DNA of 64,000 bases from Fictibacillus phosphorivorans (lineage in GTDB: Bacteria > Bacillota > Bacilli > Bacillales > Fictibacillaceae). The position numbers and the translations under genes were made by a program. The DNA lies in the NCBI RefSeq assembly GCF_001629705.1, contig NZ_CP015378.1:1736001-1800000 (forward strand), in the 5' to 3' direction. The notes under the pieces are model-generated. The model was given only the letters and a program-made list of their open reading frames with translations, had not been told where the DNA came from and searched no databases. Below are positions 1-64,000 of this stretch, piece by piece. Within the stretch, counting starts at the first letter, position 1; each line of letters starts with the position of its first letter.

Positions 1-1
1 T

Positions 2-352
2 CCAAAAGGTGTCGTCTATACGATCATGGAAGATAAGACAGATTTGGCATTAGCAAAATTAAAGGATCTAGGATACGAACCTGAAGTGAACCGAGATTGT
101 GCCAAAGTATCAGCAGTTGGAGCTGGTATCGCAGGAACGCCGGGAGTTACAGCAGCTATCGTAGAATCTCTGTCCAGCAGAAACATACAAATCTTACAAT
201 CTGCAGACTCGCATACTACGATTTGGGTTCTTGTAAAGAAAGCAGATCTTATTGAATCAGTAAATGCTCTTCATTCCGCTTTTCGTTTGAATGAGGAAGG
301 AATATCTGCAAACTTACAAGAAATCGTACAGCAGCAGTTTAATGAGTATTGA
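2..352 (+). CDS. dapG: Aspartokinase I (diaminopimelate-sensitive type), C-terminal part
   Basis: The reading frame is open from the window edge, so this is the 3' end of a longer gene. The visible 116 residues contain a regulatory ACT domain, with the run VSAVGAGIAGTPGVTAAIV followed by SADSHTTIWVLV, typical of the aspartokinase C-terminus. The enzyme phosphorylates aspartate in the first step of lysine, DAP, threonine and methionine synthesis, and the ACT domains bind the feedback inhibitor. The assignment to dapG rather than lysC rests on dapA following directly, as in B. subtilis asd-dapG-dapA. The catalytic kinase domain lies outside the window. Confidence 0.88.
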   Translation, partial: PKGVVYTIMEDKTDLALAKLKDLGYEPEVNRDCAKVSAVGAGIAGTPGVTAAIVESLSSRNIQILQSADSHTTIWVLVKKADLIESVNALHSAFRLNEEGISANLQEIVQQQFNEY

Positions 353-364
353 GGAGTGAAGGAA

Positions 365-1234
365 ATGGATTTCGGAAGTATTAGCACCGCGATGGTAACA
401 CCTTTTGACAGCAAAGGAAACATTGACTTTGGCAGAACGACAAAATTGGTTAACCATCTGATCAATAATGGAACAGATAGTCTAGTCGTAGCAGGGACTA
501 CAGGAGAATCTGCCACATTAACGACAGAAGAAAAAGTAGCCCTTTTTAAACACGTTGTAAAAGTGGTAGATAAAAGAGTTCCTGTGATCGCTGGAACGGG
601 AAGCAACAATACGAAAGCTTCCATCGATCTTTCAAAAAAGGCTGAAGAAATCGGTGTGGATGCGATTATGATCGTAGCGCCCTATTATAATAAACCGAGT
701 CAAGAAGGGATCATCGCCCATTATAAAGCGATCGCAAGTGCTGTAAGCCTTCCGATCATGGCTTATAATATCCCGGGAAGATCAGTGATCTCATTCTCTG
801 TTGATACAGTGCTTCGACTAGCTGAAGTGCCAAACATCGTGGCGTTGAAAGATGCTGGTGGGAATTTAGATACGATGAGTGAAGTGATTGAAAATACACC
901 TGAGGATTTTGTTGTTTACAGCGGAGACGACGGATTAACCCTTCCATCTCTAGCGATAGGAAGTGCAGGAATCGTTTCAGTGGCTTCACATGTGATCGGA
1001 AACGAGATGCAAGAGATGATCAAGGCGTTTAGAGACGGTGAGAATAGAGAAGCTGCGCGTATTCATCGAAAGTTGCTTCCGGTTATGCAAGAGCTTTTTA
1101 AAGCGCCGAGTCCCGCTCCGGTTAAGACAGCCCTACAAGTAAAAGGACTGGATGTTGGCGGCGTTAGATTGCCGTTACTGCCTTTAAATCAATCTGAAAG
1201 AGAAGCTCTCTCTAACAGATTAAATAGCTTATAA
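365..1234 (+). CDS. dapA: 4-hydroxy-tetrahydrodipicolinate synthase
   Basis: DapA condenses pyruvate with aspartate semialdehyde in the DAP/lysine pathway, which also supplies peptidoglycan and spore dipicolinate. The 289-residue product begins MDFGSISTAMVTPFD and carries VAGTTGESATL near residue 45 (GTTGE substrate loop), the YNIPGR motif with the catalytic Tyr, and VALKDAGG with the Schiff-base Lys. An upstream in-frame GTG at 356 exists. ATG 365 was chosen because GAGGAG at 351-356 sits about 8 nt before it and the product then matches the family N-terminus. It follows dapG with a 12-nt gap, so the two are probably co-transcribed. Confidence 0.96.
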   Translation: MDFGSISTAMVTPFDSKGNIDFGRTTKLVNHLINNGTDSLVVAGTTGESATLTTEEKVALFKHVVKVVDKRVPVIAGTGSNNTKASIDLSKKAEEIGVDAIMIVAPYYNKPSQEGIIAHYKAIASAVSLPIMAYNIPGRSVISFSVDTVLRLAEVPNIVALKDAGGNLDTMSEVIENTPEDFVVYSGDDGLTLPSLAIGSAGIVSVASHVIGNEMQEMIKAFRDGENREAARIHRKLLPVMQELFKAPSPAPVKTALQVKGLDVGGVRLPLLPLNQSEREALSNRLNSL

Positions 1235-1246
1235 AAAGTAGTAAAG

Positions 1247-1275
1247 AAGGGCTTCGCATGCGAAGCTCTTTTTTC
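1247..1275 (+). terminator. Rho-independent terminator after dapA
   Basis: A GC-rich hairpin pairs GGGCTTCGC with GCGAAGCTC and is followed by a run of T. It ends the dapG-dapA unit. Confidence 0.85.
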
Positions 1276-1304
1276 TTATGTACTCATCAGCGATCAATAT
1301 AAAC

Positions 1305-1337
1305 AAGCCCCCGTCGTACATAGACAGGAGCTTTTTT
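1305..1337 (+). terminator. Second hairpin with T-run in the dapA-rnjB gap
   Basis: AAGCCCCCGTC (1305-1315) pairs with GACAGGAGCTT (1323-1333) through 9 pairs and two C.A mismatches, followed by six T. It may be a back-up terminator or mark the end of an unrecognised small transcript. Confidence 0.5.
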
Positions 1338-1390
1338 AATAGGTGAGCGTATTAGTGTTGTCGCGTTTTGTCGAAGATTGTTTAATAAAT

Positions 1391-1474
1391 TTTATCCGTG
1401 AAATTATTGACTCTATACGTGAATATATTTTGATTTACCGTGAAAATAAAATGGATTACCGTGAAATTATTAAA
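1391..1474. repeat. Array A: four diverged units with exact 21-bp period
   Basis: Four consecutive 21-bp units start at 1391, 1412, 1433 and 1454. Each contains a CGTGAA core (ATCCGTGAAAT, ATACGTGAATA, TACCGTGAAAA, TACCGTGAAAT) followed by an AT-rich variable half. Because 21 is a multiple of three, the units stay open as a heptad-like peptide with RE in each unit. No good ribosome binding site precedes it, and similar arrays occur at 32347 and 58010, so I treat it as a non-coding repeat rather than a gene. Confidence 0.75.
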
Positions 1475-1551
1475 CGTTGCGATTTCTACAAACAAAAACT
1501 TTCACTTAAACTAGATCGAATTGAAGTCGCATCATCTTTTTATAAACAAAA

Positions 1552-1600
1552 AGGCTTTGATTCAATCAAGAAACATTGAATCAAAGCCTCAATTTTATTC
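1552..1600. terminator. Perfect 15-bp inverted repeat downstream of array A
   Basis: AGGCTTTGATTCAAT (1552-1566) and its exact complement (1575-1589) flank an 8-nt loop, followed by CAATTTTATT. This looks like a terminator on the plus strand, though the T-run is imperfect. It directly follows the 21-bp array, so the array may be part of a short transcript. Confidence 0.55.
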
Positions 1601-1850
1601 AATTATGATATTTCCGACTCAGTTTTATGTCTCTTCCTATCCTCATATTGGGGCAGTCCAGACTCAGTCAACAGTCAAGAAAGTGTTCTCTGCCTTCAAT
1701 CATCTTACTTTTGACTTCGACACTCCCATTGTAGCAAAAAAGGTGAGACTACGAAGGCGCTTTGCAAAGGGGGGGATGTAAATAGACTAAGACCAGAGTT
1801 CAAAAACAATTAGGAAACACTTTAACCTTATTTTTATTTGTACTTTGCTC
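1601..1850. other. Unassigned intergenic stretch before rnjB
   Basis: I see no gene with a credible ribosome binding site here. A purine-rich GGGGGGGATG at 1769-1778 resembles a start region, but the frame closes at once. Otherwise only unstructured sequence leads to the rnjB promoter. Confidence 0.4.
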
Positions 1851-1854
1851 AGTC

Positions 1855-1884
1855 TTGTTTTGTATTCCTCTCATAGAGTATAAT
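1855..1884 (+). promoter_or_regulatory. Probable sigma-A promoter of rnjB
   Basis: TTGTTT (1855-1860) and a perfect TATAAT (1879-1884) are separated by 18 bp, about 60 bp before the rnjB start codon. Confidence 0.6.
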
Positions 1885-1946
1885 GTTTTTAAGTGACGTG
1901 ATCGGGATTCATTTTTTTTACATACAACATAGGAGGAATATACACA

Positions 1947-3614
1947 TTGTCAAAACAAAATAGAGATAAAATTAAAGTTTTTGCCCTGGGCGGAGTCGGT
2001 GAGATCGGCAAAAACATGTATGTCGTGGACACAGGTGAAGAAATCTTTGTCATGGACTCAGGTCTGATGTTTCCTCAAGAGGAAATGCTTGGAATCGATA
2101 TCGTCATACCAGATGTGACTTACTTGAAGGAAAACCTAGAGCGTGTGACTGGAATCTTCTTAACACATGCCCATGAAGATCATATCGGCGGACTTCCATA
2201 TGTTTTAAGACAGGTACCTGTGCCTGTATATGGAACTCGTTTAACGTTAGGACTTGTAGAAGCAAAACTAAAAGAAGCGGGACTATTGCGTTCCACAGAA
2301 TTAAATTTGATCGAAACGAACCAAAAGCTATCATTTAACAGTGCGAAGGTAAGCTTCTTCCACGTAAATCACAGTATTCCAGATGCAGTAGGAATTGCAA
2401 TTCACACGTCACAGGGAATTATTGCAAATACTGGTGATTTTAAGATCGATCATACACCAATCGATGGACAGCATACTGAATTTGGAAAAATTTCAGCATT
2501 GGCTGAAGAAGGTGTACTGTGTTTGCTATCAGATAGTACGAACGCAGAACGACCAGGCTCTACAGGTCCAGAAGCACAAGTTGGACAAGAGATCCTTGAT
2601 GTTTTCCAAGCGGCAAAAGGAAGAATTATCATAGCTTCTTTTGCTTCAAATGTACACCGTGTTCAGCAAGTTATGAACGCTGCTGCAAAAACAAACAGAA
2701 AAGTAGCTGTTAACGGAAGAAGTATGGTGAAAGTTGTTGATATCGCTTCACAACTTGGGTACTTGACGATCGAAAAAGATCTATTAGTAACGATCGATCA
2801 AGCAAACGATTACAGTGATGAAAAAGTAGTCATCTTAACAACAGGTAGCCAAGGTGAATCGATGGCAGCGTTGTCTAGAATGGCACAAAAATCACACAAA
2901 CAGATCGCTCTTCGTCCTTCAGATACAGTCGTAATTGCCGCTACCCCGATACCTGGCAATGAAACTTCAGTTGCGAAGATGGTTGATAAACTGATGCGTA
3001 CAGGGGCAGATGTTATCTTTGGTCAGAAAAAGGTCCACGTATCCGGACATGGTAGTGCTGAAGAACTTAAGTTCATGCTTAGTATGATGAAACCGAAATA
3101 CTTCATGCCAGTTCATGGTGAATATAAGATGCAAAAAGCGCATCAAAAATTGGCGATCGAAGTTGGAGTTGAAAAAGACAACATCTTTATCGTGGATAAA
3201 GGTGAAGTGGTAGAGTTCGCTAACGGATTCGCTCAAAAAACAGGTAAAGTACCTTCAGGAAACGTATTAGTAGATGGTCTTGGAGTAGGAGATATTGGAA
3301 ACATCGTACTTCGTGATCGTAAACTATTATCTCAAGATGGAATTTTAGTGGTCGTTGTTACGATCAGTAAAGATTCTCATAAGCTGATTTCAGGTCCTGA
3401 GATCATATCAAGAGGCTTTGTGTACGTTCGTGAAAGTGAAGCTCTTCTTCAAGAAGCAAATACAAAAGTTCGTGACGTACTTGAAAAGTGCATGAACGAA
3501 AATATGAAAGAATGGTCTAGTCTTAAGTCAAACGTTAGAGATACATTAAGTCAGTATCTGTTCGAAAAAACGAAGAGAAGACCAATGATCATGCCGATCA
3601 TTATGGAAATTTAA
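1947..3614 (+). CDS. rnjB: Ribonuclease J2 (metallo-beta-lactamase/beta-CASP RNase)
   Basis: RNase J proteins combine endonuclease and 5'-3' exonuclease activity in mRNA decay and rRNA maturation. The 555-residue product has the N-terminal beta-lactamase fold, the beta-CASP domain and the C-terminal region ending FEKTKRRPMIMPIIMEI, which matches RNase J2. Position between dapA and tepA is that of B. subtilis rnjB. The metal-binding motif HAHEDHIGG (about residues 74-82) and PVHGEYKMQKAH are complete, whereas the B. subtilis J2 as I recall it has substitutions at these places. TTG 1947 is preceded by AGGAGG at 1931-1936. It could be a functional hybrid of J1-like activity and J2 position. Confidence 0.93.
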   Translation: MSKQNRDKIKVFALGGVGEIGKNMYVVDTGEEIFVMDSGLMFPQEEMLGIDIVIPDVTYLKENLERVTGIFLTHAHEDHIGGLPYVLRQVPVPVYGTRLTLGLVEAKLKEAGLLRSTELNLIETNQKLSFNSAKVSFFHVNHSIPDAVGIAIHTSQGIIANTGDFKIDHTPIDGQHTEFGKISALAEEGVLCLLSDSTNAERPGSTGPEAQVGQEILDVFQAAKGRIIIASFASNVHRVQQVMNAAAKTNRKVAVNGRSMVKVVDIASQLGYLTIEKDLLVTIDQANDYSDEKVVILTTGSQGESMAALSRMAQKSHKQIALRPSDTVVIAATPIPGNETSVAKMVDKLMRTGADVIFGQKKVHVSGHGSAEELKFMLSMMKPKYFMPVHGEYKMQKAHQKLAIEVGVEKDNIFIVDKGEVVEFANGFAQKTGKVPSGNVLVDGLGVGDIGNIVLRDRKLLSQDGILVVVVTISKDSHKLISGPEIISRGFVYVRESEALLQEANTKVRDVLEKCMNENMKEWSSLKSNVRDTLSQYLFEKTKRRPMIMPIIMEI

Positions 3615-3638
3615 CCCGCTGATACAGCGGGTTTTTTA
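3613..3638 (+). terminator. Terminator after rnjB
   Basis: ACCCGCTG/CAGCGGGT hairpin followed by a T-run, starting at the rnjB stop codon. Confidence 0.9.
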
Positions 3639-3706
3639 TTTTTTTCTCATATGAATGGAAATTACGCCCATACTAAGAAGAACCTAACTTAGAAGGGGTA
3701 TGAATT

Positions 3707-4447
3707 ATGGATCAGACACCAGAAACAGAAGCACCGCAAACAGATGCACCTAAGAAGGATGAAAGCTCAGGTCTTATACAGAAGATACAGTCGTTAGGAC
3801 AAACGAACGTACCTACAATGGAAGGCTCGAGTATACATTGTTTGACGATCGTGGGCCAGATCGAAGGGCACATGCAGCTACCTCCTAACAACAAAGCAAC
3901 AAAATATGAACACTTGATTCCTCAATTAGTAGCCATTGAACAGAATCATAAGATTGAAGGACTGCTTGTCATTCTGAATACAGTAGGTGGAGATGTGGAG
4001 GCTGGCCTTGCGATCTCTGAGATGATCGCATCCCTCTCAAAGCCAAGTGTTTCTCTCGTATTAGGAGGAGGACATTCTATAGGAGTACCAATAGCGGTCA
4101 GCGCTGATTATTCGTTCATCGCACCAACGGCTACTATGACCATCCATCCCGTTCGACTGACAGGTCTGGTCATTGGAGTTCCACAAACATTTGAGTATTT
4201 AGACAAGATGCAGGACCGGGTGATTTCTTTTGTTACGAGCCATTCTGAGATCACGGAAGAGCGATTTAAAGAATTGATGTTTTCTAAAGGGAACTTGACT
4301 CGTGATATAGGTACCAATGTGATTGGAACGGATGCCGTAAGTGATGGACTCATAAACGAAGTAGGCGGAGTAGGTCAAGCGCTCAAAAAGTTAAACGAAC
4401 TGATCGAAGTGAACAAAAAAGAAGAAGATAAAGGATTAACACAATGA
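3707..4447 (+). CDS. tepA: TepA, ClpP-like translocation-enhancing protease
   Basis: The 246-residue product belongs to the ClpP/crotonase superfamily. [17 protein letters not shown] (about residues 87-103) is the substrate-groove strand, [16 protein letters not shown] holds the nucleophile Ser region, and ATMTIHPVR the catalytic His region. In B. subtilis TepA was linked to protein secretion and may degrade signal peptides or small acid-soluble spore proteins; the true substrate is uncertain. ATG 3707 follows AGAAGGGG. The gene overlaps ylzJ by 4 bp, so the two are translationally coupled. Confidence 0.92.
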
Positions 4448-4653
4448 TCTGGTACACGATGCAGCCTTTCGAATTGATGTTTCCGGAAGAAGGAAACGAA
4501 CAATCCCTGCAGAATGTAATACTTTATAATAACGTTCCTGTTCTCGTCGAACGTATCGGCGACGAAACTAAGATCGTTCAGATCATGAGCACAGACCCTT
4601 CTCATTTTTTACTTGAAGACTGTCAACCTGGAATGGTGCTGCGAAACTTTTAA
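4444..4653 (+). CDS. ylzJ: YlzJ-like small protein
   Basis: This 69-residue protein overlaps the tepA stop codon (ATGA at 4444-4447). The start [14 protein letters not shown] and the internal [19 protein letters not shown] resemble the YlzJ family found between tepA and spoIIIE in bacilli. The protein is soluble, has no signal peptide and has no known activity. Conserved pairing with TepA suggests a shared role, but that is inference. Confidence 0.85.
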
Positions 4654-4686
4654 AAAAGTCATCTAAGAATTATGCTATACTAGTAC

Positions 4687-4720
4687 AAAGCAGCCTTCTG
4701 ATTTGCAGGGCTGCTTTTCT
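4687..4720 (+). terminator. Terminator after ylzJ
   Basis: AAAGCAGCC/GGCTGCTTT hairpin with T-rich tail. Confidence 0.88.
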
Positions 4721-4773
4721 TTCTATTTTTGTTCATACATACATAATTGAGGCAAGCTAGCGAGGTGAAAAAA

Positions 4774-7134
4774 ATGGCAAAAAACAAGAAAAAGAAAGCG
4801 AAGAATAAAGGCAGGTGGAAAGAGCAGCTGACGTATGAGATAGCAGGGCTCGCCATATTGGCGTTGTCCTCTTTAGCACTTGCTAAGATGGGCAACGTAG
4901 GAATGGCTTTTGTTCATCTTCTCCGTTTCTTTAGTGGAGAATGGTATGGCATACTTTTGCTCGGTTGTATCTTATTATCCTTTTATTTGATCTGGAAAAG
5001 AAGCTGGCCGGTTCTCATATCCAAAAAATTAACAGGTGTTTATATCCTTTTCTTTTCATTTTTAGTATTGAGCCACTTAACGTTGTTCGAACATTTAACA
5101 AACGGTGGAGAATGGAAAGATGCGTCGGTCATAAGAAACACTTGGGATCTATACTGGATGCAGCTTCAAGGGGAAACCTCAACGAATGATATTGGTGGAG
5201 GACTTGTAGGAGCTATTGGCTTTGCTCTTTTTTACTTTTTATTTGGTGCAGGAGGAACAAAGCTTGTCATTTTCTTTCTCATAATAGGGAGCCTTCTGTT
5301 GATCTCAGGTAAATCTTTGTCCGTTCTTCTACAGAAACTTGTTGATACATCCAGTTCAGCATCTTCAAAAATGAAAGAGTACATACAAGAAAAGAAGACT
5401 TCACTTTCTGAAGAAAGAATGAAAAAAGTAAAAGAAAAGAAAAATTTAAAACCTGCAACGATTGATGAAGAAGAGACGGAAGAGATCCTCATCTCTGAAG
5501 AACCTGTTATCGAAGATTTTACGAAAAGAGTTCAACAAACAGAGAGCGGCGTTCAGTTGAAATTTGCGCCTCAGATGTACGGTGAGAATGAAGAAAAAGA
5601 AGAGCAAAGAGATGGCAGGGAAGTAGAGAACGAATCTACAACGCCTTCACCATTGCCGGTTAACTTTGGTGATGAAGTCATACAGAATGAGCATTATCAG
5701 CTTCCGACCATGAAACATCTTAGAACACCTCAAAACAGCGGACAGCATAAAGACAAGCAATACGCTGCAAGTAAAAGTAACGCGAAAAAACTTGAAAAAA
5801 CGTTTGAGAGTTTTGGAGTAAAAGCAAAGGTACTTAAAGTCCACCTTGGACCTGCAGTAACGAAATACGAGGTGTACCCGGATGTTGGTGTTAAGGTAAG
5901 TAAGATCGTAAACCTGTCAGATGACTTGGCTCTTGCTCTAGCCGCAAAAGATATTCGTATCGAAGCTCCGATACCAGGTAAATCAGCTGTTGGGATCGAG
6001 GTTCCAAATCAAGAGATCTCGATGGTAACATTAAGAGAAGTTCTTGAAGCACCACAGTTTTCGGGTCAGCAATCACCTCTCGCGATCGGTCTTGGCAGAG
6101 ATATCTCAGGTGAACCGATTATCGCAGATCTTTCTAAGATGCCTCACTTACTTGTTGCAGGAGCGACCGGGAGCGGTAAGAGTGTGTGTGTAAACGGCAT
6201 TATTACAAGCATTCTGATGAGGGCTAAACCACATGAAGTGAAAATGATGATGATTGATCCGAAGATGGTAGAATTAAATATGTATAATGGGATACCTCAT
6301 CTCCTTGCACCAGTCGTTACTGAACCAAAGAAGGCAGCTCAAGCTTTAAAGCGGGTAGTCTCTGAGATGGAACGCAGGTATGAGCTATTCTCTCATAGTG
6401 GTACACGAAACATTGAAGGATACAATGAATCAATTCGAAAACAAAACGCTAAAGGGGATGCAAAACAGCCATTCTTACCTTATATCGTCGTTATTGTTGA
6501 TGAACTTGCTGATTTGATGATGGTTGCATCGGGTGATGTTGAGGACGCGATCACTCGTCTAGCCCAGATGGCTCGTGCAGCTGGAATACACTTGATTATT
6601 GCAACTCAGCGGCCATCAGTTGATGTCATAACGGGTGTTATTAAAGCGAACATCCCGTCTAGAATCGCGTTCAGTGTGTCCTCGCAAACCGACTCTAGAA
6701 CGATACTAGATATGGGAGGGGCTGAAAAACTTTTAGGAAGAGGAGATATGTTGTTCTTCCCTTCAGGAGCTTCAAAGCCTGTTCGTGTTCAAGGTGCCTT
6801 TTTATCAGATGTAGAAGTAGAAACGATCGTAGAACACTGTGTGTCACAGCAAAGAGCACAATACCAAGCAGAGATGATTCCTACAGAAGAAGCAGAACCT
6901 GCTGTCATGGAGTCTGAAGATGACTTGTTTACAGATGCTGTCAGACTGGTCGTCGATATGCAGACAGCTTCTGTTTCCATGCTTCAAAGAAGGTTTCGCA
7001 TCGGTTATTCAAGAGCCGCAAGATTGATCGATTCGATGGAATCAAAAGGAATAGTAGGTCCATATGAAGGATCTAAACCGCGAGAAGTGTTAATCTCCGC
7101 GATGCCGGACGAAAAAGAAGCTTCTAGTTCATAA
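4774..7134 (+). CDS. spoIIIE: DNA translocase SpoIIIE/FtsK family
   Basis: SpoIIIE pumps the chromosome into the forespore through the septum and also clears DNA from division septa. The 786-residue product has a basic N-terminus, four membrane segments within residues 20-180, a charged linker to about residue 330, and the motor with Walker A GATGSGKS (about 463-470) and Walker [12 protein letters not shown]. The C-terminal gamma domain [15 protein letters not shown] reads SRS/KOPS-type DNA. ATG 4774 is preferred over an upstream TTG at 4747 because GAGGTG at 4762-4767 is well spaced. It is monocistronic between two terminators. Confidence 0.97.
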
Positions 7135-7140
7135 GTCTTA

Positions 7141-7173
7141 GGAAAACGAGCTCATACGGGCTCGTTTTCCTCT
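7141..7173 (+). terminator. Terminator after spoIIIE
   Basis: GGAAAACGAGC/GCTCGTTTTCC hairpin beginning just after the stop codon. Confidence 0.88.
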
Positions 7174-7330
7174 GTCATTGGAAATTAATTCAAATAATGT
7201 AAAATGCAAAGAATACCTATTAAAAATTTGTAAAAATAGTATTTATTTATAGAAATAAAAATGGTATAGTAATGTCGATTCTACTAATAATTTGTCATAC
7301 GTCGAACAACTTAGTTAAGGTGGTTTTGTA

Positions 7331-8056
7331 ATGTCAATAAAGGCTGACCATCGCTTGTTATATATAAAAGTGATTGAAAAGTTAAAAAAAGATATTGAAG
7401 AAGGTATTTATAAAGAGGGAGAAAAGCTTCCTTCTGAGTTTGAGTTATCAAAACAGCTTGGTATCTCTAGAGCTACATTGCGTGAAGCGCTTCGTATTTT
7501 AGAAGATGAAAACGTACTCATTCGTAAACATGGTGTTGGGACTTTTGTAAGAACTCGTGCTTTGTTCTCATCGGGCATTGAAGAACTCTACAGTGTGACC
7601 GATATGATAGAAAGAGGCGGTAAGAGAGCTGGTACTATTTTCCTAACATCGCAGATGACAGATGTCACAGAAGAACTACTTAGTAAGTTTAATGATTCAT
7701 TACCAGAAGGACTCATGATGATGGAGCGGGTACGTACGGCAGATGGTGAACCAGTTGTTTTTTGTAAAGACCATATGCCAGCGCACCTTTTCCCTGCAAA
7801 AGGATTGCACGATTATGAATCATTCTTAGAGATGCTGGAAAAGGAAACGGGTAGACGAGTTATGTATGCGGTAACAAACATCGAACCGATCGGATATCAC
7901 GACAGAGTTTCTGAAATATTGGAAAGCGATGAACGCGTTCCACTCCTCATCTTAAAACAAATGCATTACGATCAATTTGATGAACCTGTACTCTATTCTT
8001 GCAACTATTTTAGATCTGATAAGTTTATGTTCTCTGTTTTAAGAAAGCGCTTATAA
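7331..8056 (+). CDS. ymfC: GntR-family transcriptional regulator (UTRA type, YmfC-like)
   Basis: The 241-residue protein has an N-terminal winged helix ([44 protein letters not shown] broken across residues 28-72) and a C-terminal UTRA ligand-binding domain. It holds the ymfC position after spoIIIE. It lies 90 bp upstream of, and on the same strand as, a nucleoside-type ABC importer, so a nucleoside or related metabolite is a reasonable guess for its ligand; that is inference from context. The upstream 150 bp are AT-rich with a TATAGT hexamer near 7265. Confidence 0.85.
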
Positions 8057-8146
8057 TTAAAGTCTTTTTTAGGGGGTGATCGGTACTTTATTTTGCAGCA
8101 TTGGTTTTAGTCATTAAAATGAAAACACTTACAGGGGGAAAATGAC

Positions 8147-9214
8147 TTGAAAAAGAAATTAGGATTAATGGTAACTGCAATGTTAACGGCCGGTACGATT
8201 CTTGCCGGATGTGGATCTTCTGATGACGGGAAGTCTTCTGGCGGAGGAGAGAAAAAAGACTTTAAAGTAGCGATGGTAACAGACACTGGCGGTGTAGACG
8301 ATAAGTCTTTCAACCAGTCAGCATGGGAAGGTCTGACTAAGTTTGGAAAAGATAATAGTTTAGAAGAAAGCAAAGGGTACAAATACTTGCAATCTACTGC
8401 ACAAAGTGATTACAAGCCGAACTTAAACTCACTGATTCGTCAAAAGTACGATGTAGTATTTGGAATTGGGTTCTTAATGGGAACTGACGTAGAAACAGTA
8501 GCGAAGCAACAGCCTGATGCAAAACTTGCAATCGTTGATATGGTTGTTAAAGGTGATAACGTAGCGAACATTACGTTCTCTGAGCATGAAGGTTCATTCT
8601 TAGTAGGTCTAGTAGCTGGTATGCAATCTAAAACGAACAAAGTAGGATTCGTTGGTGGTGTTAACAGTGAACTGATCAAGAAGTTTGAAAACGGGTTTAA
8701 AGCTGGAGTATTAACAGCGAACCCTAAAGCTGAAGTAATGGTTCAATATGCAGAAGACTTCAACAAAGCTGAAAAAGGACAACAGATCGCGAACACGTTC
8801 TATCAACAAGGAGCTGACGTAATCTATCATGCTGCTGGTGGAACAGGTATGGGTGTGTTCACTGAAGCTAAGAACCGTAAGAAGAACGGCGAGAATGTTT
8901 GGGTAATCGGAGTAGACCGTGACCAACATGAAGAAGGAATGCCTGAGAACGTAACACTTACTTCAATGGTAAAACGTGTAGACCAAGCGGTATACGAAGT
9001 TTCTGAGCAAGCGATGAACGGTAAGTTCCCAGGTGGGAAAATTGTAGAGTTCGGTCTTAAAGAAGATGGAGTAGGTATCGCTCCAACTCAAGAGAACGTT
9101 GAAGAGAAGTCACTTCAATCTGTTGAAGATTTCAAAAAGAAAATCATCGCTGGCGAAGTGAAAGTTCCTAAGACAGACGCTGAATTTGAAGAGTTCAAGA
9201 AGAGCTTAAAATAA
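8147..9214 (+). CDS. nupN: BMP-family substrate-binding lipoprotein, nucleoside ABC importer
   Basis: The 355-residue product starts with a lipoprotein signal peptide whose lipobox is ILAGC (Cys about residue 22), followed by a Gly/Ser linker. It then has the BMP/Med domain with VAMVTDTGGVDDKSFNQSAWEG and VIYHAAGGTGMGVF. Close likeness to B. subtilis NupN (guanosine and other nucleosides) supports the call; the precise substrate is unproved. TTG 8147 follows AGGGGG at 8132-8137. A hairpin separates it from the ABC genes, the usual way of giving the binding protein more mRNA than the membrane parts. Confidence 0.9.
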   Translation: MKKKLGLMVTAMLTAGTILAGCGSSDDGKSSGGGEKKDFKVAMVTDTGGVDDKSFNQSAWEGLTKFGKDNSLEESKGYKYLQSTAQSDYKPNLNSLIRQKYDVVFGIGFLMGTDVETVAKQQPDAKLAIVDMVVKGDNVANITFSEHEGSFLVGLVAGMQSKTNKVGFVGGVNSELIKKFENGFKAGVLTANPKAEVMVQYAEDFNKAEKGQQIANTFYQQGADVIYHAAGGTGMGVFTEAKNRKKNGENVWVIGVDRDQHEEGMPENVTLTSMVKRVDQAVYEVSEQAMNGKFPGGKIVEFGLKEDGVGIAPTQENVEEKSLQSVEDFKKKIIAGEVKVPKTDAEFEEFKKSLK

Positions 9215-9238
9215 TTCAAGTGAAATGAATAACAGGCC

Positions 9239-9262
9239 AGGACTTGGCATAAGCCAAGTCCT
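9239..9262 (+). terminator. Intercistronic hairpin between binding protein and ATPase genes
   Basis: AGGACTTGGC (9239-9248) pairs perfectly with GCCAAGTCCT (9253-9262) around an ATAA loop. The weak T-tract suggests a partial terminator or mRNA-stabilising 3' end. Confidence 0.7.
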
Positions 9263-9291
9263 TCCTTATGCAATAAGGGGGGAGCAAGAAT

Positions 9292-10818
9292 ATGGAATAT
9301 GTAATCGATATGCGCAATATCCGAAAAGAATTCCCTGGAATCGTCGCGAATGATAACATCACGCTTCAAGTTAAAAAAGGGGAGATTCATGCATTACTAG
9401 GAGAAAATGGTGCAGGTAAATCAACGTTAATGAACGTGTTGTTCGGTCTTTATGAGCCTGAACAAGGGGAGATCTTCGTAAAAGGAAATAAAGTGGTGAA
9501 CAATGATCCGAATATTGCCAACTCGCTTGGTATTGGGATGGTTCATCAGCACTTTATGCTCGTTGATAAGTTTACTGTTACCGAAAATATCATTCTTGGA
9601 AAAGAGCCTACAAAAGGTGGGAAAGTTGATCTTCAGACAGCGGCTAAAGAAGTACAAGCTCTTTCAGATCAATATGGACTTCGTGTAGATCCTAATGCAA
9701 AGATAGAAGATATCTCAGTTGGTATGCAGCAACGTGTAGAAATTTTGAAAACGCTTTATAGAGGAGCGGATATTCTCATTTTTGATGAGCCGACAGCCGT
9801 TTTAACTCCTCAAGAAATCGTAGAACTCATTCAGATTATGAAAAAGCTTGTTAGTGAAGGAAAGTCTATCATCCTCATCACTCATAAATTAAAAGAGATC
9901 ATGGAAGTCTGTGATCGCTGTACGGTAATACGAAGAGGTAGAGGCGTTGGTACGGTAGATGTTAGCGATTCTAACCCTGATTCACTAGCGGCGATGATGG
10001 TTGGCCGTGAAGTAAACTTTAAAGTTGAAAAAATAGATGCGGATCCTAAAGAAGCTGTATTGAAGATCAAAGATCTTGTCGTTCATGATAGCAGAAAAGT
10101 ACCTGCGGTAAACGGCTTGAACTTGACTGTTCATGCTGGAGAGATCGTTGGAATCGCAGGAGTTGACGGAAACGGTCAATCTGAACTATTAGAGGCGATC
10201 ACGGGTCTTCATAAAGTACACGAAGGATCGATACATCTGCGAGATAAAGAGATTACGAATAAGTCTCCTAGAAGTGTAACAGAGAACGGTTTGAGCCATA
10301 TACCGCAAGATAGACATAAACACGGACTTGTATTGGATTTTTCAGTAGGAGAGAACATGGTTCTTCAAACCTATTATCAAAAGCCATATTCTAAATCTGG
10401 CATCTTGAGCTTTAAGCCGATTTTTGATAAAGCTAAAAAGTTGATCGAGGAGTACGATGTTCGTACACCAGATGCCTATACACCAGCACGTGCACTATCT
10501 GGTGGAAATCAGCAAAAAGCGATCATCGCTAGAGAAGTGGACAGAGATCCCGACTTTTTGATCGCAGCTCAGCCAACTCGAGGTCTAGATGTTGGAGCGA
10601 TTGAGTTCATCCACTCTAAACTGATCGAGCAAAGAGATAATGGTAAGGCTGTACTGCTCGTTTCTTTTGAGTTGGATGAGATCATAAACGTTAGTGACCG
10701 AATCGCAGTCATGTATGAAGGAAAGATCGTTGCGATCGTAAACCCAAAAGAAACAACAGAACAAGAACTGGGTCTATTGATGGCTGGAGGAAAGAGAGGT
10801 ACCGTTCATGCAGAATAA
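9292..10818 (+). CDS. nupO: Nucleoside ABC importer, double ATP-binding protein
   Basis: The 508-residue protein has two ABC domains in tandem, as in carbohydrate and nucleoside importers of the RbsA/NupO type. Domain 1 has Walker A GENGAGKST (about 39-47), signature SVGMQQRVEI and Walker B LIFDEPTAVL. Domain 2 has GVDGNGQSEL in place of a canonical P-loop Lys, the signature LSGGNQQKAI and LIAAQPTRGLD instead of the usual acidic Walker B. These changes are normal for the second domain of this family, so one ATP site is probably degenerate. It overlaps the next gene by 11 bp. Confidence 0.92.
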   Translation: MEYVIDMRNIRKEFPGIVANDNITLQVKKGEIHALLGENGAGKSTLMNVLFGLYEPEQGEIFVKGNKVVNNDPNIANSLGIGMVHQHFMLVDKFTVTENIILGKEPTKGGKVDLQTAAKEVQALSDQYGLRVDPNAKIEDISVGMQQRVEILKTLYRGADILIFDEPTAVLTPQEIVELIQIMKKLVSEGKSIILITHKLKEIMEVCDRCTVIRRGRGVGTVDVSDSNPDSLAAMMVGREVNFKVEKIDADPKEAVLKIKDLVVHDSRKVPAVNGLNLTVHAGEIVGIAGVDGNGQSELLEAITGLHKVHEGSIHLRDKEITNKSPRSVTENGLSHIPQDRHKHGLVLDFSVGENMVLQTYYQKPYSKSGILSFKPIFDKAKKLIEEYDVRTPDAYTPARALSGGNQQKAIIAREVDRDPDFLIAAQPTRGLDVGAIEFIHSKLIEQRDNGKAVLLVSFELDEIINVSDRIAVMYEGKIVAIVNPKETTEQELGLLMAGGKRGTVHAE

Positions 10819-11860
10819 TACAAACAAAATGAAATTTTTAGTGCCTCTTATCTCCGTATTTTTAGGACTGCTTATCGGCGGCATTATCATGCTGATCAGC
10901 GGATATCCACCGATTGAAGCATATGCTGCTCTATTCGAAGGGATTTTTGGTGGATCCTATTATATGGGTGAAACGATCAGACAGATGTCACCTCTTATTC
11001 TTTCAGGTTTGGCTGTAGCATTTGCTTTTAGAACAGGTTTATTTAATATCGGTGTCGAAGGACAGCTTTTAGTCGGTTGGCTAGCAGCTGTTTATGTGGG
11101 GATTTTTGTTGATGCCCCGGCGATCATTCATATTCCTCTAGCCATTCTAGCAGCTGGAGTCGCTGGTGCACTATGGGGCTCTGTTCCTGGTATCTTAAAA
11201 GCACGTTTCAAAGTTCACGAAGTAATTACGACGATCATGATGAACTATATCGCACTTTATAGTACGAATGAAATTATCCGTAATTTCATGCTTGCACCAG
11301 GTGAGCGAACAGAGAATGTAAAAGAATCAGCTTCTCTTGCTTCACCGTTTTTGCAAGAGCTTACAGACAATTCTACGCTTCACTATGGAATTATCGTAGC
11401 AATCGTTGCAGCAGTAATCATGTGGTTCTTATTATGGAGAACAACACTGGGTTATGAGCTTCGTGCTGTAGGGTTCAACCAGCATGCATCTCAGTACGCT
11501 GGAATCAACGTTTCAAAAAACATCGTCCTTTCTATGGCGATCTCAGGAGCATTTGCAGGGATTGCAGGAAGTATGGAAGGTCTAGGTACGTATCAATATA
11601 TGACGATCAATGCCGGATTTACCGGAGTAGGATTTGATGGGATCGCTGTTGCACTTCTAGGTGCTAACAGTGCGATCGGTGTTATTTTAGGTGCTGCATT
11701 GTTTGGCGGACTAAAGATTGGTGCACTGAATATGCAAGCTATGGCTGGAGTTCCGACAGAACTTGTTGGAATCGTTATTGCTTTAATCATCTTCTTTGTT
11801 GCGTGCAGCTATCTTGTTCATTGGTTGATGAACCGTGTGAACAGAGGAGGTAAGATCTGA
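10808..11860 (+). CDS. nupP: Nucleoside ABC importer permease 1
   Basis: This 350-residue membrane protein with about eight to ten hydrophobic segments belongs to the BPD_transp_2 family. Motifs include LSGLAVAFAFRTGLFNIGVEGQ and ELRAVGFNQHASQYAGI, the conserved cytoplasmic loop that contacts the ATPase. It overlaps the ATPase gene by 11 bp and shares one base with the next permease (TGATG), so translation is coupled. Confidence 0.92.
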   Translation: MQNNTNKMKFLVPLISVFLGLLIGGIIMLISGYPPIEAYAALFEGIFGGSYYMGETIRQMSPLILSGLAVAFAFRTGLFNIGVEGQLLVGWLAAVYVGIFVDAPAIIHIPLAILAAGVAGALWGSVPGILKARFKVHEVITTIMMNYIALYSTNEIIRNFMLAPGERTENVKESASLASPFLQELTDNSTLHYGIIVAIVAAVIMWFLLWRTTLGYELRAVGFNQHASQYAGINVSKNIVLSMAISGAFAGIAGSMEGLGTYQYMTINAGFTGVGFDGIAVALLGANSAIGVILGAALFGGLKIGALNMQAMAGVPTELVGIVIALIIFFVACSYLVHWLMNRVNRGGKI

Positions 11861-12822
11861 TGAGTTTTATGGATATTCTAGCACTAATCATACCTGCTGC
11901 TATCGTTTCAGCCGCTCCCTTAATCTTTACTGCTCTAGGTGGAGTCTTTAGTGAACGTTCAGGAGTTGTAAATATCGGATTAGAAGGCTTAATGCTATTT
12001 GGTGCTTTTACAGGGGCCGTAACGATCTATTACGGCGAACAGTTTGGATTAGCTGGTGCAGCTCCATGGGTAAGTTTTGTGGTTGCAATGATCGTTGGAG
12101 CACTATTTGCTTCTATTCATGCTGTTGCGAGTATCTCACTGAAAGCAGATCAAGTTGTTAGTGGTGTAGCGATCAACTTTTTGGCTGCTGGACTCGCGAT
12201 CTTCTTAACGAAGAAAATCTTTAATGCGGGACAAACACCTGTCATCTCACAGCGTATTTCTAAAAGTGATATACCGTTTCTGTCAGATATTCCGGTGATC
12301 GGAAAACTATTCTTCTCAAATGCCTATCTGACTTCTTATCTAGCCGTATTCGTTGCTTTAATCGTGTGGTATGTTCTATACAAAACCCCATTTGGTCTTC
12401 GCCTTCGGTCAGTAGGTGAACATCCAATGGCTGCAGATACGATGGGAATCAACGTTAAAAAGATGCGTTATGTGGGCGTTTTATTGAGTGGTGCTCTAGC
12501 TGGTCTAGGTGGAGCTGTCTATGTGGCTTCTATTTCAGGGAACTTCACGCACTCTACGATCACAGGACAAGGTTTCATGGCTCTAGCTGCGATGATCTTC
12601 GGTAAATGGCATCCACTTGGCGCTTTAGGAGCTGCCCTTTTCTTTGGTCTAGCACAAGCGATCAGTATCTCTGGAGCACAGATTCCAGGTCTGCAAGATA
12701 TCCCGAAAGTATTCTTGCTTATCGCACCATACGTTCTTACGATACTAGCTTTAGCAGGGCTTGTAGGACGTGCGGATGCTCCGAAAGCTCTAGGAACACC
12801 TTATGAAAAAGGAAAAAGATAA
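11860..12822 (+). CDS. nupQ: Nucleoside ABC importer permease 2
   Basis: The 320-residue membrane partner of the preceding permease has the matching motifs FSERSGVVNIGLEGLMLFGA and LRLRSVGEHPMAADTMGINV. The set of binding protein, double ATPase and two permeases makes a complete importer. In B. subtilis 168 the nup genes lie elsewhere, so here they occupy the space between ymfC and ymfF. Confidence 0.92.
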   Translation: MSFMDILALIIPAAIVSAAPLIFTALGGVFSERSGVVNIGLEGLMLFGAFTGAVTIYYGEQFGLAGAAPWVSFVVAMIVGALFASIHAVASISLKADQVVSGVAINFLAAGLAIFLTKKIFNAGQTPVISQRISKSDIPFLSDIPVIGKLFFSNAYLTSYLAVFVALIVWYVLYKTPFGLRLRSVGEHPMAADTMGINVKKMRYVGVLLSGALAGLGGAVYVASISGNFTHSTITGQGFMALAAMIFGKWHPLGALGAALFFGLAQAISISGAQIPGLQDIPKVFLLIAPYVLTILALAGLVGRADAPKALGTPYEKGKR

Positions 12823-12905
12823 AAAATAGATACTTCTGACGATATCTCCTTAGATTATATTGGAATTGCTAATTTATCTATTTTATTATCTTCTATGAAC
12901 AGTTG

Positions 12906-13015
12906 TTGAATGTAGTGGAAGGTGTGAGACTTAAAAGTGAGAACGCACAAATGTGGCTCACCGCCTGCACTGCAGAAAGCGAGCATCTTGAACAAAGATC
13001 AACTGCTTTTAAAAA
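12906..13015 (+). repeat. Diverged copy of a GC-rich Bacillaceae dispersed element
   Basis: The stretch contains AGTGGAAGGTGTGAGACTT, GGCTCACCGCCTGC, GCAGAAAGCGAGCATCTTG and AGATCAACTGC. The same blocks, in the same order, occur at about 22050-22160. I recognise this from many Bacillaceae genomes as a dispersed intergenic element; I know no assigned function. This copy is shortened in the middle. Confidence 0.6.
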
Positions 13016-13037
13016 CATCTTTGAATATCATATAATA

Positions 13038-13068
13038 AAAAAGTCTGCCAGAAGGCGGACTTTTTTTG
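13038..13068 (+). terminator. Terminator before the M16 protease genes
   Basis: AAAGTCTGCC/GGCGGACTTT hairpin followed by seven T; it closes off the importer region from ymfF. Confidence 0.88.
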
Positions 13069-13087
13069 TTTTATAAGGAGGAATGTC

Positions 13088-13111
13088 ATGTCAGGTATCG
13101 AAAATGGGTAA
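13088..13111 (+). other. Possible 7-codon leader ORF upstream of ymfF
   Basis: ATG 13088 follows a near-perfect Shine-Dalgarno AAGGAGG (13075-13081) by 6 nt and encodes MSGIENG before a TAA. It ends 37 nt before the ymfF start. It could be a regulatory leader peptide, or the site could be the remnant of an older ymfF start. Confidence 0.3.
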
Positions 13112-13148
13112 ACTAGAACGTAGACATAATGAAAGGGGTACTTATCCA

Positions 13149-14453
13149 ATGGGAATTGTTAATCATAAAACGACCGATCTCCACGGAATGACTGTACATA
13201 CGATAGAAACGAAAAAGTATAAGACCACATCGTTTATACTACAGGTTAAAGAACCAATCAATGAAAAGAACGTTACAAAGCGAGCGCTGCTTGCTTATGT
13301 GTTACAGAGTGGTACAAAGGATTTTCCTTCTTCAAAAGAGCTGAGAAGTGCTTTGGACGACCTTTATGGAGCTACATTAAATGCTGATCTTTCCAAAAAA
13401 GGCGAGAATCAAGTGATCAGTATTCGAATGGAAGTAGCAAATGAGAAATTTTTATCCAATTCAGAACCTGTTCTTGATAAAGCTTTCCATCTTTTATCAC
13501 AAGTTCTCTTAGCCCCAGCACTTGAAGGGGACGTGTTTAAAGAGGGAATCGTAAAAAAAGAGAAACGCAGTCTGAAACAACAGATCGAATCCATCTATGA
13601 TGATAAGATGCGTTATGCAAACAAACGACTTTTAGAAGAGATGTACGACTCAGAGCCTTACCGTTTGAATGTGTATGGAAACGGTGATGAAGTAGATTCG
13701 ATCTCATCTAAAGAACTTTTTGATTATTATCAGGAAGTGATCAAAAACGATAAGATCGATCTTTATGTGATCGGAGATATCTCAACAGATGAGATGGTTG
13801 ACAAGGTTAGTAAGCATTTCCGTTTTTCAAAAGATAGAAAAGAAGATGAGACTAAAGCAGTGAATGCTGCAGATGAAAAAAGGATCTCAGAAGTTAAGGA
13901 AATCTTTGAAGAGCAGGATGTGCAACAAGGAAAGCTACACATGGGTTACCGCACGTATACCACTTATGCAGATGATGATTATTTCGCACTACAAGTGTTT
14001 AACGGCATTTTTGGCGGATTTTCTCACTCTAAATTGTTCATGAACGTTCGTGAAAAAGAAAGTTTGGCTTATTATGCAGCTTCTCGATTCGAGAGCCATA
14101 AAGGTGCAGTATTTGTCATGAGTGGAATTGAGACTGCCAATTATGAGAAGGCTGTAAAAATTATTAAAGAACAGCATGAAGAAATGAAGAACGGGAATAT
14201 CACAGACTCTGAATTCGAACAGACGAAGGCGATGATCAATAACCAAGTGTTAGAGACGATCGACCACCCGATCGGTCTATCAGAAGTGCTGTATCACAAT
14301 GTTGTTGCCGGAACAAATCGTTCCATTGAAGAATGGATGGAAGGCATAAAAAAAGTAACAAAAGATGATGTGGTTGCCGTAGCTAAAAAAGTAACACTTG
14401 ATACCATTTTCTTCTTGAAGGGAGCTGGCACGAATGGGAATGAAAACGTTTGA
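13149..14453 (+). CDS. ymfF: M16 peptidase-like protein, zinc-site-lacking partner (YmfF)
   Basis: The 434-residue protein has the two-lobed M16 fold (N-terminal domain with LRSALDDLYGATLNADLSK, C-terminal domain with GGFSHSKLFMNVREKESLAYYA). The HXXEH zinc motif of active M16 enzymes is missing at the expected place, so it is probably the structural partner of the next gene, which has it. An upstream in-frame ATG at 13083 is too close to its Shine-Dalgarno. ATG 13149 with AAAGGGG at 13132-13138 gives the family-like N-terminus. It overlaps ymfH by 20 bp. Confidence 0.88.
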   Translation: MGIVNHKTTDLHGMTVHTIETKKYKTTSFILQVKEPINEKNVTKRALLAYVLQSGTKDFPSSKELRSALDDLYGATLNADLSKKGENQVISIRMEVANEKFLSNSEPVLDKAFHLLSQVLLAPALEGDVFKEGIVKKEKRSLKQQIESIYDDKMRYANKRLLEEMYDSEPYRLNVYGNGDEVDSISSKELFDYYQEVIKNDKIDLYVIGDISTDEMVDKVSKHFRFSKDRKEDETKAVNAADEKRISEVKEIFEEQDVQQGKLHMGYRTYTTYADDDYFALQVFNGIFGGFSHSKLFMNVREKESLAYYAASRFESHKGAVFVMSGIETANYEKAVKIIKEQHEEMKNGNITDSEFEQTKAMINNQVLETIDHPIGLSEVLYHNVVAGTNRSIEEWMEGIKKVTKDDVVAVAKKVTLDTIFFLKGAGTNGNENV

Positions 14454-15723
14454 TCAATTAGACGAAACGCTGCATTATGATGAACTGCCGAACGGATTAA
14501 AGGTATATGTTCTTGAAAAGAAAGGCTTCAATAAGACGTATGCTACGTTTACGACGCATTATGGGTCAGTGGATAATCACTTTAAACCATTAGGGAAAGA
14601 TGAAAATGTAAAAGTTCCTGATGGGATCGCACATTTTCTGGAGCACAAACTTTTTGAAAAAGAGCATGGAGACGTCTTTCAAGATTTTAGTAAACAAGGG
14701 GCGTCTGCTAACGCATTCACGACATTTAACAGAACCGCTTACCTGTTTTCAACAACGGGCGATGTGAAAAAGAACTTGACGACTTTGATCGACTTCGTAC
14801 AAGAACCATATTTTACAGAAAAGACAGTCGAGAAGGAAAAAGGAATCATCGGTCAAGAGATCAGAATGTACGATGACAACCCAGATTGGCGCGTTTATTT
14901 TGGCCTGATCGAAAATATGTATCACCATCATCCAGTAAAGATCGATATCGCTGGAACTGAAAAATCCATCGCTAAGATCACAAAAGATGATCTGTATGAA
15001 TGTTATGAAACGTTTTATCACCCTAGCAACATGATCCTCTTTATTGTGGGTCCGGTAGATGCTAAAGATATATTAAATTTCGTAAAAGATAATCAATCAC
15101 AAAAAACGTTTAAAGAAAAAGAACACATCGAACGTTTCTTTGATGAAGAGCCAAAAACGGTTGCAAAAACAAAGAAAGTGATCGAGATGACCGTGCAGAC
15201 TCCTAAGTGTTATATGGGTTATAAAGAAGCTACCCCTAATCGCAAAGGAAAAGAGTTAATGAAACATGAACTCAGTGTAAATCTTCTTTTGGAGATGATG
15301 TTCGGAAAAAGCTCTCCGAATTATGAAACGTTGTATGAAGAAGGATTGATCGATCAGACGTTCTCTTTTGATTACACCGAAGAGAATGGATTTGGATTCA
15401 GCATGCTCGGAGGAGATACTGGATCTCCAGATGAATTTGTTGAAAGAATCTCTGGGATGGTTGAAGCCTTTAAACAACAGTCGATCGATGAAGGTTCATT
15501 TGATCGGGCTCGTAAAAAGAAGATCGGTGCTTTTTTAAGATCATTGAACTCACCGGAGTTTATTGCAAATCAGTTCACTCGTTATGCGTTTAATGAAATG
15601 GACCTCTTTGATGTGATTCCGGTTTTCGAATCACTTACGGTGCGCGATGTTGAGGAAGTCTTACAGAATCACTTTAAAAAAGAAGCGATGACCGTTTGCC
15701 AAGTGCAAAAAAAGAAGTCATAA
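14434..15723 (+). CDS. ymfH: M16-family zinc metallopeptidase (YmfH)
   Basis: This 429-residue protein has the inverted zinc motif HFLEH (about residues 66-70) in DGIAHFLEHKLFEKEHGD, with downstream acidic residues in EKEKGIIGQEI for the third ligand. It should form an active/inactive pair with YmfF, like the two chains of mitochondrial processing peptidase. The substrate is unknown; related bacterial pairs process small peptides. ATG 14434 lies inside the ymfF 3' end and is preceded by AAGGGAG. Confidence 0.9.
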   Translation: MGMKTFDQLDETLHYDELPNGLKVYVLEKKGFNKTYATFTTHYGSVDNHFKPLGKDENVKVPDGIAHFLEHKLFEKEHGDVFQDFSKQGASANAFTTFNRTAYLFSTTGDVKKNLTTLIDFVQEPYFTEKTVEKEKGIIGQEIRMYDDNPDWRVYFGLIENMYHHHPVKIDIAGTEKSIAKITKDDLYECYETFYHPSNMILFIVGPVDAKDILNFVKDNQSQKTFKEKEHIERFFDEEPKTVAKTKKVIEMTVQTPKCYMGYKEATPNRKGKELMKHELSVNLLLEMMFGKSSPNYETLYEEGLIDQTFSFDYTEENGFGFSMLGGDTGSPDEFVERISGMVEAFKQQSIDEGSFDRARKKKIGAFLRSLNSPEFIANQFTRYAFNEMDLFDVIPVFESLTVRDVEEVLQNHFKKEAMTVCQVQKKKS

Positions 15724-15730
15724 TAAATGA

Positions 15731-15763
15731 AAAAAACATCCTGCTGAGGTAGGGTGTTTTTTT
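15731..15763 (+). terminator. Terminator after ymfH
   Basis: AAAACATCC/GGGTGTTTT hairpin (one G.T pair) with a T-run. Confidence 0.75.
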
Positions 15764-15784
15764 AGAGCAATGAGGGGATTAACA

Positions 15785-16510
15785 GTGAAAAATGCACTTG
15801 TCACAGGAGCATCCGGAGCGATCGGAAGCGAGATCAGTCATATGTTAGCATCAAAAGGTTTTCGGTTGTTTCTTCATTACAACAGTAATCTAAAAGCTGC
15901 AGTATCACTTCAGAACGAACTGAAGGAAAAATATGGAGTACCTGTTTCCATTGTATGTGCTGACCTGTCTATTGCAGGAGGATCAACCGTTCTATGGAAT
16001 CAAATTCAGGAAACCCTAGATGTGTTCGTCTATAACTCTGGTTCTGCTCATTTTGGCCTTCTCACGGATTTTACTGAAGAATCAATAACGGAGACGATGC
16101 AGTTGAATCTTTTAAGTGCGATCTCACTATCGAAGGCGATCGTGCCTAACATGATTCAAAAAAAATCTGGAAAGATCATCATGATCTCTTCTGTTTGGGG
16201 AGAAGTAGGGGCTGCATGTGAAACGGTCTATTCTGCAGCAAAAGGTGGAATGAATACGTTCGTTAAAGCACTCTCAAAAGAATTAGCTCCGAGTCATATT
16301 CAAGTGAACGGTATCTCTCCCGGAGTCATATCCACTCCTATGATGGACCAATTTACTGATGAGGAGAAACGTTCGTTGTCTGAGGATATTCCTGCTGGTC
16401 GGTTTGGAGAACCTTCGGAAGTTGCTCATGCTGTTGAATTTTTGATGAGTGAAAAAGCAGATTATATCTCTGGTCACATCCTTTCGATAAACGGATCGTG
16501 GTTTACTTAA
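15785..16510 (+). CDS. ymfI: Short-chain dehydrogenase/reductase (YmfI)
   Basis: The 241-residue SDR has the nucleotide-binding TGASGAIGSE at the N-terminus, MISSVWGE with the catalytic Ser and YSAAKGG with the Tyr-Lys pair, so it should be active. It resembles the FabG-like YmfI found at this place in bacilli; the substrate is unknown. GTG 15785 is chosen because GAGGGG (15772-15777) lies 7 nt upstream. An in-frame ATG at 15770 would overlap that ribosome binding site. Confidence 0.87.
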   Translation: MKNALVTGASGAIGSEISHMLASKGFRLFLHYNSNLKAAVSLQNELKEKYGVPVSIVCADLSIAGGSTVLWNQIQETLDVFVYNSGSAHFGLLTDFTEESITETMQLNLLSAISLSKAIVPNMIQKKSGKIIMISSVWGEVGAACETVYSAAKGGMNTFVKALSKELAPSHIQVNGISPGVISTPMMDQFTDEEKRSLSEDIPAGRFGEPSEVAHAVEFLMSEKADYISGHILSINGSWFT

Positions 16511-16579
16511 AAAAACATGTATAAAAAGGGTGAAACTAAGAGATATTAATGCTGTATCAACCTTGAAGGAGGAGACAGC

Positions 16580-16837
16580 ATGTCTGTATTAGACAACTTT
16601 GGTCAATGGAAAGATTTCTTGGCAGAGCGTTTAAATCACGCGGAACACGAAGGTATGAACCACGATACGATTTCGAACTTAGCAACTGAGATCGGTGGCT
16701 ACTTAGCGAACCACGTTGAACCAAAAAACGAGGAAGAAAAAGTTCTTGCCGATCTTTGGAAAGTGGCCGATGAAAACGAAAGACACGCCATCGCTAATAT
16801 GATGGTCAAGCTAGTTCAAAACGACGGAAGCCGCTAA
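16580..16837 (+). CDS. ymfJ: DUF3243 small protein (YmfJ)
   Basis: This 85-residue soluble, acidic, probably all-helical protein matches YmfJ of B. subtilis in length and in segments such as LATEIGGYLANHVEPKNE and AIANMMVKLVQN. Function is unknown. GAAGGAGG precedes ATG 16580, and a strong terminator follows. Confidence 0.9.
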   Translation: MSVLDNFGQWKDFLAERLNHAEHEGMNHDTISNLATEIGGYLANHVEPKNEEEKVLADLWKVADENERHAIANMMVKLVQNDGSR

Positions 16838-16843
16838 ATGGTG

Positions 16844-16878
16844 AAGGATGTTAAGAATTTTTTCTTAACATCCTTTTA
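16844..16878 (+). terminator. Terminator after ymfJ
   Basis: AAGGATGTTAAGAA and its perfect complement TTCTTAACATCCTT form a 14-bp stem followed by T-rich sequence. Confidence 0.92.
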
Positions 16879-16971
16879 TTTTGCTTTCATAATAAATTGA
16901 AATCATTTATTATTAGAAACAAGAATAGATGTAGAATTTTGTTTCATTTTGAAAGAATAAGGAGATGAATT

Positions 16972-17748
16972 ATGGGAGAGCAAGAATGGTATTTAGAGTA
17001 TGAGATACATAAAAACCGGCCGGGTCTCCTAGGGGATATATCTTCCTTGTTGGGTATGCTTGGTATTAATATCGTCACGATTAACGGTGTTGATAATGAG
17101 CGGCGTGGAATGCTTCTGATCATTGATAACGAAGAAAAGATCAACCGGCTTCAATCGATCTTAGATTCAATGGACAACATTACAGTAACCAAGTTTCGAA
17201 AACCGAAGCTTCGTGATCGTCTAGCTGTTAGACACGGCAGATATATTGAACGCGATGCGGATGATAAGAAAACGTTTCGTTTTATAAGAGATGAACTTGG
17301 TATATTAGTTGACTTTTTAGCTGAATTATATAAAGTTGAAGGACATAAATTAATCGGCGTTAGAGGCATGCCGCGTGTTGGAAAGACGGAAAGTATCGTA
17401 GCATCCAGTGTTTGTGCGAATAAACGTTGGGTCTTTATTTCATCCACGTTGTTGCGTCAGACCGTTAGAAGCATGCTTGCGGATGACGAATACGATTCTG
17501 ACCACGTTTTTATTATTGATGGTGCCGTTTCAGCTCGTAATATGAACGATAAACATTGGCAGCTCATACGAGAGATCATGAGGCTTCCTGCAGCGAAAGT
17601 TGTGGAACATCCTGATCTTTTTGTTCAGCAAACGGAATATACACTTGATGATTTTGACTATATTATCGAGCTAAAGAGTCATCGTGATGAAGAAATTACA
17701 TATGAAGCTCTGAAACAAGATCAAACAGGATTCGGAAATTTAGAATGA
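16972..17748 (+). CDS. ymfK: YmfK, DUF3388 protein with ACT-like N-terminus
   Basis: The 258-residue protein begins with an ACT-like beta-alpha-beta segment (EWYLEYEIHKNRPGLLGDIS, GINIVTINGVD, GMLLII). A DUF3388 region follows, including GVRGMPRVGKTESIVAS, which looks like a P-loop variant, and HVFIIDGAVSARNM. The combination suggests a ligand-responsive NTPase-like protein, but no activity is known. It precedes rodZ with a short gap, as in B. subtilis ymfK-ymfM-pgsA. Confidence 0.88.
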   Translation: MGEQEWYLEYEIHKNRPGLLGDISSLLGMLGINIVTINGVDNERRGMLLIIDNEEKINRLQSILDSMDNITVTKFRKPKLRDRLAVRHGRYIERDADDKKTFRFIRDELGILVDFLAELYKVEGHKLIGVRGMPRVGKTESIVASSVCANKRWVFISSTLLRQTVRSMLADDEYDSDHVFIIDGAVSARNMNDKHWQLIREIMRLPAAKVVEHPDLFVQQTEYTLDDFDYIIELKSHRDEEITYEALKQDQTGFGNLE

Positions 17749-17766
17749 CGTAAGTAGGTGGGAAGG

Positions 17767-18639
17767 TTGACAGAACTCGGTAAGTTATTAAAAGAAAAAC
17801 GTGAAGAAAAAGGAATGTCACTTGAAGAACTTCAAACAGCGACGAAGATTCAAAAAAGATATCTGGTAGCCATTGAAGAAGGAAAGTATGAAGTACTTCC
17901 TGGATCGTTTTATGCTAGAGCGTTCATTAAAAATTATTGTGAAGCTGTAGGGTTGCATTATGAGACCATCTTTGATGAATATGCTCATGAGATACCTAAA
18001 TCGGCAAAAGAACCAACTACAGAGTTTGAACCGCGTTCAAAAAGAGAGCGATCAGGTGTATCCGATGATCATTCCCTTTTAAAGAGGTTGGTACCGATCA
18101 TACTTATTGGAGTTTTGATCGTAGTCATTCTCTTTGTCGTATGGAAGCTCCTTCCTGACGGAAATGATCAAGCGAAAAGCGGCAATGATGCACCAGGTGT
18201 TCTATTGGATGCTGATGAAAACAAGCCGCAGAAAAAAGATGCACCAAAGAAAGAAAAAGAAGATGCAGCTGAAGATAAGGATGAAAAATCTGACGCTCCA
18301 AAAGAAGAAGAGAAAAAACAAACGTTAACAAAACTTGAAACCATCGGAAAAGTAACAACTTATGATCTGAAAGATACGGATGAATTAGTTGTGGAACTTA
18401 GTGCACAAGGTCCTAGTTACGTAGGGATTCAAGATGAGACTAAGAAAAGCTATTTTGATAATCAGATGAAAAAGGGTCAAACGGAAACTTTCGACCTTTC
18501 TTCTGCTAAAGAGGTAACACTAAATATTGGCGCGTCTCATGTAACTTCTATTAAAATAAATGGGGAAGCCTTCACATACCCTGTTCCAGCAACTGAACTG
18601 ATCCATCAGAAAATCGTGATTCGTAAGGCTCAACAATAG
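17767..18639 (+). CDS. rodZ: RodZ (YmfM), cell-shape membrane protein
   Basis: RodZ links the MreB cytoskeleton to the cell-wall elongation machinery. The 290-residue product has an N-terminal helix-turn-helix domain (LGKLLKEKREEKGMSLEELQ and following), one membrane helix near residues 103-123 (RLVPIILIGVLIVVILFVVW), a Lys/Glu-rich low-complexity linker, and an extracytoplasmic DUF4115 domain. TTG 17767 gives the family start M(S/T)ELG; AGGTGG lies 5 nt upstream. A GTG at 17758 is the alternative. Confidence 0.9.
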   Translation: MTELGKLLKEKREEKGMSLEELQTATKIQKRYLVAIEEGKYEVLPGSFYARAFIKNYCEAVGLHYETIFDEYAHEIPKSAKEPTTEFEPRSKRERSGVSDDHSLLKRLVPIILIGVLIVVILFVVWKLLPDGNDQAKSGNDAPGVLLDADENKPQKKDAPKKEKEDAAEDKDEKSDAPKEEEKKQTLTKLETIGKVTTYDLKDTDELVVELSAQGPSYVGIQDETKKSYFDNQMKKGQTETFDLSSAKEVTLNIGASHVTSIKINGEAFTYPVPATELIHQKIVIRKAQQ

Positions 18640-18680
18640 TTAGAACAAACTGATTTTGACCGTATTTTGGAGGAATTGCA

Positions 18681-19259
18681 TTGAACTTACCTAACAAGAT
18701 TACCATTTCAAGGATTTTTTTGATTCCACTCTTTATGATCGTTCTTTTGGGCGATTTTGATTGGGGAGTATGGAAGATAGCGGGTGAAGAACTCCCAGTC
18801 ACTCATTTTGTAGCAGCATTGATCTTTATCTTTGCATCAAGTACAGATTGGGTCGACGGCTATTATGCTCGCAAATATAACTTAGTTACGAATTTAGGGA
18901 AATTTTTAGACCCACTAGCAGATAAGCTGCTTGTTTCAGCAGCACTTGTAGGGTTAGTTGAACTTGGAGCTGCACCTGCATGGATGGTTATCGTTATTCT
19001 AAGCCGTGAGTTCGCTGTTACTGGAATTCGTGCTGTCGCTTCCGCAGAAGGCGAGGTCATTGCAGCAGGACAGATGGGTAAGCTAAAGATGTGGATTCAA
19101 ATTATTGCGATTTCAGCTCTATTGCTTCATAATCTTCCATTTGCGTGGATCGGATTACCGTTTGCAACGATCAGTCTTTGGGCAGCAACCCTGATCACCT
19201 TATATTCTGGATGGGAGTATTTCGTGAACAGCAAACATATTTTATTAAAATCAAAGTAA
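18681..19259 (+). CDS. pgsA: CDP-diacylglycerol-glycerol-3-phosphate 3-phosphatidyltransferase
   Basis: PgsA makes phosphatidylglycerol phosphate, the precursor of the main anionic phospholipid. The 192-residue membrane protein has the complete CDP-alcohol phosphotransferase motif DG-x2-AR-x8-G-x3-D-x3-D, seen as DGYYARKYN followed by GKFLDPLADK (about residues 57-80). TTG 18681 follows GGAGG. It lies 41 bp after rodZ and is probably co-transcribed. Confidence 0.95.
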   Translation: MNLPNKITISRIFLIPLFMIVLLGDFDWGVWKIAGEELPVTHFVAALIFIFASSTDWVDGYYARKYNLVTNLGKFLDPLADKLLVSAALVGLVELGAAPAWMVIVILSREFAVTGIRAVASAEGEVIAAGQMGKLKMWIQIIAISALLLHNLPFAWIGLPFATISLWAATLITLYSGWEYFVNSKHILLKSK

Positions 19260-19271
19260 ACAAGAATGAAG

Positions 19272-19302
19272 AAAAACAGGAGCACAAAACTCCTGTTTTT
19301 TT
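19272..19302 (+). terminator. Terminator after pgsA
   Basis: AAACAGGAG/CTCCTGTTT hairpin with seven T. Confidence 0.9.
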
Positions 19303-19413
19303 ATTAGCTGTAAGAAAAAACGCAGAAAACAAAAAGAAATGAAAGCCATTTTTTAGAATATATAAGTTTGAATGATAGGAATGGAGAGAATACAATCAAG
19401 GAGCGTGTATGTG

Positions 19414-20655
19414 TTGAACGCAGAAATCATAGCAGTTGGCAGTGAACTTTTATTAGGACAGATCGCAAATACGAATGCTCAGTTTATTTCTAAGGGGCTT
19501 GCAGACATCGGAGTAAACGTTTTTTATCACTCAGTAGCAGGTGATAACCAAAACCGTCTCTCATCCGTTATTCAAACAGCCATGTCACGATCTGATCTGA
19601 TCATCTTTACAGGAGGTCTAGGACCGACAAAAGATGATCTCACGAAGGAAACGATCGCAAAATTATTTCAAAAGGAATTGGTCCATGACGAAGCAGCTCT
19701 TCAGTATATAACCAATTATTTCGTTCAGACCAATCGAGAGATGACACCGAACAATAAGAAGCAAGCTCTAATTATTGAAGGATCTACCGTACTCCCGAAC
19801 GATAATGGTATGGCACCTGGAATGGCGTTTACTCATCGTAACATCACATGTATACTCCTACCTGGACCACCTAGCGAGATGAGACCGATGTTTAACAATT
19901 ATGTTATTCCTTATCTTTATTCTAAGATGGATGTACAGACTAAGTTTCATTCGAGAGTATTACGATTTTTTGGGATTGGTGAATCTGTCTTAGAAACGAA
20001 GCTTCAGGATCTGATCGAGAAACAAAGCAATCCTACGATTGCACCTTTAGCATCTGAACATGAAGTTACGATTCGGCTAACTGCAGCTCACCCTTCAGAA
20101 ACTGAGGCAAAAAGACTGTTAGATGAAGTGGAACAAGAAGTATTGAGTCGTACAGGTTCTTATTTCTATGGATATGATGACGAAACGCTTGAGAATCAGA
20201 CGTTCGATCTTCTACGAAATAATCAGCTGACGATCGCTTCAGCCGAGAGTTTGACGGGTGGACTCTTCAGCAAGATCATTACTGATTTTCCGGGTTCATC
20301 TTCCGTGTATCAAGGAGGAGCCGTCGTTTACTCGAACGCACTGAAACAATCAATGCTTAAAGTACCTCATACTTTAATCACAGATCATGGTGTTGTAAGC
20401 TCACAATGCGCAGAGTGGATGGCAGAAGAAATCAGAAGTCAGACAGAGGCAGATATCGGTATCAGCTTTACAGGTGTTGCTGGTCCAGAGGCACAAGAAG
20501 ACAAGCCGACAGGTACAGTGTTCATCGGAATCTCAATACATGATCAAACACATTCCTTCTCATTAAAACTTGCAGGTACTAGAAAGGCGATTCGAGAAAG
20601 AACAGTTAAGCATGGATTTCGGTATTTAAATCAATTGGTCAAAGAAGGACAATAA
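19414..20655 (+). CDS. cinA: CinA, competence/damage-inducible nicotinamide-nucleotide enzyme
   Basis: The 413-residue protein has an N-terminal MoaB-like domain (NAEIIAVGSELLLGQIANTN, FTGGLGPTKDD) and a C-terminal CinA/PncC domain (SAESLTGGLFSKIITDFPGSS) that in homologues deamidates NMN. Ahead of recA is the usual Bacillus arrangement. TTG 19414 aligns with the family start; GTG 19411 one codon earlier is equally possible, with AAGGAG at 19398-19403 serving both. Confidence 0.93.
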   Translation: MNAEIIAVGSELLLGQIANTNAQFISKGLADIGVNVFYHSVAGDNQNRLSSVIQTAMSRSDLIIFTGGLGPTKDDLTKETIAKLFQKELVHDEAALQYITNYFVQTNREMTPNNKKQALIIEGSTVLPNDNGMAPGMAFTHRNITCILLPGPPSEMRPMFNNYVIPYLYSKMDVQTKFHSRVLRFFGIGESVLETKLQDLIEKQSNPTIAPLASEHEVTIRLTAAHPSETEAKRLLDEVEQEVLSRTGSYFYGYDDETLENQTFDLLRNNQLTIASAESLTGGLFSKIITDFPGSSSVYQGGAVVYSNALKQSMLKVPHTLITDHGVVSSQCAEWMAEEIRSQTEADIGISFTGVAGPEAQEDKPTGTVFIGISIHDQTHSFSLKLAGTRKAIRERTVKHGFRYLNQLVKEGQ

Positions 20656-20661
20656 AAAAAT

Positions 20662-20675
20662 CGAATAAATGTTCG
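20662..20675. promoter_or_regulatory. LexA (SOS) box upstream of recA
   Basis: CGAATAAATGTTCG fits the Gram-positive SOS operator CGAAC-N4-GTTYG with one change and keeps the CGAA...TTCG symmetry. It sits just upstream of the recA promoter. Confidence 0.85.
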
Positions 20676-20683
20676 TAAAATGA

Positions 20684-20712
20684 TTGGCAAATCTATAAAA
20701 AAGAGATATGAT
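20684..20712 (+). promoter_or_regulatory. Probable sigma-A promoter of recA
   Basis: TTGGCA (20684-20689) and TATGAT (20707-20712) are separated by 17 bp, 70 bp before recA. Confidence 0.7.
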
Positions 20713-20782
20713 AGAGAAGTAGCAAGTTACAGAATTAATGAAACAAAAATACATGAAAAAATGAATTTGAGGAGTGAATTGA

Positions 20783-21829
20783 ATGAGCGATAGAAAAGCA
20801 GCTCTAGATATGGCTCTACGCCAAATTGAAAAGCAGTTCGGAAAAGGTTCCATCATGAAATTGGGTGAGCAAACGGAACAGAGAATCTCGACAGTTTCCA
20901 GCGGATCGATCACTTTGGACATCGCACTTGGAATTGGTGGTTACCCTCGCGGAAGAATTATCGAAGTATATGGTCCTGAATCATCAGGTAAAACCACTGT
21001 TGCACTTCATGCCATTGCAGAAGTACAACGTAATGGTGGACAAGCCGCGTTCATTGATGCAGAGCATGCGCTTGACCCTGAATATGCACAAAAGCTAGGC
21101 GTTAACATTGATGAACTCTTATTGTCTCAGCCAGATACTGGTGAACAAGCGCTAGAGATCGCTGAGGCTCTTGTAAGAAGTGGAGCAGTAGATATTTTAA
21201 TCATTGACTCCGTTGCAGCCCTAGTTCCTAAAGCTGAGATCGAAGGAGAAATGGGTGACTCTCACGTTGGTCTTCAAGCTCGTCTAATGTCTCAAGCACT
21301 TCGTAAACTTTCAGGTGCTATTAATAAATCGAAAACCATCGCGGTATTCATCAACCAAATTCGTGAAAAAGTTGGCGTAATGTTTGGGAATCCTGAAACA
21401 ACACCAGGGGGAAGAGCTCTAAAATTCTACTCTTCCGTTCGTCTGGAAGTACGTCGTGCTGAACAGTTGAAACAAGGACAAGATGTTGTTGGTAACAAAA
21501 CAAAGATTAAAGTTGTAAAAAATAAAGTAGCTCCTCCGTTTAGAACGGCTGAAGTTGATATCATGTACGGAGAAGGAATCTCGTATCAAGGAGAGATTCT
21601 CGATATCGGTTCGGATATTGATATCGTTCAAAAAAGTGGTGCTTGGTATTCTTACGAAGGCGAACGTTTAGGTCAAGGACGTGAGAACTCTAAGCAATTC
21701 CTAAAAGAAAACCCTGAGATTGCATCAGCAATCGTAGCTGAAATCCGCAACTATTATCAATTAGAAGGTAAAGCAACGGTTGAAGCAGAAGCCCCTTCCT
21801 TAGAAGAAGAGTTTGAGTTAACAGAATAG
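20783..21829 (+). CDS. recA: RecA recombinase
   Basis: RecA forms filaments on single-stranded DNA, drives strand exchange and triggers LexA self-cleavage. The 348-residue protein has Walker [10 protein letters not shown] (about 65-73), Walker [10 protein letters not shown], the DNA-binding loop 2 region [16 protein letters not shown] and an acidic C-terminal tail. ATG 20783 follows GAGGAGTGAATTG. The SOS box upstream and lexA in the same window indicate standard SOS control. Confidence 0.98.
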
Positions 21830-21839
21830 CAATTAAGTA

Positions 21840-21870
21840 AAAGACTGGTCAATGCGACCAGTCTTTTTTT
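21840..21870 (+). terminator. Terminator after recA
   Basis: AAGACTGGTC/GACCAGTCTT hairpin with seven T. Confidence 0.92.
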
Positions 21871-21949
21871 GACTCTTATCTAAAGGCTCTTTTTTAAAGG
21901 ATTGTTGCTTTTGGCTTTTTTTTATTCTCACCATCTGCAAATTGATAGT

Positions 21950-22170
21950 AGAGAAAGGTTGCCTGCCTGCCACATGAGTAGCTTCTCGCAAGGCAGGCAT
22001 GCGACGAGGAAGTTCACTCGTCAGTATAAACTCGAAGACGCAGGAGTAGAGAGACAGCCTTGAAGCGGTCAGGTGGAGACTCTTAATGGCGCAAAACGGC
22101 AGGAGGCTCACCGCACGCCCCGTGGAAAGCGCGCAACCTGGAGCGGAAATCAACACTTTCAAGAGCAACA
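21950..22170 (+). repeat. GC-rich Bacillaceae dispersed element
   Basis: The 674-bp recA-rny gap holds a GC-rich block unlike its AT-rich surroundings. It includes GCGGTCAGGTGGAGACTC, GGAGGCTCACCGCACGCC, CCGTGGAAAGCGCGCAACC and GGAGCGGAAATCAACAC. These are the conserved parts of a dispersed element common in Bacillaceae, and a shorter copy is at 12906-13015. An extra inverted repeat (GCCTGCCTGCC near 21962 with GGCAGGC near 21993) precedes it. No coding sequence is apparent. Confidence 0.65.
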
Positions 22171-22187
22171 AAGTCTAAAACAGTCTA

Positions 22188-22275
22188 TTTTCCAAAACTA
22201 GCAATCTGAATTGAAAATAAACTACTTCCAAAAACAGCGATGCATAAGCAAACAGCTTTCCAAAATAGCGAATAT
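22188..22275. repeat. Three diverged units of a TCCAAAA-n-AGCGAT motif
   Basis: TTCCAAAACTAGCAAT, TTCCAAAAACAGCGAT and TTCCAAAATAGCGAAT start at 22190, 22226 and 22258 (spacing 36 and 32). The units are in the same orientation with AT-rich spacers. This differs in motif and period from the 21-bp arrays in the same chromosome. Confidence 0.55.
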
Positions 22276-22503
22276 GACAGGCAAAATATGCTCCTTGCTA
22301 TTTTTAGGTCAAGCAATTATTATAGAAGATTGACTCTCTTGACAAGCTTTAGGCACACCTATAAAATGAAGATATATTTTGATTTCTTATGAAATTAAAA
22401 GATATGTATAGAATTTGTACGACATGAATGGTGCACAGCACATGTAAGACGATTGACGCCAAAAATGCAGTATGAAAAGCAGAAAGCAAGAGGAGGTGGG
22501 AAT

Positions 22504-24069
22504 ATGCCAAGTTTAGCAGTATTCATCTCCAGTTTGCTTGTCTCACTAGGTGTCGGTGCTATTGTCGGATATCTTGTTAGGAAATCAATTGCTGAAGCGA
22601 AGATTTCAAGCGCAGAACGAGCAGCTGCGCAAATTGTTGAAGATGCAAAGCGCGATGCTGACGCCAGCAAGAAAGAAGCGCTGTTAGAAGCAAAAGATGA
22701 AATCCATAAGCTACGTACCGAAGCTGAACGCGAAATTCGCGAACGTCGAAACGAGCTTCAAAAACAAGAACATCGATTGGTTCAAAAAGAAGAGATCCTA
22801 GACAGAAAAAGTGAAACTCTTGACAAAAAAGAGGAATCTTTAGAGCGACGTGAGGAGTCTCTCACCAAAAAACAGCGACAAATTGAAGAGATTGAAAGCA
22901 AAGTGGAGGAATTGCTAGAAGAACAACAGCGAGAGCTTGAGCGCATTTCCAGCATTACCAGGGATGAAGCCCGCCAAATTATCATGACTGAAACTGAGAA
23001 CGAGATGACACATGAGTTGGCGATGATGGTAAAAGAGATGGAGAACCGCGCGAAAGAAGAAGCGGACAAGAAAGCAAAAGAAATTCTTTCCCTAGCTATC
23101 CAACGCTGTGCAGCCGATCACGTAGCAGAAACGACAGTTTCTGTAGTAAACCTTCCTAACGATGAAATGAAAGGAAGAATTATTGGACGTGAAGGACGAA
23201 ACATCAGGACGTTAGAAACGTTAACTGGAATTGACTTAATTATTGATGATACTCCAGAAGCCGTTATTCTGTCTGGTTTTGACCCGATCCGCCGTGAAAT
23301 TGCACGTATGGCTTTGGACAAGCTTGTACAGGATGGAAGAATTCACCCTGCACGAATTGAAGAGATGGTTGAAAAATCACGTCGAGAAGTGGATGAGTAT
23401 ATCCGCGAAGTAGGAGAACAAACAACATTTGAAGTTGGCGTTCACGGACTTCACCCTGATTTGATCAAGATTCTTGGGCGTTTGAAGTATCGTACAAGCT
23501 ACGGTCAGAACGTACTGAAACATTCAACAGAAGTGGCTTACCTAGCTGGCTTAATGGCAGCAGAGGTAGGAGAAGACGTTCATCTTGCAAGACGAGCTGG
23601 ATTGCTTCATGATATCGGTAAGGCGATTGATCATGAAGTAGAAGGCAGTCACGTAGATATTGGTGTTGAACTTGCTACGAAGTACAAAGAGCACCCAGTA
23701 GTAATCAACAGCATTGCGTCTCACCATGGAGACACTGAAGCAACTTCAATCATTGCAACTCTAGTTGCAGCTGCAGATGCACTTTCTGCTGCTAGACCAG
23801 GAGCACGCCGTGAAACACTTGAAACGTATATCCGCAGACTTGAAAAGTTAGAAGAGATTTCGGAATCATTTGATGGTGTTGAAAAATCTTTTGCGATCCA
23901 AGCAGGTCGTGAGATACGTATCATGGTTAAACCGGATATGATTGATGATGTAGCATCATACCGACTAGCACGTGATATTACGAAAAAGATTGAAAGTGAA
24001 CTGGATTATCCAGGACACATTAAAGTGACAGTCATTCGTGAGACTCGAGCAGTTGAATACGCAAAATAA
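22504..24069 (+). CDS. rny: Ribonuclease Y
   Basis: RNase Y is the membrane-anchored endonuclease that starts much mRNA decay in bacilli. The 521-residue product has an N-terminal membrane helix, a long charged coiled coil (about 25-200), a KH domain ([20 protein letters not shown]) and the HD catalytic domain with [13 protein letters not shown] 22504 follows AGAGGAGGTGGG. An upstream in-frame TTG at 22453 lacks a ribosome binding site. Its specificity factor RicA (YmcA) is encoded 7.7 kb downstream. Confidence 0.97.
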
Positions 24070-24076
24070 TACACAC

Positions 24077-24109
24077 AAAGCGGTGGGAAATCAGTCCTAC
24101 CGCTTTTTT
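24077..24109 (+). terminator. Terminator after rny
   Basis: AAAGCGGT/ACCGCTTT hairpin with internal GG/CC pairs and a T-run. Confidence 0.85.
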
Positions 24110-24345
24110 ATATGGAATAATGTACTTAAATGTATGAGACGTGAAGCTTTTAAATAAAGAATTCGAAAGAGTTCTTAGACATAAAGTGCGATTTACTAAC
24201 TAGTAAGATTCATCGAAATTTTTATAAAAATCCACTTTTTGGTTTGAAAGAACTTCGTTAAGGGTACTAGAATACCGGGGTTTATTCATAGGGCAGCTGC
24301 TTTAACAAATCAGCAAAAAGAGAGAGAATGCACAATTTTGTTTCG
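24110..24345. other. Gene-free stretch between rny and spoVS
   Basis: No reading frame or structured element is convincing here. In B. subtilis the phosphodiesterase gene ymdB occupies this place; here it is absent from the gap and from the rest of the window. Confidence 0.6.
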
Positions 24346-24375
24346 GCAGGAATACAAGCCTTAATCAATGAATAT
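24346..24375 (+). promoter_or_regulatory. Sigma-H type promoter of spoVS
   Basis: GCAGGAATA (24346-24354) and AATGAATAT (24367-24375), 12 bp apart, fit the sigma-H pattern RnAGGAwww-N11/12-RnnGAATww in every position. B. subtilis spoVS is transcribed by sigma-H, so sequence and knowledge agree. Confidence 0.8.
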
Positions 24376-24413
24376 AGTAGAACAGGTATCTATCCTGAAG
24401 GAGGTTCAAAACA

Positions 24414-24674
24414 ATGGAAATATTAAAAGTTTCAGCAAAATCTAACCCCAACTCTGTAGCTGGTGCACTTGCCGGTGTTCTCCGGGAACGTGGAGGCGCT
24501 GAAATTCAGGCAATCGGAGCAGGTGCATTAAACCAAGCTGTTAAAGCAGTAGCTATCGCACGAGGTTTCGTAGCACCGAGCGGAGTTGACCTCATTTGTA
24601 TTCCAGCATTTACAGATATCTTAATTGATGGGGAAGAACGAACGGCCATTAAATTAATTGTTGAACCACGCTAA
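24414..24674 (+). CDS. spoVS: Stage V sporulation protein S
   Basis: The 86-residue SpoVS (Alba-like fold) is needed for late sporulation and coat assembly. It begins MEILKVSAKSNPNSVAGALAGVLRERG and is full length. GAAGGAGG precedes ATG 24414. It forms a single-gene unit between the sigma-H type promoter and a strong terminator. Confidence 0.97.
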   Translation: MEILKVSAKSNPNSVAGALAGVLRERGGAEIQAIGAGALNQAVKAVAIARGFVAPSGVDLICIPAFTDILIDGEERTAIKLIVEPR

Positions 24675-24682
24675 TTAAAGTG

Positions 24683-24719
24683 AAACCTGCTTGCTCATTA
24701 AAAGAGCAAGCAGGTTTTT
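24683..24719 (+). terminator. Terminator after spoVS
   Basis: AAACCTGCTTGCTC pairs perfectly with GAGCAAGCAGGTTT across a 7-nt loop, followed by T. Confidence 0.92.
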
Positions 24720-24815
24720 AGTTTTATAGACTACTTTTCTTTTTAGAACAGTTACAAAGAATAAGAGGAGGAAATGAGGAAACATATCTAGAATTCTAAC
24801 AGAGTAGCTATTTTT

Positions 24816-24830
24816 ATAAAGCGCTTTCAT
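24816..24830. promoter_or_regulatory. Probable CcpA cre site upstream of korAB
   Basis: ATAAAGCGCTTTCAT contains the cre core AAAGCGCTTT. Read on the minus strand it is ATGAAAGCGCTTTAT, matching TGAAARCGYTTTCA except at the last two bases. It lies 69 bp upstream of the likely korA -10 region, suggesting carbon-source control. Confidence 0.6.
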
Positions 24831-24875
24831 TTGTTTACAATTTTTGTAATCGTTTGAATGATACTAGGCGAAAAC

Positions 24876-24904
24876 TTGCATTTTTATGAAGTTAAGTCTA
24901 GAAT
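24876..24904 (+). promoter_or_regulatory. Probable sigma-A promoter of korAB
   Basis: TTGCAT (24876-24881) and TAGAAT (24899-24904) have a 17-bp spacer, 125 bp before korA. Confidence 0.55.
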
Positions 24905-25028
24905 TGTAGACGTTTAGTACATAATTTAAGTAGACGTGATAATGCGCGTTCAGCACAACATGAAACCATACTAAATCAAACTATTGATTGAAAAATTTAA
25001 CGTTTGGGTTACTGAAAGGGTGGAGTAC

Positions 25029-26771
25029 ATGATTGATCAACTTTCTTGGAAAGTTGGCGGACAGCAAGGTGAAGGAATTGATAGTACAGGTGAAATTTTT
25101 GCGATGGCACTCAACCGCCAAGGCTACTATCTGTATAGCTATCGACACTTTTCTTCCAGAATTAAAGGCGGTCATACCAACAATAAGATTCGTGTAAGCA
25201 CGAGTGAAACCCGTTCGATCTCTGATGATCTTGATATTTTAATAGCATTCGATCAAGAAACGATCGATGTGAATGTACATGAGCTTCGCGATGGTGGTGT
25301 GGTGATTGGAGACTCAAAATTCAATCCTACTGTTCCAGAAGACCTGAATGTTAGATTATATTCGGTGCCATTCACAGAGATTGCAAGTGAACTAGGAACA
25401 TCTCTAATGAAAAACATGGTAGCGATCGGAGCGACTAGTGCTGTTCTAGGTCTTCCTGTAGAAAGCTATTTAGAAGTTGTAGAAGAGATTTTTGCTCGTA
25501 AAGGAGCAAAAGTAGTAGAAAAGAATATGGAAGCTATCCAAAAAGGTGCAGACCGTTTCAATGAATTATCTGGTGGCCAGATTGATGGATTCCAATTAAA
25601 TAAAGCTGATGGCAAAAAGAGAATGTTCATGATTGGAAACGATGCGATCGCTTTAGGATTCGTGGCAGGAGGCGTACGTTTCATGTCCGCTTATCCGATC
25701 ACACCGGCATCTGAGATCATGGAATACTTGATTAAAAAACTGCCAGAGTTTGGCGGAACTGTCATTCAAACAGAAGATGAGATTGCAGCTTGTACGATGG
25801 CAATCGGAGCGAACTATGCAGGTGTTCGTACGATTACATCTTCAGCAGGACCAGGTCTATCCTTGATGATGGAAGCATTAGGTCTGTCTGGGATGACAGA
25901 GGTTCCGTTAGTCGTTGTAGACACACAGCGTGGAGGTCCGTCAACGGGACTACCTACCAAACAAGAGCAATCTGATCTCATGGCGATGATCTACGGTACT
26001 CATGGTGAGATTCCAAAAGTGGTTATGGCACCAAGTACGGTTGAAGAAGCATTCTATGATGCTGTCGAAGCGTTAAATATTGCAGAAGAATATCAGATTC
26101 CTGTTATCTTACTTACTGATCTTCAACTTTCTTTAGGGAAACAATCAGTAGAACCATTAGATTATAGCCGCGTAGAGATTCGACGTGGAAAACTTAATCC
26201 AAAAGAAGAGCTTCCTGATACAGATGATAAAGATGGGTACTTTAAGCGTTATGAAGTAACCGAAGATGGTATTTCTCCTCGTGTTATACCAGGTATGAAA
26301 AATGGTATCCACCATGTAACGGGTGTTGAGCATGATGAGACAGGAAAGCCTTCAGAAGTAGCTGCAAACCGTCAGAAGCAGATGGATAAACGTCTGCGTA
26401 AACTACAAAACCTGCGTTTTAACGTACCGGTTGTCAAACAAGCTCCTCATGATGAAGCTGATGTTCTTTTAGTTGGGTTCAATTCAACAAGAGGAGTGAT
26501 CGAAGAAGCGATCCCTCGTTTAGAAGCAGATGGATTAAAAGTCAACCATGCTCATATTCGATTGATTCATCCGTTCCCTGCCGATGAGATGAAATCGATG
26601 ATCGACAAAGCAAAGAACGTAATCGTTGTCGAGAACAACGCGACAGGACAGCTGGCGAACATCCTAAAAATGAATGTTGGACAGCATGAGAAGATTAAAA
26701 ACTTGTTAAAATATGATGGGAATCCTTTCTTGCCATCAGAAGTTGTCATGAAATGCAAGGAGCTGGTTTAA
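25029..26771 (+). CDS. korA: 2-oxoacid:ferredoxin oxidoreductase, fused gamma-alpha subunit
   Basis: The 580-residue subunit fuses the gamma domain (KVGGQQGEGIDSTGEIFA at the N-terminus) with the alpha domain that helps bind thiamine diphosphate (AYPITPASEIMEYL, residues about 219-232; TSSAGPGLSLMMEALG). With KorB it decarboxylates a 2-oxoacid, most likely 2-oxoglutarate, to the acyl-CoA and reduces ferredoxin. ATG 25029 has AAAGGG about 8 nt upstream; upstream TTG 24984 lacks one. This pair is not at this place in B. subtilis 168. Confidence 0.9.
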   Translation: MIDQLSWKVGGQQGEGIDSTGEIFAMALNRQGYYLYSYRHFSSRIKGGHTNNKIRVSTSETRSISDDLDILIAFDQETIDVNVHELRDGGVVIGDSKFNPTVPEDLNVRLYSVPFTEIASELGTSLMKNMVAIGATSAVLGLPVESYLEVVEEIFARKGAKVVEKNMEAIQKGADRFNELSGGQIDGFQLNKADGKKRMFMIGNDAIALGFVAGGVRFMSAYPITPASEIMEYLIKKLPEFGGTVIQTEDEIAACTMAIGANYAGVRTITSSAGPGLSLMMEALGLSGMTEVPLVVVDTQRGGPSTGLPTKQEQSDLMAMIYGTHGEIPKVVMAPSTVEEAFYDAVEALNIAEEYQIPVILLTDLQLSLGKQSVEPLDYSRVEIRRGKLNPKEELPDTDDKDGYFKRYEVTEDGISPRVIPGMKNGIHHVTGVEHDETGKPSEVAANRQKQMDKRLRKLQNLRFNVPVVKQAPHDEADVLLVGFNSTRGVIEEAIPRLEADGLKVNHAHIRLIHPFPADEMKSMIDKAKNVIVVENNATGQLANILKMNVGQHEKIKNLLKYDGNPFLPSEVVMKCKELV

Positions 26772-26772
26772 T

Positions 26773-27639
26773 ATGGCTACATTTAAAGATTTTCGTAACA
26801 GCATCAAACCGAACTGGTGTCCAGGATGTGGAGATTTTTCTGTACAGGCAGCTATTCAGAGGGCAGCTGCAAATGTAGGTTTAGAACCAGATGATCTTGC
26901 TGTCGTATCAGGAATCGGCTGTTCAGGACGTATTTCAGGATATATCAAATCTTATGGTTTCCATGGGATCCATGGTCGTTCGTTGCCGATCGCGCAAGGT
27001 GTTAAGATGGCAAACCGTGATCTGACTGTTATCGCTTCAGGTGGTGATGGAGATGGGTTCGCGATCGGTATGGGTCACACCGTACATGCGATCAGACGCA
27101 ACATCGATATTACTTATATTGTAATGGACAACCAAATATATGGTCTTACAAAAGGACAAACATCACCGCGATCTGATGTTGGTTTTAAAACGAAGAGTAC
27201 ACCAGAAGGATCTGTAGAGTCAGCGATTGGTGTTATGGAACTCGCTCTAACGGCTGGAGCTACGTTTGTCGCTCAAAGTTTTTCAACGGACTTAAAAGAG
27301 TTAACTTCCATCATCGAAGCTGGTATCAACCATAAAGGCTTCTCATTGATCAACGTTTTCTCTCCTTGTGTGACATACAATAAAGTAAACACATACGACT
27401 GGTTTAAAGAGCATCTCGTATCTTTAAGCACGATTGAAGACTATGATTCTTCAAACCGTATGATGGCGATGCAGACACTAATGGAAAACAAAGGTCTTGT
27501 AAAAGGGATCATCTATCAAGATAAGGTAAAACCTTCTTATCAAGATCTTGCACACGGATACAGCAAAGAAGCACTTGCAAAAGTTGATCTGAACTTGCCT
27601 GAAGAAAAGTTCAATCAATTAATGTCAGAATTCATGTAA
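26773..27639 (+). CDS. korB: 2-oxoacid:ferredoxin oxidoreductase, beta subunit
   Basis: The 288-residue beta subunit binds thiamine diphosphate and probably a [4Fe-4S] cluster: NWCPGCGDFSV near the N-terminus, GIGCSGRIS, the Mg/ThDP motif GGDGDGFAIG, and MDNQIYGLTKGQTSPRS. It starts one base after the korA stop codon, so translation is coupled. No ferredoxin gene is adjacent. Confidence 0.92.
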   Translation: MATFKDFRNSIKPNWCPGCGDFSVQAAIQRAAANVGLEPDDLAVVSGIGCSGRISGYIKSYGFHGIHGRSLPIAQGVKMANRDLTVIASGGDGDGFAIGMGHTVHAIRRNIDITYIVMDNQIYGLTKGQTSPRSDVGFKTKSTPEGSVESAIGVMELALTAGATFVAQSFSTDLKELTSIIEAGINHKGFSLINVFSPCVTYNKVNTYDWFKEHLVSLSTIEDYDSSNRMMAMQTLMENKGLVKGIIYQDKVKPSYQDLAHGYSKEALAKVDLNLPEEKFNQLMSEFM

Positions 27640-27644
27640 GAAAT

Positions 27645-27679
27645 AGCCCTTCTCCTAAAATTTGGAGTGGGGCTTTTTT
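27645..27679 (+). terminator. Terminator after korB
   Basis: AGCCCTTCTCC/GGAGTGGGGCT hairpin (one mismatch, one wobble) with six T. Confidence 0.8.
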
Positions 27680-27819
27680 CTTTTTAAAAAAATCTGTGAA
27701 TTTTTTTGGGTATCTGCGAATGTCCGTGTCGTATGGACACAGCTCTTTACCTCTTTGTTCAATCCATGTACAATTATTTATGGAATTGATTATTAAGGTT
27801 TACAGTGAGGGGTGTTTCT

Positions 27820-28860
27820 GTGCAAGGAAAAATGAAAGCAATAGTTAAGCATCATGCGGGTTATGGAGCTAGATTAGAAACAGTAGATATTCCTGAGATT
27901 AATGAGAGTGAAGTTTTAATCAAAGTTAAAGCGACTTCAATCTGTGGAACAGATGTCCATATTTACACATGGGATGAATGGTCACAGAGTCGTGTGAAAA
28001 CGCCATATGTATTTGGTCATGAGTTTTCAGGGGTTGTTGAAAAAGTTGGAAGCGCTGTTACAAATGTCTCTGTTGGGGATCATGTTTCAGCTGAAACACA
28101 TATAGTTTGTCATTCTTGTCCACAATGCCTAAAAGGACAGTTTCATATCTGTAAGAACACGAAGATCATCGGTGTTGATACTCAAGGGTGTTTTGCTGAA
28201 TATGTAGCTATGCCATCAGAGAACATTTGGAAAAATGATCCTAAGATGTCGTTTGAACACGGATCGATTCAAGAGCCGATGGGAAATGCAGTTCATACTG
28301 TGTTAGCTGGTGATGTTGCTGGTAAAACAGTAGCTGTCATCGGATGTGGTCCGATCGGTGTCATGGCGGTTAACGTTGCGAAAGCAGCAGGTGCAAGTCA
28401 GGTGATCGCTATCGATCTGAACGATTATCGTTTAGATCTTGCTAAAAAAGTGGGTGCTACAGAAGTGATCAACCCTAAATCCATTGATCCTGTTGAAAAA
28501 GTAATGGATTTAACGGATTGTAACGGTGTTGATGTTGTTTGTGAGATGAGCGGTCATCCAGTTGCGATCGATCAAGGGTTCAAGATGATCACGAACGGCG
28601 GTCGTGTCTCTATCCTAAGTCTTCCTGTTAAACCTGTTGAGATCGACCTAACGAACGATGTAGTATTTAAAGGAGTTACTGTTCAAGGAATTACGGGAAG
28701 AAAAATGTATGAAACGTGGCAACAAGTTTCAGGGCTTTTACAGTCAGGAAGCATGCATCCAGAAACAATCATTACTCATACACTTCCACTTGAAAAGTTT
28801 GAAGAAGGCTTTGATCTAATGATAAAAGGAAACTGTGGAAAAGTAGTTCTTATTCCTTAA
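27820..28860 (+). CDS. tdh: L-threonine 3-dehydrogenase
   Basis: Tdh oxidises threonine to 2-amino-3-oxobutyrate with NAD+. The 346-residue zinc-dependent medium-chain dehydrogenase has the catalytic Cys in SICGTDVHIYTWDEW, GHEFSG, four structural-zinc cysteines (CHSCPQCLKGQFHIC) and the Rossmann motif GCGPIGVMAV. GTG 27820, with GTGAGGGG upstream, gives the family start VQGKMKA. The enzyme works with Kbl, encoded 21 bp downstream. Confidence 0.95.
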   Translation: MQGKMKAIVKHHAGYGARLETVDIPEINESEVLIKVKATSICGTDVHIYTWDEWSQSRVKTPYVFGHEFSGVVEKVGSAVTNVSVGDHVSAETHIVCHSCPQCLKGQFHICKNTKIIGVDTQGCFAEYVAMPSENIWKNDPKMSFEHGSIQEPMGNAVHTVLAGDVAGKTVAVIGCGPIGVMAVNVAKAAGASQVIAIDLNDYRLDLAKKVGATEVINPKSIDPVEKVMDLTDCNGVDVVCEMSGHPVAIDQGFKMITNGGRVSILSLPVKPVEIDLTNDVVFKGVTVQGITGRKMYETWQQVSGLLQSGSMHPETIITHTLPLEKFEEGFDLMIKGNCGKVVLIP

Positions 28861-28881
28861 AATTGAAAGGGGCAAAACATC

Positions 28882-30060
28882 GTGATGAAAGGTTTTGAAT
28901 ACCTGCAAGAAGAATTGGACCAAATGAAAGAAGAAGGTACGTTTAGAAAGCTCGTACCGTTAGAATCAGAGCAAGGATCTAAAGTTGTCATCAATGGAAA
29001 AGAAGTGATCCAGCTCTCTTCGAACAACTACTTAGGACTTACGAGTCATCCGAAGATGAAGGAAGCAGCTCTAAAAGCTGTTGAAGAATTCGGAGTGGGT
29101 ACAGGTTCTGTGCGTACGATTGCCGGAACTCTATCCATGCATGAAGAATTTGAAAAAAAACTAGCTGAATTCAAGCACACAGAGGCGTGCCTTGTCTTCC
29201 AATCTGGTTTTTCAACGAACCAAGGTATCCTTTCTGCTATTCTTACAGATCAAGATGTTGTTATTTCGGATGAGTTAAACCATGCATCGATCATTGATGG
29301 TATTCGTTTAACGAAAGCGAAAAGAAGAATCTACAAACACGTTGATCTAGAAGATTTAGAAGCGGCGTTAAAAGAGACACAAGAATTTAGAAAAAGAATC
29401 GTCGTAACAGACGGTGTTTTCTCTATGGATGGAAACATTGCACCTCTTCCTGGAATCGTAGAACTCGCTGAGAAGTACGATGCCCTCGTAATGGTAGACG
29501 ACGCACATGCGAGTGGTGTATTAGGTACGAATGGACGCGGTACGATCGACCATTTTAACTTAAACGGCCGCGTTCATATTCAAGTAGGAACGTTAAGTAA
29601 AGCAATTGGTGTTCTTGGTGGTTACATTGCGAGTACGCAAACGTTAAGAGACTACCTGATCCATAAAGGTCGTCCGTTCTTGTTCAGCACATCGCATCCG
29701 CCTGCAGTTATCGCAGCGAGTTCAGCCGCGATCGACGTTTTAGAAGAAGAGCCAGAACACATGGAAAGACTTTGGGAGAACACCAATTTCTTTAAAGCCG
29801 GATTAAAAGAACTAGGGTTCAATACCGGAGTGAGTGAGACGCCTATTACACCAGTACTTGTAGGTGATGACGCGCTTGCACATAAACTATCTGATACGTT
29901 ATTAAAATACGGTGTATTCGCTCAAGGTATCGCATTCCCAACAGTAGCTAAAGGAAAAGCTCGCGTACGTACGATCGTGACGGCTCAGCATACGAAAGAG
30001 GAGCTTCAAGCTGCATTAGATGTATTTGAAAAAGCAGGAAAAGAATTAAATATTATTTAG
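28882..30060 (+). CDS. kbl: 2-amino-3-ketobutyrate CoA ligase (glycine C-acetyltransferase)
   Basis: Kbl cleaves the Tdh product with CoA to glycine and acetyl-CoA. The 392-residue PLP enzyme has [15 protein letters not shown], the [10 protein letters not shown] cofactor-ring region, VDDAHASGV and the Schiff-base Lys in [16 protein letters not shown] 28882 is 10 nt after AAAGGGG; ATG 28885 is the alternative start. With tdh it makes a complete threonine catabolic unit. Confidence 0.95.
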
Positions 30061-30068
30061 ATACTTGT

Positions 30069-30118
30069 AAAGTTGACTTTAAAGGCGCATTAGTAAGCTT
30101 TTTAAGGTCAACTTTTTT
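30069..30118 (+). terminator. Terminator after tdh-kbl
   Basis: A 15-bp stem pairs AAAGTTGACTTTAAA with TTTAAGGTCAACTTT (one G.T), followed by T. Confidence 0.88.
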
Positions 30119-30185
30119 ATTGACCACATTATATAGGATTATTAATAAACCGTAATTATATTATGTAAACTAAAACGATTACAAG

Positions 30186-30214
30186 TTTAACTATAATCCA
30201 ATTTTTGATATAAT
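30186..30214 (+). promoter_or_regulatory. Possible promoter of miaB-ymcA
   Basis: TATAAT at 30209-30214 with TTTAAC 17 bp upstream, about 80 bp before miaB. The -35 is weak. Confidence 0.45.
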
Positions 30215-30290
30215 GTTACAGTTGGATGAAATACTAGATTAATTATGAACGGATTACCTAGCAGTAAAGGCAATAAGGAGTGAAGATGTC

Positions 30291-31811
30291 TTGGATACTA
30301 CGAAAGACAATCAAGAAGTAAAGACGAATAATAAAGAAAGAGACTACTCACAATACTTTCAATCTACGTATGCACCGCCTTCTTTAAAAGACGCAAAAAA
30401 GCGTGGTAAAGAACAAGTTCAAATATTAAAAGATTTTTCGATTCCGGAAAATCTAAAAAATATTGGAGTTGGCAAAAAGTTTTATATTCGTACGTACGGT
30501 TGTCAGATGAACGAGCATGATACAGAAGTTATGGCAGGAATTCTGAATGAAATGGGTTATGAAACCACATATTCTACAGAGGATGCCGACGTGATCCTGC
30601 TTAATACATGTGCCATTCGAGAAAATGCAGAGAACAAAGTGTTTGGTGAACTAGGACATTTGAAACATACGAAAGCGAACAACCCTAATCTTCTGCTAGG
30701 GGTCTGTGGATGCATGTCACAAGAAGAGTCTGTTGTTAACCGTATACTTTCCACATACCCTCAAGTTGACATGATCTTTGGAACTCATAACATACATCGT
30801 CTGCCTCAAATTATTGAGAATGCATTATTCTCAAAAGAAATGGTGGTCGAAGTTTGGTCTAAAGAAGGAGATATCGTCGAGAACCTTCCTAGAAAGCGTA
30901 AAGGGAACGTTAAAGGCTGGGTCAACATTATGTACGGCTGCGACAAATTCTGTACATATTGCATCGTTCCTTACACACGAGGAAAAGAACGAAGTCGTTA
31001 TCCGCAAGATATCATCGAAGAAGTAAGGCAGCTTGCAAGAGAAGGATATAAAGAAGTAACGCTCCTAGGTCAGAACGTGAATGCATACGGAAAAGATTTT
31101 GAAGATCTAGAGTATGGCCTAGGTGATCTAATGGATGAGATCCGTAAGATTGATATTCCTAGACTTCGTTTTACAACAAGTCACCCTCGCGATTTTGATG
31201 ACCGATTGATTGAAGTTCTCGCTAAAGGTGGAAACATCGTAGATCATGTGCACTTGCCTGTCCAACACGGAAACAGCGATGTGCTCAAATTAATGGCTCG
31301 TAAATATACACGTGAGCATTATTTAGAACTTGTAAACAAGATCAAAGCTGCAATGCCGAATGTAGCATTAACTACGGATATTATTGTTGGGTTTCCGAAT
31401 GAGACGGAAGAACAGTTCCAAGAGACGTTATCTCTTGTTAAAGAAGTGCAGTATGATGCTGCTTACACGTTTATCTATTCACCTCGTGAAGGCACTCCAG
31501 CTGCAAAGATGCAAGATAATGTTCCGATGGAAGTGAAACGAGAGCGTCTGCAGAGGCTAAACGCTATGCTGAATGATATTTCGTTAGAAAAGAACAAAGC
31601 ATATGTTGGTAAAGTTGTGGAAGTGCTAGTTGAGGGAGAAAGTAAAAAGAATCCTGATGTACTAACAGGTCACACGGGTTCCAACAAAGTGGTAAACTTT
31701 AAAGCTCCTAAGCACTTAATAGGAGAAATTGTCAAAGTTCAGATTACCGATGCGAAAACATGGAACCTTGGCGGCGAATGGGTAGAAGAAAAATCAGAGG
31801 TGGTAGGCTAA
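30291..31811 (+). CDS. miaB: tRNA-2-methylthio-N6-dimethylallyladenosine synthase
   Basis: MiaB adds the 2-methylthio group to i6A37 of tRNAs reading UNN codons, acting after MiaA. The 506-residue radical-SAM enzyme has the UPF0004 domain cysteines ([28 protein letters not shown]), the SAM cluster motif CDKFCTYC (about 217-224) and a C-terminal TRAM domain. TTG 30291 follows AAGGAG with 10-nt spacing. The stop codon overlaps the ymcA start (TAATG). The miaA gene is in the same window. Confidence 0.96.
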
Positions 31812-32245
31812 TGAGCACATATACAAAAGAAGAAATCTTGGGAAAAGCAAAAGAACTTGCAAAAATGATCGCAACAACTGATGAAGTTGATTTTTTTAAA
31901 AAAGCAGAAGCTCAGATCAATACGAATTCAAATGTAGCAAGATTGATGGGACAGATTAAGAATCTGCAAAAACAAGCTGTCAATCTTCAACATTATCAAA
32001 AGCATGAAGCATCAAGAGAAGTAGAAGAAAAGATCGATGCTCTGATGGCTGAGCTTGATAGTATTCCAGTTGTGCAAGAGTTCAAACAATCACAAAGCGA
32101 TGTGAATGATATCTTACAGATGGTTTCACATACGATCTCAAACAAAGTTACAGATGAGATCATTGAATCAACAGGGGGAGACCTTTTAAAAGGAACAACA
32201 GGTTCTCAAGAAGGATGTTCTCCAGGCGGCTGCGGCTGTCACTAA
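31811..32245 (+). CDS. ymcA: RicA (YmcA), Y-complex subunit
   Basis: RicA forms, with RicF (YlbF) and RicT (YaaT), the complex that directs RNase Y to particular mRNAs and promotes sporulation, biofilm and competence. The 144-residue mostly helical protein ends CSPGGCGCH; these Cys residues are the known Fe-S ligands of the family. ATG 31811 overlaps the miaB stop, with GAGGTGG at 31797-31803. An upstream in-frame start at 31760 would lie within miaB and is unlikely. Confidence 0.93.
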   Translation: MSTYTKEEILGKAKELAKMIATTDEVDFFKKAEAQINTNSNVARLMGQIKNLQKQAVNLQHYQKHEASREVEEKIDALMAELDSIPVVQEFKQSQSDVNDILQMVSHTISNKVTDEIIESTGGDLLKGTTGSQEGCSPGGCGCH

Positions 32246-32248
32246 TCA

Positions 32249-32284
32249 AAAAACACGATGTCTCTTGCAGGCATCGTGTTTTTT
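32249..32284 (+). terminator. Terminator after miaB-ymcA
   Basis: AAACACGATG/CATCGTGTTT hairpin with T-run. Confidence 0.9.
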
Positions 32285-32346
32285 AGTATGATTACCTCGT
32301 ATATCTGACGTTTCGCACATACCTATAGAGGTATTAAGTACTTTCA

Positions 32347-32451
32347 ATCCAGAAGTTTTGGTGTGGAATCCAAAAGTTTATACTGTTTATCCACGAGATT
32401 CATCTCTCAATCCAAAATTTTTCTCCTTTTATCCACGAGTCTACAAACCTC
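32347..32451. repeat. Array C: five diverged units with exact 21-bp period
   Basis: ATCC occurs at 32347, 32368, 32389, 32410 and 32431, precisely every 21 bp. Each is followed by a related core (ATCCAGAAGTTT, ATCCAAAAGTTT, ATCCACGAGATT, ATCCAAAATTTT, ATCCACGAGTCT) and a variable 9-bp half. A further ATCCAAAAGT is at 32500, out of phase. The array lies in the 464-bp gap between ymcA and cotE. The rest of that gap holds the terminator and the cotE upstream region. Confidence 0.8.
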
Positions 32452-32576
32452 GACATATTCCGCGACGTCCTATAGGCTAATATACCTCTTAAATCGTGTA
32501 TCCAAAAGTAAAGAACAACCACTAACCACTTCCAATAGTCTAATCACCTCAAAATAATTTCACGTACCGTTCACCA

Positions 32577-32585
32577 CATATAATA
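32577..32585 (+). promoter_or_regulatory. Possible sigma-K -10 element upstream of cotE
   Basis: CATATAATA fits the sigma-K -10 pattern CATAnnnTA, 124 bp before cotE. The matching -35 is not clear. B. subtilis cotE is known to use sigma-E and sigma-K promoters. Confidence 0.3.
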
Positions 32586-32709
32586 TTTTGAGAACATTGG
32601 ACAACAAACGCCCATATACTTAGACTAATTGTGTTTCGAATAAAGGAAGACACAATAGGCATCCGCCCAGCATATACTGTATGGAGATTGGTAGAGGAGG
32701 GATTCATGT

Positions 32710-33282
32710 ATGTCAAGACGCGTAGAACAAGAGCTGACTTACAGAGAAATCATCACAAAAGCGGTCTGTGGCAAAGGGAGAAAATTCTCTCAGGCAACGC
32801 ATACCATTGCACCGAGTCATCGTCCGAGCAGCATTTTAGGGTGCTGGATTATCAACCATGCATATAAACCAAAGCGGAATGGTGAAGCGGTTGACGTAGA
32901 AGGAAGCTATGATATCAACGTATGGTATTCATACAATGATAATACGCGAACAGAAGTCGTAACAGAGACCATTCATTTTGTAGACAAAGTGGATCTTAGT
33001 GTAAGAGATAAGAATGCGTTAGGCAATCAATATGAAGTTACGTGCCGGGCACTTCAAGAACCTAACACGTTAGAAGCGACGATCTCTCCGAACGGAAATA
33101 AGGTAATCGTTCAAGTAGAAAGAGAGTTTGTTTGTGAAATTATAGGGGAAACAAAAGTCTGTGTATATGTGAACCCGGATGGTTTTGATGATGTAGAGGC
33201 AAGAGATTGGGAATATGATGTGGAAGATGAGAATTTTGAAGACCTTGATCCGAACTTTTTAATAGGTGATTTGGAAGAATAA
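32710..33282 (+). CDS. cotE: Outer spore coat morphogenetic protein CotE
   Basis: CotE nucleates assembly of the outer coat around the forespore. The 190-residue product has the conserved [51 protein letters not shown] and [17 protein letters not shown] segments. It ends in the acidic tail typical of CotE ([19 protein letters not shown]). GAGGAGGG lies 8 nt before ATG 32710. It is flanked by terminators. Confidence 0.96.
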
Positions 33283-33283
33283 T

Positions 33284-33311
33284 AAACGGGGAGAGAGCTT
33301 CCCGTTTTTTT
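33284..33311 (+). terminator. Terminator after cotE
   Basis: AAACGGG...CCCGTTT hairpin with inner AG/CT pairs and seven T. Confidence 0.85.
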
Positions 33312-33343
33312 CATGCAGAGAAAACGATAGTTGCAGTGAATTA

Positions 33344-33352
33344 TGTTATAAT
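33344..33352 (+). promoter_or_regulatory. Extended -10 promoter of mutSL operon
   Basis: TGTTATAAT is a perfect extended -10 element, 35 bp before the mutS start. No clear -35 is seen. Confidence 0.5.
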
Positions 33353-33386
33353 AGCGACATTGAAATGTTATGAAAAAGGTGAAATT

Positions 33387-35978
33387 ATGGCTCAATATAC
33401 TCCAATGATTCAACAATATTTATCAATCAAGGCAGCTCATCAGGATGCCTTTTTATTTTTCCGTCTAGGAGACTTTTATGAGATGTTCTTTGAAGATGCT
33501 GTTCGAGCTTCCCAAATCCTAGAGATCACATTAACAAGCAGAGATGGCGGCTCGCAAGACCGAATTCCGATGTGTGGGGTACCGTATCATTCATCAGCAG
33601 GTTATATCAAAACACTAGTAGAGAACGGACATAAAGTAGCAATCTGTGAACAAGTAGAAGATCCAAAACTATCTGTTGGGGTAGTGAAACGTGAAGTCAT
33701 CCAGATTATTACACCAGGAACGGTTATTGATGACCATCTTCTTCAAGATAGAGAGAATAACTTTTTAGCATCCATTGAAAAAGATAACGATACATATGGT
33801 TACGTTCTTTGTGATCTTTCAACAGGTGAGTTGAAGGGTTATACATATGACGGAAATCAGTTATCATTCATACAACTGCTTTTAAGTCACGGTGTTAAAG
33901 AGATCGTTGGAAATCAAGATTTGTATGATGCCTGGACGAACACTGTAACACAGACAGGACAAGCCTCAGTTTCTATACAGGAAGAAGATTCTGTAGACAG
34001 TCAGTTTGATCATCTTGTTCAGACGATCTCTGATCCTGTTTTGTTACGTGCTTCAGGACGTTTGTTCCACTATCTGACGCATACGCAAAAGCGATCTTTT
34101 CACCATATAAAAGCGGTGGAATTTCAGCAGAACGATAAAAGGATGAAGCTTGATGCGTTTTCAAAACGCAACTTAGAATTAACAGAATCCATCCGAGCAA
34201 AAGGGAAAAAAGGTTCATTATTATGGCTGTTAGATGCCACGATGACAGCGATGGGCGCTAGAAAACTCAAACAATGGGTGGAAGAGCCGTTGTTCGTGAA
34301 AGAAACGATCGAGAAGCGTCTTCAGCTCGTTGAAAACTTAATCGGAGAATTCTTTATTCGTGAAGAGATCAAAGAACAATTAAAGTCTGTATATGATATG
34401 GAACGGTTGATAGCAAAAATTTCTTATGGAAATGCTAGTCCGAGAGATCTTGTTCAATTAAAAAGATCTTTGTTCAGTGTTCCGGTACTTAAAGAAAAAA
34501 TCAAGGGTATCCAAGGGAAATATGCGCTTGAGCTTCATGCGAATATGAATGAACATAAAACACTCGCACACTATTTAGATTCTGCCATTCATGATGATGC
34601 ACCTATCCATATTAAAGAGGGCGGACTCATTAAAGCGGGTTACAATGAGCAACTTGATCAATATAAAGATGCGAGCAGCAATGGTAAAGCATGGATTGCT
34701 TCTCTTGAGCAACAAGAAAAAGCAGCTTCAGGTATTAAGTCTTTAAAAATAGGTTTTAATAAGATTTTTGGATACTACATTGAGGTTACAAAATCTAATC
34801 TTTCGCAAGTGCCAGATCGTTATGAAAGAAAACAGACGCTCGCAAATGCTGAGAGATATGTTACTCCAGAACTGAAAGAGAAAGAAAGAATCATCTTAGA
34901 AGCGGAAGAGAAGATCTCTGGATTAGAATATACGCTTTTCTTAGAAGTAAGAGAATATGTAAAGCAGTTTATCCCTGGACTGCAAGAACTTGCATCAGCT
35001 GTTTCTGAACTGGATGTTATGCAGTCTTTTGCAGCGATCAGTGAGCAGTATCGTTATGTAAGACCGACTGTCTCAGAGGAAGGTATCGTAAATATTGTGA
35101 ACGGGAGACATCCTGTTGTTGAGAAAGTAATGGATGCACAAGAATATGTACCGAACGATATTGTATTAAATAAAGAAAGAAACATGCTACTTATTACTGG
35201 ACCGAACATGGCTGGTAAGAGTACGTATATGCGCCAGTTAGCACTTACGGCTGTTATGATGCAGATCGGTTGTTTTGTTCCAGCAGAGAGTGCTGAACTT
35301 CCAATGTTTGATCAGATCTTCACTCGTATTGGAGCGGCTGATGATCTAGTGGGCGGACAGAGTACGTTCATGGTGGAGATGCTAGAGACGAACTTTGCCT
35401 TAACGAGTGCTACTGAAAATAGTTTGATTCTTCTAGATGAGATCGGCAGAGGAACTTCTACGTATGATGGTATGGCATTAGCGCAATCCATCATTGAATT
35501 TATTCATGAAGAAATAGCTGCCAAAACACTCTTCTCTACTCATTATCATGAACTTACCGTCTTAGAAGAGTCTCTTCACTCACTAAAGAATGTCTTTGTA
35601 AGTGCGGTTGAAGAGAATGGCAGTCTTGTATTCCTGCATAAAGTCATTGACGGACAAGCAGATAAAAGTTTTGGTATACAAGTGGCAGAACTTGCTGAAC
35701 TTCCAGAACCGGTGATCTCTAGAGCAAAAACGATCTTACAAACCTATGAAAACCAAGAAAAACGAGAAGCACTTCCTATTCAGGAAGTGTCGGCTACTAA
35801 GGAAGAGGATCTTCAAGAAAGTCAGCTAAGTCTTTTTGTTGAAAAAGAGGAGAAGGCGAATAGAAGAGACAATAAAGAGCAAGAGTTGATCAAAGAGTTA
35901 AAAAGCTTAAATGTTTTAGAGATGACGCCACTTGATGCGATGAACGCGCTCTATAAACTGCAAAAAAAAGTAAGATAA
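33387..35978 (+). CDS. mutS: DNA mismatch repair protein MutS
   Basis: MutS recognises mismatches and recruits MutL. The 863-residue protein has the N-terminal mismatch-binding domain with FFRLGDFYEMFFEDA (Phe-x-Glu wedge in GDFYEMF), the lever and clamp domains, and the ABC ATPase with Walker A GPNMAGKST (about 606-614), LLDEIGRGTSTYDG and the STHYHEL motif. ATG 33387 follows AAAGGTGA. It is the first gene of a mutS-mutL-miaA-hfq unit. Confidence 0.97.
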   Translation: MAQYTPMIQQYLSIKAAHQDAFLFFRLGDFYEMFFEDAVRASQILEITLTSRDGGSQDRIPMCGVPYHSSAGYIKTLVENGHKVAICEQVEDPKLSVGVVKREVIQIITPGTVIDDHLLQDRENNFLASIEKDNDTYGYVLCDLSTGELKGYTYDGNQLSFIQLLLSHGVKEIVGNQDLYDAWTNTVTQTGQASVSIQEEDSVDSQFDHLVQTISDPVLLRASGRLFHYLTHTQKRSFHHIKAVEFQQNDKRMKLDAFSKRNLELTESIRAKGKKGSLLWLLDATMTAMGARKLKQWVEEPLFVKETIEKRLQLVENLIGEFFIREEIKEQLKSVYDMERLIAKISYGNASPRDLVQLKRSLFSVPVLKEKIKGIQGKYALELHANMNEHKTLAHYLDSAIHDDAPIHIKEGGLIKAGYNEQLDQYKDASSNGKAWIASLEQQEKAASGIKSLKIGFNKIFGYYIEVTKSNLSQVPDRYERKQTLANAERYVTPELKEKERIILEAEEKISGLEYTLFLEVREYVKQFIPGLQELASAVSELDVMQSFAAISEQYRYVRPTVSEEGIVNIVNGRHPVVEKVMDAQEYVPNDIVLNKERNMLLITGPNMAGKSTYMRQLALTAVMMQIGCFVPAESAELPMFDQIFTRIGAADDLVGGQSTFMVEMLETNFALTSATENSLILLDEIGRGTSTYDGMALAQSIIEFIHEEIAAKTLFSTHYHELTVLEESLHSLKNVFVSAVEENGSLVFLHKVIDGQADKSFGIQVAELAELPEPVISRAKTILQTYENQEKREALPIQEVSATKEEDLQESQLSLFVEKEEKANRRDNKEQELIKELKSLNVLEMTPLDAMNALYKLQKKVR

Positions 35979-35992
35979 AGGAGGCGTGACGA

Positions 35993-37876
35993 ATGGGCAA
36001 AATTGTACAGCTAGATGAACATCTTTCCAATAAGATCGCTGCTGGTGAAGTTGTTGAACGCCCAGCCTCTGTTGTTAAAGAACTTGTTGAGAATTCGATC
36101 GATGCGAACGCGACGAGAATAGAGATCGAAGTTGAAGAAGGTGGGTTATCACTCATTCGTGTTCTCGATAACGGGGATGGAATCGAGCCGGAAGATTGCG
36201 TGCTCGCTTTTAACCGTCATGCGACGAGTAAGATTAAAAGTGAGCAAGATTTAATCCATATCCGTACCATGGGCTTTAGAGGAGAAGCATTACCGAGTAT
36301 CTCTTCTGTCTCTCAAGTAGAACTTAAATCATCAACAGGTAGGGGACCGGGTGCATATCTGTTTATTGAGAACGGTAAAATCGTAAAACAGCAACAGACA
36401 AATAGCAGAAAAGGGACGGATCTAACTGTTCGTAACTTGTTCTATAACACACCAGCTAGATTAAAGCATGTTAAGACCATCCAGACAGAATTAGGGACGA
36501 TCAGTGATCTAGTCAACAGACTTGCTCTTGCTAACCCAGAAGTTTCTTTTCGCTTAAAACATAACGGAAAAGAGCTTTTACACACTTCTGGTAACGGAAA
36601 TTTGCTGCAGATCATCGCTTCTGTTTATGGGATACAAACTGCCAAAAATATGATCCCAGTCTCTTTTTCTTCGTTAGATTATGAAGTAACGGGCTATATA
36701 GCAAAACCTGAAATAAACCGAGCGTCCCGTCAGTATATGTCGTTCTTTATGAACGCTAGATATATAAAGAACTATGCATTATCAAAAGCTGTACAGAATG
36801 CTTATCACACTTTCCTGCCGATCGGACGTTTTCCGATCGCAGTTCTATCCGTTAAGATGGACCCTACAATTATAGATGTGAACGTACATCCATCAAAACA
36901 TGAAGCAAGGTTGAGTAAAGAAGCCGAACTCGTACAGCTCGTTGAGAACGAGCTCAGAAAAGTGATCAGAAATCAGCAGTTGATCCCAGATGTTCAGTTT
37001 AAGAAAAAAGAACAAAGAGAGAACGATCGAGAAGAACAGCGTTCATTTACTTTTGATTACCAAAGAAACAAAGAAGACGTTCAAACGGATGTAACAGTAG
37101 ATATAGAGACAGAACAAAGAGAAAAACATTCTAGTATGATTTCTGATGATGCTGAACCTTCTTTTATAAGAGAGACTTCTCATGAAGTAGATGAGGTTAT
37201 AGAGGGTGTGGAGGATGTACTACCAAATTTTGAATGGAATGAAACACCAGTAACGAAAGAGGATGACCATCAACAGACGCATGCAACTGTTGATAAAATT
37301 CCGGTCATGTATCCGATCGGACAGATGCACGGAACATATATCATTGCTCAAAATGAGAACGGATTGTACCTCATCGATCAACACGCTGCACAAGAACGTA
37401 TTAAATATGAGTATTTCAGAAAAAAAGTGGGACAAGTGGATCGAGAAGTCCAACTGTTGGCCGTCCCATATACGTTTGAGTATACAGCGAGTGAATCTGC
37501 TTTTTTAGAGAGTCACTTAGAGACTCTCGGTGAAGTGGGTCTGTTTTTAGAAACGTTTGGACAGAATACGTTTATCGTAAGAGAGCATCCACAGTGGTTT
37601 CCGAAAGGATATGAAAGAGAAATCATGCTGGATATCATCCAGCAGGTACTCGATCATAGAAAGACCGATATTGAAAAATTAAGAGAAGATGCAGCGATCA
37701 TGATGTCGTGTAAAGGATCCATAAAAGCTAACCATCATTTAAGGAACGATGAGATCTTTGCGTTGTTAGAATCTTTAAGAACATCTGAAGATCCTTATAC
37801 GTGTCCACACGGCAGACCGATAACGATTCATCTATCAACATATGAACTTGAGAAGATGTTCAAAAGAGTGATGTAG
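35993..37876 (+). CDS. mutL: DNA mismatch repair endonuclease MutL
   Basis: MutL links MutS to strand removal. The 627-residue protein has a GHKL ATPase domain ([37 protein letters not shown]), a variable acidic linker (about 330-430) and a C-terminal nuclease domain with [12 protein letters not shown] (near residue 461) and CPHGRP. These motifs show it is the endonuclease-type MutL of bacteria lacking MutH. AAGGAGG precedes ATG 35993, 14 bp after mutS. Confidence 0.97.
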
Positions 37877-37885
37877 GAGTAAACC

Positions 37886-38836
37886 ATGAAGGAAAAATTA
37901 GTAGTGATCGTAGGCCCAACAGCTGTTGGAAAAACAAAAACCAGTATCGAACTGGCTAAAGCGCTCGATGGTGAGATCATAAGCGGCGATTCTATGCAGA
38001 TCTATAGAGGTCTTGACATCGGAACGGCAAAGATTACTGAGGAAGAAAAAGAAGGCATACCTCATTATTTGATCGATATTAAAGATCCAACAGAATCATT
38101 TTCAGTTGCTGAGTTTCAGAAGCTGGCGAGAGAACGAATAACAGAAATTAATCAAAAAGGTAAGGTTCCGATACTTGTAGGTGGAACAGGGTTATACGTT
38201 AGAGCAGTCACACATCACTATGAATTCTCTGAAGCAACCCGGAATAACCAGTTGAGAGACGAACTTCAACGTAAGTCAGAGGTTGACGGTTCAGAGGCAT
38301 TGCATGCAGAACTGTCCAAAGTCGATCCAGAGCGTGCAAAAGAGATTCATCCGAACAATGTACAGCGAGTGATAAGAGCGCTTGAAATCTATTACACGAC
38401 AGGGAATGCCCCCTCTACAGAACAAGGAAAGAATAGAAGTGATGAAGAATCACTCTATCAATTAGCTTTAGTTGGTTTGACGATGGATCGAGAGCGATTA
38501 TACAAGCGCATAAATGAAAGAGTAGACCAAATGGTTCAGCTTGGCGTACTAAACGAAGCAAGAATGCTTTTCGAACAAGACATAACGAACAGTCTGGCCG
38601 CTAAAGCGATAGGCTACAAAGAGTTTTTTCCCTATCTTTCAGGGGAAAGTACGTTAGAAGAAGCGATCACTTTGTTAAAAAGAAACTCTAGGCGATATGC
38701 AAAAAGACAATACACATGGTTTCAAAATCAGATGGATGTAGAATGGTTCAGCATGGACAAGGATCCCTTTCACAAAAAATTTCAAGAAATTCAGCACTTT
38801 GTTGAAGGGAAATTAGAAATTTCCGAGAATGTATAA
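37886..38836 (+). CDS. miaA: tRNA dimethylallyltransferase MiaA
   Basis: MiaA prenylates A37 of tRNAs reading UNN codons; MiaB then methylthiolates it. The 316-residue enzyme has the P-loop [11 protein letters not shown] at the N-terminus, [29 protein letters not shown] and the C-terminal [15 protein letters not shown]. It starts 9 bp after mutL. Confidence 0.97.
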
Positions 38837-38867
38837 GGGTAATGCCCAAAGAGGAGGATCTGTTCAC

Positions 38868-39104
38868 ATGAAGCAATCAATCAATTTACAGGATCATTAC
38901 TTAAACCAGTTACGTCGCGAAAACATTTATGTGACCGTATATTTGCTGAATGGTTTTCAGCTTAAAGGTTTAGTGAAGGGGTTTGACAACTTTACGGTTG
39001 TATTAGAGGCAGAAGGAAAACAGCACCTCATTTACAAGCATGCCATTTCAACGTTTACCCCACACCGAAATGTCGATTTGTCTTCTGCAAATACAAATGA
39101 ATAA
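38868..39104 (+). CDS. hfq: RNA chaperone Hfq
   Basis: Hfq is an Sm-like hexamer that binds small RNAs and mRNAs. The 78-residue protein has Sm1 ([21 protein letters not shown]) and the bacterial Sm2 signature YKHAIST, with only a short C-terminal tail as usual in bacilli. GAGGAGG is 10 nt before ATG 38868. It ends the mutS-mutL-miaA-hfq run. Confidence 0.96.
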
Positions 39105-39151
39105 AAAAACTCTCCCTACTGACCTTGCTAAGGTTGATAGGGAGTTTTTAA
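39104..39151. terminator. Convergent terminator between hfq and the recombinase-like gene
   Basis: AAAAACTC(T)CCCTA pairs with TAGGGAGTTTTT, with a further ACCTT/AAGGT stem inside. T-runs on both strands make it serve both converging genes. Confidence 0.8.
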
Positions 39152-39164
39152 ATTTTACACATAT

Positions 39165-40163
39165 TTAGTCGTTTGCCTTTGAGTATACCTTTTTCATTTT
39201 AGTTGTTTCTAAATAAGCTTCGTAGCGGTTTAAAGTGAGATTTGATTTCAATCCAAACCATAATTGAACATCTTCCTGAGATTTTCCTTCTTTTAAAAGG
39301 TTTAAGATGGCTGTTCTCCTTAAGTGCTGAGAGCTGATTCCGTCTCTGAGTTCAGAGCGCCGTATCTCTTGCCTAAGCATCTTCTGGATAGCGATAACCG
39401 TTAACGGTTTGGGCTCATACTTTCCATAATCAAACCGATACGTTCCTCTTTGATAATCAAACGCGATAAAGAAACGATCAGAAGAATAAGTTCTTGGCCG
39501 GATGCTTTCAGGGATATCTTCTTTGTATTGATATAACAGTTGATGTGTATCATCGTCAAGTGAGATCAGTCTTGTTTCTTTTTTGTTGATTACGGTTAAT
39601 TCTTGCTGCGTGAAATGAACATGTTTCATTTCTATGTTCGTGATTTCCTGCAGTGTGATGCCATAACGATAGAGAAGGGAAAGGATCGCTTCATTTCTTT
39701 TGATCAAGAGGTGTCTATATTTTTGTTGTTTTTCCGTTAAACCCTCGTAAGAAGAAAGGGTTTGAAAAAGGACTTTAAACTCCTCATCTGAAATAAAATC
39801 ATCATCCGAAAATTGAATGTTCTCTTCTAGAGTTAGTTCCAGGTCAGAAAAAGGATTGAACACAATCTTCCTTCTAGAATGAAGGAAGGAAAAGAGACTT
39901 TTGATAACGGTGAATACCCGCTTGGTTGTAGCGGGTTGATATTCTCTTTGTTCAGAAAGAAAAAGAAAATACTCATTTAACGTCAAAGCATCTAAGTGCT
40001 GGATAGAATGTAGATCGTCGTTATCCTTCATCACTCTAACCCATGCAAAAAAATCTAAAAGATCATAATAATATCTCTTAATCGTGCTCTTCGTTCGATC
40101 TTTTTTCTGTAAGTGAACAATATATGAATCGGCATATTCGGGTAAGTGTGGATATTCTTCCAT
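39165..40163 (-). CDS. Tyrosine recombinase-like protein with degraded catalytic site
   Basis: The 332-residue protein has the two-domain layout of XerC/XerD: an N-terminal SAM-like core-binding domain (TKSTIKRYYYDLLDFFAW) and a C-terminal catalytic-fold domain. Aligned by eye with XerD, LLYRYGITLQEI replaces the usual LLYATGLRVSEL, so Arg I is Thr. SSQHLRRTAILNLL gives Gln for His II but keeps Arg II. FGLKSNLTLNRY has Leu for His III but keeps the nucleophile Tyr. It may bind DNA without normal recombination activity. No repeats resembling attachment sites flank it. Its location among core genes suggests a resident gene, not a recent phage remnant. Confidence 0.75.
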   Translation of the reverse strand: MEEYPHLPEYADSYIVHLQKKDRTKSTIKRYYYDLLDFFAWVRVMKDNDDLHSIQHLDALTLNEYFLFLSEQREYQPATTKRVFTVIKSLFSFLHSRRKIVFNPFSDLELTLEENIQFSDDDFISDEEFKVLFQTLSSYEGLTEKQQKYRHLLIKRNEAILSLLYRYGITLQEITNIEMKHVHFTQQELTVINKKETRLISLDDDTHQLLYQYKEDIPESIRPRTYSSDRFFIAFDYQRGTYRFDYGKYEPKPLTVIAIQKMLRQEIRRSELRDGISSQHLRRTAILNLLKEGKSQEDVQLWFGLKSNLTLNRYEAYLETTKMKKVYSKAND

Positions 40164-40265
40164 AATTGCCTCCTATAACCTCTTTTTCCCATTATAACAA
40201 AGGGTCTTTTTTTTGCATATTTCTACAAAGTCCAATGGAAACTATGGAAAAAAGGATGGTTAGAT

Positions 40266-40844
40266 ATGTGGAAATTAGGAATGCTCGTCTTATCTTCAGC
40301 TCTTATCTTCACCGGTTGCTCAGGTAAAACGGGTTCGGGAGATGAAACCCTTGATACTGAGCAAGTAAAATATGATACATCAGAACGAAAGCCAAATACA
40401 CAGATTGACTCACCGTTAGTTGTTGAAAAGTCTGATGAAGTTCACCAATCAAAGGACCTTGTTCAGCTTGCAGAAAAAGTCAACGGTGTGGATAAGGCGT
40501 ATGTGATAGTAAGTGGTATCTATACGTTAGTGGGGATCGTTCCATTTGAGCCAGTTGCACCTGGTAAAGAAAACAACCAACTGCGAAAAGCTGTTTATAA
40601 CGGATTAAAAGGAAATGCACATGGGAGAAATGCAGCCATTACCACTGATCCAGATAAAATTGAGCAAATCAAAAGGTTAGGAAACACGGCCTCACATAGC
40701 AAACATGATTCAAAAAGTGGCGTATATAATGAGCTTGGAATTCTAATCGGAAAAATAAAACCATTAAATGGGCAGTTGAAATCGACCGAGAGGCAAGATA
40801 TGCATGAAGAGGATAAACCCATTCGAAACGATCTTTACGAATAA
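40266..40844 (+). CDS. YhcN/YlaJ-family sporulation lipoprotein
   Basis: The 192-residue product starts with a lipoprotein signal peptide, MWKLGMLVLSSALIFTGC (lipobox FTGC, Cys 18). It carries the YhcN/YlaJ domain (LAEKVNGVDKAYVIVSGIYTLVGI and LRKAVYNGLKGNAHGRNAAITTDPDKIEQI). Members of this family are found in the inner spore membrane and cortex region and affect germination or outgrowth. The segment between residues 130 and 192 is polar and poorly conserved. Confidence 0.85.
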   Translation: MWKLGMLVLSSALIFTGCSGKTGSGDETLDTEQVKYDTSERKPNTQIDSPLVVEKSDEVHQSKDLVQLAEKVNGVDKAYVIVSGIYTLVGIVPFEPVAPGKENNQLRKAVYNGLKGNAHGRNAAITTDPDKIEQIKRLGNTASHSKHDSKSGVYNELGILIGKIKPLNGQLKSTERQDMHEEDKPIRNDLYE

Positions 40845-40942
40845 AAACTTTTATTTCCTAAGCAAGCGCAGAAAATGACAAGGATAGACAACTTGTTAAC
40901 ATAATAAATACTATGTTAACAAGCGCTGTTTAAAGCTTATGA

Positions 40943-40978
40943 AAAAAGCATTCTCCGATTGTTGGAGAATGCTTTTTA
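40943..40978. terminator. Convergent terminator
   Basis: AAAAAGCATTCTCC pairs with GGAGAATGCTTTTT around a 7-nt loop. It has A/T runs on both sides and serves the lipoprotein gene and the minus-strand membrane gene. Confidence 0.88.
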
Positions 40979-41614
40979 TCATTTAGAACTGATTTCAAAT
41001 TCAGACGTTTGGTAAACGACTTCTGTTGGTTTAACCGTGCTTTTTAATCTTCCAGTTAAGAAGGAAGCGACAGTGATTGAGATAATGGATATTAACGCAT
41101 TTTTAAATCCAAACATGACTATAGCAGATGATACAATCATAAAATCTGTAACAAACAAAGAGATTCCTCGATTAATATTAGATTTTTGTTCTAAATATAG
41201 AGCGAGAATGTGTATACCACCTAGTGATGCTCCTGAGTTTAATACAAAACTAACCCCTATACCTATCAGACTTCCTGCGATGATCGCAGCAGCGATCGGT
41301 GAGATTATTGGAAGTGTAAGATAATCCATCAGATCTGAGATAGCAGATATGAGTATGATACAAAGGAACGTCAGCAGTGAGAAATTCCAACCCAGTTTTT
41401 TAATCGATAGAATAAAGAAGGGTAAATTGACGATTAAAAACAGAATGCCCCATGTCCAATTCGTCATAAATGAAACGAGTGTAGCGATCCCTGCTGTACC
41501 GCCAAATGTTAACGTGTGTATGTTCAATAATTTTATCCCAATCGCTGTTAAAAACAATCCGACTAGTATAAACAAGCTTTTCTGTAGTTTATAATGCATA
41601 ATTTTTTCGTCCAT
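40979..41614 (-). CDS. YitT-type (DUF161) membrane protein, short form
   Basis: The 211-residue protein has about five or six membrane segments. It contains HTLTFGGTAGIATLVSF and LNSGASLGGIHILALYLEQKSNINRG, the duplicated glycine-rich half-repeats of the YitT/DUF161 family. The usual cytoplasmic C-terminal DUF2179 domain is missing: the chain ends about 20 residues after the last membrane helix. Function is unknown. The start at 41614 lacks an obvious strong ribosome binding site; an internal Met at residue 6 is an alternative. Confidence 0.7.
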   Translation of the reverse strand: MDEKIMHYKLQKSLFILVGLFLTAIGIKLLNIHTLTFGGTAGIATLVSFMTNWTWGILFLIVNLPFFILSIKKLGWNFSLLTFLCIILISAISDLMDYLTLPIISPIAAAIIAGSLIGIGVSFVLNSGASLGGIHILALYLEQKSNINRGISLFVTDFMIVSSAIVMFGFKNALISIISITVASFLTGRLKSTVKPTEVVYQTSEFEISSK

Positions 41615-41870
41615 TCATTTCGTACTTTTTTCACAATATTTAACATAACACGGAAATCCTGCATTCTTGAGTATTTTTATTCATCTGAAAATAGAAAACG
41701 CTTACAACGTAAATAGATATTCATTCCAAAAACTAAGCTTGTCTTTGTAGTAGATCATAAGACTTCAACATAAATTGTTAACAGTGGATCAAGAAATCGT
41801 ATAGGCATTTGTCACGGGATCGGATGTTATTGCGTATTATGATTTGACTGGCAAAGTGAGGTGGTTCCTT

Positions 41871-42824
41871 TTGAATGAACCGATTGCGATAAAAAAGCAA
41901 AGGCAGATCAATATCGTTTTAAATCAAGCGAGTGAAAAGTCAAAGATTGATGATGGAACAGCGCTTGCAGGGAAAAAAGAGAAAACAATTGAAAAGCACC
42001 AACCTCTCATCAAGATGGAAAAAGATCTGAACCGTTTAGTCGGAATGGAAGACTTGAAATTTCATGTTAAAGAGATCTATGCATGGCTTCATATTAATAA
42101 ATGCCGTCAGGAGTTAGGGTTAAAAGCTGAAAAACAAGCTCTTCATATGTTGTTTAAAGGTAACCCAGGCACTGGAAAGACGACCGTAGCTAGAAAGTTA
42201 GGGACATTGTTTCATGAGATGAAAGTACTCTCAAAGGGGCATCTAATCGAAGCTGAGCGTGCTGATCTAGTTGGAGAATACATTGGGCATACCGCTCAAA
42301 AAACACGAGAGCTTCTAAAGAAAGCGAGCGGCGGGATCTTGTTTATCGATGAAGCGTATTCTTTAGGCCGCGGCGGAGAAAAAGACTTTGGCAAAGAGGC
42401 GATCGATACACTTGTAAAAGCTATGGAAGATCAGCAGCACGATTTCATCTTGATATTGGCTGGTTATCCAAAAGAGATGGATCGCTTTTTAAAACTTAAT
42501 CCGGGTTTACCTTCTAGATTTCCACTTGTTATCTCGTTTCCTGATTATTCGGTCGAGGAGTTAATGGAGATCGCTAAGAGAATGATCACAGAAAGAGAAT
42601 ACATGCTGACAAGAGATTGTGAATGGAAGCTAAAAAGTCACATTGAACGTATTAAGCAGAGCAATCCAAGCTCGTTTTCAAATGGAAGGTACATTCGTAA
42701 CATGGTTGAAAAAGCGGTCAGAAGACAATCAGTTAGGCTCTTGAACGAAAGCAATCAAGACAGAAGAGCATTGATGACGATCCAAAGTGATGACCTTGTG
42801 CTAGAAGAACGGGATTCGATTTGA
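41871..42824 (+). CDS. spoVK: Stage V sporulation protein K, AAA ATPase
   Basis: SpoVK is a CbxX/CfxQ-type AAA ATPase needed for spore maturation. The 317-residue product has KDLNRLVGMEDLKFHVKEIY, Walker A GNPGTGKTT (about 99-107), Walker B ILFIDEAYSLGRGG and LPSRFPLVISF with the Arg finger. TTG 41871 with GAGGTGG at 41858-41864 was chosen; an in-frame ATG at 41844 precedes that ribosome binding site. The order spoVK-hflX-ynbB-glnR matches B. subtilis. Confidence 0.93.
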   Translation: MNEPIAIKKQRQINIVLNQASEKSKIDDGTALAGKKEKTIEKHQPLIKMEKDLNRLVGMEDLKFHVKEIYAWLHINKCRQELGLKAEKQALHMLFKGNPGTGKTTVARKLGTLFHEMKVLSKGHLIEAERADLVGEYIGHTAQKTRELLKKASGGILFIDEAYSLGRGGEKDFGKEAIDTLVKAMEDQQHDFILILAGYPKEMDRFLKLNPGLPSRFPLVISFPDYSVEELMEIAKRMITEREYMLTRDCEWKLKSHIERIKQSNPSSFSNGRYIRNMVEKAVRRQSVRLLNESNQDRRALMTIQSDDLVLEERDSI

Positions 42825-42863
42825 TATGATGAGAGGAGACTATGGAAAGCAGGGATCGCAAAT

Positions 42864-44120
42864 TTGAACAAAAACAATGATTCAGTTCATGAAAAAGCGA
42901 TACTCGTCGGATGTCAGCTTCCACGGCAGAACGACGAGCGTTTTTTTTATTCAATGGAAGAATTAAAATCTTTAACAAAAACAGCACAAGGAACTGTTTG
43001 TGCGGTAGTTACTCAAAAAAGAGACCGTTATGATTCAGCTACTTTTATCGGAAAAGGTAAAGTAGAAGAGATTATTACACTTGAAGAAGAGCTTGAAGCA
43101 GACATTATTATTTTTAACAGTGAATTATCTCCTTCTCAAGTTCGTAACCTGTCGTCACATTTCAACGCAAGAGTGATTGATCGTACACAGCTCATATTAG
43201 ATATCTTTGCACAACGTGCGAAGACTCGAGAAGGAAAACTTCAAGTAGAACTTGCTCAGCTTGAATACTTACTGCCTCGTTTATCAGGTATAGGCGCTAG
43301 TCTTTCTAGGTTAGGTGGAGGGATCGGAACTCGTGGTCCAGGTGAGACCAAACTTGAAAAAGATAGACGTCATATTCGCTTTCGTATTCACGAACTTAAA
43401 ACACAGATCAACTCAGTTGTAAGTCATAGAGAAAGATATCGAGAACGCCGTAAACATCAAGGTGCATTCCAAGCAGCTCTTGTTGGTTATACGAACGCAG
43501 GAAAGTCAACGATCTTCAATAAACTAACAGAAGCTGATAGTTATGAAGAAGATCAATTATTTGCAACGCTTGACCCGTTAACACGAAAAGTAAAACTGAA
43601 GAGTGGTTTTCAGATGCTGCTAACGGATACGGTAGGTTTCATTCAAGATCTACCTACATCCTTGATCGCTGCCTTCAGATCTACATTGGAAGAAGCGGGT
43701 GAAGCAAATCTTCTTATCCATGTTATCGACGGTTCTAGTGAGGATCGTAACCAACATGAACAAACGGTTAAACGTATTTTAAGTGATCTGAAGGCATCTC
43801 ATATTCCGATGCTCACGGTCTATAATAAGAAAGATCAGTTTGGAGAAGATTTTATTCCTGAGAGTCCATCTATATCTATTTCTGCGTTAGAGAGTATTGA
43901 TATATCTTCATTACTAGAAACGATTGAAAAAGAAGTGATGAAACAGATGACTTTTTATGAGGTTAAAGTTCCGTCTCATGATGGTAAACTTTTATCACAA
44001 CTTCGCGGAGAAACTATACTAATTGCACAAGAATTTAATAAAGTAGAGTTGGTCTATGAATGCAAGGGATATGCGCTACCTTCCTCTTCCATTCCGTCTA
44101 TCAGCAACAAAGGAGAATAA
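42864..44120 (+). CDS. hflX: Ribosome-associated GTPase HflX
   Basis: HflX splits stalled or hibernating 70S ribosomes. The 418-residue protein has the N-terminal HflX domain ([34 protein letters not shown]), [17 protein letters not shown] and the G domain with GYTNAGKST (about 207-215), [10 protein letters not shown] and NKKD. The TTG start has only a weak AGGGA upstream. A 12-codon frame (42842-42880) with a stronger AGAGGAG overlaps the start, so coupled translation is possible. Confidence 0.92.
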
Positions 44121-44121
44121 C

Positions 44122-45393
44122 ATGTATTCACAGTTTCAAAATGAAGAAGTACTGAAACATACTACAGAAAAAGTAACAGCACGCATTACAGATCAACATA
44201 AGCTGATTGATGAGGTCTGTGAATTTAATCAGTTAAAGGTGTTGAGAGCATTTCAAAACAATCAAGTAGGAGATCACCATTTTCATCCTTCAACTGGTTA
44301 CGGATACGACGATTCTGGTCGAGATACTCTCGAGAAAGTGTATGCAGATGTTTTTGGAGCAGAGGCTGCAATCGTTAGGCCGCAAATCATCTCTGGTACT
44401 CATGCCATCACGCTATCTTTATTTGGTATGCTCCGTCCTGGAGATGAACTGCTTTATATCACAGGCAAACCTTATGATACGCTTGAAGAAATCGTTGGGA
44501 TCAGAGGTACAGGTGAAGGTTCATTAAAAGATTACAATATCTCGTATCAACATGTCGACCTGACTCCTGAAGGCGCTATTAACTATTCAGAAGTTCAGCG
44601 AACGATTTCCGAAAAAACAAAAGTGATCGGTATTCAACGCTCAAAAGGATACGCGGATCGTCCGTCGTTCACAGTGGGGGAAATAGAAGAGATGATCTCT
44701 TTCGTAAAAGAGATCAAGTCAGATGTAATCGTGTTTGTTGATAATTGCTATGGCGAATTTGTTGAAGAAAGAGAGCCGGTTGAGGCAGGAGCAGATATTA
44801 TTGCTGGATCCTTAATAAAAAACCCTGGCGGTGGCCTTGCTAAAACAGGTGGTTACATCGCAGGAAAAGAGAAGTTGATCAATAGGATCTCTTATCGACT
44901 AACCTCTCCTGGTATTGGTCGTGAAGCAGGGGCATCTCTTTACAGCCTTCAAGAAATGTACCAAGGATTCTTTCTAGCTCCTCATGTAACAGCTCAAGCG
45001 TTAAAAGGTGCAGTGTTTACAGCTGCTTTTCTAGAAGAACTAGGAATGGAAACACGTCCTTCTTTTGATGCAAAGAGAACGGATCTTATTCAATCTGTGA
45101 TTTTTAAAGATCGCGAGCGAATGATTAAATTCTGTCAAGCTATACAAAAAGCATCTCCGATCAACTCTTATGCGATTCCATATCCTGATTATATGCCAGG
45201 CTATGAAGACGATGTGATCATGGCAGCAGGTACTTTTATTCAAGGAGCAAGCATTGAATTAACAGCAGATGGTCCGATCAGACCGCCATACATAGCGTTC
45301 GTGCAGGGTGGGCTAACCTATGAACATGTGAAAATTGCGGTATTATCAGCTGTCGATGAACTTTTAACTCATGGGCTCATTCATAAACGATAA
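44122..45393 (+). CDS. ynbB: PLP-dependent methionine gamma-lyase-like protein (YnbB)
   Basis: The 423-residue protein belongs to the aluminium-resistance/YnbB branch of the Cys/Met-metabolism PLP enzymes. It has GYGYDDSGRDTLEKVYADVFGAE, FVDNCYGEF and the lysine-containing AGSLIKNPGGGLAKTGGY. Substrate is unproved. ATG 44122, preceded by AAAGGAG, starts 1 bp after the hflX stop; the in-frame ATG at 44056 inside hflX is unlikely. Confidence 0.9.
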   Translation: MYSQFQNEEVLKHTTEKVTARITDQHKLIDEVCEFNQLKVLRAFQNNQVGDHHFHPSTGYGYDDSGRDTLEKVYADVFGAEAAIVRPQIISGTHAITLSLFGMLRPGDELLYITGKPYDTLEEIVGIRGTGEGSLKDYNISYQHVDLTPEGAINYSEVQRTISEKTKVIGIQRSKGYADRPSFTVGEIEEMISFVKEIKSDVIVFVDNCYGEFVEEREPVEAGADIIAGSLIKNPGGGLAKTGGYIAGKEKLINRISYRLTSPGIGREAGASLYSLQEMYQGFFLAPHVTAQALKGAVFTAAFLEELGMETRPSFDAKRTDLIQSVIFKDRERMIKFCQAIQKASPINSYAIPYPDYMPGYEDDVIMAAGTFIQGASIELTADGPIRPPYIAFVQGGLTYEHVKIAVLSAVDELLTHGLIHKR

Positions 45394-45407
45394 TTTATAT
45401 AGCTAAG

Positions 45408-45433
45408 AAAAAGAGGCGCTAAGCCTCTTTTTT
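45408..45433 (+). terminator. Terminator after ynbB
   Basis: AAAGAGGC/GCCTCTTT hairpin with T-run. Confidence 0.9.
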
Positions 45434-45440
45434 GTTTTGA

Positions 45441-45457
45441 TGTCAATTTTTCTAACA
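45441..45457. promoter_or_regulatory. GlnR/TnrA operator 1
   Basis: TGTCAATTTTTCTAACA fits TGTNA-N7-TNACA exactly and lies just upstream of the -35 of glnR. Confidence 0.88.
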
Positions 45458-45463
45458 TTAAGA

Positions 45464-45492
45464 TTGACATGTGAGCTTTTGTGACATAAGAT
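45464..45492 (+). promoter_or_regulatory. Sigma-A promoter of glnRA
   Basis: TTGACA (45464-45469) and TAAGAT (45487-45492) with a 17-bp spacer. The spacer is filled by operator 2. Confidence 0.85.
45470..45486. promoter_or_regulatory. GlnR/TnrA operator 2
   Basis: TGTGAGCTTTTGTGACA fits TGTNA-N7-TNACA exactly and occupies the whole spacer between -35 and -10, so bound GlnR would block RNA polymerase. Confidence 0.88.
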
Positions 45493-45522
45493 ATAAAAAG
45501 AAGTTGAAAGGAGGTAGGCAAT

Positions 45523-45924
45523 ATGAACGATATGAATCGTAGGAACTTACCTTTGTTCCCCATCAGCATAGTCATGCAGCTAACTGAACTATCAGCTCGT
45601 CAGATTCGTTATTACGAAGAGCATGATCTAATTCATCCTGCACGTACTGAAGGGAACCGTCGTTTATTTTCATTTAATGATGTTGATAAACTTCTTGAGA
45701 TCAAAGCACTTCTTGAACAAGGCGTAAACTTAGCTGGAATCAAACGAGTCTTTGAACTGAATGAACAGGCAGCAGAATTAATTAAGAACCAGCCGAATGT
45801 GCAAGGTGTTCAACAAATTTCCGAATCTGCGCTTCATCGTAGGTTGAAAAGGGAATTGATTCATGCTGGGAGACATGGAAAAACCTCATTGATTCAAGGT
45901 GAACTTTCCAGGTTTTTTCATTAA
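45523..45924 (+). CDS. glnR: Nitrogen-metabolism repressor GlnR
   Basis: GlnR is a MerR-family repressor that turns down glnRA when nitrogen is plentiful, assisted by feedback-inhibited glutamine synthetase. The 133-residue protein has the MerR helix-turn-helix with ELSARQIRYYEEHDLIHPART, a short dimer helix and a C-terminal tail that in the family senses glutamine synthetase. GAAAGGAGG precedes ATG 45523. The two operators upstream indicate autoregulation. Confidence 0.95.
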   Translation: MNDMNRRNLPLFPISIVMQLTELSARQIRYYEEHDLIHPARTEGNRRLFSFNDVDKLLEIKALLEQGVNLAGIKRVFELNEQAAELIKNQPNVQGVQQISESALHRRLKRELIHAGRHGKTSLIQGELSRFFH

Positions 45925-45998
45925 AGATCAATAAATAATACTTACTATGTGAACAATCGCCATATTTAGGCGCTTTATATTTAAAGGAGGAGAAAGAT

Positions 45999-47333
45999 TT
46001 GTCTAAGTACACTAAAGAAGATATCTTAAGAATGGTAAAAGAAGAAAACGTACGATTCATCCGTCTACAATTTACTGATTTATTGGGTGTTATCAAGAAT
46101 GTTGAGATTCCGATCGGTCAGCTTGAAAAAGCTTTAGATAACAAGATGATGTTTGACGGATCTTCTATCGAAGGATTCGTTCGAATTGAAGAATCAGACA
46201 TGAATCTTTATCCTGATTTAGATACATTTATGATTTTCCCTTGGACTTCAGAAAAAGGCAAAGTTGCACGTTTGATCTGTGATATCTTTATGCCTGACGG
46301 TAACCCGTTCGATGGAGATCCACGCGGAATCTTAAAGCGTGTGTTAAAAGAGATGGAAGACTTAGGATTCTCTGATTTCAACATTGGACCTGAGCCTGAA
46401 TTCTTCTTATTCAAGAATGATGAGAAGGGTGAACCAACTCTAGAACTAAATGATAAAGGTGGATATTTTGACTTAGCTCCAACGGATCTTGGTGAAAACT
46501 GCCGTAGAGATATCGTGTTAGAACTTGAGGATATGGGCTTTGAGATCGAAGCTTCTCACCATGAAGTAGCACCTGGTCAACACGAGATCGACTTTAAATA
46601 TGCTGATGCGGTAAGCACATGTGATAACATTCAAACATTTAAGTTAGCTGTAAAAACGATCGCACGTAAACATGGTCTTCATGCAACATTTATGGCTAAA
46701 CCTTTGTTTGGTGTGAACGGTTCAGGTATGCATGCGAACATGTCTCTATTCAAAGATGGAGAGAACGTGTTTTATGATGCGAAATCTGAAACAGGATTAA
46801 GCGAGACAGCTATGCATTTCTTAGCAGGTATCCTAAAGCATGCACAAGATTTCACAGCGATTACAAACCCGACAGTAAACTCGTATAAGCGACTTGTACC
46901 TGGTTACGAAGCACCTTGTTATGTTGCTTGGTCCATGCAAAACAGAAGCCCGCTTATCCGTATTCCAGCGTCTCGCGGCATCAGCACGCGTATCGAGGTA
47001 AGAAGCGTTGATCCAACGGCTAACCCTTATCTTGCTATGGCAGTATTGCTTGCAGCTGGTCTTGATGGAATCAAGAACAAGCTAAACGCTCCAAAACCAA
47101 TCGATAGAAACATCTATGTGATGGATAAAGAAGAGCGTGAAGCAGAAGGCATTAAAGATCTTCCAGCAACATTAAAAGAAGCTCTAACTCTATTCAGCAA
47201 AAATGAAGTTCTTACAACTGCTCTTGGAGCTCATGCTACAGAGCACTTCATTGAAGCAAAAGAGATCGAGTGGGATATGTTCCGTACACAAGTTCACCCT
47301 TGGGAACGCGAACAATATATGAGCATGTATTAA
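45999..47333 (+). CDS. glnA: Glutamine synthetase, type I
   Basis: GlnA makes glutamine from glutamate, ammonia and ATP and, when feedback-inhibited, activates GlnR and restrains TnrA. The 444-residue enzyme has [17 protein letters not shown] (metal ligands), [11 protein letters not shown] and [17 protein letters not shown]. No adenylylation-type Tyr region is apparent, as expected for the Gram-positive alpha form. TTG 45999 follows AAAGGAGGAG. Confidence 0.97.
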
Positions 47334-47341
47334 AAACTATG

Positions 47342-47377
47342 AAGACCCCTGATAGGATAATCAGGGGTCTTTTTTTA
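47342..47377 (+). terminator. Terminator after glnRA
   Basis: AAGACCCCTGA/TCAGGGGTCTT hairpin with seven T. Confidence 0.92.
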
Positions 47378-47562
47378 TGCTTATAAAAATTGTCGTAGAA
47401 GCTTTACTATCTCTAAATGAATGTCTGAGGTGTATTCTTCAGTATATACCTCATAAACGAACGATAGACAACATGAAAATCGAGAGGGGCAAGCTTCTGT
47501 CACTTCCTTTACATCGAGAAAAAGAAACAAATCCCAAGTCCTCTAACAGCTAATTGTTTATT

Positions 47563-47600
47563 AAATAAAAAAGAAGCATCTAATGCTATAGACGCTTCTT
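47563..47600 (-). terminator. Terminator after lexA
   Basis: Read on the minus strand, AAGAAGCGTCTA and TAGATGCTTCTT form a stem (one G.T) followed by six T, just past the lexA stop. Confidence 0.85.
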
Positions 47601-47608
47601 ATGTATGT

Positions 47609-48223
47609 TTAATGAATGGTTCGATATACTCCGATTACTTTGCCTAGAATTGTACAGCTCTGTAAGATGATGGGTTCCATCGAGGAGTTTTCAGGCTGTA
47701 ATCGAATATGGTTTCTTTCTTTAAAGAACCTTTTTACAGTTGCTTCATCTTCATCCGTCATAGCTACGATGATATCACCATTATTTGCAGTAGGCTGTTG
47801 TTTTACTACAACTAGATCCTTATTGAAGATTCCTGCTTCAATCATACTATCCCCCACAACAGATAACATGAAGACGTTCTCATCACCTACAACGTGCTCA
47901 GGTAATGGGAAGTATTCTTCTACGTTCTCAACTGCGCTAATTGGGAGACCAGCTGTAACTTTACCGATAACAGGAATAGAAACAGAACGTACAGAAGGAA
48001 TATTGTCTTCTAAGCCTAATACTTCAATCGCTCTTGGCTTTGTAGGATCTCGTCTAATAAGCCCCTTTTTTTCAAGTCTTGCTAAATGCCCATGAACTGT
48101 AGAGCTTGAAGCAAGGCCAACTGCTTCTCCGATTTCACGAACTGAAGGCGGATACCCTTTTTGTGATACTTCCTCTTTTATGAAAGCCAATATATCCAAT
48201 TGTCGTCTGGATAACTTAGTCAT
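47609..48223 (-). CDS. lexA: SOS repressor LexA
   Basis: LexA represses DNA-damage genes and cleaves itself when bound to RecA filaments. The 204-residue protein has an N-terminal winged helix ([27 protein letters not shown] split over residues 25-51), the Ala91-Gly92 cleavage bond in VTAGLPI, nucleophile Ser126 in VGDSMI and Lys164 in EATVKRFF. It is divergent from yneA, with three LexA boxes between them. Confidence 0.97.
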
Positions 48224-48284
48224 TTTTTAGCACCTCACCGATTTTTTTATCTATAAAAAGTATATCATGGGGAATTCAGAGATA

Positions 48285-48298
48285 CAAACATAAGTTCG
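48285..48298. promoter_or_regulatory. LexA box 1 (lexA-proximal)
   Basis: On the minus strand this reads CGAACTTATGTTTG, fitting CGAAC-N4-GTTYG, 62 bp upstream of the lexA start codon. Confidence 0.8.
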
Positions 48299-48307
48299 AA
48301 AAAATAG

Positions 48308-48337
48308 TTGACACCGAACAAACGTTCCAGTTATTAT
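48308..48337 (+). promoter_or_regulatory. Promoter of yneA operon
   Basis: TTGACA (48308-48313) and TATTAT (48332-48337), 18 bp apart, flank LexA box 2. Confidence 0.7.
48315..48328. promoter_or_regulatory. LexA box 2 (within yneA promoter spacer)
   Basis: CGAACAAACGTTCC is a perfect match to CGAACRNRYGTTYC and lies between the -35 and -10 hexamers. Confidence 0.92.
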
Positions 48338-48351
48338 AAAAACAAGAGATG

Positions 48352-48365
48352 CGAACAAACGTTTG
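48352..48365. promoter_or_regulatory. LexA box 3 (yneA leader)
   Basis: CGAACAAACGTTTG, one base from box 2, lies just upstream of the yneA ribosome binding site. Confidence 0.85.
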
Positions 48366-48383
48366 TTGAAAGGGGATATCACA

Positions 48384-48650
48384 ATGAAACAAGGGACGAT
48401 GCATGTTATTGTATTTTTAGGGTTGTTAGGTGGTATATTTTTTACGTTATCAAATCTTGCCTCACAAGAAGCTCAATATATTGAAGTAACCATACAGGAG
48501 GGAGACTCACTGTGGAGTCTTTCGGAAGAGTATAATGCCAAACATCATTATTCCAATTGGGAATTTATTAAATGGGTGGAAAAGAAGAATAGCGTAAATG
48601 CTGCAGCGGTTTTTCCTGGTCAAAAAGTAATCATACCAGTCAATAAATAA
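48384..48650 (+). CDS. yneA: SOS cell-division inhibitor YneA
   Basis: YneA delays septation during the SOS response. The 88-residue protein has one N-terminal membrane helix (about residues 5-23) and an extracytoplasmic LysM domain (IEVTIQEGDSLWSLSEEY through VFPGQKVIIPV). ATG 48384 follows AAAGGGG by 8 nt. It is somewhat shorter than the B. subtilis protein. Three LexA boxes in the intergenic region indicate tight SOS control. Confidence 0.92.
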   Translation: MKQGTMHVIVFLGLLGGIFFTLSNLASQEAQYIEVTIQEGDSLWSLSEEYNAKHHYSNWEFIKWVEKKNSVNAAAVFPGQKVIIPVNK

Positions 48651-48665
48651 AAAAGCGGGTTTTAA

Positions 48666-49313
<648 letters not shown>

Positions 49314-49372
49314 AAATTCCTTTCATTCTGCTGTAGGATAGAGTGAAGAATGCTTTAAAAGGAGTTTTTAAA

Positions 49373-49612
49373 ATGTTATCTAAAGATAAAATGCAACGAA
49401 TAAATGAACTGTCTAGAAAATCAAAACAAACCGATCTTACATCAGCAGAAAAAGCGGAACAGAAAAAACTTCGAGAAGAATATTTACAAGTTTTCCGTAA
49501 ATCTTTTGTTCAAGATCTGCATGGTATGACCTTTGTTGACCCGAATGGTGATGATGTAACACCAGAAAAGTTAAAAAGAAGTAAAGATCATAAAAAAAAC
49601 CTTAAACATTAA
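49373..49612 (+). CDS. ynzC: DUF896 protein YnzC
   Basis: This 79-residue protein has the family hallmarks INELSRKSKQTDLTSAEKAEQ, LREEYLQVFR and GMTFVDPNGDDVTPEKL. It is helical and highly charged, and is the third gene of the SOS-controlled yneA operon. ATG 49373 follows AAAAGGAG; an upstream GTG at 49343 is less likely. Function unknown. Confidence 0.92.
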   Translation: MLSKDKMQRINELSRKSKQTDLTSAEKAEQKKLREEYLQVFRKSFVQDLHGMTFVDPNGDDVTPEKLKRSKDHKKNLKH

Positions 49613-49617
49613 TATAA

Positions 49618-49655
49618 AATGCCTATTTACTCTACAGTAAATAGGCATTTTTTTC
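49618..49655 (+). terminator. Terminator of the yneA-yneB-ynzC operon
   Basis: AAATGCCTATTTAC and its exact complement around TCTACA, followed by seven T. Confidence 0.93.
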
Positions 49656-49717
49656 TGTTGCATTCTATACATATTAGTATATACTGTTATATAACAACTT
49701 TGGAAGGGGAGAATATT

Positions 49718-50002
49718 TTGACTTTTTCAATTACAAGTGCAGCTGCGAATCTTTATAAAGACATAACGTTAGAAGCGACTGAGGCTTTAAGACTCTTTGT
49801 TAAATATGCAGGAAGTGGTGATTCGGGAGGTTTTTCACTCGGTGTAACGCCTGCAGTGCCTGAAGCCGATGACTACGTTCAAGAGGTAGATGGTCTTCGT
49901 TTCTTTGTAAGAAATGAAGAAAAATGGTTGGTGGAGAATATGAAACTTGATTATGATGAAAGTACAGATTATTTTTCATGTCACTTACCAGGGCTTGCAT
50001 AA
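49718..50002 (+). CDS. HesB/IscA-like domain protein lacking cluster cysteines
   Basis: The 94-residue protein has the HesB-like fold pattern (MTFSITSAAANLYKDITL, ALRLFVKYAGSGDSGGFSLGV, EVDGLRFFVRNEEKWLVENM). It contains only one Cys, in YFSCHLPG, instead of the three needed to hold an Fe-S cluster in IscA/SufA. It resembles the HesB-like proteins of unknown function in bacilli such as YneR. TTG 49718 is preceded by GGAAGGGGAG. It forms a single-gene unit between two terminators. Confidence 0.75.
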   Translation: MTFSITSAAANLYKDITLEATEALRLFVKYAGSGDSGGFSLGVTPAVPEADDYVQEVDGLRFFVRNEEKWLVENMKLDYDESTDYFSCHLPGLA

Positions 50003-50010
50003 TAGAAACG

Positions 50011-50061
50011 AACCGCCTGTTGTAATACAACGAAAAGTTGTAGAAAAACAGGCGGTTTTTG
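50011..50061 (+). terminator. Terminator after the HesB-like gene
   Basis: AACCGCCTGTT/AACAGGCGGTT outer stem with an inner ACAAC/GTTGT stem and a T-run. Confidence 0.85.
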
Positions 50062-50183
50062 TATGATTTTATGTGTAGATGGTAAAATAACAAGAGTTAA
50101 TAATGTGTTTGTCTTGTCTAATTGCATTTGAACGTTTATTATGAAAGTCAAAACTGTTTAGTACATATGAAGGGATGATTTTT

Positions 50184-52178
50184 TTGTCACGAACTATTGA
50201 TGAATTAGCAATTAATACGATAAGAACTCTTTCTATCGACAGCATAGAAAAAGCAAACTCTGGGCATCCGGGTATGCCGATGGGTGCTGCGCCTATGGCA
50301 TATAGCTTATGGTCAAAATTTATGAACCATAATCCTGCAAACCCTGAATGGTTCAACCGTGACCGTTTTGTATTATCAGCAGGGCATGGATCGATGTTGT
50401 TATACAGCTTGCTTCATTTAAGTGGATATGGCTTAACGATTGATGATCTAAAGAACTTTAGACAATGGGGAAGTAAGACTCCAGGTCACCCTGAGTTCGG
50501 ACACACTGTTGGTGTTGAAGCCACAACTGGTCCACTAGGTCAAGGGATTGCAATGGCAGTAGGTATGGCTATGGCGGAACGTCACTTAGCTGCAAAATAT
50601 AACCGTGATGGCCATGAAGTGATCGATCACTTTACTTATTCTATCTGCGGTGATGGGGACCTTATGGAGGGTGTTTCTGCTGAAGCAGCTTCACTTGCAG
50701 GTCACCTTGCATTAGGTAGAATGATCGTACTTTACGATTCAAATGATATTTCTTTGGATGGAGATCTCCATCACTCATTCTCTGAAAGTGTAAAGGATAG
50801 ATTTGAAGCATATGGATGGCAAGTCCTTTATGTTGAAGATGGAACGGATTTAGAAGAGATTGAAAAAGCTCTTGCAGAAGCACGTGAAGAACTTAACAAG
50901 CCTACACTTATCGAAGTGAAAACCGTAATTGGACATGGCTCACCAAATAAATCAGGTAAATCTGCTTCTCATGGTGCACCACTTGGAAAAGACGAGATCT
51001 TATTAACAAAAGAAGCGTACAAATGGACGTTTGAAGAAGATTTCCATGTTCCTGAGGAAGTACAATCACACTTTGAACAATTAAAAAGTGAAGGAAAAAG
51101 AAAAGAGGAAGAGTGGAATAAGCAGTTCAAAGCTTATTCAGAAGCTTATCCAGAATTAGCTCAAGAACTTCAAGACGCGATCAAAGGGAATCTTCCGGAG
51201 AATTGGGATAAAGATCTTCCAGACTACGATAAAGCGATTGCTACTCGTTCTTCTTCAGGTAAGGCGATCAATGCTCTAGCTAAGAGTGTACCATCATTAT
51301 TTGGTGGATCTGCTGACTTAGCAGGATCAAATAAAACACTCATTGAAGGCGAAAATAATTTCAGCCGCAATGATTATAGTGGACGCAACATCTGGTTTGG
51401 TGTTCGTGAGTTCGCTATGGGAGCTGCTTTAAACGGAATGGCACTGCATGGTGGTCTGAATGTGTTTGGTGGAACATTCTTCGTGTTCTCAGATTACGTA
51501 AGACCTGCAATTCGTTTATCTGCTCTAATGGGACTTCCAGTTACGTATGTATTAACACATGATAGTGTAATGGTAGGAGAAGATGGACCTACTCATGAAC
51601 CAGTTGAGCAACTTGCTTCTCTTCGTGCGATGCCTAATCTTAACCTAATTCGTCCAGCTGATGGTTATGAGTCGAATGCAGCTTGGAAGTTAGCACTTGA
51701 GAGCAAGAACCAACCAACGGCATTGGTACTAAGCCGTCATGATTTGCCGATCTTAAAGAACACAAAAGAGAAGGCATATGAAGGTGTTAAGCGTGGAGCT
51801 TATGTAGTTTCACCAGCTGAATCAGATGCGGATGTACTACTTCTTTCTGCTGGATCTGAAGTGAGTATTGCAGTTGCTGCACAAGAATTGCTTCAAAAAG
51901 AAGGGATTTCAGCTTCTGTCGTTTCTATGCCATCTTGGGAAAGTTTTGATAAGCAAGATAATGACTACAAAGAGTCTGTACTTCCTAAACATATTACGAA
52001 GCGTCTAGCGATCGAGATGGGAGCTTCACTTGGTTGGCATAAATATGTAGGCCTTGAAGGAGACACAGTAACTATCGATACGTTTGGTGCATCTGCTCCT
52101 GGAGAAGTTATCCAAAAAGAATTTGGATTTACTCCAGAGAACATCGTAAAGCGTGTTAAGGACATGTTGAATAAATAA
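50184..52178 (+). CDS. tkt: Transketolase
   Basis: Transketolase moves two-carbon units between sugar phosphates in the pentose phosphate pathway. The 664-residue enzyme has [29 protein letters not shown], the thiamine diphosphate motif [27 protein letters not shown] in the Pyr domain and a C-terminal domain. TTG 50184 lies 8 nt after AAGGGA; an ATG at 50175 overlaps that ribosome binding site. Position after lexA-yneAB-ynzC matches B. subtilis. Confidence 0.95.
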
Positions 52179-52187
52179 TGATTTACG

Positions 52188-52222
52188 AAAAAGGAGGTTT
52201 CCAAGAGGAAGCCTCCTTTTCT
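52188..52222 (+). terminator. Terminator after tkt
   Basis: AAGGAGGTTTCC/GGAAGCCTCCTT hairpin (one G.T) with T-rich tail. Confidence 0.9.
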
Positions 52223-52325
52223 TACTGTTTCGACAAAAATAGTTATAATTTGCGCACTTTTTTAGACAAGCTTTTTTCCGTATATTGTATATACTTTTAG
52301 AAAAGTATCGGAGAGGAGCTTGTTC

Positions 52326-52766
52326 ATGAGAGAATTTTATATTTATCTAATCACAAAAGAAGTTGCTCATTCCTACTATGGCAAGGAAAATAAGCTTTTT
52401 CAGTTGTTTTTCGAAGAACAGCGCTCAAATGGTATTTCAAAGACCATCTTACAAAAGCAAATCAGCTACATAACCTCTCTATTATCTGTTTCTCAGCTAG
52501 AAAAACACTTCTGGAACCATTTAAAAGATAAACATGAATGGCGTTTGGAAGGAGAAACGTATTCTTTAACTTGTAAAGATAGTATCGTGAGGATTGAACT
52601 CACTGACCAATATATCCATCTTTATAGCATCGGCAACTTTGAAGCAGAAACGGTGATATTCGAGGCGTTACGCCAATATGAGTCATATTTCCTTGCGATG
52701 GACTATAGTGAAAGAAAATTTGGCTGGCTTTCACCGTTTAAATTGAACATGGTCTATGCCACTTAA
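52326..52766 (+). CDS. sirA: Sporulation inhibitor of replication SirA (YneE)
   Basis: SirA binds DnaA domain I and blocks new rounds of replication once Spo0A is active. The 146-residue protein aligns with B. subtilis SirA at both ends: REFYIYLITKEVAHSYYGKE and EAETVIFEALRQYESYFLAMD, then RKFGWLSPFK. Conservation elsewhere is low, as usual for this fast-evolving protein. ATG 52326 lies 7 nt after GAGAGGAG. It stands between tkt and yneF as in B. subtilis. Confidence 0.88.
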   Translation: MREFYIYLITKEVAHSYYGKENKLFQLFFEEQRSNGISKTILQKQISYITSLLSVSQLEKHFWNHLKDKHEWRLEGETYSLTCKDSIVRIELTDQYIHLYSIGNFEAETVIFEALRQYESYFLAMDYSERKFGWLSPFKLNMVYAT

Positions 52767-52843
52767 TTCTCTTTCAATCTTGTATGTGTAGGTAAACTTG
52801 TAGTAAACTAGTTCTAGACAACATGAAGGAGGAAGTTTTAACA

Positions 52844-53062
52844 ATGGGTACTGGTATGATAATCCTTGTGTGTGCACTCTCACTGATTGCAGGTGTTGCG
52901 ATCGGATTTTTTATTGCCCGCAAGTATATGTTGAGTTATTTACAAAAAAATCCACCGATTAATGAAAATATGTTGCGTGTGATGATGATGCAGATGGGTC
53001 AAAAGCCTTCTCAAAAGAAAATCAATCAAATGATGCAGGCTATGAACAAGCAGATGAAGTAA
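52844..53062 (+). CDS. yneF: UPF0154 membrane protein YneF
   Basis: This 72-residue protein has a single N-terminal membrane helix ([20 protein letters not shown]) followed by the family signature [20 protein letters not shown] and [21 protein letters not shown] 52844 was chosen over ATG 52823, which overlaps the AAGGAGG site. Function unknown; widespread in Firmicutes. Confidence 0.94.
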
Positions 53063-53068
53063 TGTTGG

Positions 53069-53104
53069 ACAAGCACCCTGATATAGAATCGGGTGCTTGT
53101 TTTC
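53069..53104 (+). terminator. Terminator after yneF
   Basis: ACAAGCACCC/GGGTGCTTGT hairpin with T-run. Confidence 0.9.
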
Positions 53105-53158
53105 GTTCTATTCTAAGATAGCCATGATACCATGTGCGTCAATAAAGGGATGATAGTA

Positions 53159-54205
53159 GTGAACAACGTTAAGACAATTTCAATAGATGAGATAGATGAA
53201 GATCATTATTTGCTCTTTGATGTCAGGTCTCCTAAAGAATTTGAAGAATATCATATTCCGGGTGCGTATAATGTGAGTATCTTTTCAAACGAGGAAAGAG
53301 CAGAAATCGGTACGCTCTACAAACAGGATAGCAAAGAAGCTGCGATGGAACGTGGACTCCAAGTCGTCGCTCCAAAACTTCCGTCGATCTATAAAGAGAT
53401 CCATACAAAAAGTAAAGAACATCCAGAAAAAAAGGTGGTCATCTATTGTGCACGAGGTGGATTTCGTTCACAAAGTATTGCTCAAACGATGAACATGATG
53501 GGTATGGATACTTTACAGTTAGATGGTGGCATACGTTCCTATCGAAAGAGGATTGAATCTGCGTTTAGGAAGATGGTTGCAGAACCTAGGAACATCATCG
53601 TACTTGAAGGTCACACGGGTACGATGAAGACGAAACTATTAAAAGAACTACAAGAAGAAGGATATCCCGTATTAAACTTAGAAGAGATGGCAGGACATAA
53701 AGGTTCGATTTTTGGAAATATTGGAGAACACCCTTCTTCTCAAAAGAAATTTGAATCAAGCCTTTACGAACGGTTAAAAGAAATCGAAAACTCTTCGTCA
53801 ATTATTATTGAATCAGAGAGTAAACGGATAGGAAGAGCAATCGTTCCAGATTTTCTTTTAGAAGGTAAATATAGTGGTGTTCGAATTCATGTGGAGTTAC
53901 CTTTTCATTTGCGAGTCCAATATATTTGTAATGTGTACGAGCCGCTTCTGCATAAAGATGAGATTGTGGAAGCCATTCATAAACTTTCAAGGAGATTACC
54001 ACCATCGGTCATGGCAGATATTCAAGAGAACTTAAAAGCGTTACATTACGATAAAGTCGTATCCCTCTTACTAGAAAACTATTATGATCCCAAATATGAT
54101 TACGCCAAGCAAAAATACGATAGTGAGTGTATCAAATTGAGTAGTCAATCCTATCAAGAGATGTATTCCGAAGTGAAAAAACAATTAGACCGTTTATTAA
54201 ACTAA
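53159..54205 (+). CDS. mnmH: tRNA 2-selenouridine synthase
   Basis: MnmH (SelU/YbbB) converts the 2-thiouridine at the wobble base of certain tRNAs to 2-selenouridine, using selenophosphate from SelD. The 348-residue protein has an N-terminal rhodanese domain (LLFDVRSPKEFEEYHIPGAYN, catalytic Cys about 97 in VVIYCARGGFRSQS). A C-terminal P-loop domain begins near residue 148 with LEGHTGTMKTKLL; the Gly before the P-loop Lys is Met here. GTG 53159 lies 8 nt after AAAGGGA. It sits alone between terminators, inside core synteny, and fits with selC and selB further on. Confidence 0.9.
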   Translation: MNNVKTISIDEIDEDHYLLFDVRSPKEFEEYHIPGAYNVSIFSNEERAEIGTLYKQDSKEAAMERGLQVVAPKLPSIYKEIHTKSKEHPEKKVVIYCARGGFRSQSIAQTMNMMGMDTLQLDGGIRSYRKRIESAFRKMVAEPRNIIVLEGHTGTMKTKLLKELQEEGYPVLNLEEMAGHKGSIFGNIGEHPSSQKKFESSLYERLKEIENSSSIIIESESKRIGRAIVPDFLLEGKYSGVRIHVELPFHLRVQYICNVYEPLLHKDEIVEAIHKLSRRLPPSVMADIQENLKALHYDKVVSLLLENYYDPKYDYAKQKYDSECIKLSSQSYQEMYSEVKKQLDRLLN

Positions 54206-54230
54206 CCAAACGATTACCATGTTTCAATAT

Positions 54231-54258
54231 AAGACCCATTGTTCTGGGGTCTTTTTTT
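54231..54258 (+). terminator. Terminator after mnmH
   Basis: AAGACCC/GGGTCTT hairpin with seven T. Confidence 0.85.
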
Positions 54259-54338
54259 GTGAAACTTTTTTCTTTTCGGAATTTTCATATATTGGTAAAC
54301 TATAATTGTTTTGATATGCAAACAAGGGGGAACGGGCG

Positions 54339-56090
54339 TTGAAGGTTTTTCTTCAATTGATGTGGTATTTTAAACAAGAAAAGTGGCGATATTTAGGCGG
54401 AATCGTGATGCTGGCATTTGTCTCTTTAGGGTTATTAGTACCTCCAAAAGTGGTAGGGCTCATTGTCGATCATATCGAAGAAGGTACGGTAACTGAAGAG
54501 ATCTTATGGAGATATGCTACTGTTTTAATCGGTATCGCAGTAGGCATCTATGTTCTTCGTTACATCTGGAGGATTTTGATTTTTGGTTCAGCCGTTAAAC
54601 TGGCGATGTTATTAAGGAATAGGTTGTATGAACATTTTACAAAAAAATCACAAGAATTCTACCATAAGAGACGTGTTGGAGACTTGATGGCTCATTCTAC
54701 AAACGATCTGCAAGCCATCCAACAAACTGCTGGTGACGGTGTTTTGACTCTGGTAGATTCCCTGATGATGGGCGGTTTCACGTTGATCGCAATGGCTACT
54801 ACGATCAGTTGGAAACTGACGCTTGTCAGTCTTCTGCCTCTACCTATCATGGCATGGGCAACGAACAAGTATGGCACGATGCTACATAAAAGGTTTCACA
54901 GTGCACAAGAAGCATTTTCTACTCTAAACGATAAGGTGCAAGAAAGTATCTCTGGAACGAGGGTGATTAAAGCTTTTGGTCAAGAGAAAGAGGATATTGA
55001 CAGCTTTTCGAATCTTTCCAAAGATGCTGTTAAAAAGAACATGGCTGTAGCACGTATCGATTCTTTGTTCGATCCTACGATTTCCCTGATCATTGGTTTC
55101 TCCTTTTTCTTAGCAGTTGGTTATGGATCAATTCTCGTAACACGGAATGAACTTACAATAGGAGAACTTGTTTCTTTTACGAGTTATCTTGGATTACTCA
55201 TCTGGCCGATGCTTGCATTTGGTTGGCTGTTTAATATTGTTGAGCGAGGAAGAGCTTCTTATGATCGTGTAGAATCACTTCTTGCAGTAAAAGAGGAGAT
55301 AGAGGATAGTGGATCAATCGAAAATAGCCCTAAAGGTGATATCACTTTTCAATTGAAGCGATTTTCGTATACGGCAGATACTCCTGTTTTAAGTGATATA
55401 CAATTTACTCTGAAACGTGGCCAGACACTTGGGGTTGTCGGAAAAACAGGCAGCGGCAAAACAACGCTATGCAAGTTATTGCTGCGTGAATTTCAATTAA
55501 AATCAGAAGACATTATTATAGATGATCACGATATCTGTGATTATAAATTGCATGCATTACGAAGTTCGATCGGCTATGTACCTCAAGACCATTTTTTATT
55601 CTCAGCAAGTATAGCAGAAAACATAGCGTTCTCTAAGGTTGGGTCACCTTTTTCAAAAATTAAAGAAGCGGCAGAACTTGCCTCTATCCATAAAGATATT
55701 ACGCAGTTCAAATACGGTTATGAAACAGTAGTAGGTGAGAGGGGAGTCACGCTTTCAGGAGGACAAAAACAAAGGATCTCTATTGCAAGAGCATTGATTA
55801 AGAACCCGGAAATTTTGATTCTAGACGACTCGCTTTCTGCTGTTGATGCAAAAACAGAAGAATCCATTCTTCAGCAATTGAAGCATAAACGCCAAAATCA
55901 AACGACAATCATTACAGCACATCGCCTATCATCGATCGCGCATTGTGATCTGATCATCGTTTTGGAGAACGGAACAATCGTACAACGGGGGACTCATCTC
56001 AGTTTATTGAATGAGGATGGATGGTACAAAGAAACTTATGAGAAACAAGCATTGGAAACACTGATTTCGCAAGGAGGAGTAATCAAATGA
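54339..56090 (+). CDS. ABC exporter half-transporter, degenerate-site subunit
   Basis: The 583-residue protein has an N-terminal six-helix ABC exporter domain and a C-terminal ATPase with Walker A GKTGSGKTT, Q-loop YVPQDH, a standard signature LSGGQKQRIS and Walker B ILILDDSL. Asp replaces the catalytic Glu. Together with the next protein, which has the converse pattern, this is the asymmetry of heterodimeric exporters such as BmrCD or TM287/288. Substrate unknown; multidrug or lipid export is possible. TTG 54339 follows AAGGGGG. Confidence 0.9.
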   Translation: MKVFLQLMWYFKQEKWRYLGGIVMLAFVSLGLLVPPKVVGLIVDHIEEGTVTEEILWRYATVLIGIAVGIYVLRYIWRILIFGSAVKLAMLLRNRLYEHFTKKSQEFYHKRRVGDLMAHSTNDLQAIQQTAGDGVLTLVDSLMMGGFTLIAMATTISWKLTLVSLLPLPIMAWATNKYGTMLHKRFHSAQEAFSTLNDKVQESISGTRVIKAFGQEKEDIDSFSNLSKDAVKKNMAVARIDSLFDPTISLIIGFSFFLAVGYGSILVTRNELTIGELVSFTSYLGLLIWPMLAFGWLFNIVERGRASYDRVESLLAVKEEIEDSGSIENSPKGDITFQLKRFSYTADTPVLSDIQFTLKRGQTLGVVGKTGSGKTTLCKLLLREFQLKSEDIIIDDHDICDYKLHALRSSIGYVPQDHFLFSASIAENIAFSKVGSPFSKIKEAAELASIHKDITQFKYGYETVVGERGVTLSGGQKQRISIARALIKNPEILILDDSLSAVDAKTEESILQQLKHKRQNQTTIITAHRLSSIAHCDLIIVLENGTIVQRGTHLSLLNEDGWYKETYEKQALETLISQGGVIK

Positions 56091-57895
56091 GTACTGAAAC
56101 TGAACAAGAACCGACGCTTGATGAATTGCAGCAAATGAAGCAGTGGTCAGTTTTCAAAAGACTCATGTCTTATACAAAACCACACAAGAAGCGTTTGGCG
56201 ATTGCTTTCTTTCTATTACTGATTGCGACTGCAGCTGAACTCACCGGTCCTATTCTTGTTAAAACGTTCATCGACGATTTTGTCACACCTCGAAATTTCG
56301 AGCAACAAGCTTTAGTGATCCTTGCTTCTGGATATATTGGATTAATCGTTATCTCAGCGGTCGTAAATTACATACAATTTGTTCTGTTTCAATCAGTCGC
56401 ACTAGATATCATTCAAACGCTTCGGATTCAAGTGTTTTCAAAAGTACATTCACTAGGATTAAAATTCTTTGATCGTACACCAGTTGGGAGTTTAGTATCA
56501 AGAATTACGAACGACACTGAAGCAGTGAAAGATCTTTATGTAAGTGTACTCTCAACGTTTGTTCAAAATATTGTATTTTTATTTGGAATCTTTGGCTTCA
56601 TGTTCTACTTAAATGTGAAACTTGCATTATTCTGTTTGGGAATTCTGCCGTTCATTGTTTTGATCATGTGGTTATACCGCAAATACAGTTCAAGGTCGTT
56701 TTATGACATGAGAGAGAAACTGAGCCAGTTGAACGCTAAATTGAACGAATCTCTTCAAGGGATGTCGATCGTACAAGTGTTTAATCAGCAGAAAAGGCTT
56801 AGAAAAGAGTTTGCAAAAATCAATCAAGAGCATAATGACGCACAGATCAGAAATATAAAATACAACGGTTTGTTGTTAAGACCTGCTGTTGACCTTGTAT
56901 ATATGCTTGCATTGTTGATGATTCTATCCTTTTTTGGCATCAAATCTTTTCAATCACCCGTTGAGATCGGTGTGATCTATGCTTTTATCAATTATTTAGA
57001 TCGCTTTTTTGAACCGGTTAACATGATGATGATGCGCCTTTCTATCTTTCAGCAAGCAATCGTTTCTGCAGGACGAGTATTTACAGTCATGGATGAAGAA
57101 GAATTTGCTCCTGTTAAAAAAGGAAATGAGACACCTTCGATATCAAGAGGAAAGATTGAATTTAAAGACGTTTCCTTTTCTTATGATGGAGAACAGGAAG
57201 TTCTAAAAGATATCTCTTTCACTGCAGAGCCTGGTCAAACAGTGGCACTCGTCGGTCATACAGGAAGCGGAAAGAGCTCGATCATCAATTTGCTCATGCG
57301 TTTTTATGAAGTGAATAAAGGTAAAATTTTAATCGATGACGTTCCTTTATCCAACTATGAAAACAAAGAGTTGAGAACAAAGATGGGGCTCGTTCTGCAA
57401 GATCCCTTCTTGTTTGTAGGTGATATAATGCAGAACGTAAGATTGTACGATCATACGATAACAGACGAAGATGTAGTGAGTGCGGCTAGATTTGTTCAGG
57501 CGGCGCACTTTATTGAAAGGTTGCCAGAGGGTTACAAAACAGAGTTAGGAGAAAGAGGAGCCACCTTCTCAAGTGGTCAAAGACAGCTGATCTCTTTTGC
57601 GCGCACGATGGCATTTTCTCCTAAGATCTTGATACTAGACGAAGCGACGGCAAACATTGATACAGAGACGGAAGAAGAGATTCAAGAAGCTCTTCATAAA
57701 ATGCGCAGCGGCAGAACGACCATTGCTATCGCACATCGATTATCTACGATACAAGACGCCGAACTCATTCTCGTGTTGCATAAAGGTGAAATTGTCGAAA
57801 GAGGCACTCACCAAGAACTATTAAGACAGCGAGGATTGTATCATAAAATGTTCCTTTTACAGCATGGAAAAGATTCTATGAACGATGTTGGTTGA
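56087..57895 (+). CDS. ABC exporter half-transporter, catalytic-Glu subunit
   Basis: The 602-residue partner overlaps the previous gene by 4 bp (ATGA). It has an exporter membrane domain, Walker A GHTGSGKSS, Walker B ILILDEATANID with the normal Glu, and a divergent signature FSSGQRQLIS in place of LSGGQ. In a heterodimer its Walker A/B would face the partner's intact LSGGQ, giving one competent ATP site. The other site would be built from this divergent signature and the partner's Asp. Confidence 0.9.
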   Translation: MSTETEQEPTLDELQQMKQWSVFKRLMSYTKPHKKRLAIAFFLLLIATAAELTGPILVKTFIDDFVTPRNFEQQALVILASGYIGLIVISAVVNYIQFVLFQSVALDIIQTLRIQVFSKVHSLGLKFFDRTPVGSLVSRITNDTEAVKDLYVSVLSTFVQNIVFLFGIFGFMFYLNVKLALFCLGILPFIVLIMWLYRKYSSRSFYDMREKLSQLNAKLNESLQGMSIVQVFNQQKRLRKEFAKINQEHNDAQIRNIKYNGLLLRPAVDLVYMLALLMILSFFGIKSFQSPVEIGVIYAFINYLDRFFEPVNMMMMRLSIFQQAIVSAGRVFTVMDEEEFAPVKKGNETPSISRGKIEFKDVSFSYDGEQEVLKDISFTAEPGQTVALVGHTGSGKSSIINLLMRFYEVNKGKILIDDVPLSNYENKELRTKMGLVLQDPFLFVGDIMQNVRLYDHTITDEDVVSAARFVQAAHFIERLPEGYKTELGERGATFSSGQRQLISFARTMAFSPKILILDEATANIDTETEEEIQEALHKMRSGRTTIAIAHRLSTIQDAELILVLHKGEIVERGTHQELLRQRGLYHKMFLLQHGKDSMNDVG

Positions 57896-57917
57896 TTAAC
57901 AAAATGATATCTGCACG

Positions 57918-57953
57918 AAAAGACAGCTCATCTTCATACCGAGCTGTCTTTCT
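57918..57953 (+). terminator. Terminator after the ABC exporter genes
   Basis: AAAGACAGCTC/GAGCTGTCTTT hairpin. Confidence 0.88.
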
Positions 57954-58009
57954 TAATGTTATTTTACTGCTGCGTGAGAAGAGCTTTCACGTAATCGCGG
58001 AGAATTTCA

Positions 58010-58114
58010 GGTGGTTACGCGCGTTTTAGCGGTGCTCCTAACCGTTTTATAGGTGAAAACAAAGCGATTACAGGTGAAAACAACCCATTTACCGGTGAAC
58101 GCGTAATAAATATA
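58010..58114. repeat. Array B: five diverged units with exact 21-bp period
   Basis: GGTG occurs at 58010, 58031, 58052, 58073 and 58094, precisely every 21 bp. The best units read TAGGTGAAAACAA, CAGGTGAAAACAA and CCGGTGAACGCGT. The array fills part of the 441-bp gap between the exporter and the carboxypeptidase gene. A minus-strand reading frame through it gives heptads such as SPVNGLF and SPVIALF, which follow simply from the 21-bp period. The remaining gap holds no feature I recognise. Confidence 0.8.
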
Positions 58115-58336
58115 AAAACACGTACCGTAAAATGAGCACTAGAGAAAAACCAGAGTTTTTCATGCAAGGTCTGCCAAAAAACTTTTATTACAATCTCCAT
58201 TCAATTATGTCCCTATTTTTTACTATAATTTTTCGAAAATATGAACATGTGTTTTAAGGATTGACTTATTTGCAAATTATTTTATTATAAGATAGCATAC
58301 ACGTACAGACAAACTGAATAAAAGGATGAGAATGCT

Positions 58337-59182
58337 TTGAAGAAATATGTATTACCATCAATGTTGATCGGCAGCATAGTTGTTCTTTCAGCATGTAAGC
58401 CAGTGGATTGGGCAGAAAAGAAATGGAATGCTGCCTTTAATGAAGAGAGCTCTGAAGAGAACGAAAGACAGATTTCGAATGAGCAGACTACACCAAAGCC
58501 TAATGATGAAAACAAAAATGAAACTCCAAAAGAAGAGCCTTCAGCGGAGACTGAACTTCCGTGGCTAGAAGAAACGGTAACCGCATCCGGTGACGGAAAA
58601 GCGGTCGTACAGAATTTAGACGATCTTTTAATTGTTGCAAACAAAGAAAGAAACCTGCCAGGTGATTATGAACCGAAAGATTTAGTTACACCTAATGTTC
58701 CGTTTCCGTTTAAAGAAGATCTGCCTAAGAAAAAACTTAGAAAAGAAGCTGCACTTTCTTTAGAAGTATTGTTTAAGGCAGCTGACGAAGAAGGCTTAGA
58801 GCTGCTCGCACAATCAGGATATCGCTCTTATGATACGCAAGTGTCCATCTTTGCCTTTAACGCGGAGCAAAAAGGAGAAGAAGTAGCGAACAAAACGAGT
58901 TCCAGACCCGGTCAGAGTGAGCATCAGACGGGATTGTCGATGGACGTGACTTCACAAGAAGTGAACTTTGAACTGGTAGAAGCATTCGGTGAAACAAAAG
59001 AAGGAAAATGGCTCGCAGAAAATGCGCATAAGTATGGATTCATCATCAGATATCTTAAAGGAAAAGAAGAGATTACAGGATATCAATATGAACCTTGGCA
59101 TTTGCGGTATGTTGGAGTGGATCATGCAAAAAAAATCCACGAGCAGGGCATTACCCTCGAAGAATATTTACAAAAACCATAA
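58337..59182 (+). CDS. VanY-type D-alanyl-D-alanine carboxypeptidase lipoprotein (M15B)
   Basis: The 281-residue product has a lipoprotein signal peptide (lipobox VLSAC, Cys about 20), a Glu/Asn/Pro-rich linker to about residue 75, and an M15B domain. SGYRSYDTQVSIF, SRPGQSEHQTGLSMDV (zinc His and Asp) and EPWHLRYVG (zinc His) are all intact. It should trim the terminal D-Ala from peptidoglycan stem peptides at the outer membrane face. It resembles B. subtilis YodJ. No vancomycin-resistance genes are nearby, so this is a cell-wall enzyme, not a resistance determinant. Confidence 0.88.
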   Translation: MKKYVLPSMLIGSIVVLSACKPVDWAEKKWNAAFNEESSEENERQISNEQTTPKPNDENKNETPKEEPSAETELPWLEETVTASGDGKAVVQNLDDLLIVANKERNLPGDYEPKDLVTPNVPFPFKEDLPKKKLRKEAALSLEVLFKAADEEGLELLAQSGYRSYDTQVSIFAFNAEQKGEEVANKTSSRPGQSEHQTGLSMDVTSQEVNFELVEAFGETKEGKWLAENAHKYGFIIRYLKGKEEITGYQYEPWHLRYVGVDHAKKIHEQGITLEEYLQKP

Positions 59183-59191
59183 AACATTTCT

Positions 59192-59221
59192 GACAGCTTT
59201 TTTCAAAGCTGTCTTTCTTTA
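59192..59221 (+). terminator. Terminator after the carboxypeptidase gene
   Basis: GACAGCTTT/AAAGCTGTC hairpin with T-rich tail. Confidence 0.85.
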
Positions 59222-59289
59222 TGTTTGAACAAAATGGATATTCCCTTTAAGATAGAGAGAGAACTGTAAAAAAGGAGCTTACTAAAAAA

Positions 59290-60000
59290 ATGACCGATCT
59301 TAATATTCTGCTTGCTTTTGGAGCTGGGCTGCTCTCCTTTATTTCACCATGCTGCTTGCCGTTGTATCCCGCTTTTCTTTCATACATAACCGGGATCTCT
59401 GTTCAGGAACTTAAAGAAGAAAACGCCATGCTTAGAAAAACGGCGCTTTTACATACTACATTTTTCTTGATAGGTTTTTCGATCATTTTTCTTTTCCTTG
59501 GTCTATCTACTACGATGATCGGTGATCTATTCGTCCAATATCAAACATTGTTAAGGCAAATTGGAGCTATTGTAATTATCTTTTTCGGTCTTGTTGTGAT
59601 GGGATTCATAACTCCTACCTTTCTGATGAAAGATAAGAAAGTAAGATTTCAATCCCGACCTACTGGATATCTGGGTTCCGTGTTGATCGGCATTGGTTTT
59701 GCAGCAGGGTGGACACCTTGTATGGGTCCGATTCTAGCAGGTGTCATTGCGCTTGGAGTATCAAATCCAGCAGCATCTATGACGTATATGGTCGCTTATG
59801 TTTTAGGATTTGCTGTTCCTTTCTTTGTTTTAAGCTTCTTTTTGGATAAACTAAAGGTAATAAAAAAGTTCAATCGTCAGTTTATGGTAGTTGGTGGGAC
59901 TCTAATGGTCGTCATGGGAATCTTGCTATACTTTGATTGGCTGACACAATTAACATCATTTCTTACAAACCGTGTGTTTGGAGGATTCAAAGGTTTTTAA
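59290..60000 (+). CDS. ccdA: Thiol-disulfide electron carrier CcdA
   Basis: CcdA carries reducing power across the membrane for cytochrome c maturation and endospore thiol-disulfide enzymes. The 236-residue protein has six membrane segments with the paired reactive cysteines in SPCCLPLYPAF (N-terminal) and AGWTPCMGPIL (about residue 143). ATG 59290 follows AAAGGAG. In B. subtilis ccdA is followed by yneI and yneJ (ccdC); here a different gene separates ccdA and ccdC. Confidence 0.95.
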   Translation: MTDLNILLAFGAGLLSFISPCCLPLYPAFLSYITGISVQELKEENAMLRKTALLHTTFFLIGFSIIFLFLGLSTTMIGDLFVQYQTLLRQIGAIVIIFFGLVVMGFITPTFLMKDKKVRFQSRPTGYLGSVLIGIGFAAGWTPCMGPILAGVIALGVSNPAASMTYMVAYVLGFAVPFFVLSFFLDKLKVIKKFNRQFMVVGGTLMVVMGILLYFDWLTQLTSFLTNRVFGGFKGF

Positions 60001-60027
60001 GAGTATTTTTGAAAGGGGATATACATC

Positions 60028-60483
60028 ATGCATTCACGATCGAATGACCTTATCTTAAAAACAACAACAAATATCATTGTTTTTGTTATTCTAGCTTTTT
60101 CTATTAACATGCTTTTTTCAGGACATAATGCACCTGGAGGAGGATTTATTGGAGGATTGATGGGAGCAGGAGCATTTCTTCTTCTCTACGTTTCCTACGG
60201 ATTACAGCCTGTACATAGAATCTTGCCGATTAACTTTACGCACATGATAGCGGCTGGATTAATGATCGCCATTCTCACTGGTGCTGGTTCCTTTGTTTTA
60301 GGTGTTCCATTTTTGAGTCACAGTTTTGGCTATTTTCAACTCCCGTTGTTAGGAAAAACAGAGCTTGCTACAGCGATGCTCTTTGATTTAGGAGTATATT
60401 TGACAGTAATCGGTGTTACGATGACCATTATCCTCTCAATTGCAGAAGATAAGATCGAGAAAGAAGTAGGGGAAGGGAACTAA
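60028..60483 (+). CDS. MnhB/MrpB-like membrane protein, stand-alone
   Basis: The 151-residue protein has four hydrophobic segments. Its likeness to the MrpB/MnhB subunit of multi-subunit Na+/H+ antiporters is strong: FSGHNAPGGGFIGGLMGAGAF, LTGAGSFVLGVPFLSHSFG, LGKTELATAMLFDLGVYLTVIGVTMTIIL. No other Mrp subunit is encoded nearby, and MrpB alone is not known to transport ions. It occupies the place of yneI between ccdA and ccdC and is 2 bp from ccdC, suggesting a tie to that membrane redox system. This link is inference. Confidence 0.85.
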   Translation: MHSRSNDLILKTTTNIIVFVILAFSINMLFSGHNAPGGGFIGGLMGAGAFLLLYVSYGLQPVHRILPINFTHMIAAGLMIAILTGAGSFVLGVPFLSHSFGYFQLPLLGKTELATAMLFDLGVYLTVIGVTMTIILSIAEDKIEKEVGEGN

Positions 60484-60485
60484 CC

Positions 60486-60950
60486 GTGTTTTTTATTGCG
60501 AGTACATGCTTTGCCATCGTTATGGCAGTGATTGTTTTTAATTTCCGAATGAAAGAAACAAGAGAACCTGTGACGACCAAAAAGATCATCATACCTCCAC
60601 TGGCTATGAGCACAGGCTTTCTACAGTTCGTGATTCCTGCTTTTCATATCACCTGGACGGAAGCAGGGGAGGCGTTCTTAGTCGGTGTCATGTTTTCCGT
60701 ATTCCTTATCATGACAAGTAAATTTGAGATTAAAGGTGATCATGTATATTTGGTCCGATCGAAAGCTTTTATCTTTATTATTATCGGATTGTTCGCCATT
60801 CGCTTAGCTCTAAAGTGGTATATTGGTTCAACGATATCTATCTTTGAAACAAGTTCATTATTTTTCATCGTAGCGTTTGGAATGATCCTTCCTTGGCGAC
60901 TTGCCATGCTCGTTTTATTCAATAAAAAGAAAAACGAGATCGCCTTGTAA
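60486..60950 (+). CDS. ccdC: CcdC (YneJ), DUF1453 membrane protein
   Basis: The 154-residue protein has four to five membrane segments and the motifs FRMKETREPVTTKKIIIPPLAMSTGF and VYLVRSKAFIFIIIGLFAIR of the CcdC family. It is genetically linked to CcdA though not essential for cytochrome c synthesis. GTG 60486 follows GGGGAAGGG. It is the last gene of the unit. Confidence 0.9.
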   Translation: MFFIASTCFAIVMAVIVFNFRMKETREPVTTKKIIIPPLAMSTGFLQFVIPAFHITWTEAGEAFLVGVMFSVFLIMTSKFEIKGDHVYLVRSKAFIFIIIGLFAIRLALKWYIGSTISIFETSSLFFIVAFGMILPWRLAMLVLFNKKKNEIAL

Positions 60951-60966
60951 ACTTTAAAAAAGTAAA

Positions 60967-61001
60967 GAAAACCCCTGAATCTAAATGATTCAGGGGTTCT
61001 T
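60967..61001. terminator. Convergent terminator between ccdC and yneK
   Basis: AACCCCTGAATC and its complement GATTCAGGGGTT around TAAAT, with T-rich ends on both strands. Confidence 0.92.
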
Positions 61002-61426
61002 TATGCGAGTAAAGAATGATAAGGTTTGATATCGATGTTTTTCTTTTTTAAAGTTTTGATCAGCCATTTGTGATCTCTTTTGGGTGTTGCGATGATATAG
61101 CCGCGAATGATTAAATCTTGTGACATTGCACTTGCCTTTTCTTGTAATGCTAATTCACCGATTTTACCAGCGATCTTTTCTTTCGCTACATCTCTGAAAA
61201 GTTCGGGAACAGGAGCTACTAATTCGTTTAAGAGTTTCTTCTGATCATCAGTCCATAGATGAATGGTTTGGTTGATGTAATGTTCTTGCCAATCTAAAAT
61301 TGATTTTCCATCTTCTTTAGGTAACCGTTTTAAAAATTTCCGAAACATAAAATATCCGCCGATGGCAAACATGGTAAACAAAAAAACGGACCATAACACG
61401 ATAAAAGTGATGAACCATCCAGACAA
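61001..61426 (-). CDS. yneK: DUF2621 membrane-anchored protein YneK
   Basis: The 141-residue protein has one N-terminal membrane helix (SGWFITFIVLWSVFLFTMFA) and a soluble domain with RKFLKRLPKEDGKSILDWQEHYI, APVPELFRDVAKEKIAGKIGELAL and IATPKRDHKWLIKTL. TTG 61426 is preceded by AGGTGG. The frame stays open further upstream to 61531, but that extension runs through the tRNA gene and is not real. Function unknown; the ccdA-ccdC-yneK order is shared with B. subtilis. Confidence 0.85.
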   Translation of the reverse strand: MSGWFITFIVLWSVFLFTMFAIGGYFMFRKFLKRLPKEDGKSILDWQEHYINQTIHLWTDDQKKLLNELVAPVPELFRDVAKEKIAGKIGELALQEKASAMSQDLIIRGYIIATPKRDHKWLIKTLKKKNIDIKPYHSLLA

Positions 61427-61453
61427 TGCGTCCACCTCATATGTATAAATTTT

Positions 61454-61550
61454 TGGCGGGACCATGTGGGAATCGAACCCACCGGAGACGACACGCGCCT
61501 CCCAAAAGGTTTTGAAGACCCAGGCAAGCACCAGCTACACATCTGGCCCC
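61454..61550 (-). tRNA. selC: tRNA-Sec (anticodon UCA)
   Basis: On the minus strand a 97-nt tRNA ends in encoded CCA (61454-61456), with discriminator G. The T-arm GTGGG-TTCGATT-CCCAC is perfect, and a long variable arm pairs GGAGGCG with CGTCTCC. The anticodon loop CTTCAAA gives UCA. The acceptor pairs GGGGCCA with TGGTCCC, extended by a G.A at pair 8, consistent with the long acceptor of bacterial tRNA-Sec. The D stem shows only about 3 pairs and the anticodon stem 4 by eye, weaker than expected. Length, long variable arm, UCA and selB next door support selC. Confidence 0.88.
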
Positions 61551-61659
61551 AAGTAAAATCTCTAGCTCGCTATTGCATTATACAGCATTTTACCCCTAAA
61601 CGACAAGACTTGTGCTTTACTCCGCACGGTAGGGGATGGCGGTTTGTCGAACGGTGGTG

Positions 61660-61737
61660 TAGCGCGAATGTAACAGGACGTACAAACGACTATAACAGAT
61701 GACAAGTATAACAGATGATTTTTTCCACTGTAACAGT
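61660..61737. repeat. Four TRTAACAG direct repeats between selC and selB
   Basis: TGTAACAG (61669), TATAACAG (61691), TATAACAG (61707) and TGTAACAG (61729) are in the same orientation with start-to-start spacing 22, 16 and 22 bp. The two central copies extend to TATAACAGATGA. They could be a regulator's binding sites for the divergent selC and selB. Confidence 0.5.
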
Positions 61738-61743
61738 CCGACC

Positions 61744-61789
61744 TGTGGACAAGTGTGAATAACTTGTTCTGTGGATAACCTGTGAGTAT
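61744..61789. promoter_or_regulatory. DnaA-box-like cluster upstream of selB
   Basis: TGTGGACAA (61744), TGTGAATAA (61754), TGTGGATAA (61770, a perfect reverse-strand TTATCCACA) and TGTGAGTAT (61781) lie in one orientation within 46 bp. The first two differ from the consensus by one base and the last by two. The rest of the 390-bp selC-selB gap holds nothing else I can name. Confidence 0.5.
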
Positions 61790-61940
61790 ACAGAGGTGAA
61801 TAAATATACATTCGTTTATACCGATCTGGGAAATAATGCTTGATAGTGTAAATTCGACATCGAATAATGCGTTATTCTTGTTTTTTACAACTCCTTTTCA
61901 TAAAGTGTAGAAGAGTATGTACATATAGGTGGTTAAACAT

Positions 61941-63830
61941 ATGACGATTAAATTTTATACGATAGGAATGGCAGGACATATTGATCACGGCAAAACGACG
62001 CTAACAAAAGCTTTGAGTGGTATCGATACCGATACACTTAAAGAAGAAAAAGCGCGTAAAATCACGATTGAACCAGGGTTTGCGCCATTTCCTTTAACAA
62101 ATGAACTGCATACCTCTATCGTAGATGTACCGGGTCATGAAAAGCTGATCCGTCAGATGATCGCTGGTGTGGCAGGGATCGATCTAGTGCTCCTTGTAAT
62201 CGCTGGAGATGAGGGTGTGATGCCTCAAACGAGAGAACACTTTGAGATTCTTTCCTTCTTAGGCATCGAAAAGGGAATCATAGTGGTTACAAAGTCAGAT
62301 ATGATTGACGATGAGATGAGATTGTTAGTAGAAGAAGACATTATTGAACTTACAAACTCATCTGTTTTTGAAAATTTTCCCATTCATTTCGTGGATAGTG
62401 TTTCTTCAGCTGGCATTGACGAACTAAAACGTGAAATGATTAACCTCTTGAAAGACACTCCGGTTAAATCTTCACAAGGAGCTTTTCGCATGCCGATCGA
62501 CCACATCTTTTCAGTTAAAGGACAAGGTACTGTTGTAAGAGGAACCGTCTATGAAGGTCAGGTGCAGGAAGGTGATGAACTTGTTGTTCAGCCAGGGAAC
62601 GATAAAGTAAAGGTGCGAAAACTTCAAGTACATAAACAAGAAGTACAAGCTGCTAGAGCTGGTCAAAGAGCAGCACTAAACCTTTCAGGTGGTTCTAAGG
62701 GTGATTGGAAAAGAGGACATGTTTTAGTAGAACCGAATGTTTTTTCGACAACAGACACTATTGATCTCGTATTATCAACGGGTAAAGGGTGGCAAGGGAA
62801 AATAAAACAACGCTCTCTTATTAAATTTTATTGTGGAACTTCTGAAGTGATGGGGAAACTTGTTCTTTTTGATCGGAATGAACTTGAAAACAATGAAGAT
62901 CATATCTATTGTCAAGTTCGATTAGAACAAGAGATCGTTACGAAAAGAGGTGATCGTTTCATCTTGAGACGACCTACTCCAGAAGAAACGATCGGAGGAG
63001 GAGAAGTTCTCGAACCAAACGGAACGGTCTATAAGTTTGGAACAGAAACGATCGAACGATTAAAAAGGAAGCATGAGGGAACCCCTAGTGAACGTATCTT
63101 ACAGTTGCTTAATAAAGAAGGATCGTTGACAGAACTAGAACTCAAAAGGTCGATTGGAATGGATGAGGAAGTATTTCAATACACGATGGAAGAATTGTTG
63201 CGTGAAGGTGCTGTGGAACAAATACAGAATTATTTAGTTTCTGATTCCACCATACAGCATATTGAATCTAGCATTATGAACAAACTTCAAAACTTTCATG
63301 AGGAGTATCGTTTAAGGCAAGGTATACCTAAGGCAGAGATTGTTCAATCTTTACAAAGTGAAATAAATCCTAAGATAATCAATTCGCTTCTTGAAAAATG
63401 GATCGGAGAATCGACCATTTTGATCACAGATCAATTTGTTCATTTATCTCATTTCACTCCGCATTATCCAGAAAAATGGGCGAAAAGAATGATGAATGTT
63501 CTTTCTTTGTTGGAAGATGCCCAGCTTGAGCCGGACGATCTGCGGAACCTCTATAACGCTCAGCAACTCCCAGAAGCTCTCTATCAAGAGTTCAAATATT
63601 TTTTACTAAGAACAGATCAAGTGATCATGCTTTTTGACGAGGTATTTTTGAGCAGGAAAGCATTTGATTCAGCGGTTGAACAACTGCGTGCACATACGGA
63701 TTCATCTTTTACCGTACAAGAAGCTAAAGCAGTTCTTCATGCATCAAGAAAGTTTTTAATTCCAATCTTGGAGAGCATGGACTCAAAAGGATATACGACG
63801 CGAGAAACTAATGCCAGGAAATGGGTGTAG
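61941..63830 (+). CDS. selB: Selenocysteine-specific elongation factor SelB
   Basis: SelB brings selenocysteinyl-tRNA to UGA codons marked by a SECIS hairpin. The 629-residue protein has an EF-Tu-like G domain with GHIDHGKTT (about 12-20), SIVDVPGHEKL and VVTKSDM, and domains II-III with KGQGTVVRGTVYEGQVQ. The C-terminal half is built of winged helices (RILQLLNKEGSLTELELKRSI and later repeats) that bind the SECIS RNA. ATG 61941 has AGGTGG 8 nt upstream. It is full length and intact. Other parts of the pathway (selA, selD) must be elsewhere. Confidence 0.95.
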   Translation: MTIKFYTIGMAGHIDHGKTTLTKALSGIDTDTLKEEKARKITIEPGFAPFPLTNELHTSIVDVPGHEKLIRQMIAGVAGIDLVLLVIAGDEGVMPQTREHFEILSFLGIEKGIIVVTKSDMIDDEMRLLVEEDIIELTNSSVFENFPIHFVDSVSSAGIDELKREMINLLKDTPVKSSQGAFRMPIDHIFSVKGQGTVVRGTVYEGQVQEGDELVVQPGNDKVKVRKLQVHKQEVQAARAGQRAALNLSGGSKGDWKRGHVLVEPNVFSTTDTIDLVLSTGKGWQGKIKQRSLIKFYCGTSEVMGKLVLFDRNELENNEDHIYCQVRLEQEIVTKRGDRFILRRPTPEETIGGGEVLEPNGTVYKFGTETIERLKRKHEGTPSERILQLLNKEGSLTELELKRSIGMDEEVFQYTMEELLREGAVEQIQNYLVSDSTIQHIESSIMNKLQNFHEEYRLRQGIPKAEIVQSLQSEINPKIINSLLEKWIGESTILITDQFVHLSHFTPHYPEKWAKRMMNVLSLLEDAQLEPDDLRNLYNAQQLPEALYQEFKYFLLRTDQVIMLFDEVFLSRKAFDSAVEQLRAHTDSSFTVQEAKAVLHASRKFLIPILESMDSKGYTTRETNARKWV

Positions 63831-63833
63831 GAT

Positions 63834-64000
63834 GTGAGAGTTGTCTTTTTCACACCATACTATAAACAAAACCGTGGAAATTCAACGACGTCTAAACGAT
63901 TAGAACATGGATTGTCTGAGAAAGTTGACCTTTCTATGTTTTCATATGAAGAAACAAGTGTACATGCTAGCCTTTTTGATTGGATGGAAAAAGCAGATTT
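63834..64000 (+). CDS. N-terminal part of a probable glycosyltransferase, cut by the window end
   Basis: An open frame starts at GTG 63834, 3 bp after the selB stop, and runs off the window. The 55 visible residues begin VRVVFFTPYYKQNRGNSTTSKRL (written here in parts: RVVFFTPYY, then RGNSTTSKRLEHGLS). A beta strand, TP-x-Y and a RGN-x-TT loop near the N-terminus are typical of GT-B glycosyltransferases (family 4 style). Close spacing suggests co-transcription with selB. The function cannot be settled from this fragment. Confidence 0.5.
   Translation, partial: MRVVFFTPYYKQNRGNSTTSKRLEHGLSEKVDLSMFSYEETSVHASLFDWMEKAD

Follow-up and report, generated by a model that had tools for sequence, protein, structure and literature searches.

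The window, a stretch of 64,000 nucleotides from Fictibacillus phosphorivorans, ends within what is in all likelihood a selenium-utilisation island, i.e. a cluster that combines the genes for selenocysteine (Sec) decoding with a selenium-dedicated glycosyltransferase of the GT4 type. As judged from sequence, the source genome (Fictibacillus or a close relative) encodes the whole Sec-decoding set, SelA, SelB, SelC, and SelD, and it is nearly certain that Sec decoding operates here with SelD and SelW as its predicted products. The gene order starts with selC on the minus strand, followed on the plus strand by selB, the GT4 gene, and the transporter genes phnD, phnE, and phnC; then come selD with a Sec codon (minus strand) and selW with a Sec codon and selA (both plus strand), and the whole island lies between yneK and an aconitase gene. 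The following features were assigned:

60486..60950, plus strand: ccdC, upstream flank (PF07301, 176 bits)
61001..61402, minus strand: yneK-like gene (DUF2621), upstream flank (PF11084, 235 bits; 61402 is the edge of the scanned stretch)
61454..61550, minus strand: selC, tRNA-Sec of 97 nt with UCA anticodon (ARAGORN and Rfam RF01852)
61941..63830, plus strand: selB, selenocysteine-specific elongation factor of 629 aa (TIGR00475 and Pfam)
63834..64000, plus strand: 5' end (167 bases) of the gene for the GT4 glycosyltransferase (PF00534; 331 aa, ending beyond the window at G000:C1:1800829)
G000:C1:1804457-1804672, beyond the window: selW (PF10262, 70.1 bits, cut-off 22.6; one TGA)

The GT4/transporter module, which we rate as the most interesting part, sits just past the window edge and is invisible from the window alone.

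The sole tRNA that ARAGORN detects in the 64 kb window is a tRNA-SeC with anticodon tca (61454-61550, minus strand), and Rfam RF01852 matches positions 61458-61550 with 58 bits (E 3.7e-9; gathering score 47). Both tRNA models thus accept the gene that the initial annotation had described as a 97-nt UCA tRNA with encoded CCA, the plus strand reading TGG at 61454-61456. A tRNA-Sec with UCA anticodon is a hallmark of bacterial Sec decoding, as is a SelB that joins a GTPase to C-terminal winged helices. SelB scores 372.8 bits against NCBIfam TIGR00475 (cut-off 242.25; residues 8-628), and Pfam recognises the GTPase, domain 2, the SelB beta-barrel, and two SelB winged-helix domains. GHIDHGKT, DVPGHE, and TKSD, which we take to be the GTPase motifs of SelB, are all intact in the translation. 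The full-length SelB claimed at the outset is borne out, and the divergent arrangement of selC and selB with a gap of 390 bp was likewise described correctly. As start codon of selB, ATG 61941 is better placed than GTG 61929, because AGGTGG closely upstream of it resembles a ribosome-binding site.

A search for selA and selD had been proposed as a check, and both genes were found in the same genome, as expected of the Sec trait, some 3-6 kb beyond selB and outside the window. Their products score over the profile cut-offs (SelA, 544.9 bits; SelD, 406.3 bits). One in-frame UGA interrupts selD, and between selD and selA sits the hidden selW, which has 78 codons, one in-frame UGA, a clear ribosome-binding site, and a CMMU motif, i.e. 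the CxxU of the Rdx family (PF10262). In both selD and selW, a conserved SECIS-like hairpin is located 3' of the UGA. The selW stem is paired in 204/204 cells over 34 distinct sequences, three of its six pairs have changed on both sides in a compensatory manner, and its covariation score was reached by 0 of 500 shuffles; the selD stem is 99.3% paired over 19 sequences. Both stems appear to be selected at the RNA level. The claim that the organism makes at least one selenoprotein is thus supported by two predicted UGA genes of the same locus.

Selenoproteins of the source genome were sought by family, namely FdhA, SelD, and SelW. Formate dehydrogenase had been offered as an example, but both homologues over the cut-off proved to be Cys forms (NCSRYC), with CQTP/CQSP at the catalytic UHxP position and no internal stop. 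A SECIS model built from 19 selD hairpins retrieved only selD from the whole genome (89.6 bits, E 1.4e-29; runner-up E 0.11); it missed selW and is too selD-specific to exclude further selenoproteins. In its four sel genes over model cut-offs and its UGA genes with SECIS-like hairpins in one cluster, the island resembles a bacterial Sec-decoding locus. It differs from the usual one in harbouring a GT4 and a PhnDEC-type transporter, and its selenoproteins, as far as detected, are SelD and SelW rather than formate dehydrogenase. As to the purpose of Sec decoding in these Bacillus relatives, in the source genome it would be sought in SelD and the hidden SelW. PMC13188914 counts SelW-like proteins (PF10262, CxxU) among the selenoprotein families of bacteria, and the motif occurs here as CMMU/CMQU; according to PMC2398784, SelW-like proteins and SelD are the most widespread selenoproteins in ocean samples. 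Within the mainly open-access literature covered, which makes for weak evidence, we found no description of a sel-linked GT4/transporter module, and nothing that links Fictibacillus with selenocysteine.

Using a threshold of E <= 1e-70, SelB was detected in 179/397 genomes of the order and in two of 14 control genomes, E. coli and M. jannaschii, which agrees with the stated absence of Sec decoding from B. subtilis. The patchiness that had also been stated holds for the order, whereas in the own family Sec decoding is near-universal: 32/34 genomes have a SelB over the cut-off, exactly these 32 also encode SelD, and each of the 32 SelD genes has one TGA. Outside the family, SelD has a Sec codon in 30/30 readable cases. 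SelW is encoded in 26/34 family genomes and, among 80 further genomes of the order, in 56 of the 60 with SelB, every time with one TGA, and in 0/20 without SelB; no Cys form was seen among the 82 matches (26 family and 56 order). In annotated loci, SelW adjoins selD and/or selA.

A sel locus in decay or of recent acquisition, and without expression, is barely credible. Two of the 34 family genomes are without SelB over the cut-off, and G008 has no selC within ~2.5 kb upstream of selB, as decay or acquisition could entail. Yet SelB, SelA, and SelD have their full length and pass their cut-offs, the SECIS stems are apparently under RNA-level selection, and an aconitase gene lies 3' of selA in 20/21 family loci. 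From sequence comparison, the position of the island looks ancestral, and the island is probably intact and vertically inherited. It had been left open whether the locus was inserted or kept beside ccdA-ccdC-yneK; "kept" fits better. These neighbours are present, but the synteny is inexact, as an MnhB-domain ORF (Pfam) separates ccdA from ccdC. In the 97.7 kb scanned of the SelB-less family member G029, the junction genes (yneK-aconitase) are absent.

The GT4 gene begins 3 bp after selB in the source genome, and its product passes the cut-off for none of the 25 families shown. With profile thresholds of E <= 1e-40 in the order (397 genomes) and E <= 1e-35 in the phylum sample, the GT4 was found in 89/397 order genomes, 88 of which have SelB (E <= 1e-70), compared with 91/308 of the genomes without GT4. 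The only apparent exception, G230, carries a partial SelB next to the GT4, both on one contig of 4.8 kb, so that all GT4 genomes of the order (89/89) have SelB. Outside the order, the phylum sample contains 16 further GT4 genomes, 16/16 with SelB (E <= 1e-60), against a background of 266/398. A pattern search of named genomes for the GT4 gave three close Fictibacillus loci only. We regard it as very likely that the GT4 is dedicated to selenium metabolism; the strict link of this clade to Sec decoding makes a new selenium-containing small molecule a candidate product.

Strict co-occurrence in the samples and the immediate vicinity to selB would also be expected if the GT4 acted on a Sec-pathway macromolecule, by modifying either tRNA-Sec or SelB, and made no small molecule. 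This is highly improbable, as half of the SelB genomes in the order sample lack the GT4, and in 39 order loci the GT4 does not follow selB, its commonest neighbours being a deacetylase, SelD, and the transporter. Specifically, a CE4 deacetylase is present in 28/39 of these loci, SelD adjoins the GT4 in 19/39, a GT4-SelD-PhnDEC run occurs in 18/39, and the full set GT4-SelD-PhnD-PhnE-PhnC-CE4 in 16/39. In 9/16 cases outside the order, the gene before the GT4 encodes a de-N-acetylase of the PIG-L family. LysR genes, which would be candidates for the LysR_Se clade of regulators, stand beside the GT4 in 9/20 linked loci outside the family; none was recognised in the ORF list of the source genome's own sel locus. 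A downstream ORF of 456-486 aa (L150-L152) appeared deacetylase-like by eye and was discarded, as L151, the one tested, had no Pfam match.

The solute-binding protein (SBP), PhnE, and PhnC score over the cut-offs of the phosphate/phosphonate-type families TIGR01098, TIGR01097, and TIGR02315, and the nearest solved SBP is PtxB. GT4 enzymes are common, the one in the island belongs to none of the families shown by cut-off, and some Sec-decoding relatives are without both GT4 and PhnDEC. One could thus imagine a plain Sec locus in which ordinary genes for sugar transfer and phosphonate/phosphite uptake merely share the operon. We deem this unlikely, since in the samples searched the GT4 was found only together with SelB, even in the 39 order genomes where it is not placed after selB, and since the separate run unites GT4 and PhnDEC with SelD, which has no part in phosphonate use. 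The SBP is under the PhnD cut-off and contains an STSG stretch, which presumably has a role in PhnD/PtxB-type SBPs; against TIGR04553, annotated as the SBP of a "putative selenate ABC transporter", it reaches 186.7 bits and so stays under the cut-off of 250. Inspection by eye of the ORFs listed for the 20 kb, part of which were also scanned by family, revealed no gene for phosphonate breakdown. On balance, we lean slightly towards a selenium compound as the predicted cargo, and the transporter thereby bears on where selenium may come from. According to a 2026 review (PMC13188914), a specific system for high-affinity selenium transport has yet to be identified in prokaryotes.

The structure model of the GT4 (pLDDT 90.6) gave SenB chains as the matches with the best TM-scores among 50 Foldseek matches listed (at most 0.79 for TMq and 0.81 for TMt); SenB aligned with an rmsd of 2.5 A over 300 residues at ~17% identity. 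At the profile level, the GT4 is under the SenB cut-off (TIGR04348, 57.6 bits vs 300). The SenB residues named in PMC10702425 and PMC10891094 include G19, N20, R22, T23, R61, T83, T85, D86, R155, K158, E231, and E239, and the latter source also gives a SenB motif EGGAHV. The motif is unmatched in the GT4s, which read EGQ in 89/92 and then mostly P or S. By eye, motif matching found counterparts of G19, N20, T23, T85, D86, R155, K158, E231, and E239 in 90-92 of 92 GT4s, and those of R22, R61, and T83 to be unconserved. R-x-x-K and E-x7-E are shared by GT4 enzymes in general.

Because the R22 and T83 counterparts are unconserved, our confidence in an unrecognised selenometabolite pathway, and in the GT4 as selenosugar synthase, was lowered slightly, and that in a BshA/MshA-like enzyme slightly raised. 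Such an enzyme would build the sugar moiety of a thiol or selenol of low molecular weight that delivers or buffers selenium for SelD, its acceptor not being selenophosphate. We consider this rather unlikely, albeit worth weighing. BshA reads GG at its sugar-phosphate loop and is general in Bacillus. Set against the BshA-BshB and MshA-MshB systems, the GT4 has a different loop: GNxxT, as in published descriptions of SenB (N20, T23), kept in 92/92 and 91/92. It is also under the BshA cut-off (TIGR03999, 45.6 bits vs 273.7) and, unlike the general BshA, was found only in SelB genomes of the samples searched. The senABC selenoneine cluster likewise pairs a GT4-fold enzyme, the selenosugar synthase SenB, with a SelD-like protein, SenC, comparable to the GT4-SelD neighbourhood seen here; the deacetylase and transporter partners set the GT4 apart from it.

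The selenium link of the GT4 is strong, and its selenosugar product is what we infer; that the GT4 specifically is a selenosugar synthase has not quite an even chance. SelD makes selenophosphate, and SelA converts Ser-tRNA-Sec into Sec-tRNA-Sec, which SelB would deliver to the in-frame UGA of selD and that of selW. The PhnDEC transporter may import a selenium oxyanion, and the GT4 could draw on SelD's selenophosphate pool and couple selenium with a UDP-sugar, for which UDP-GlcNAc is the likeliest choice, the product being N-deacetylated by a partner enzyme in many relatives. Since SelD is itself one of the selenoproteins, the GT4 pathway, and not SelW alone, would depend on the Sec machinery. 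As a tentative proposal, Bacillales and some other Bacillota might thus lead selenium from SelD via a SenB-like GT4 to 1-seleno-GlcNAc or a selenophospho-sugar, with N-deacetylation by CE4 or the unrelated PIG-L enzyme and a PhnDEC-type oxyanion importer. This pathway and SelW could be a main reason why these bacteria keep Sec decoding even where, as in the source genome, formate dehydrogenase has no Sec form, because every SelD read carries a Sec codon (32/32 in the family, 30/30 readable outside).

The initial annotation had proposed a tRNA-Sec gene (selC) with a divergent, full-length selB 390 bp away, and this arrangement is borne out. The tRNA-SeC is the only tRNA gene that ARAGORN detects across the 64 kb window, and it scores 58 bits with RF01852 (versus 47, Rfam). 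The selB ORF lies on the opposite strand; its product scores 372.8 bits with the SelB model, versus a curated cut-off of 242.25, and has the GTPase, barrel and winged-helix domains. Because of a good ribosome-binding site, ATG 61941 is likelier to be the selB start than GTG 61929. The rest of the locus lies on the same single contig of 4.23 Mb as the window (G000:C1:1736001-1800000), in the stretch L006 (G000:C1:1796000-1815999), which covers the window end and the genes downstream.

Genes of the sel locus
Window 61454-61550, minus strand: selC, tRNA-SeC with UCA anticodon (ARAGORN; Rfam RF01852)
L006:3835-4830, plus strand: GT4 glycosyltransferase, 3 bp 3' of selB
L006:4851-5747, plus strand: PhnD-like binding protein
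L006:5757-6515, plus strand: PhnE
L006:6524-7267, plus strand: PhnC
L006:7306-8361, minus strand: selD, in-frame UGA at codon 18
L006:8455-8691: selW, 78 codons, UGA at codon 11
L006:8745-10124: selA

Since the genes from GT4 to PhnC share the plus strand with gaps, including that after selB, of 3 to 20 bp, selB-GT4-PhnD-PhnE-PhnC probably form one operon. GT4 matches in three Fictibacillus contigs have identities of 92, 82 and 82%; together with named protein hits, they put the organism within Fictibacillus or beside it.

Both selA and selD, which had been named as genes to look for, are thus present, and the expectation that the organism encodes UGA-containing selenoprotein genes holds with selD and selW in this very locus. 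The latter is overlooked by ordinary ORF listing because its UGA is taken as a stop. We searched for SelD, SelW and formate dehydrogenase. The last, the example originally suggested, had to be dismissed: both over-cut-off homologues in the genome have Cys at the catalytic position, which is marked by the UHxP motif according to excerpts of a 2026 review (PMC13188914). The same excerpts place SelW and SelD among the known bacterial selenoprotein families and state that SelD alone may maintain the Sec trait in some settings; in Helicobacter mustelae, SelD is described as the sole selenoprotein (excerpt of PMC4607533).

Among the 34 genomes of the family, SelB is over the cut-off in 32, and SelD, each with exactly one in-frame UGA, also occurs in 32; G021 and G029 lack both. 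SelW, with one UGA each, is found in 26, the eight genomes without it being seven of genus g3 and G029. In 80 further genomes of the order, SelW is present in 36 of 40 with SelB but without GT4, in 20 of 20 whose GT4 does not follow selB and in 0 of 20 without SelB; all 56 have one UGA. Loci beyond the family (40 fetched) likewise have UGA as the Sec codon, in 18/18 SelW and in 30/30 readable SelD, not counting two more SelD alignments that ended short of the Sec site. As no Cys form occurs among the 82 SelW matches (26 family and 56 order), all with one in-frame TGA, and no SelB-less genome of the 20 has SelW, the protein seems to be lost, not converted to Cys, where Sec decoding is missing.

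Putative SECIS hairpins follow both UGA codons. In selD, an 8-bp stem starts 25 nt after the UGA, with the loop GUU at 33 nt; 99.3% of cells are paired (19 distinct sequences, 20 read), and at one pair 3 sequences have both bases changed. The selW hairpin has a 6-bp stem from 16 nt and a loop GUY at 22 nt after the UGA, with 204/204 cells paired (34 distinct sequences, 36 read) and both-side changes at 3 of 6 pairs (16 cells), a number of pairs not above shuffles (119/500). Slid controls had 20-63% of cells paired. Stem covariation is 0.169 versus 0.128 shuffled for selD (2/500 shuffles as high) and 0.308 versus 0.175 for selW (0/500), a score that kinship among sequences can lift over shuffles without structure. 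Some paired selW changes alter amino acids in step, e.g. KAASFAE to KAVSFTD, which suggests that pairing in the RNA is maintained here.

Whether the locus was inserted or kept at this site had been left open. We compared 21 family loci: our own and 20 from among the 31 remaining SelB genomes. Aconitase lies downstream of selA in 20 of them; within the ~2.5 kb fetched upstream, DUF2621 (yneK) is found in 14/21 and ccdC in 12/21. In other families of the order with GT4 after selB, aconitase is downstream of the sel genes at 16 of 20 loci, three of which also have ccdC and DUF2621 upstream. Since these flanks recur within and beyond the family, they fit an ancestral position with loss elsewhere, i.e. 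a locus kept rather than inserted. At L048 (G008:C11:58400-74400), ARAGORN and Rfam find no selC in the ~2.5 kb upstream of selB, despite selB, selD, selW and selA all being present. G030 has two over-cut-off selB genes, on C81 and C89; the C89 locus (L056) holds selC, selB and most of selA, with no selD within the stretch. Window 60028-60483, flanked by ccdA and ccdC, encodes a single MnhB-domain protein (PF04039); B. subtilis has yneI at this site.

GT4 and PhnDEC accompany 16 of the 21 family loci, the others being one of g2, three of g3 and the partial L056. A profile of these 16 GT4s (E <= 1e-40) matches 89 of 397 order genomes, in 37/135 genera; SelB (E <= 1e-70) is found in 179/397. SelB occurs in 88/89 GT4 genomes versus 91/308 without GT4 (Fisher 3.6e-36, with independence inflated by kinship). 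In G230, the exception, GT4 is directly preceded by a partial SelB on a contig of 4.8 kb. A second, separate sample drawn from the phylum (398 genomes) adds 16 genomes outside the order with GT4 (E <= 1e-35); all 16 have SelB (E <= 1e-60), versus 266/398 overall (hypergeometric 0.0013).

GT4 genes that do not follow selB were analyzed at 39 order loci by tblastn, with protein queries from the window's genome and from relatives. The set comprises the 37 lowest-ranking matches among the 89, plus two higher-ranking ones for which selB is placed on a different contig; G061, G138, G162, G189, G212 and G214, among the other 50 and with selB position not listed, are outside this set. At two of the 39 (L091, L093) GT4 adjoins selC and selB, but divergently. 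GT4-SelD-PhnD-PhnE-PhnC occurs with the deacetylase CE4 at 16 loci and without it at 2, GT4-SelD-CE4 and GT4-PhnE-PhnC-CE4 at one each, GT4-CE4 at 10, and GT4 without SelD, PhnDEC or CE4 at 9, with gaps mostly <130 bp.

The binding protein is of the PhnD/PtxB type and falls between families: it is over the TIGR01098 cut-off and under those of PhnD and TIGR04553 ('putative selenate'), and its closest solved relatives are PtxB. Its company of SelD, GT4 and sel genes suggests that the transporter substrate would be a selenium oxyanion, perhaps selenite. According to excerpts of the 2026 review, prokaryotes have no identified high-affinity transport system specific for selenium (PMC13188914). The Sec locus itself is of an already known type; the parts seen of the literature searched on selenium transport, selenosugars, selenometabolites and Fictibacillus gave no description of the GT4-SelD-PhnDEC-deacetylase module, which is a variation on the SelD-plus-Se-glycosyltransferase arrangement known from selenoneine.

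CE4 is a polysaccharide deacetylase (PF01522, one protein scanned). Outside the order, a PIG-L family gene precedes GT4 on the same strand at 9 of 16 loci (gaps 13 to 145 bp); the one scanned matches PF02585, GlcNAc-PI de-N-acetylase, and shares 54-58% identity with the remaining eight. CE4 follows GT4 at one of these 16 loci, and SelD or PhnD adjoins it at none, several contigs being short. That two unrelated deacetylases adjoin one glycosyltransferase clade suggests that the GT4 product carries GlcNAc. Family f26 differs: at seven loci (L092, L097, L161, L167, L169-L171), the ORF next after GT4 encodes 161-169 aa, and the scanned example, from L092, is a flavin reductase (PF01613). Of 20 linked loci beyond the family, 9 have a LysR regulator gene between GT4 and selD or phnD (L101, L104, L106, L107, L109, L115-L118). 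It is possibly LysR_Se, regulators known near sel genes (excerpt of PMC5322559). L093 has a 302 aa ORF, sugar epimerase-like by eye, between selD and phnD.
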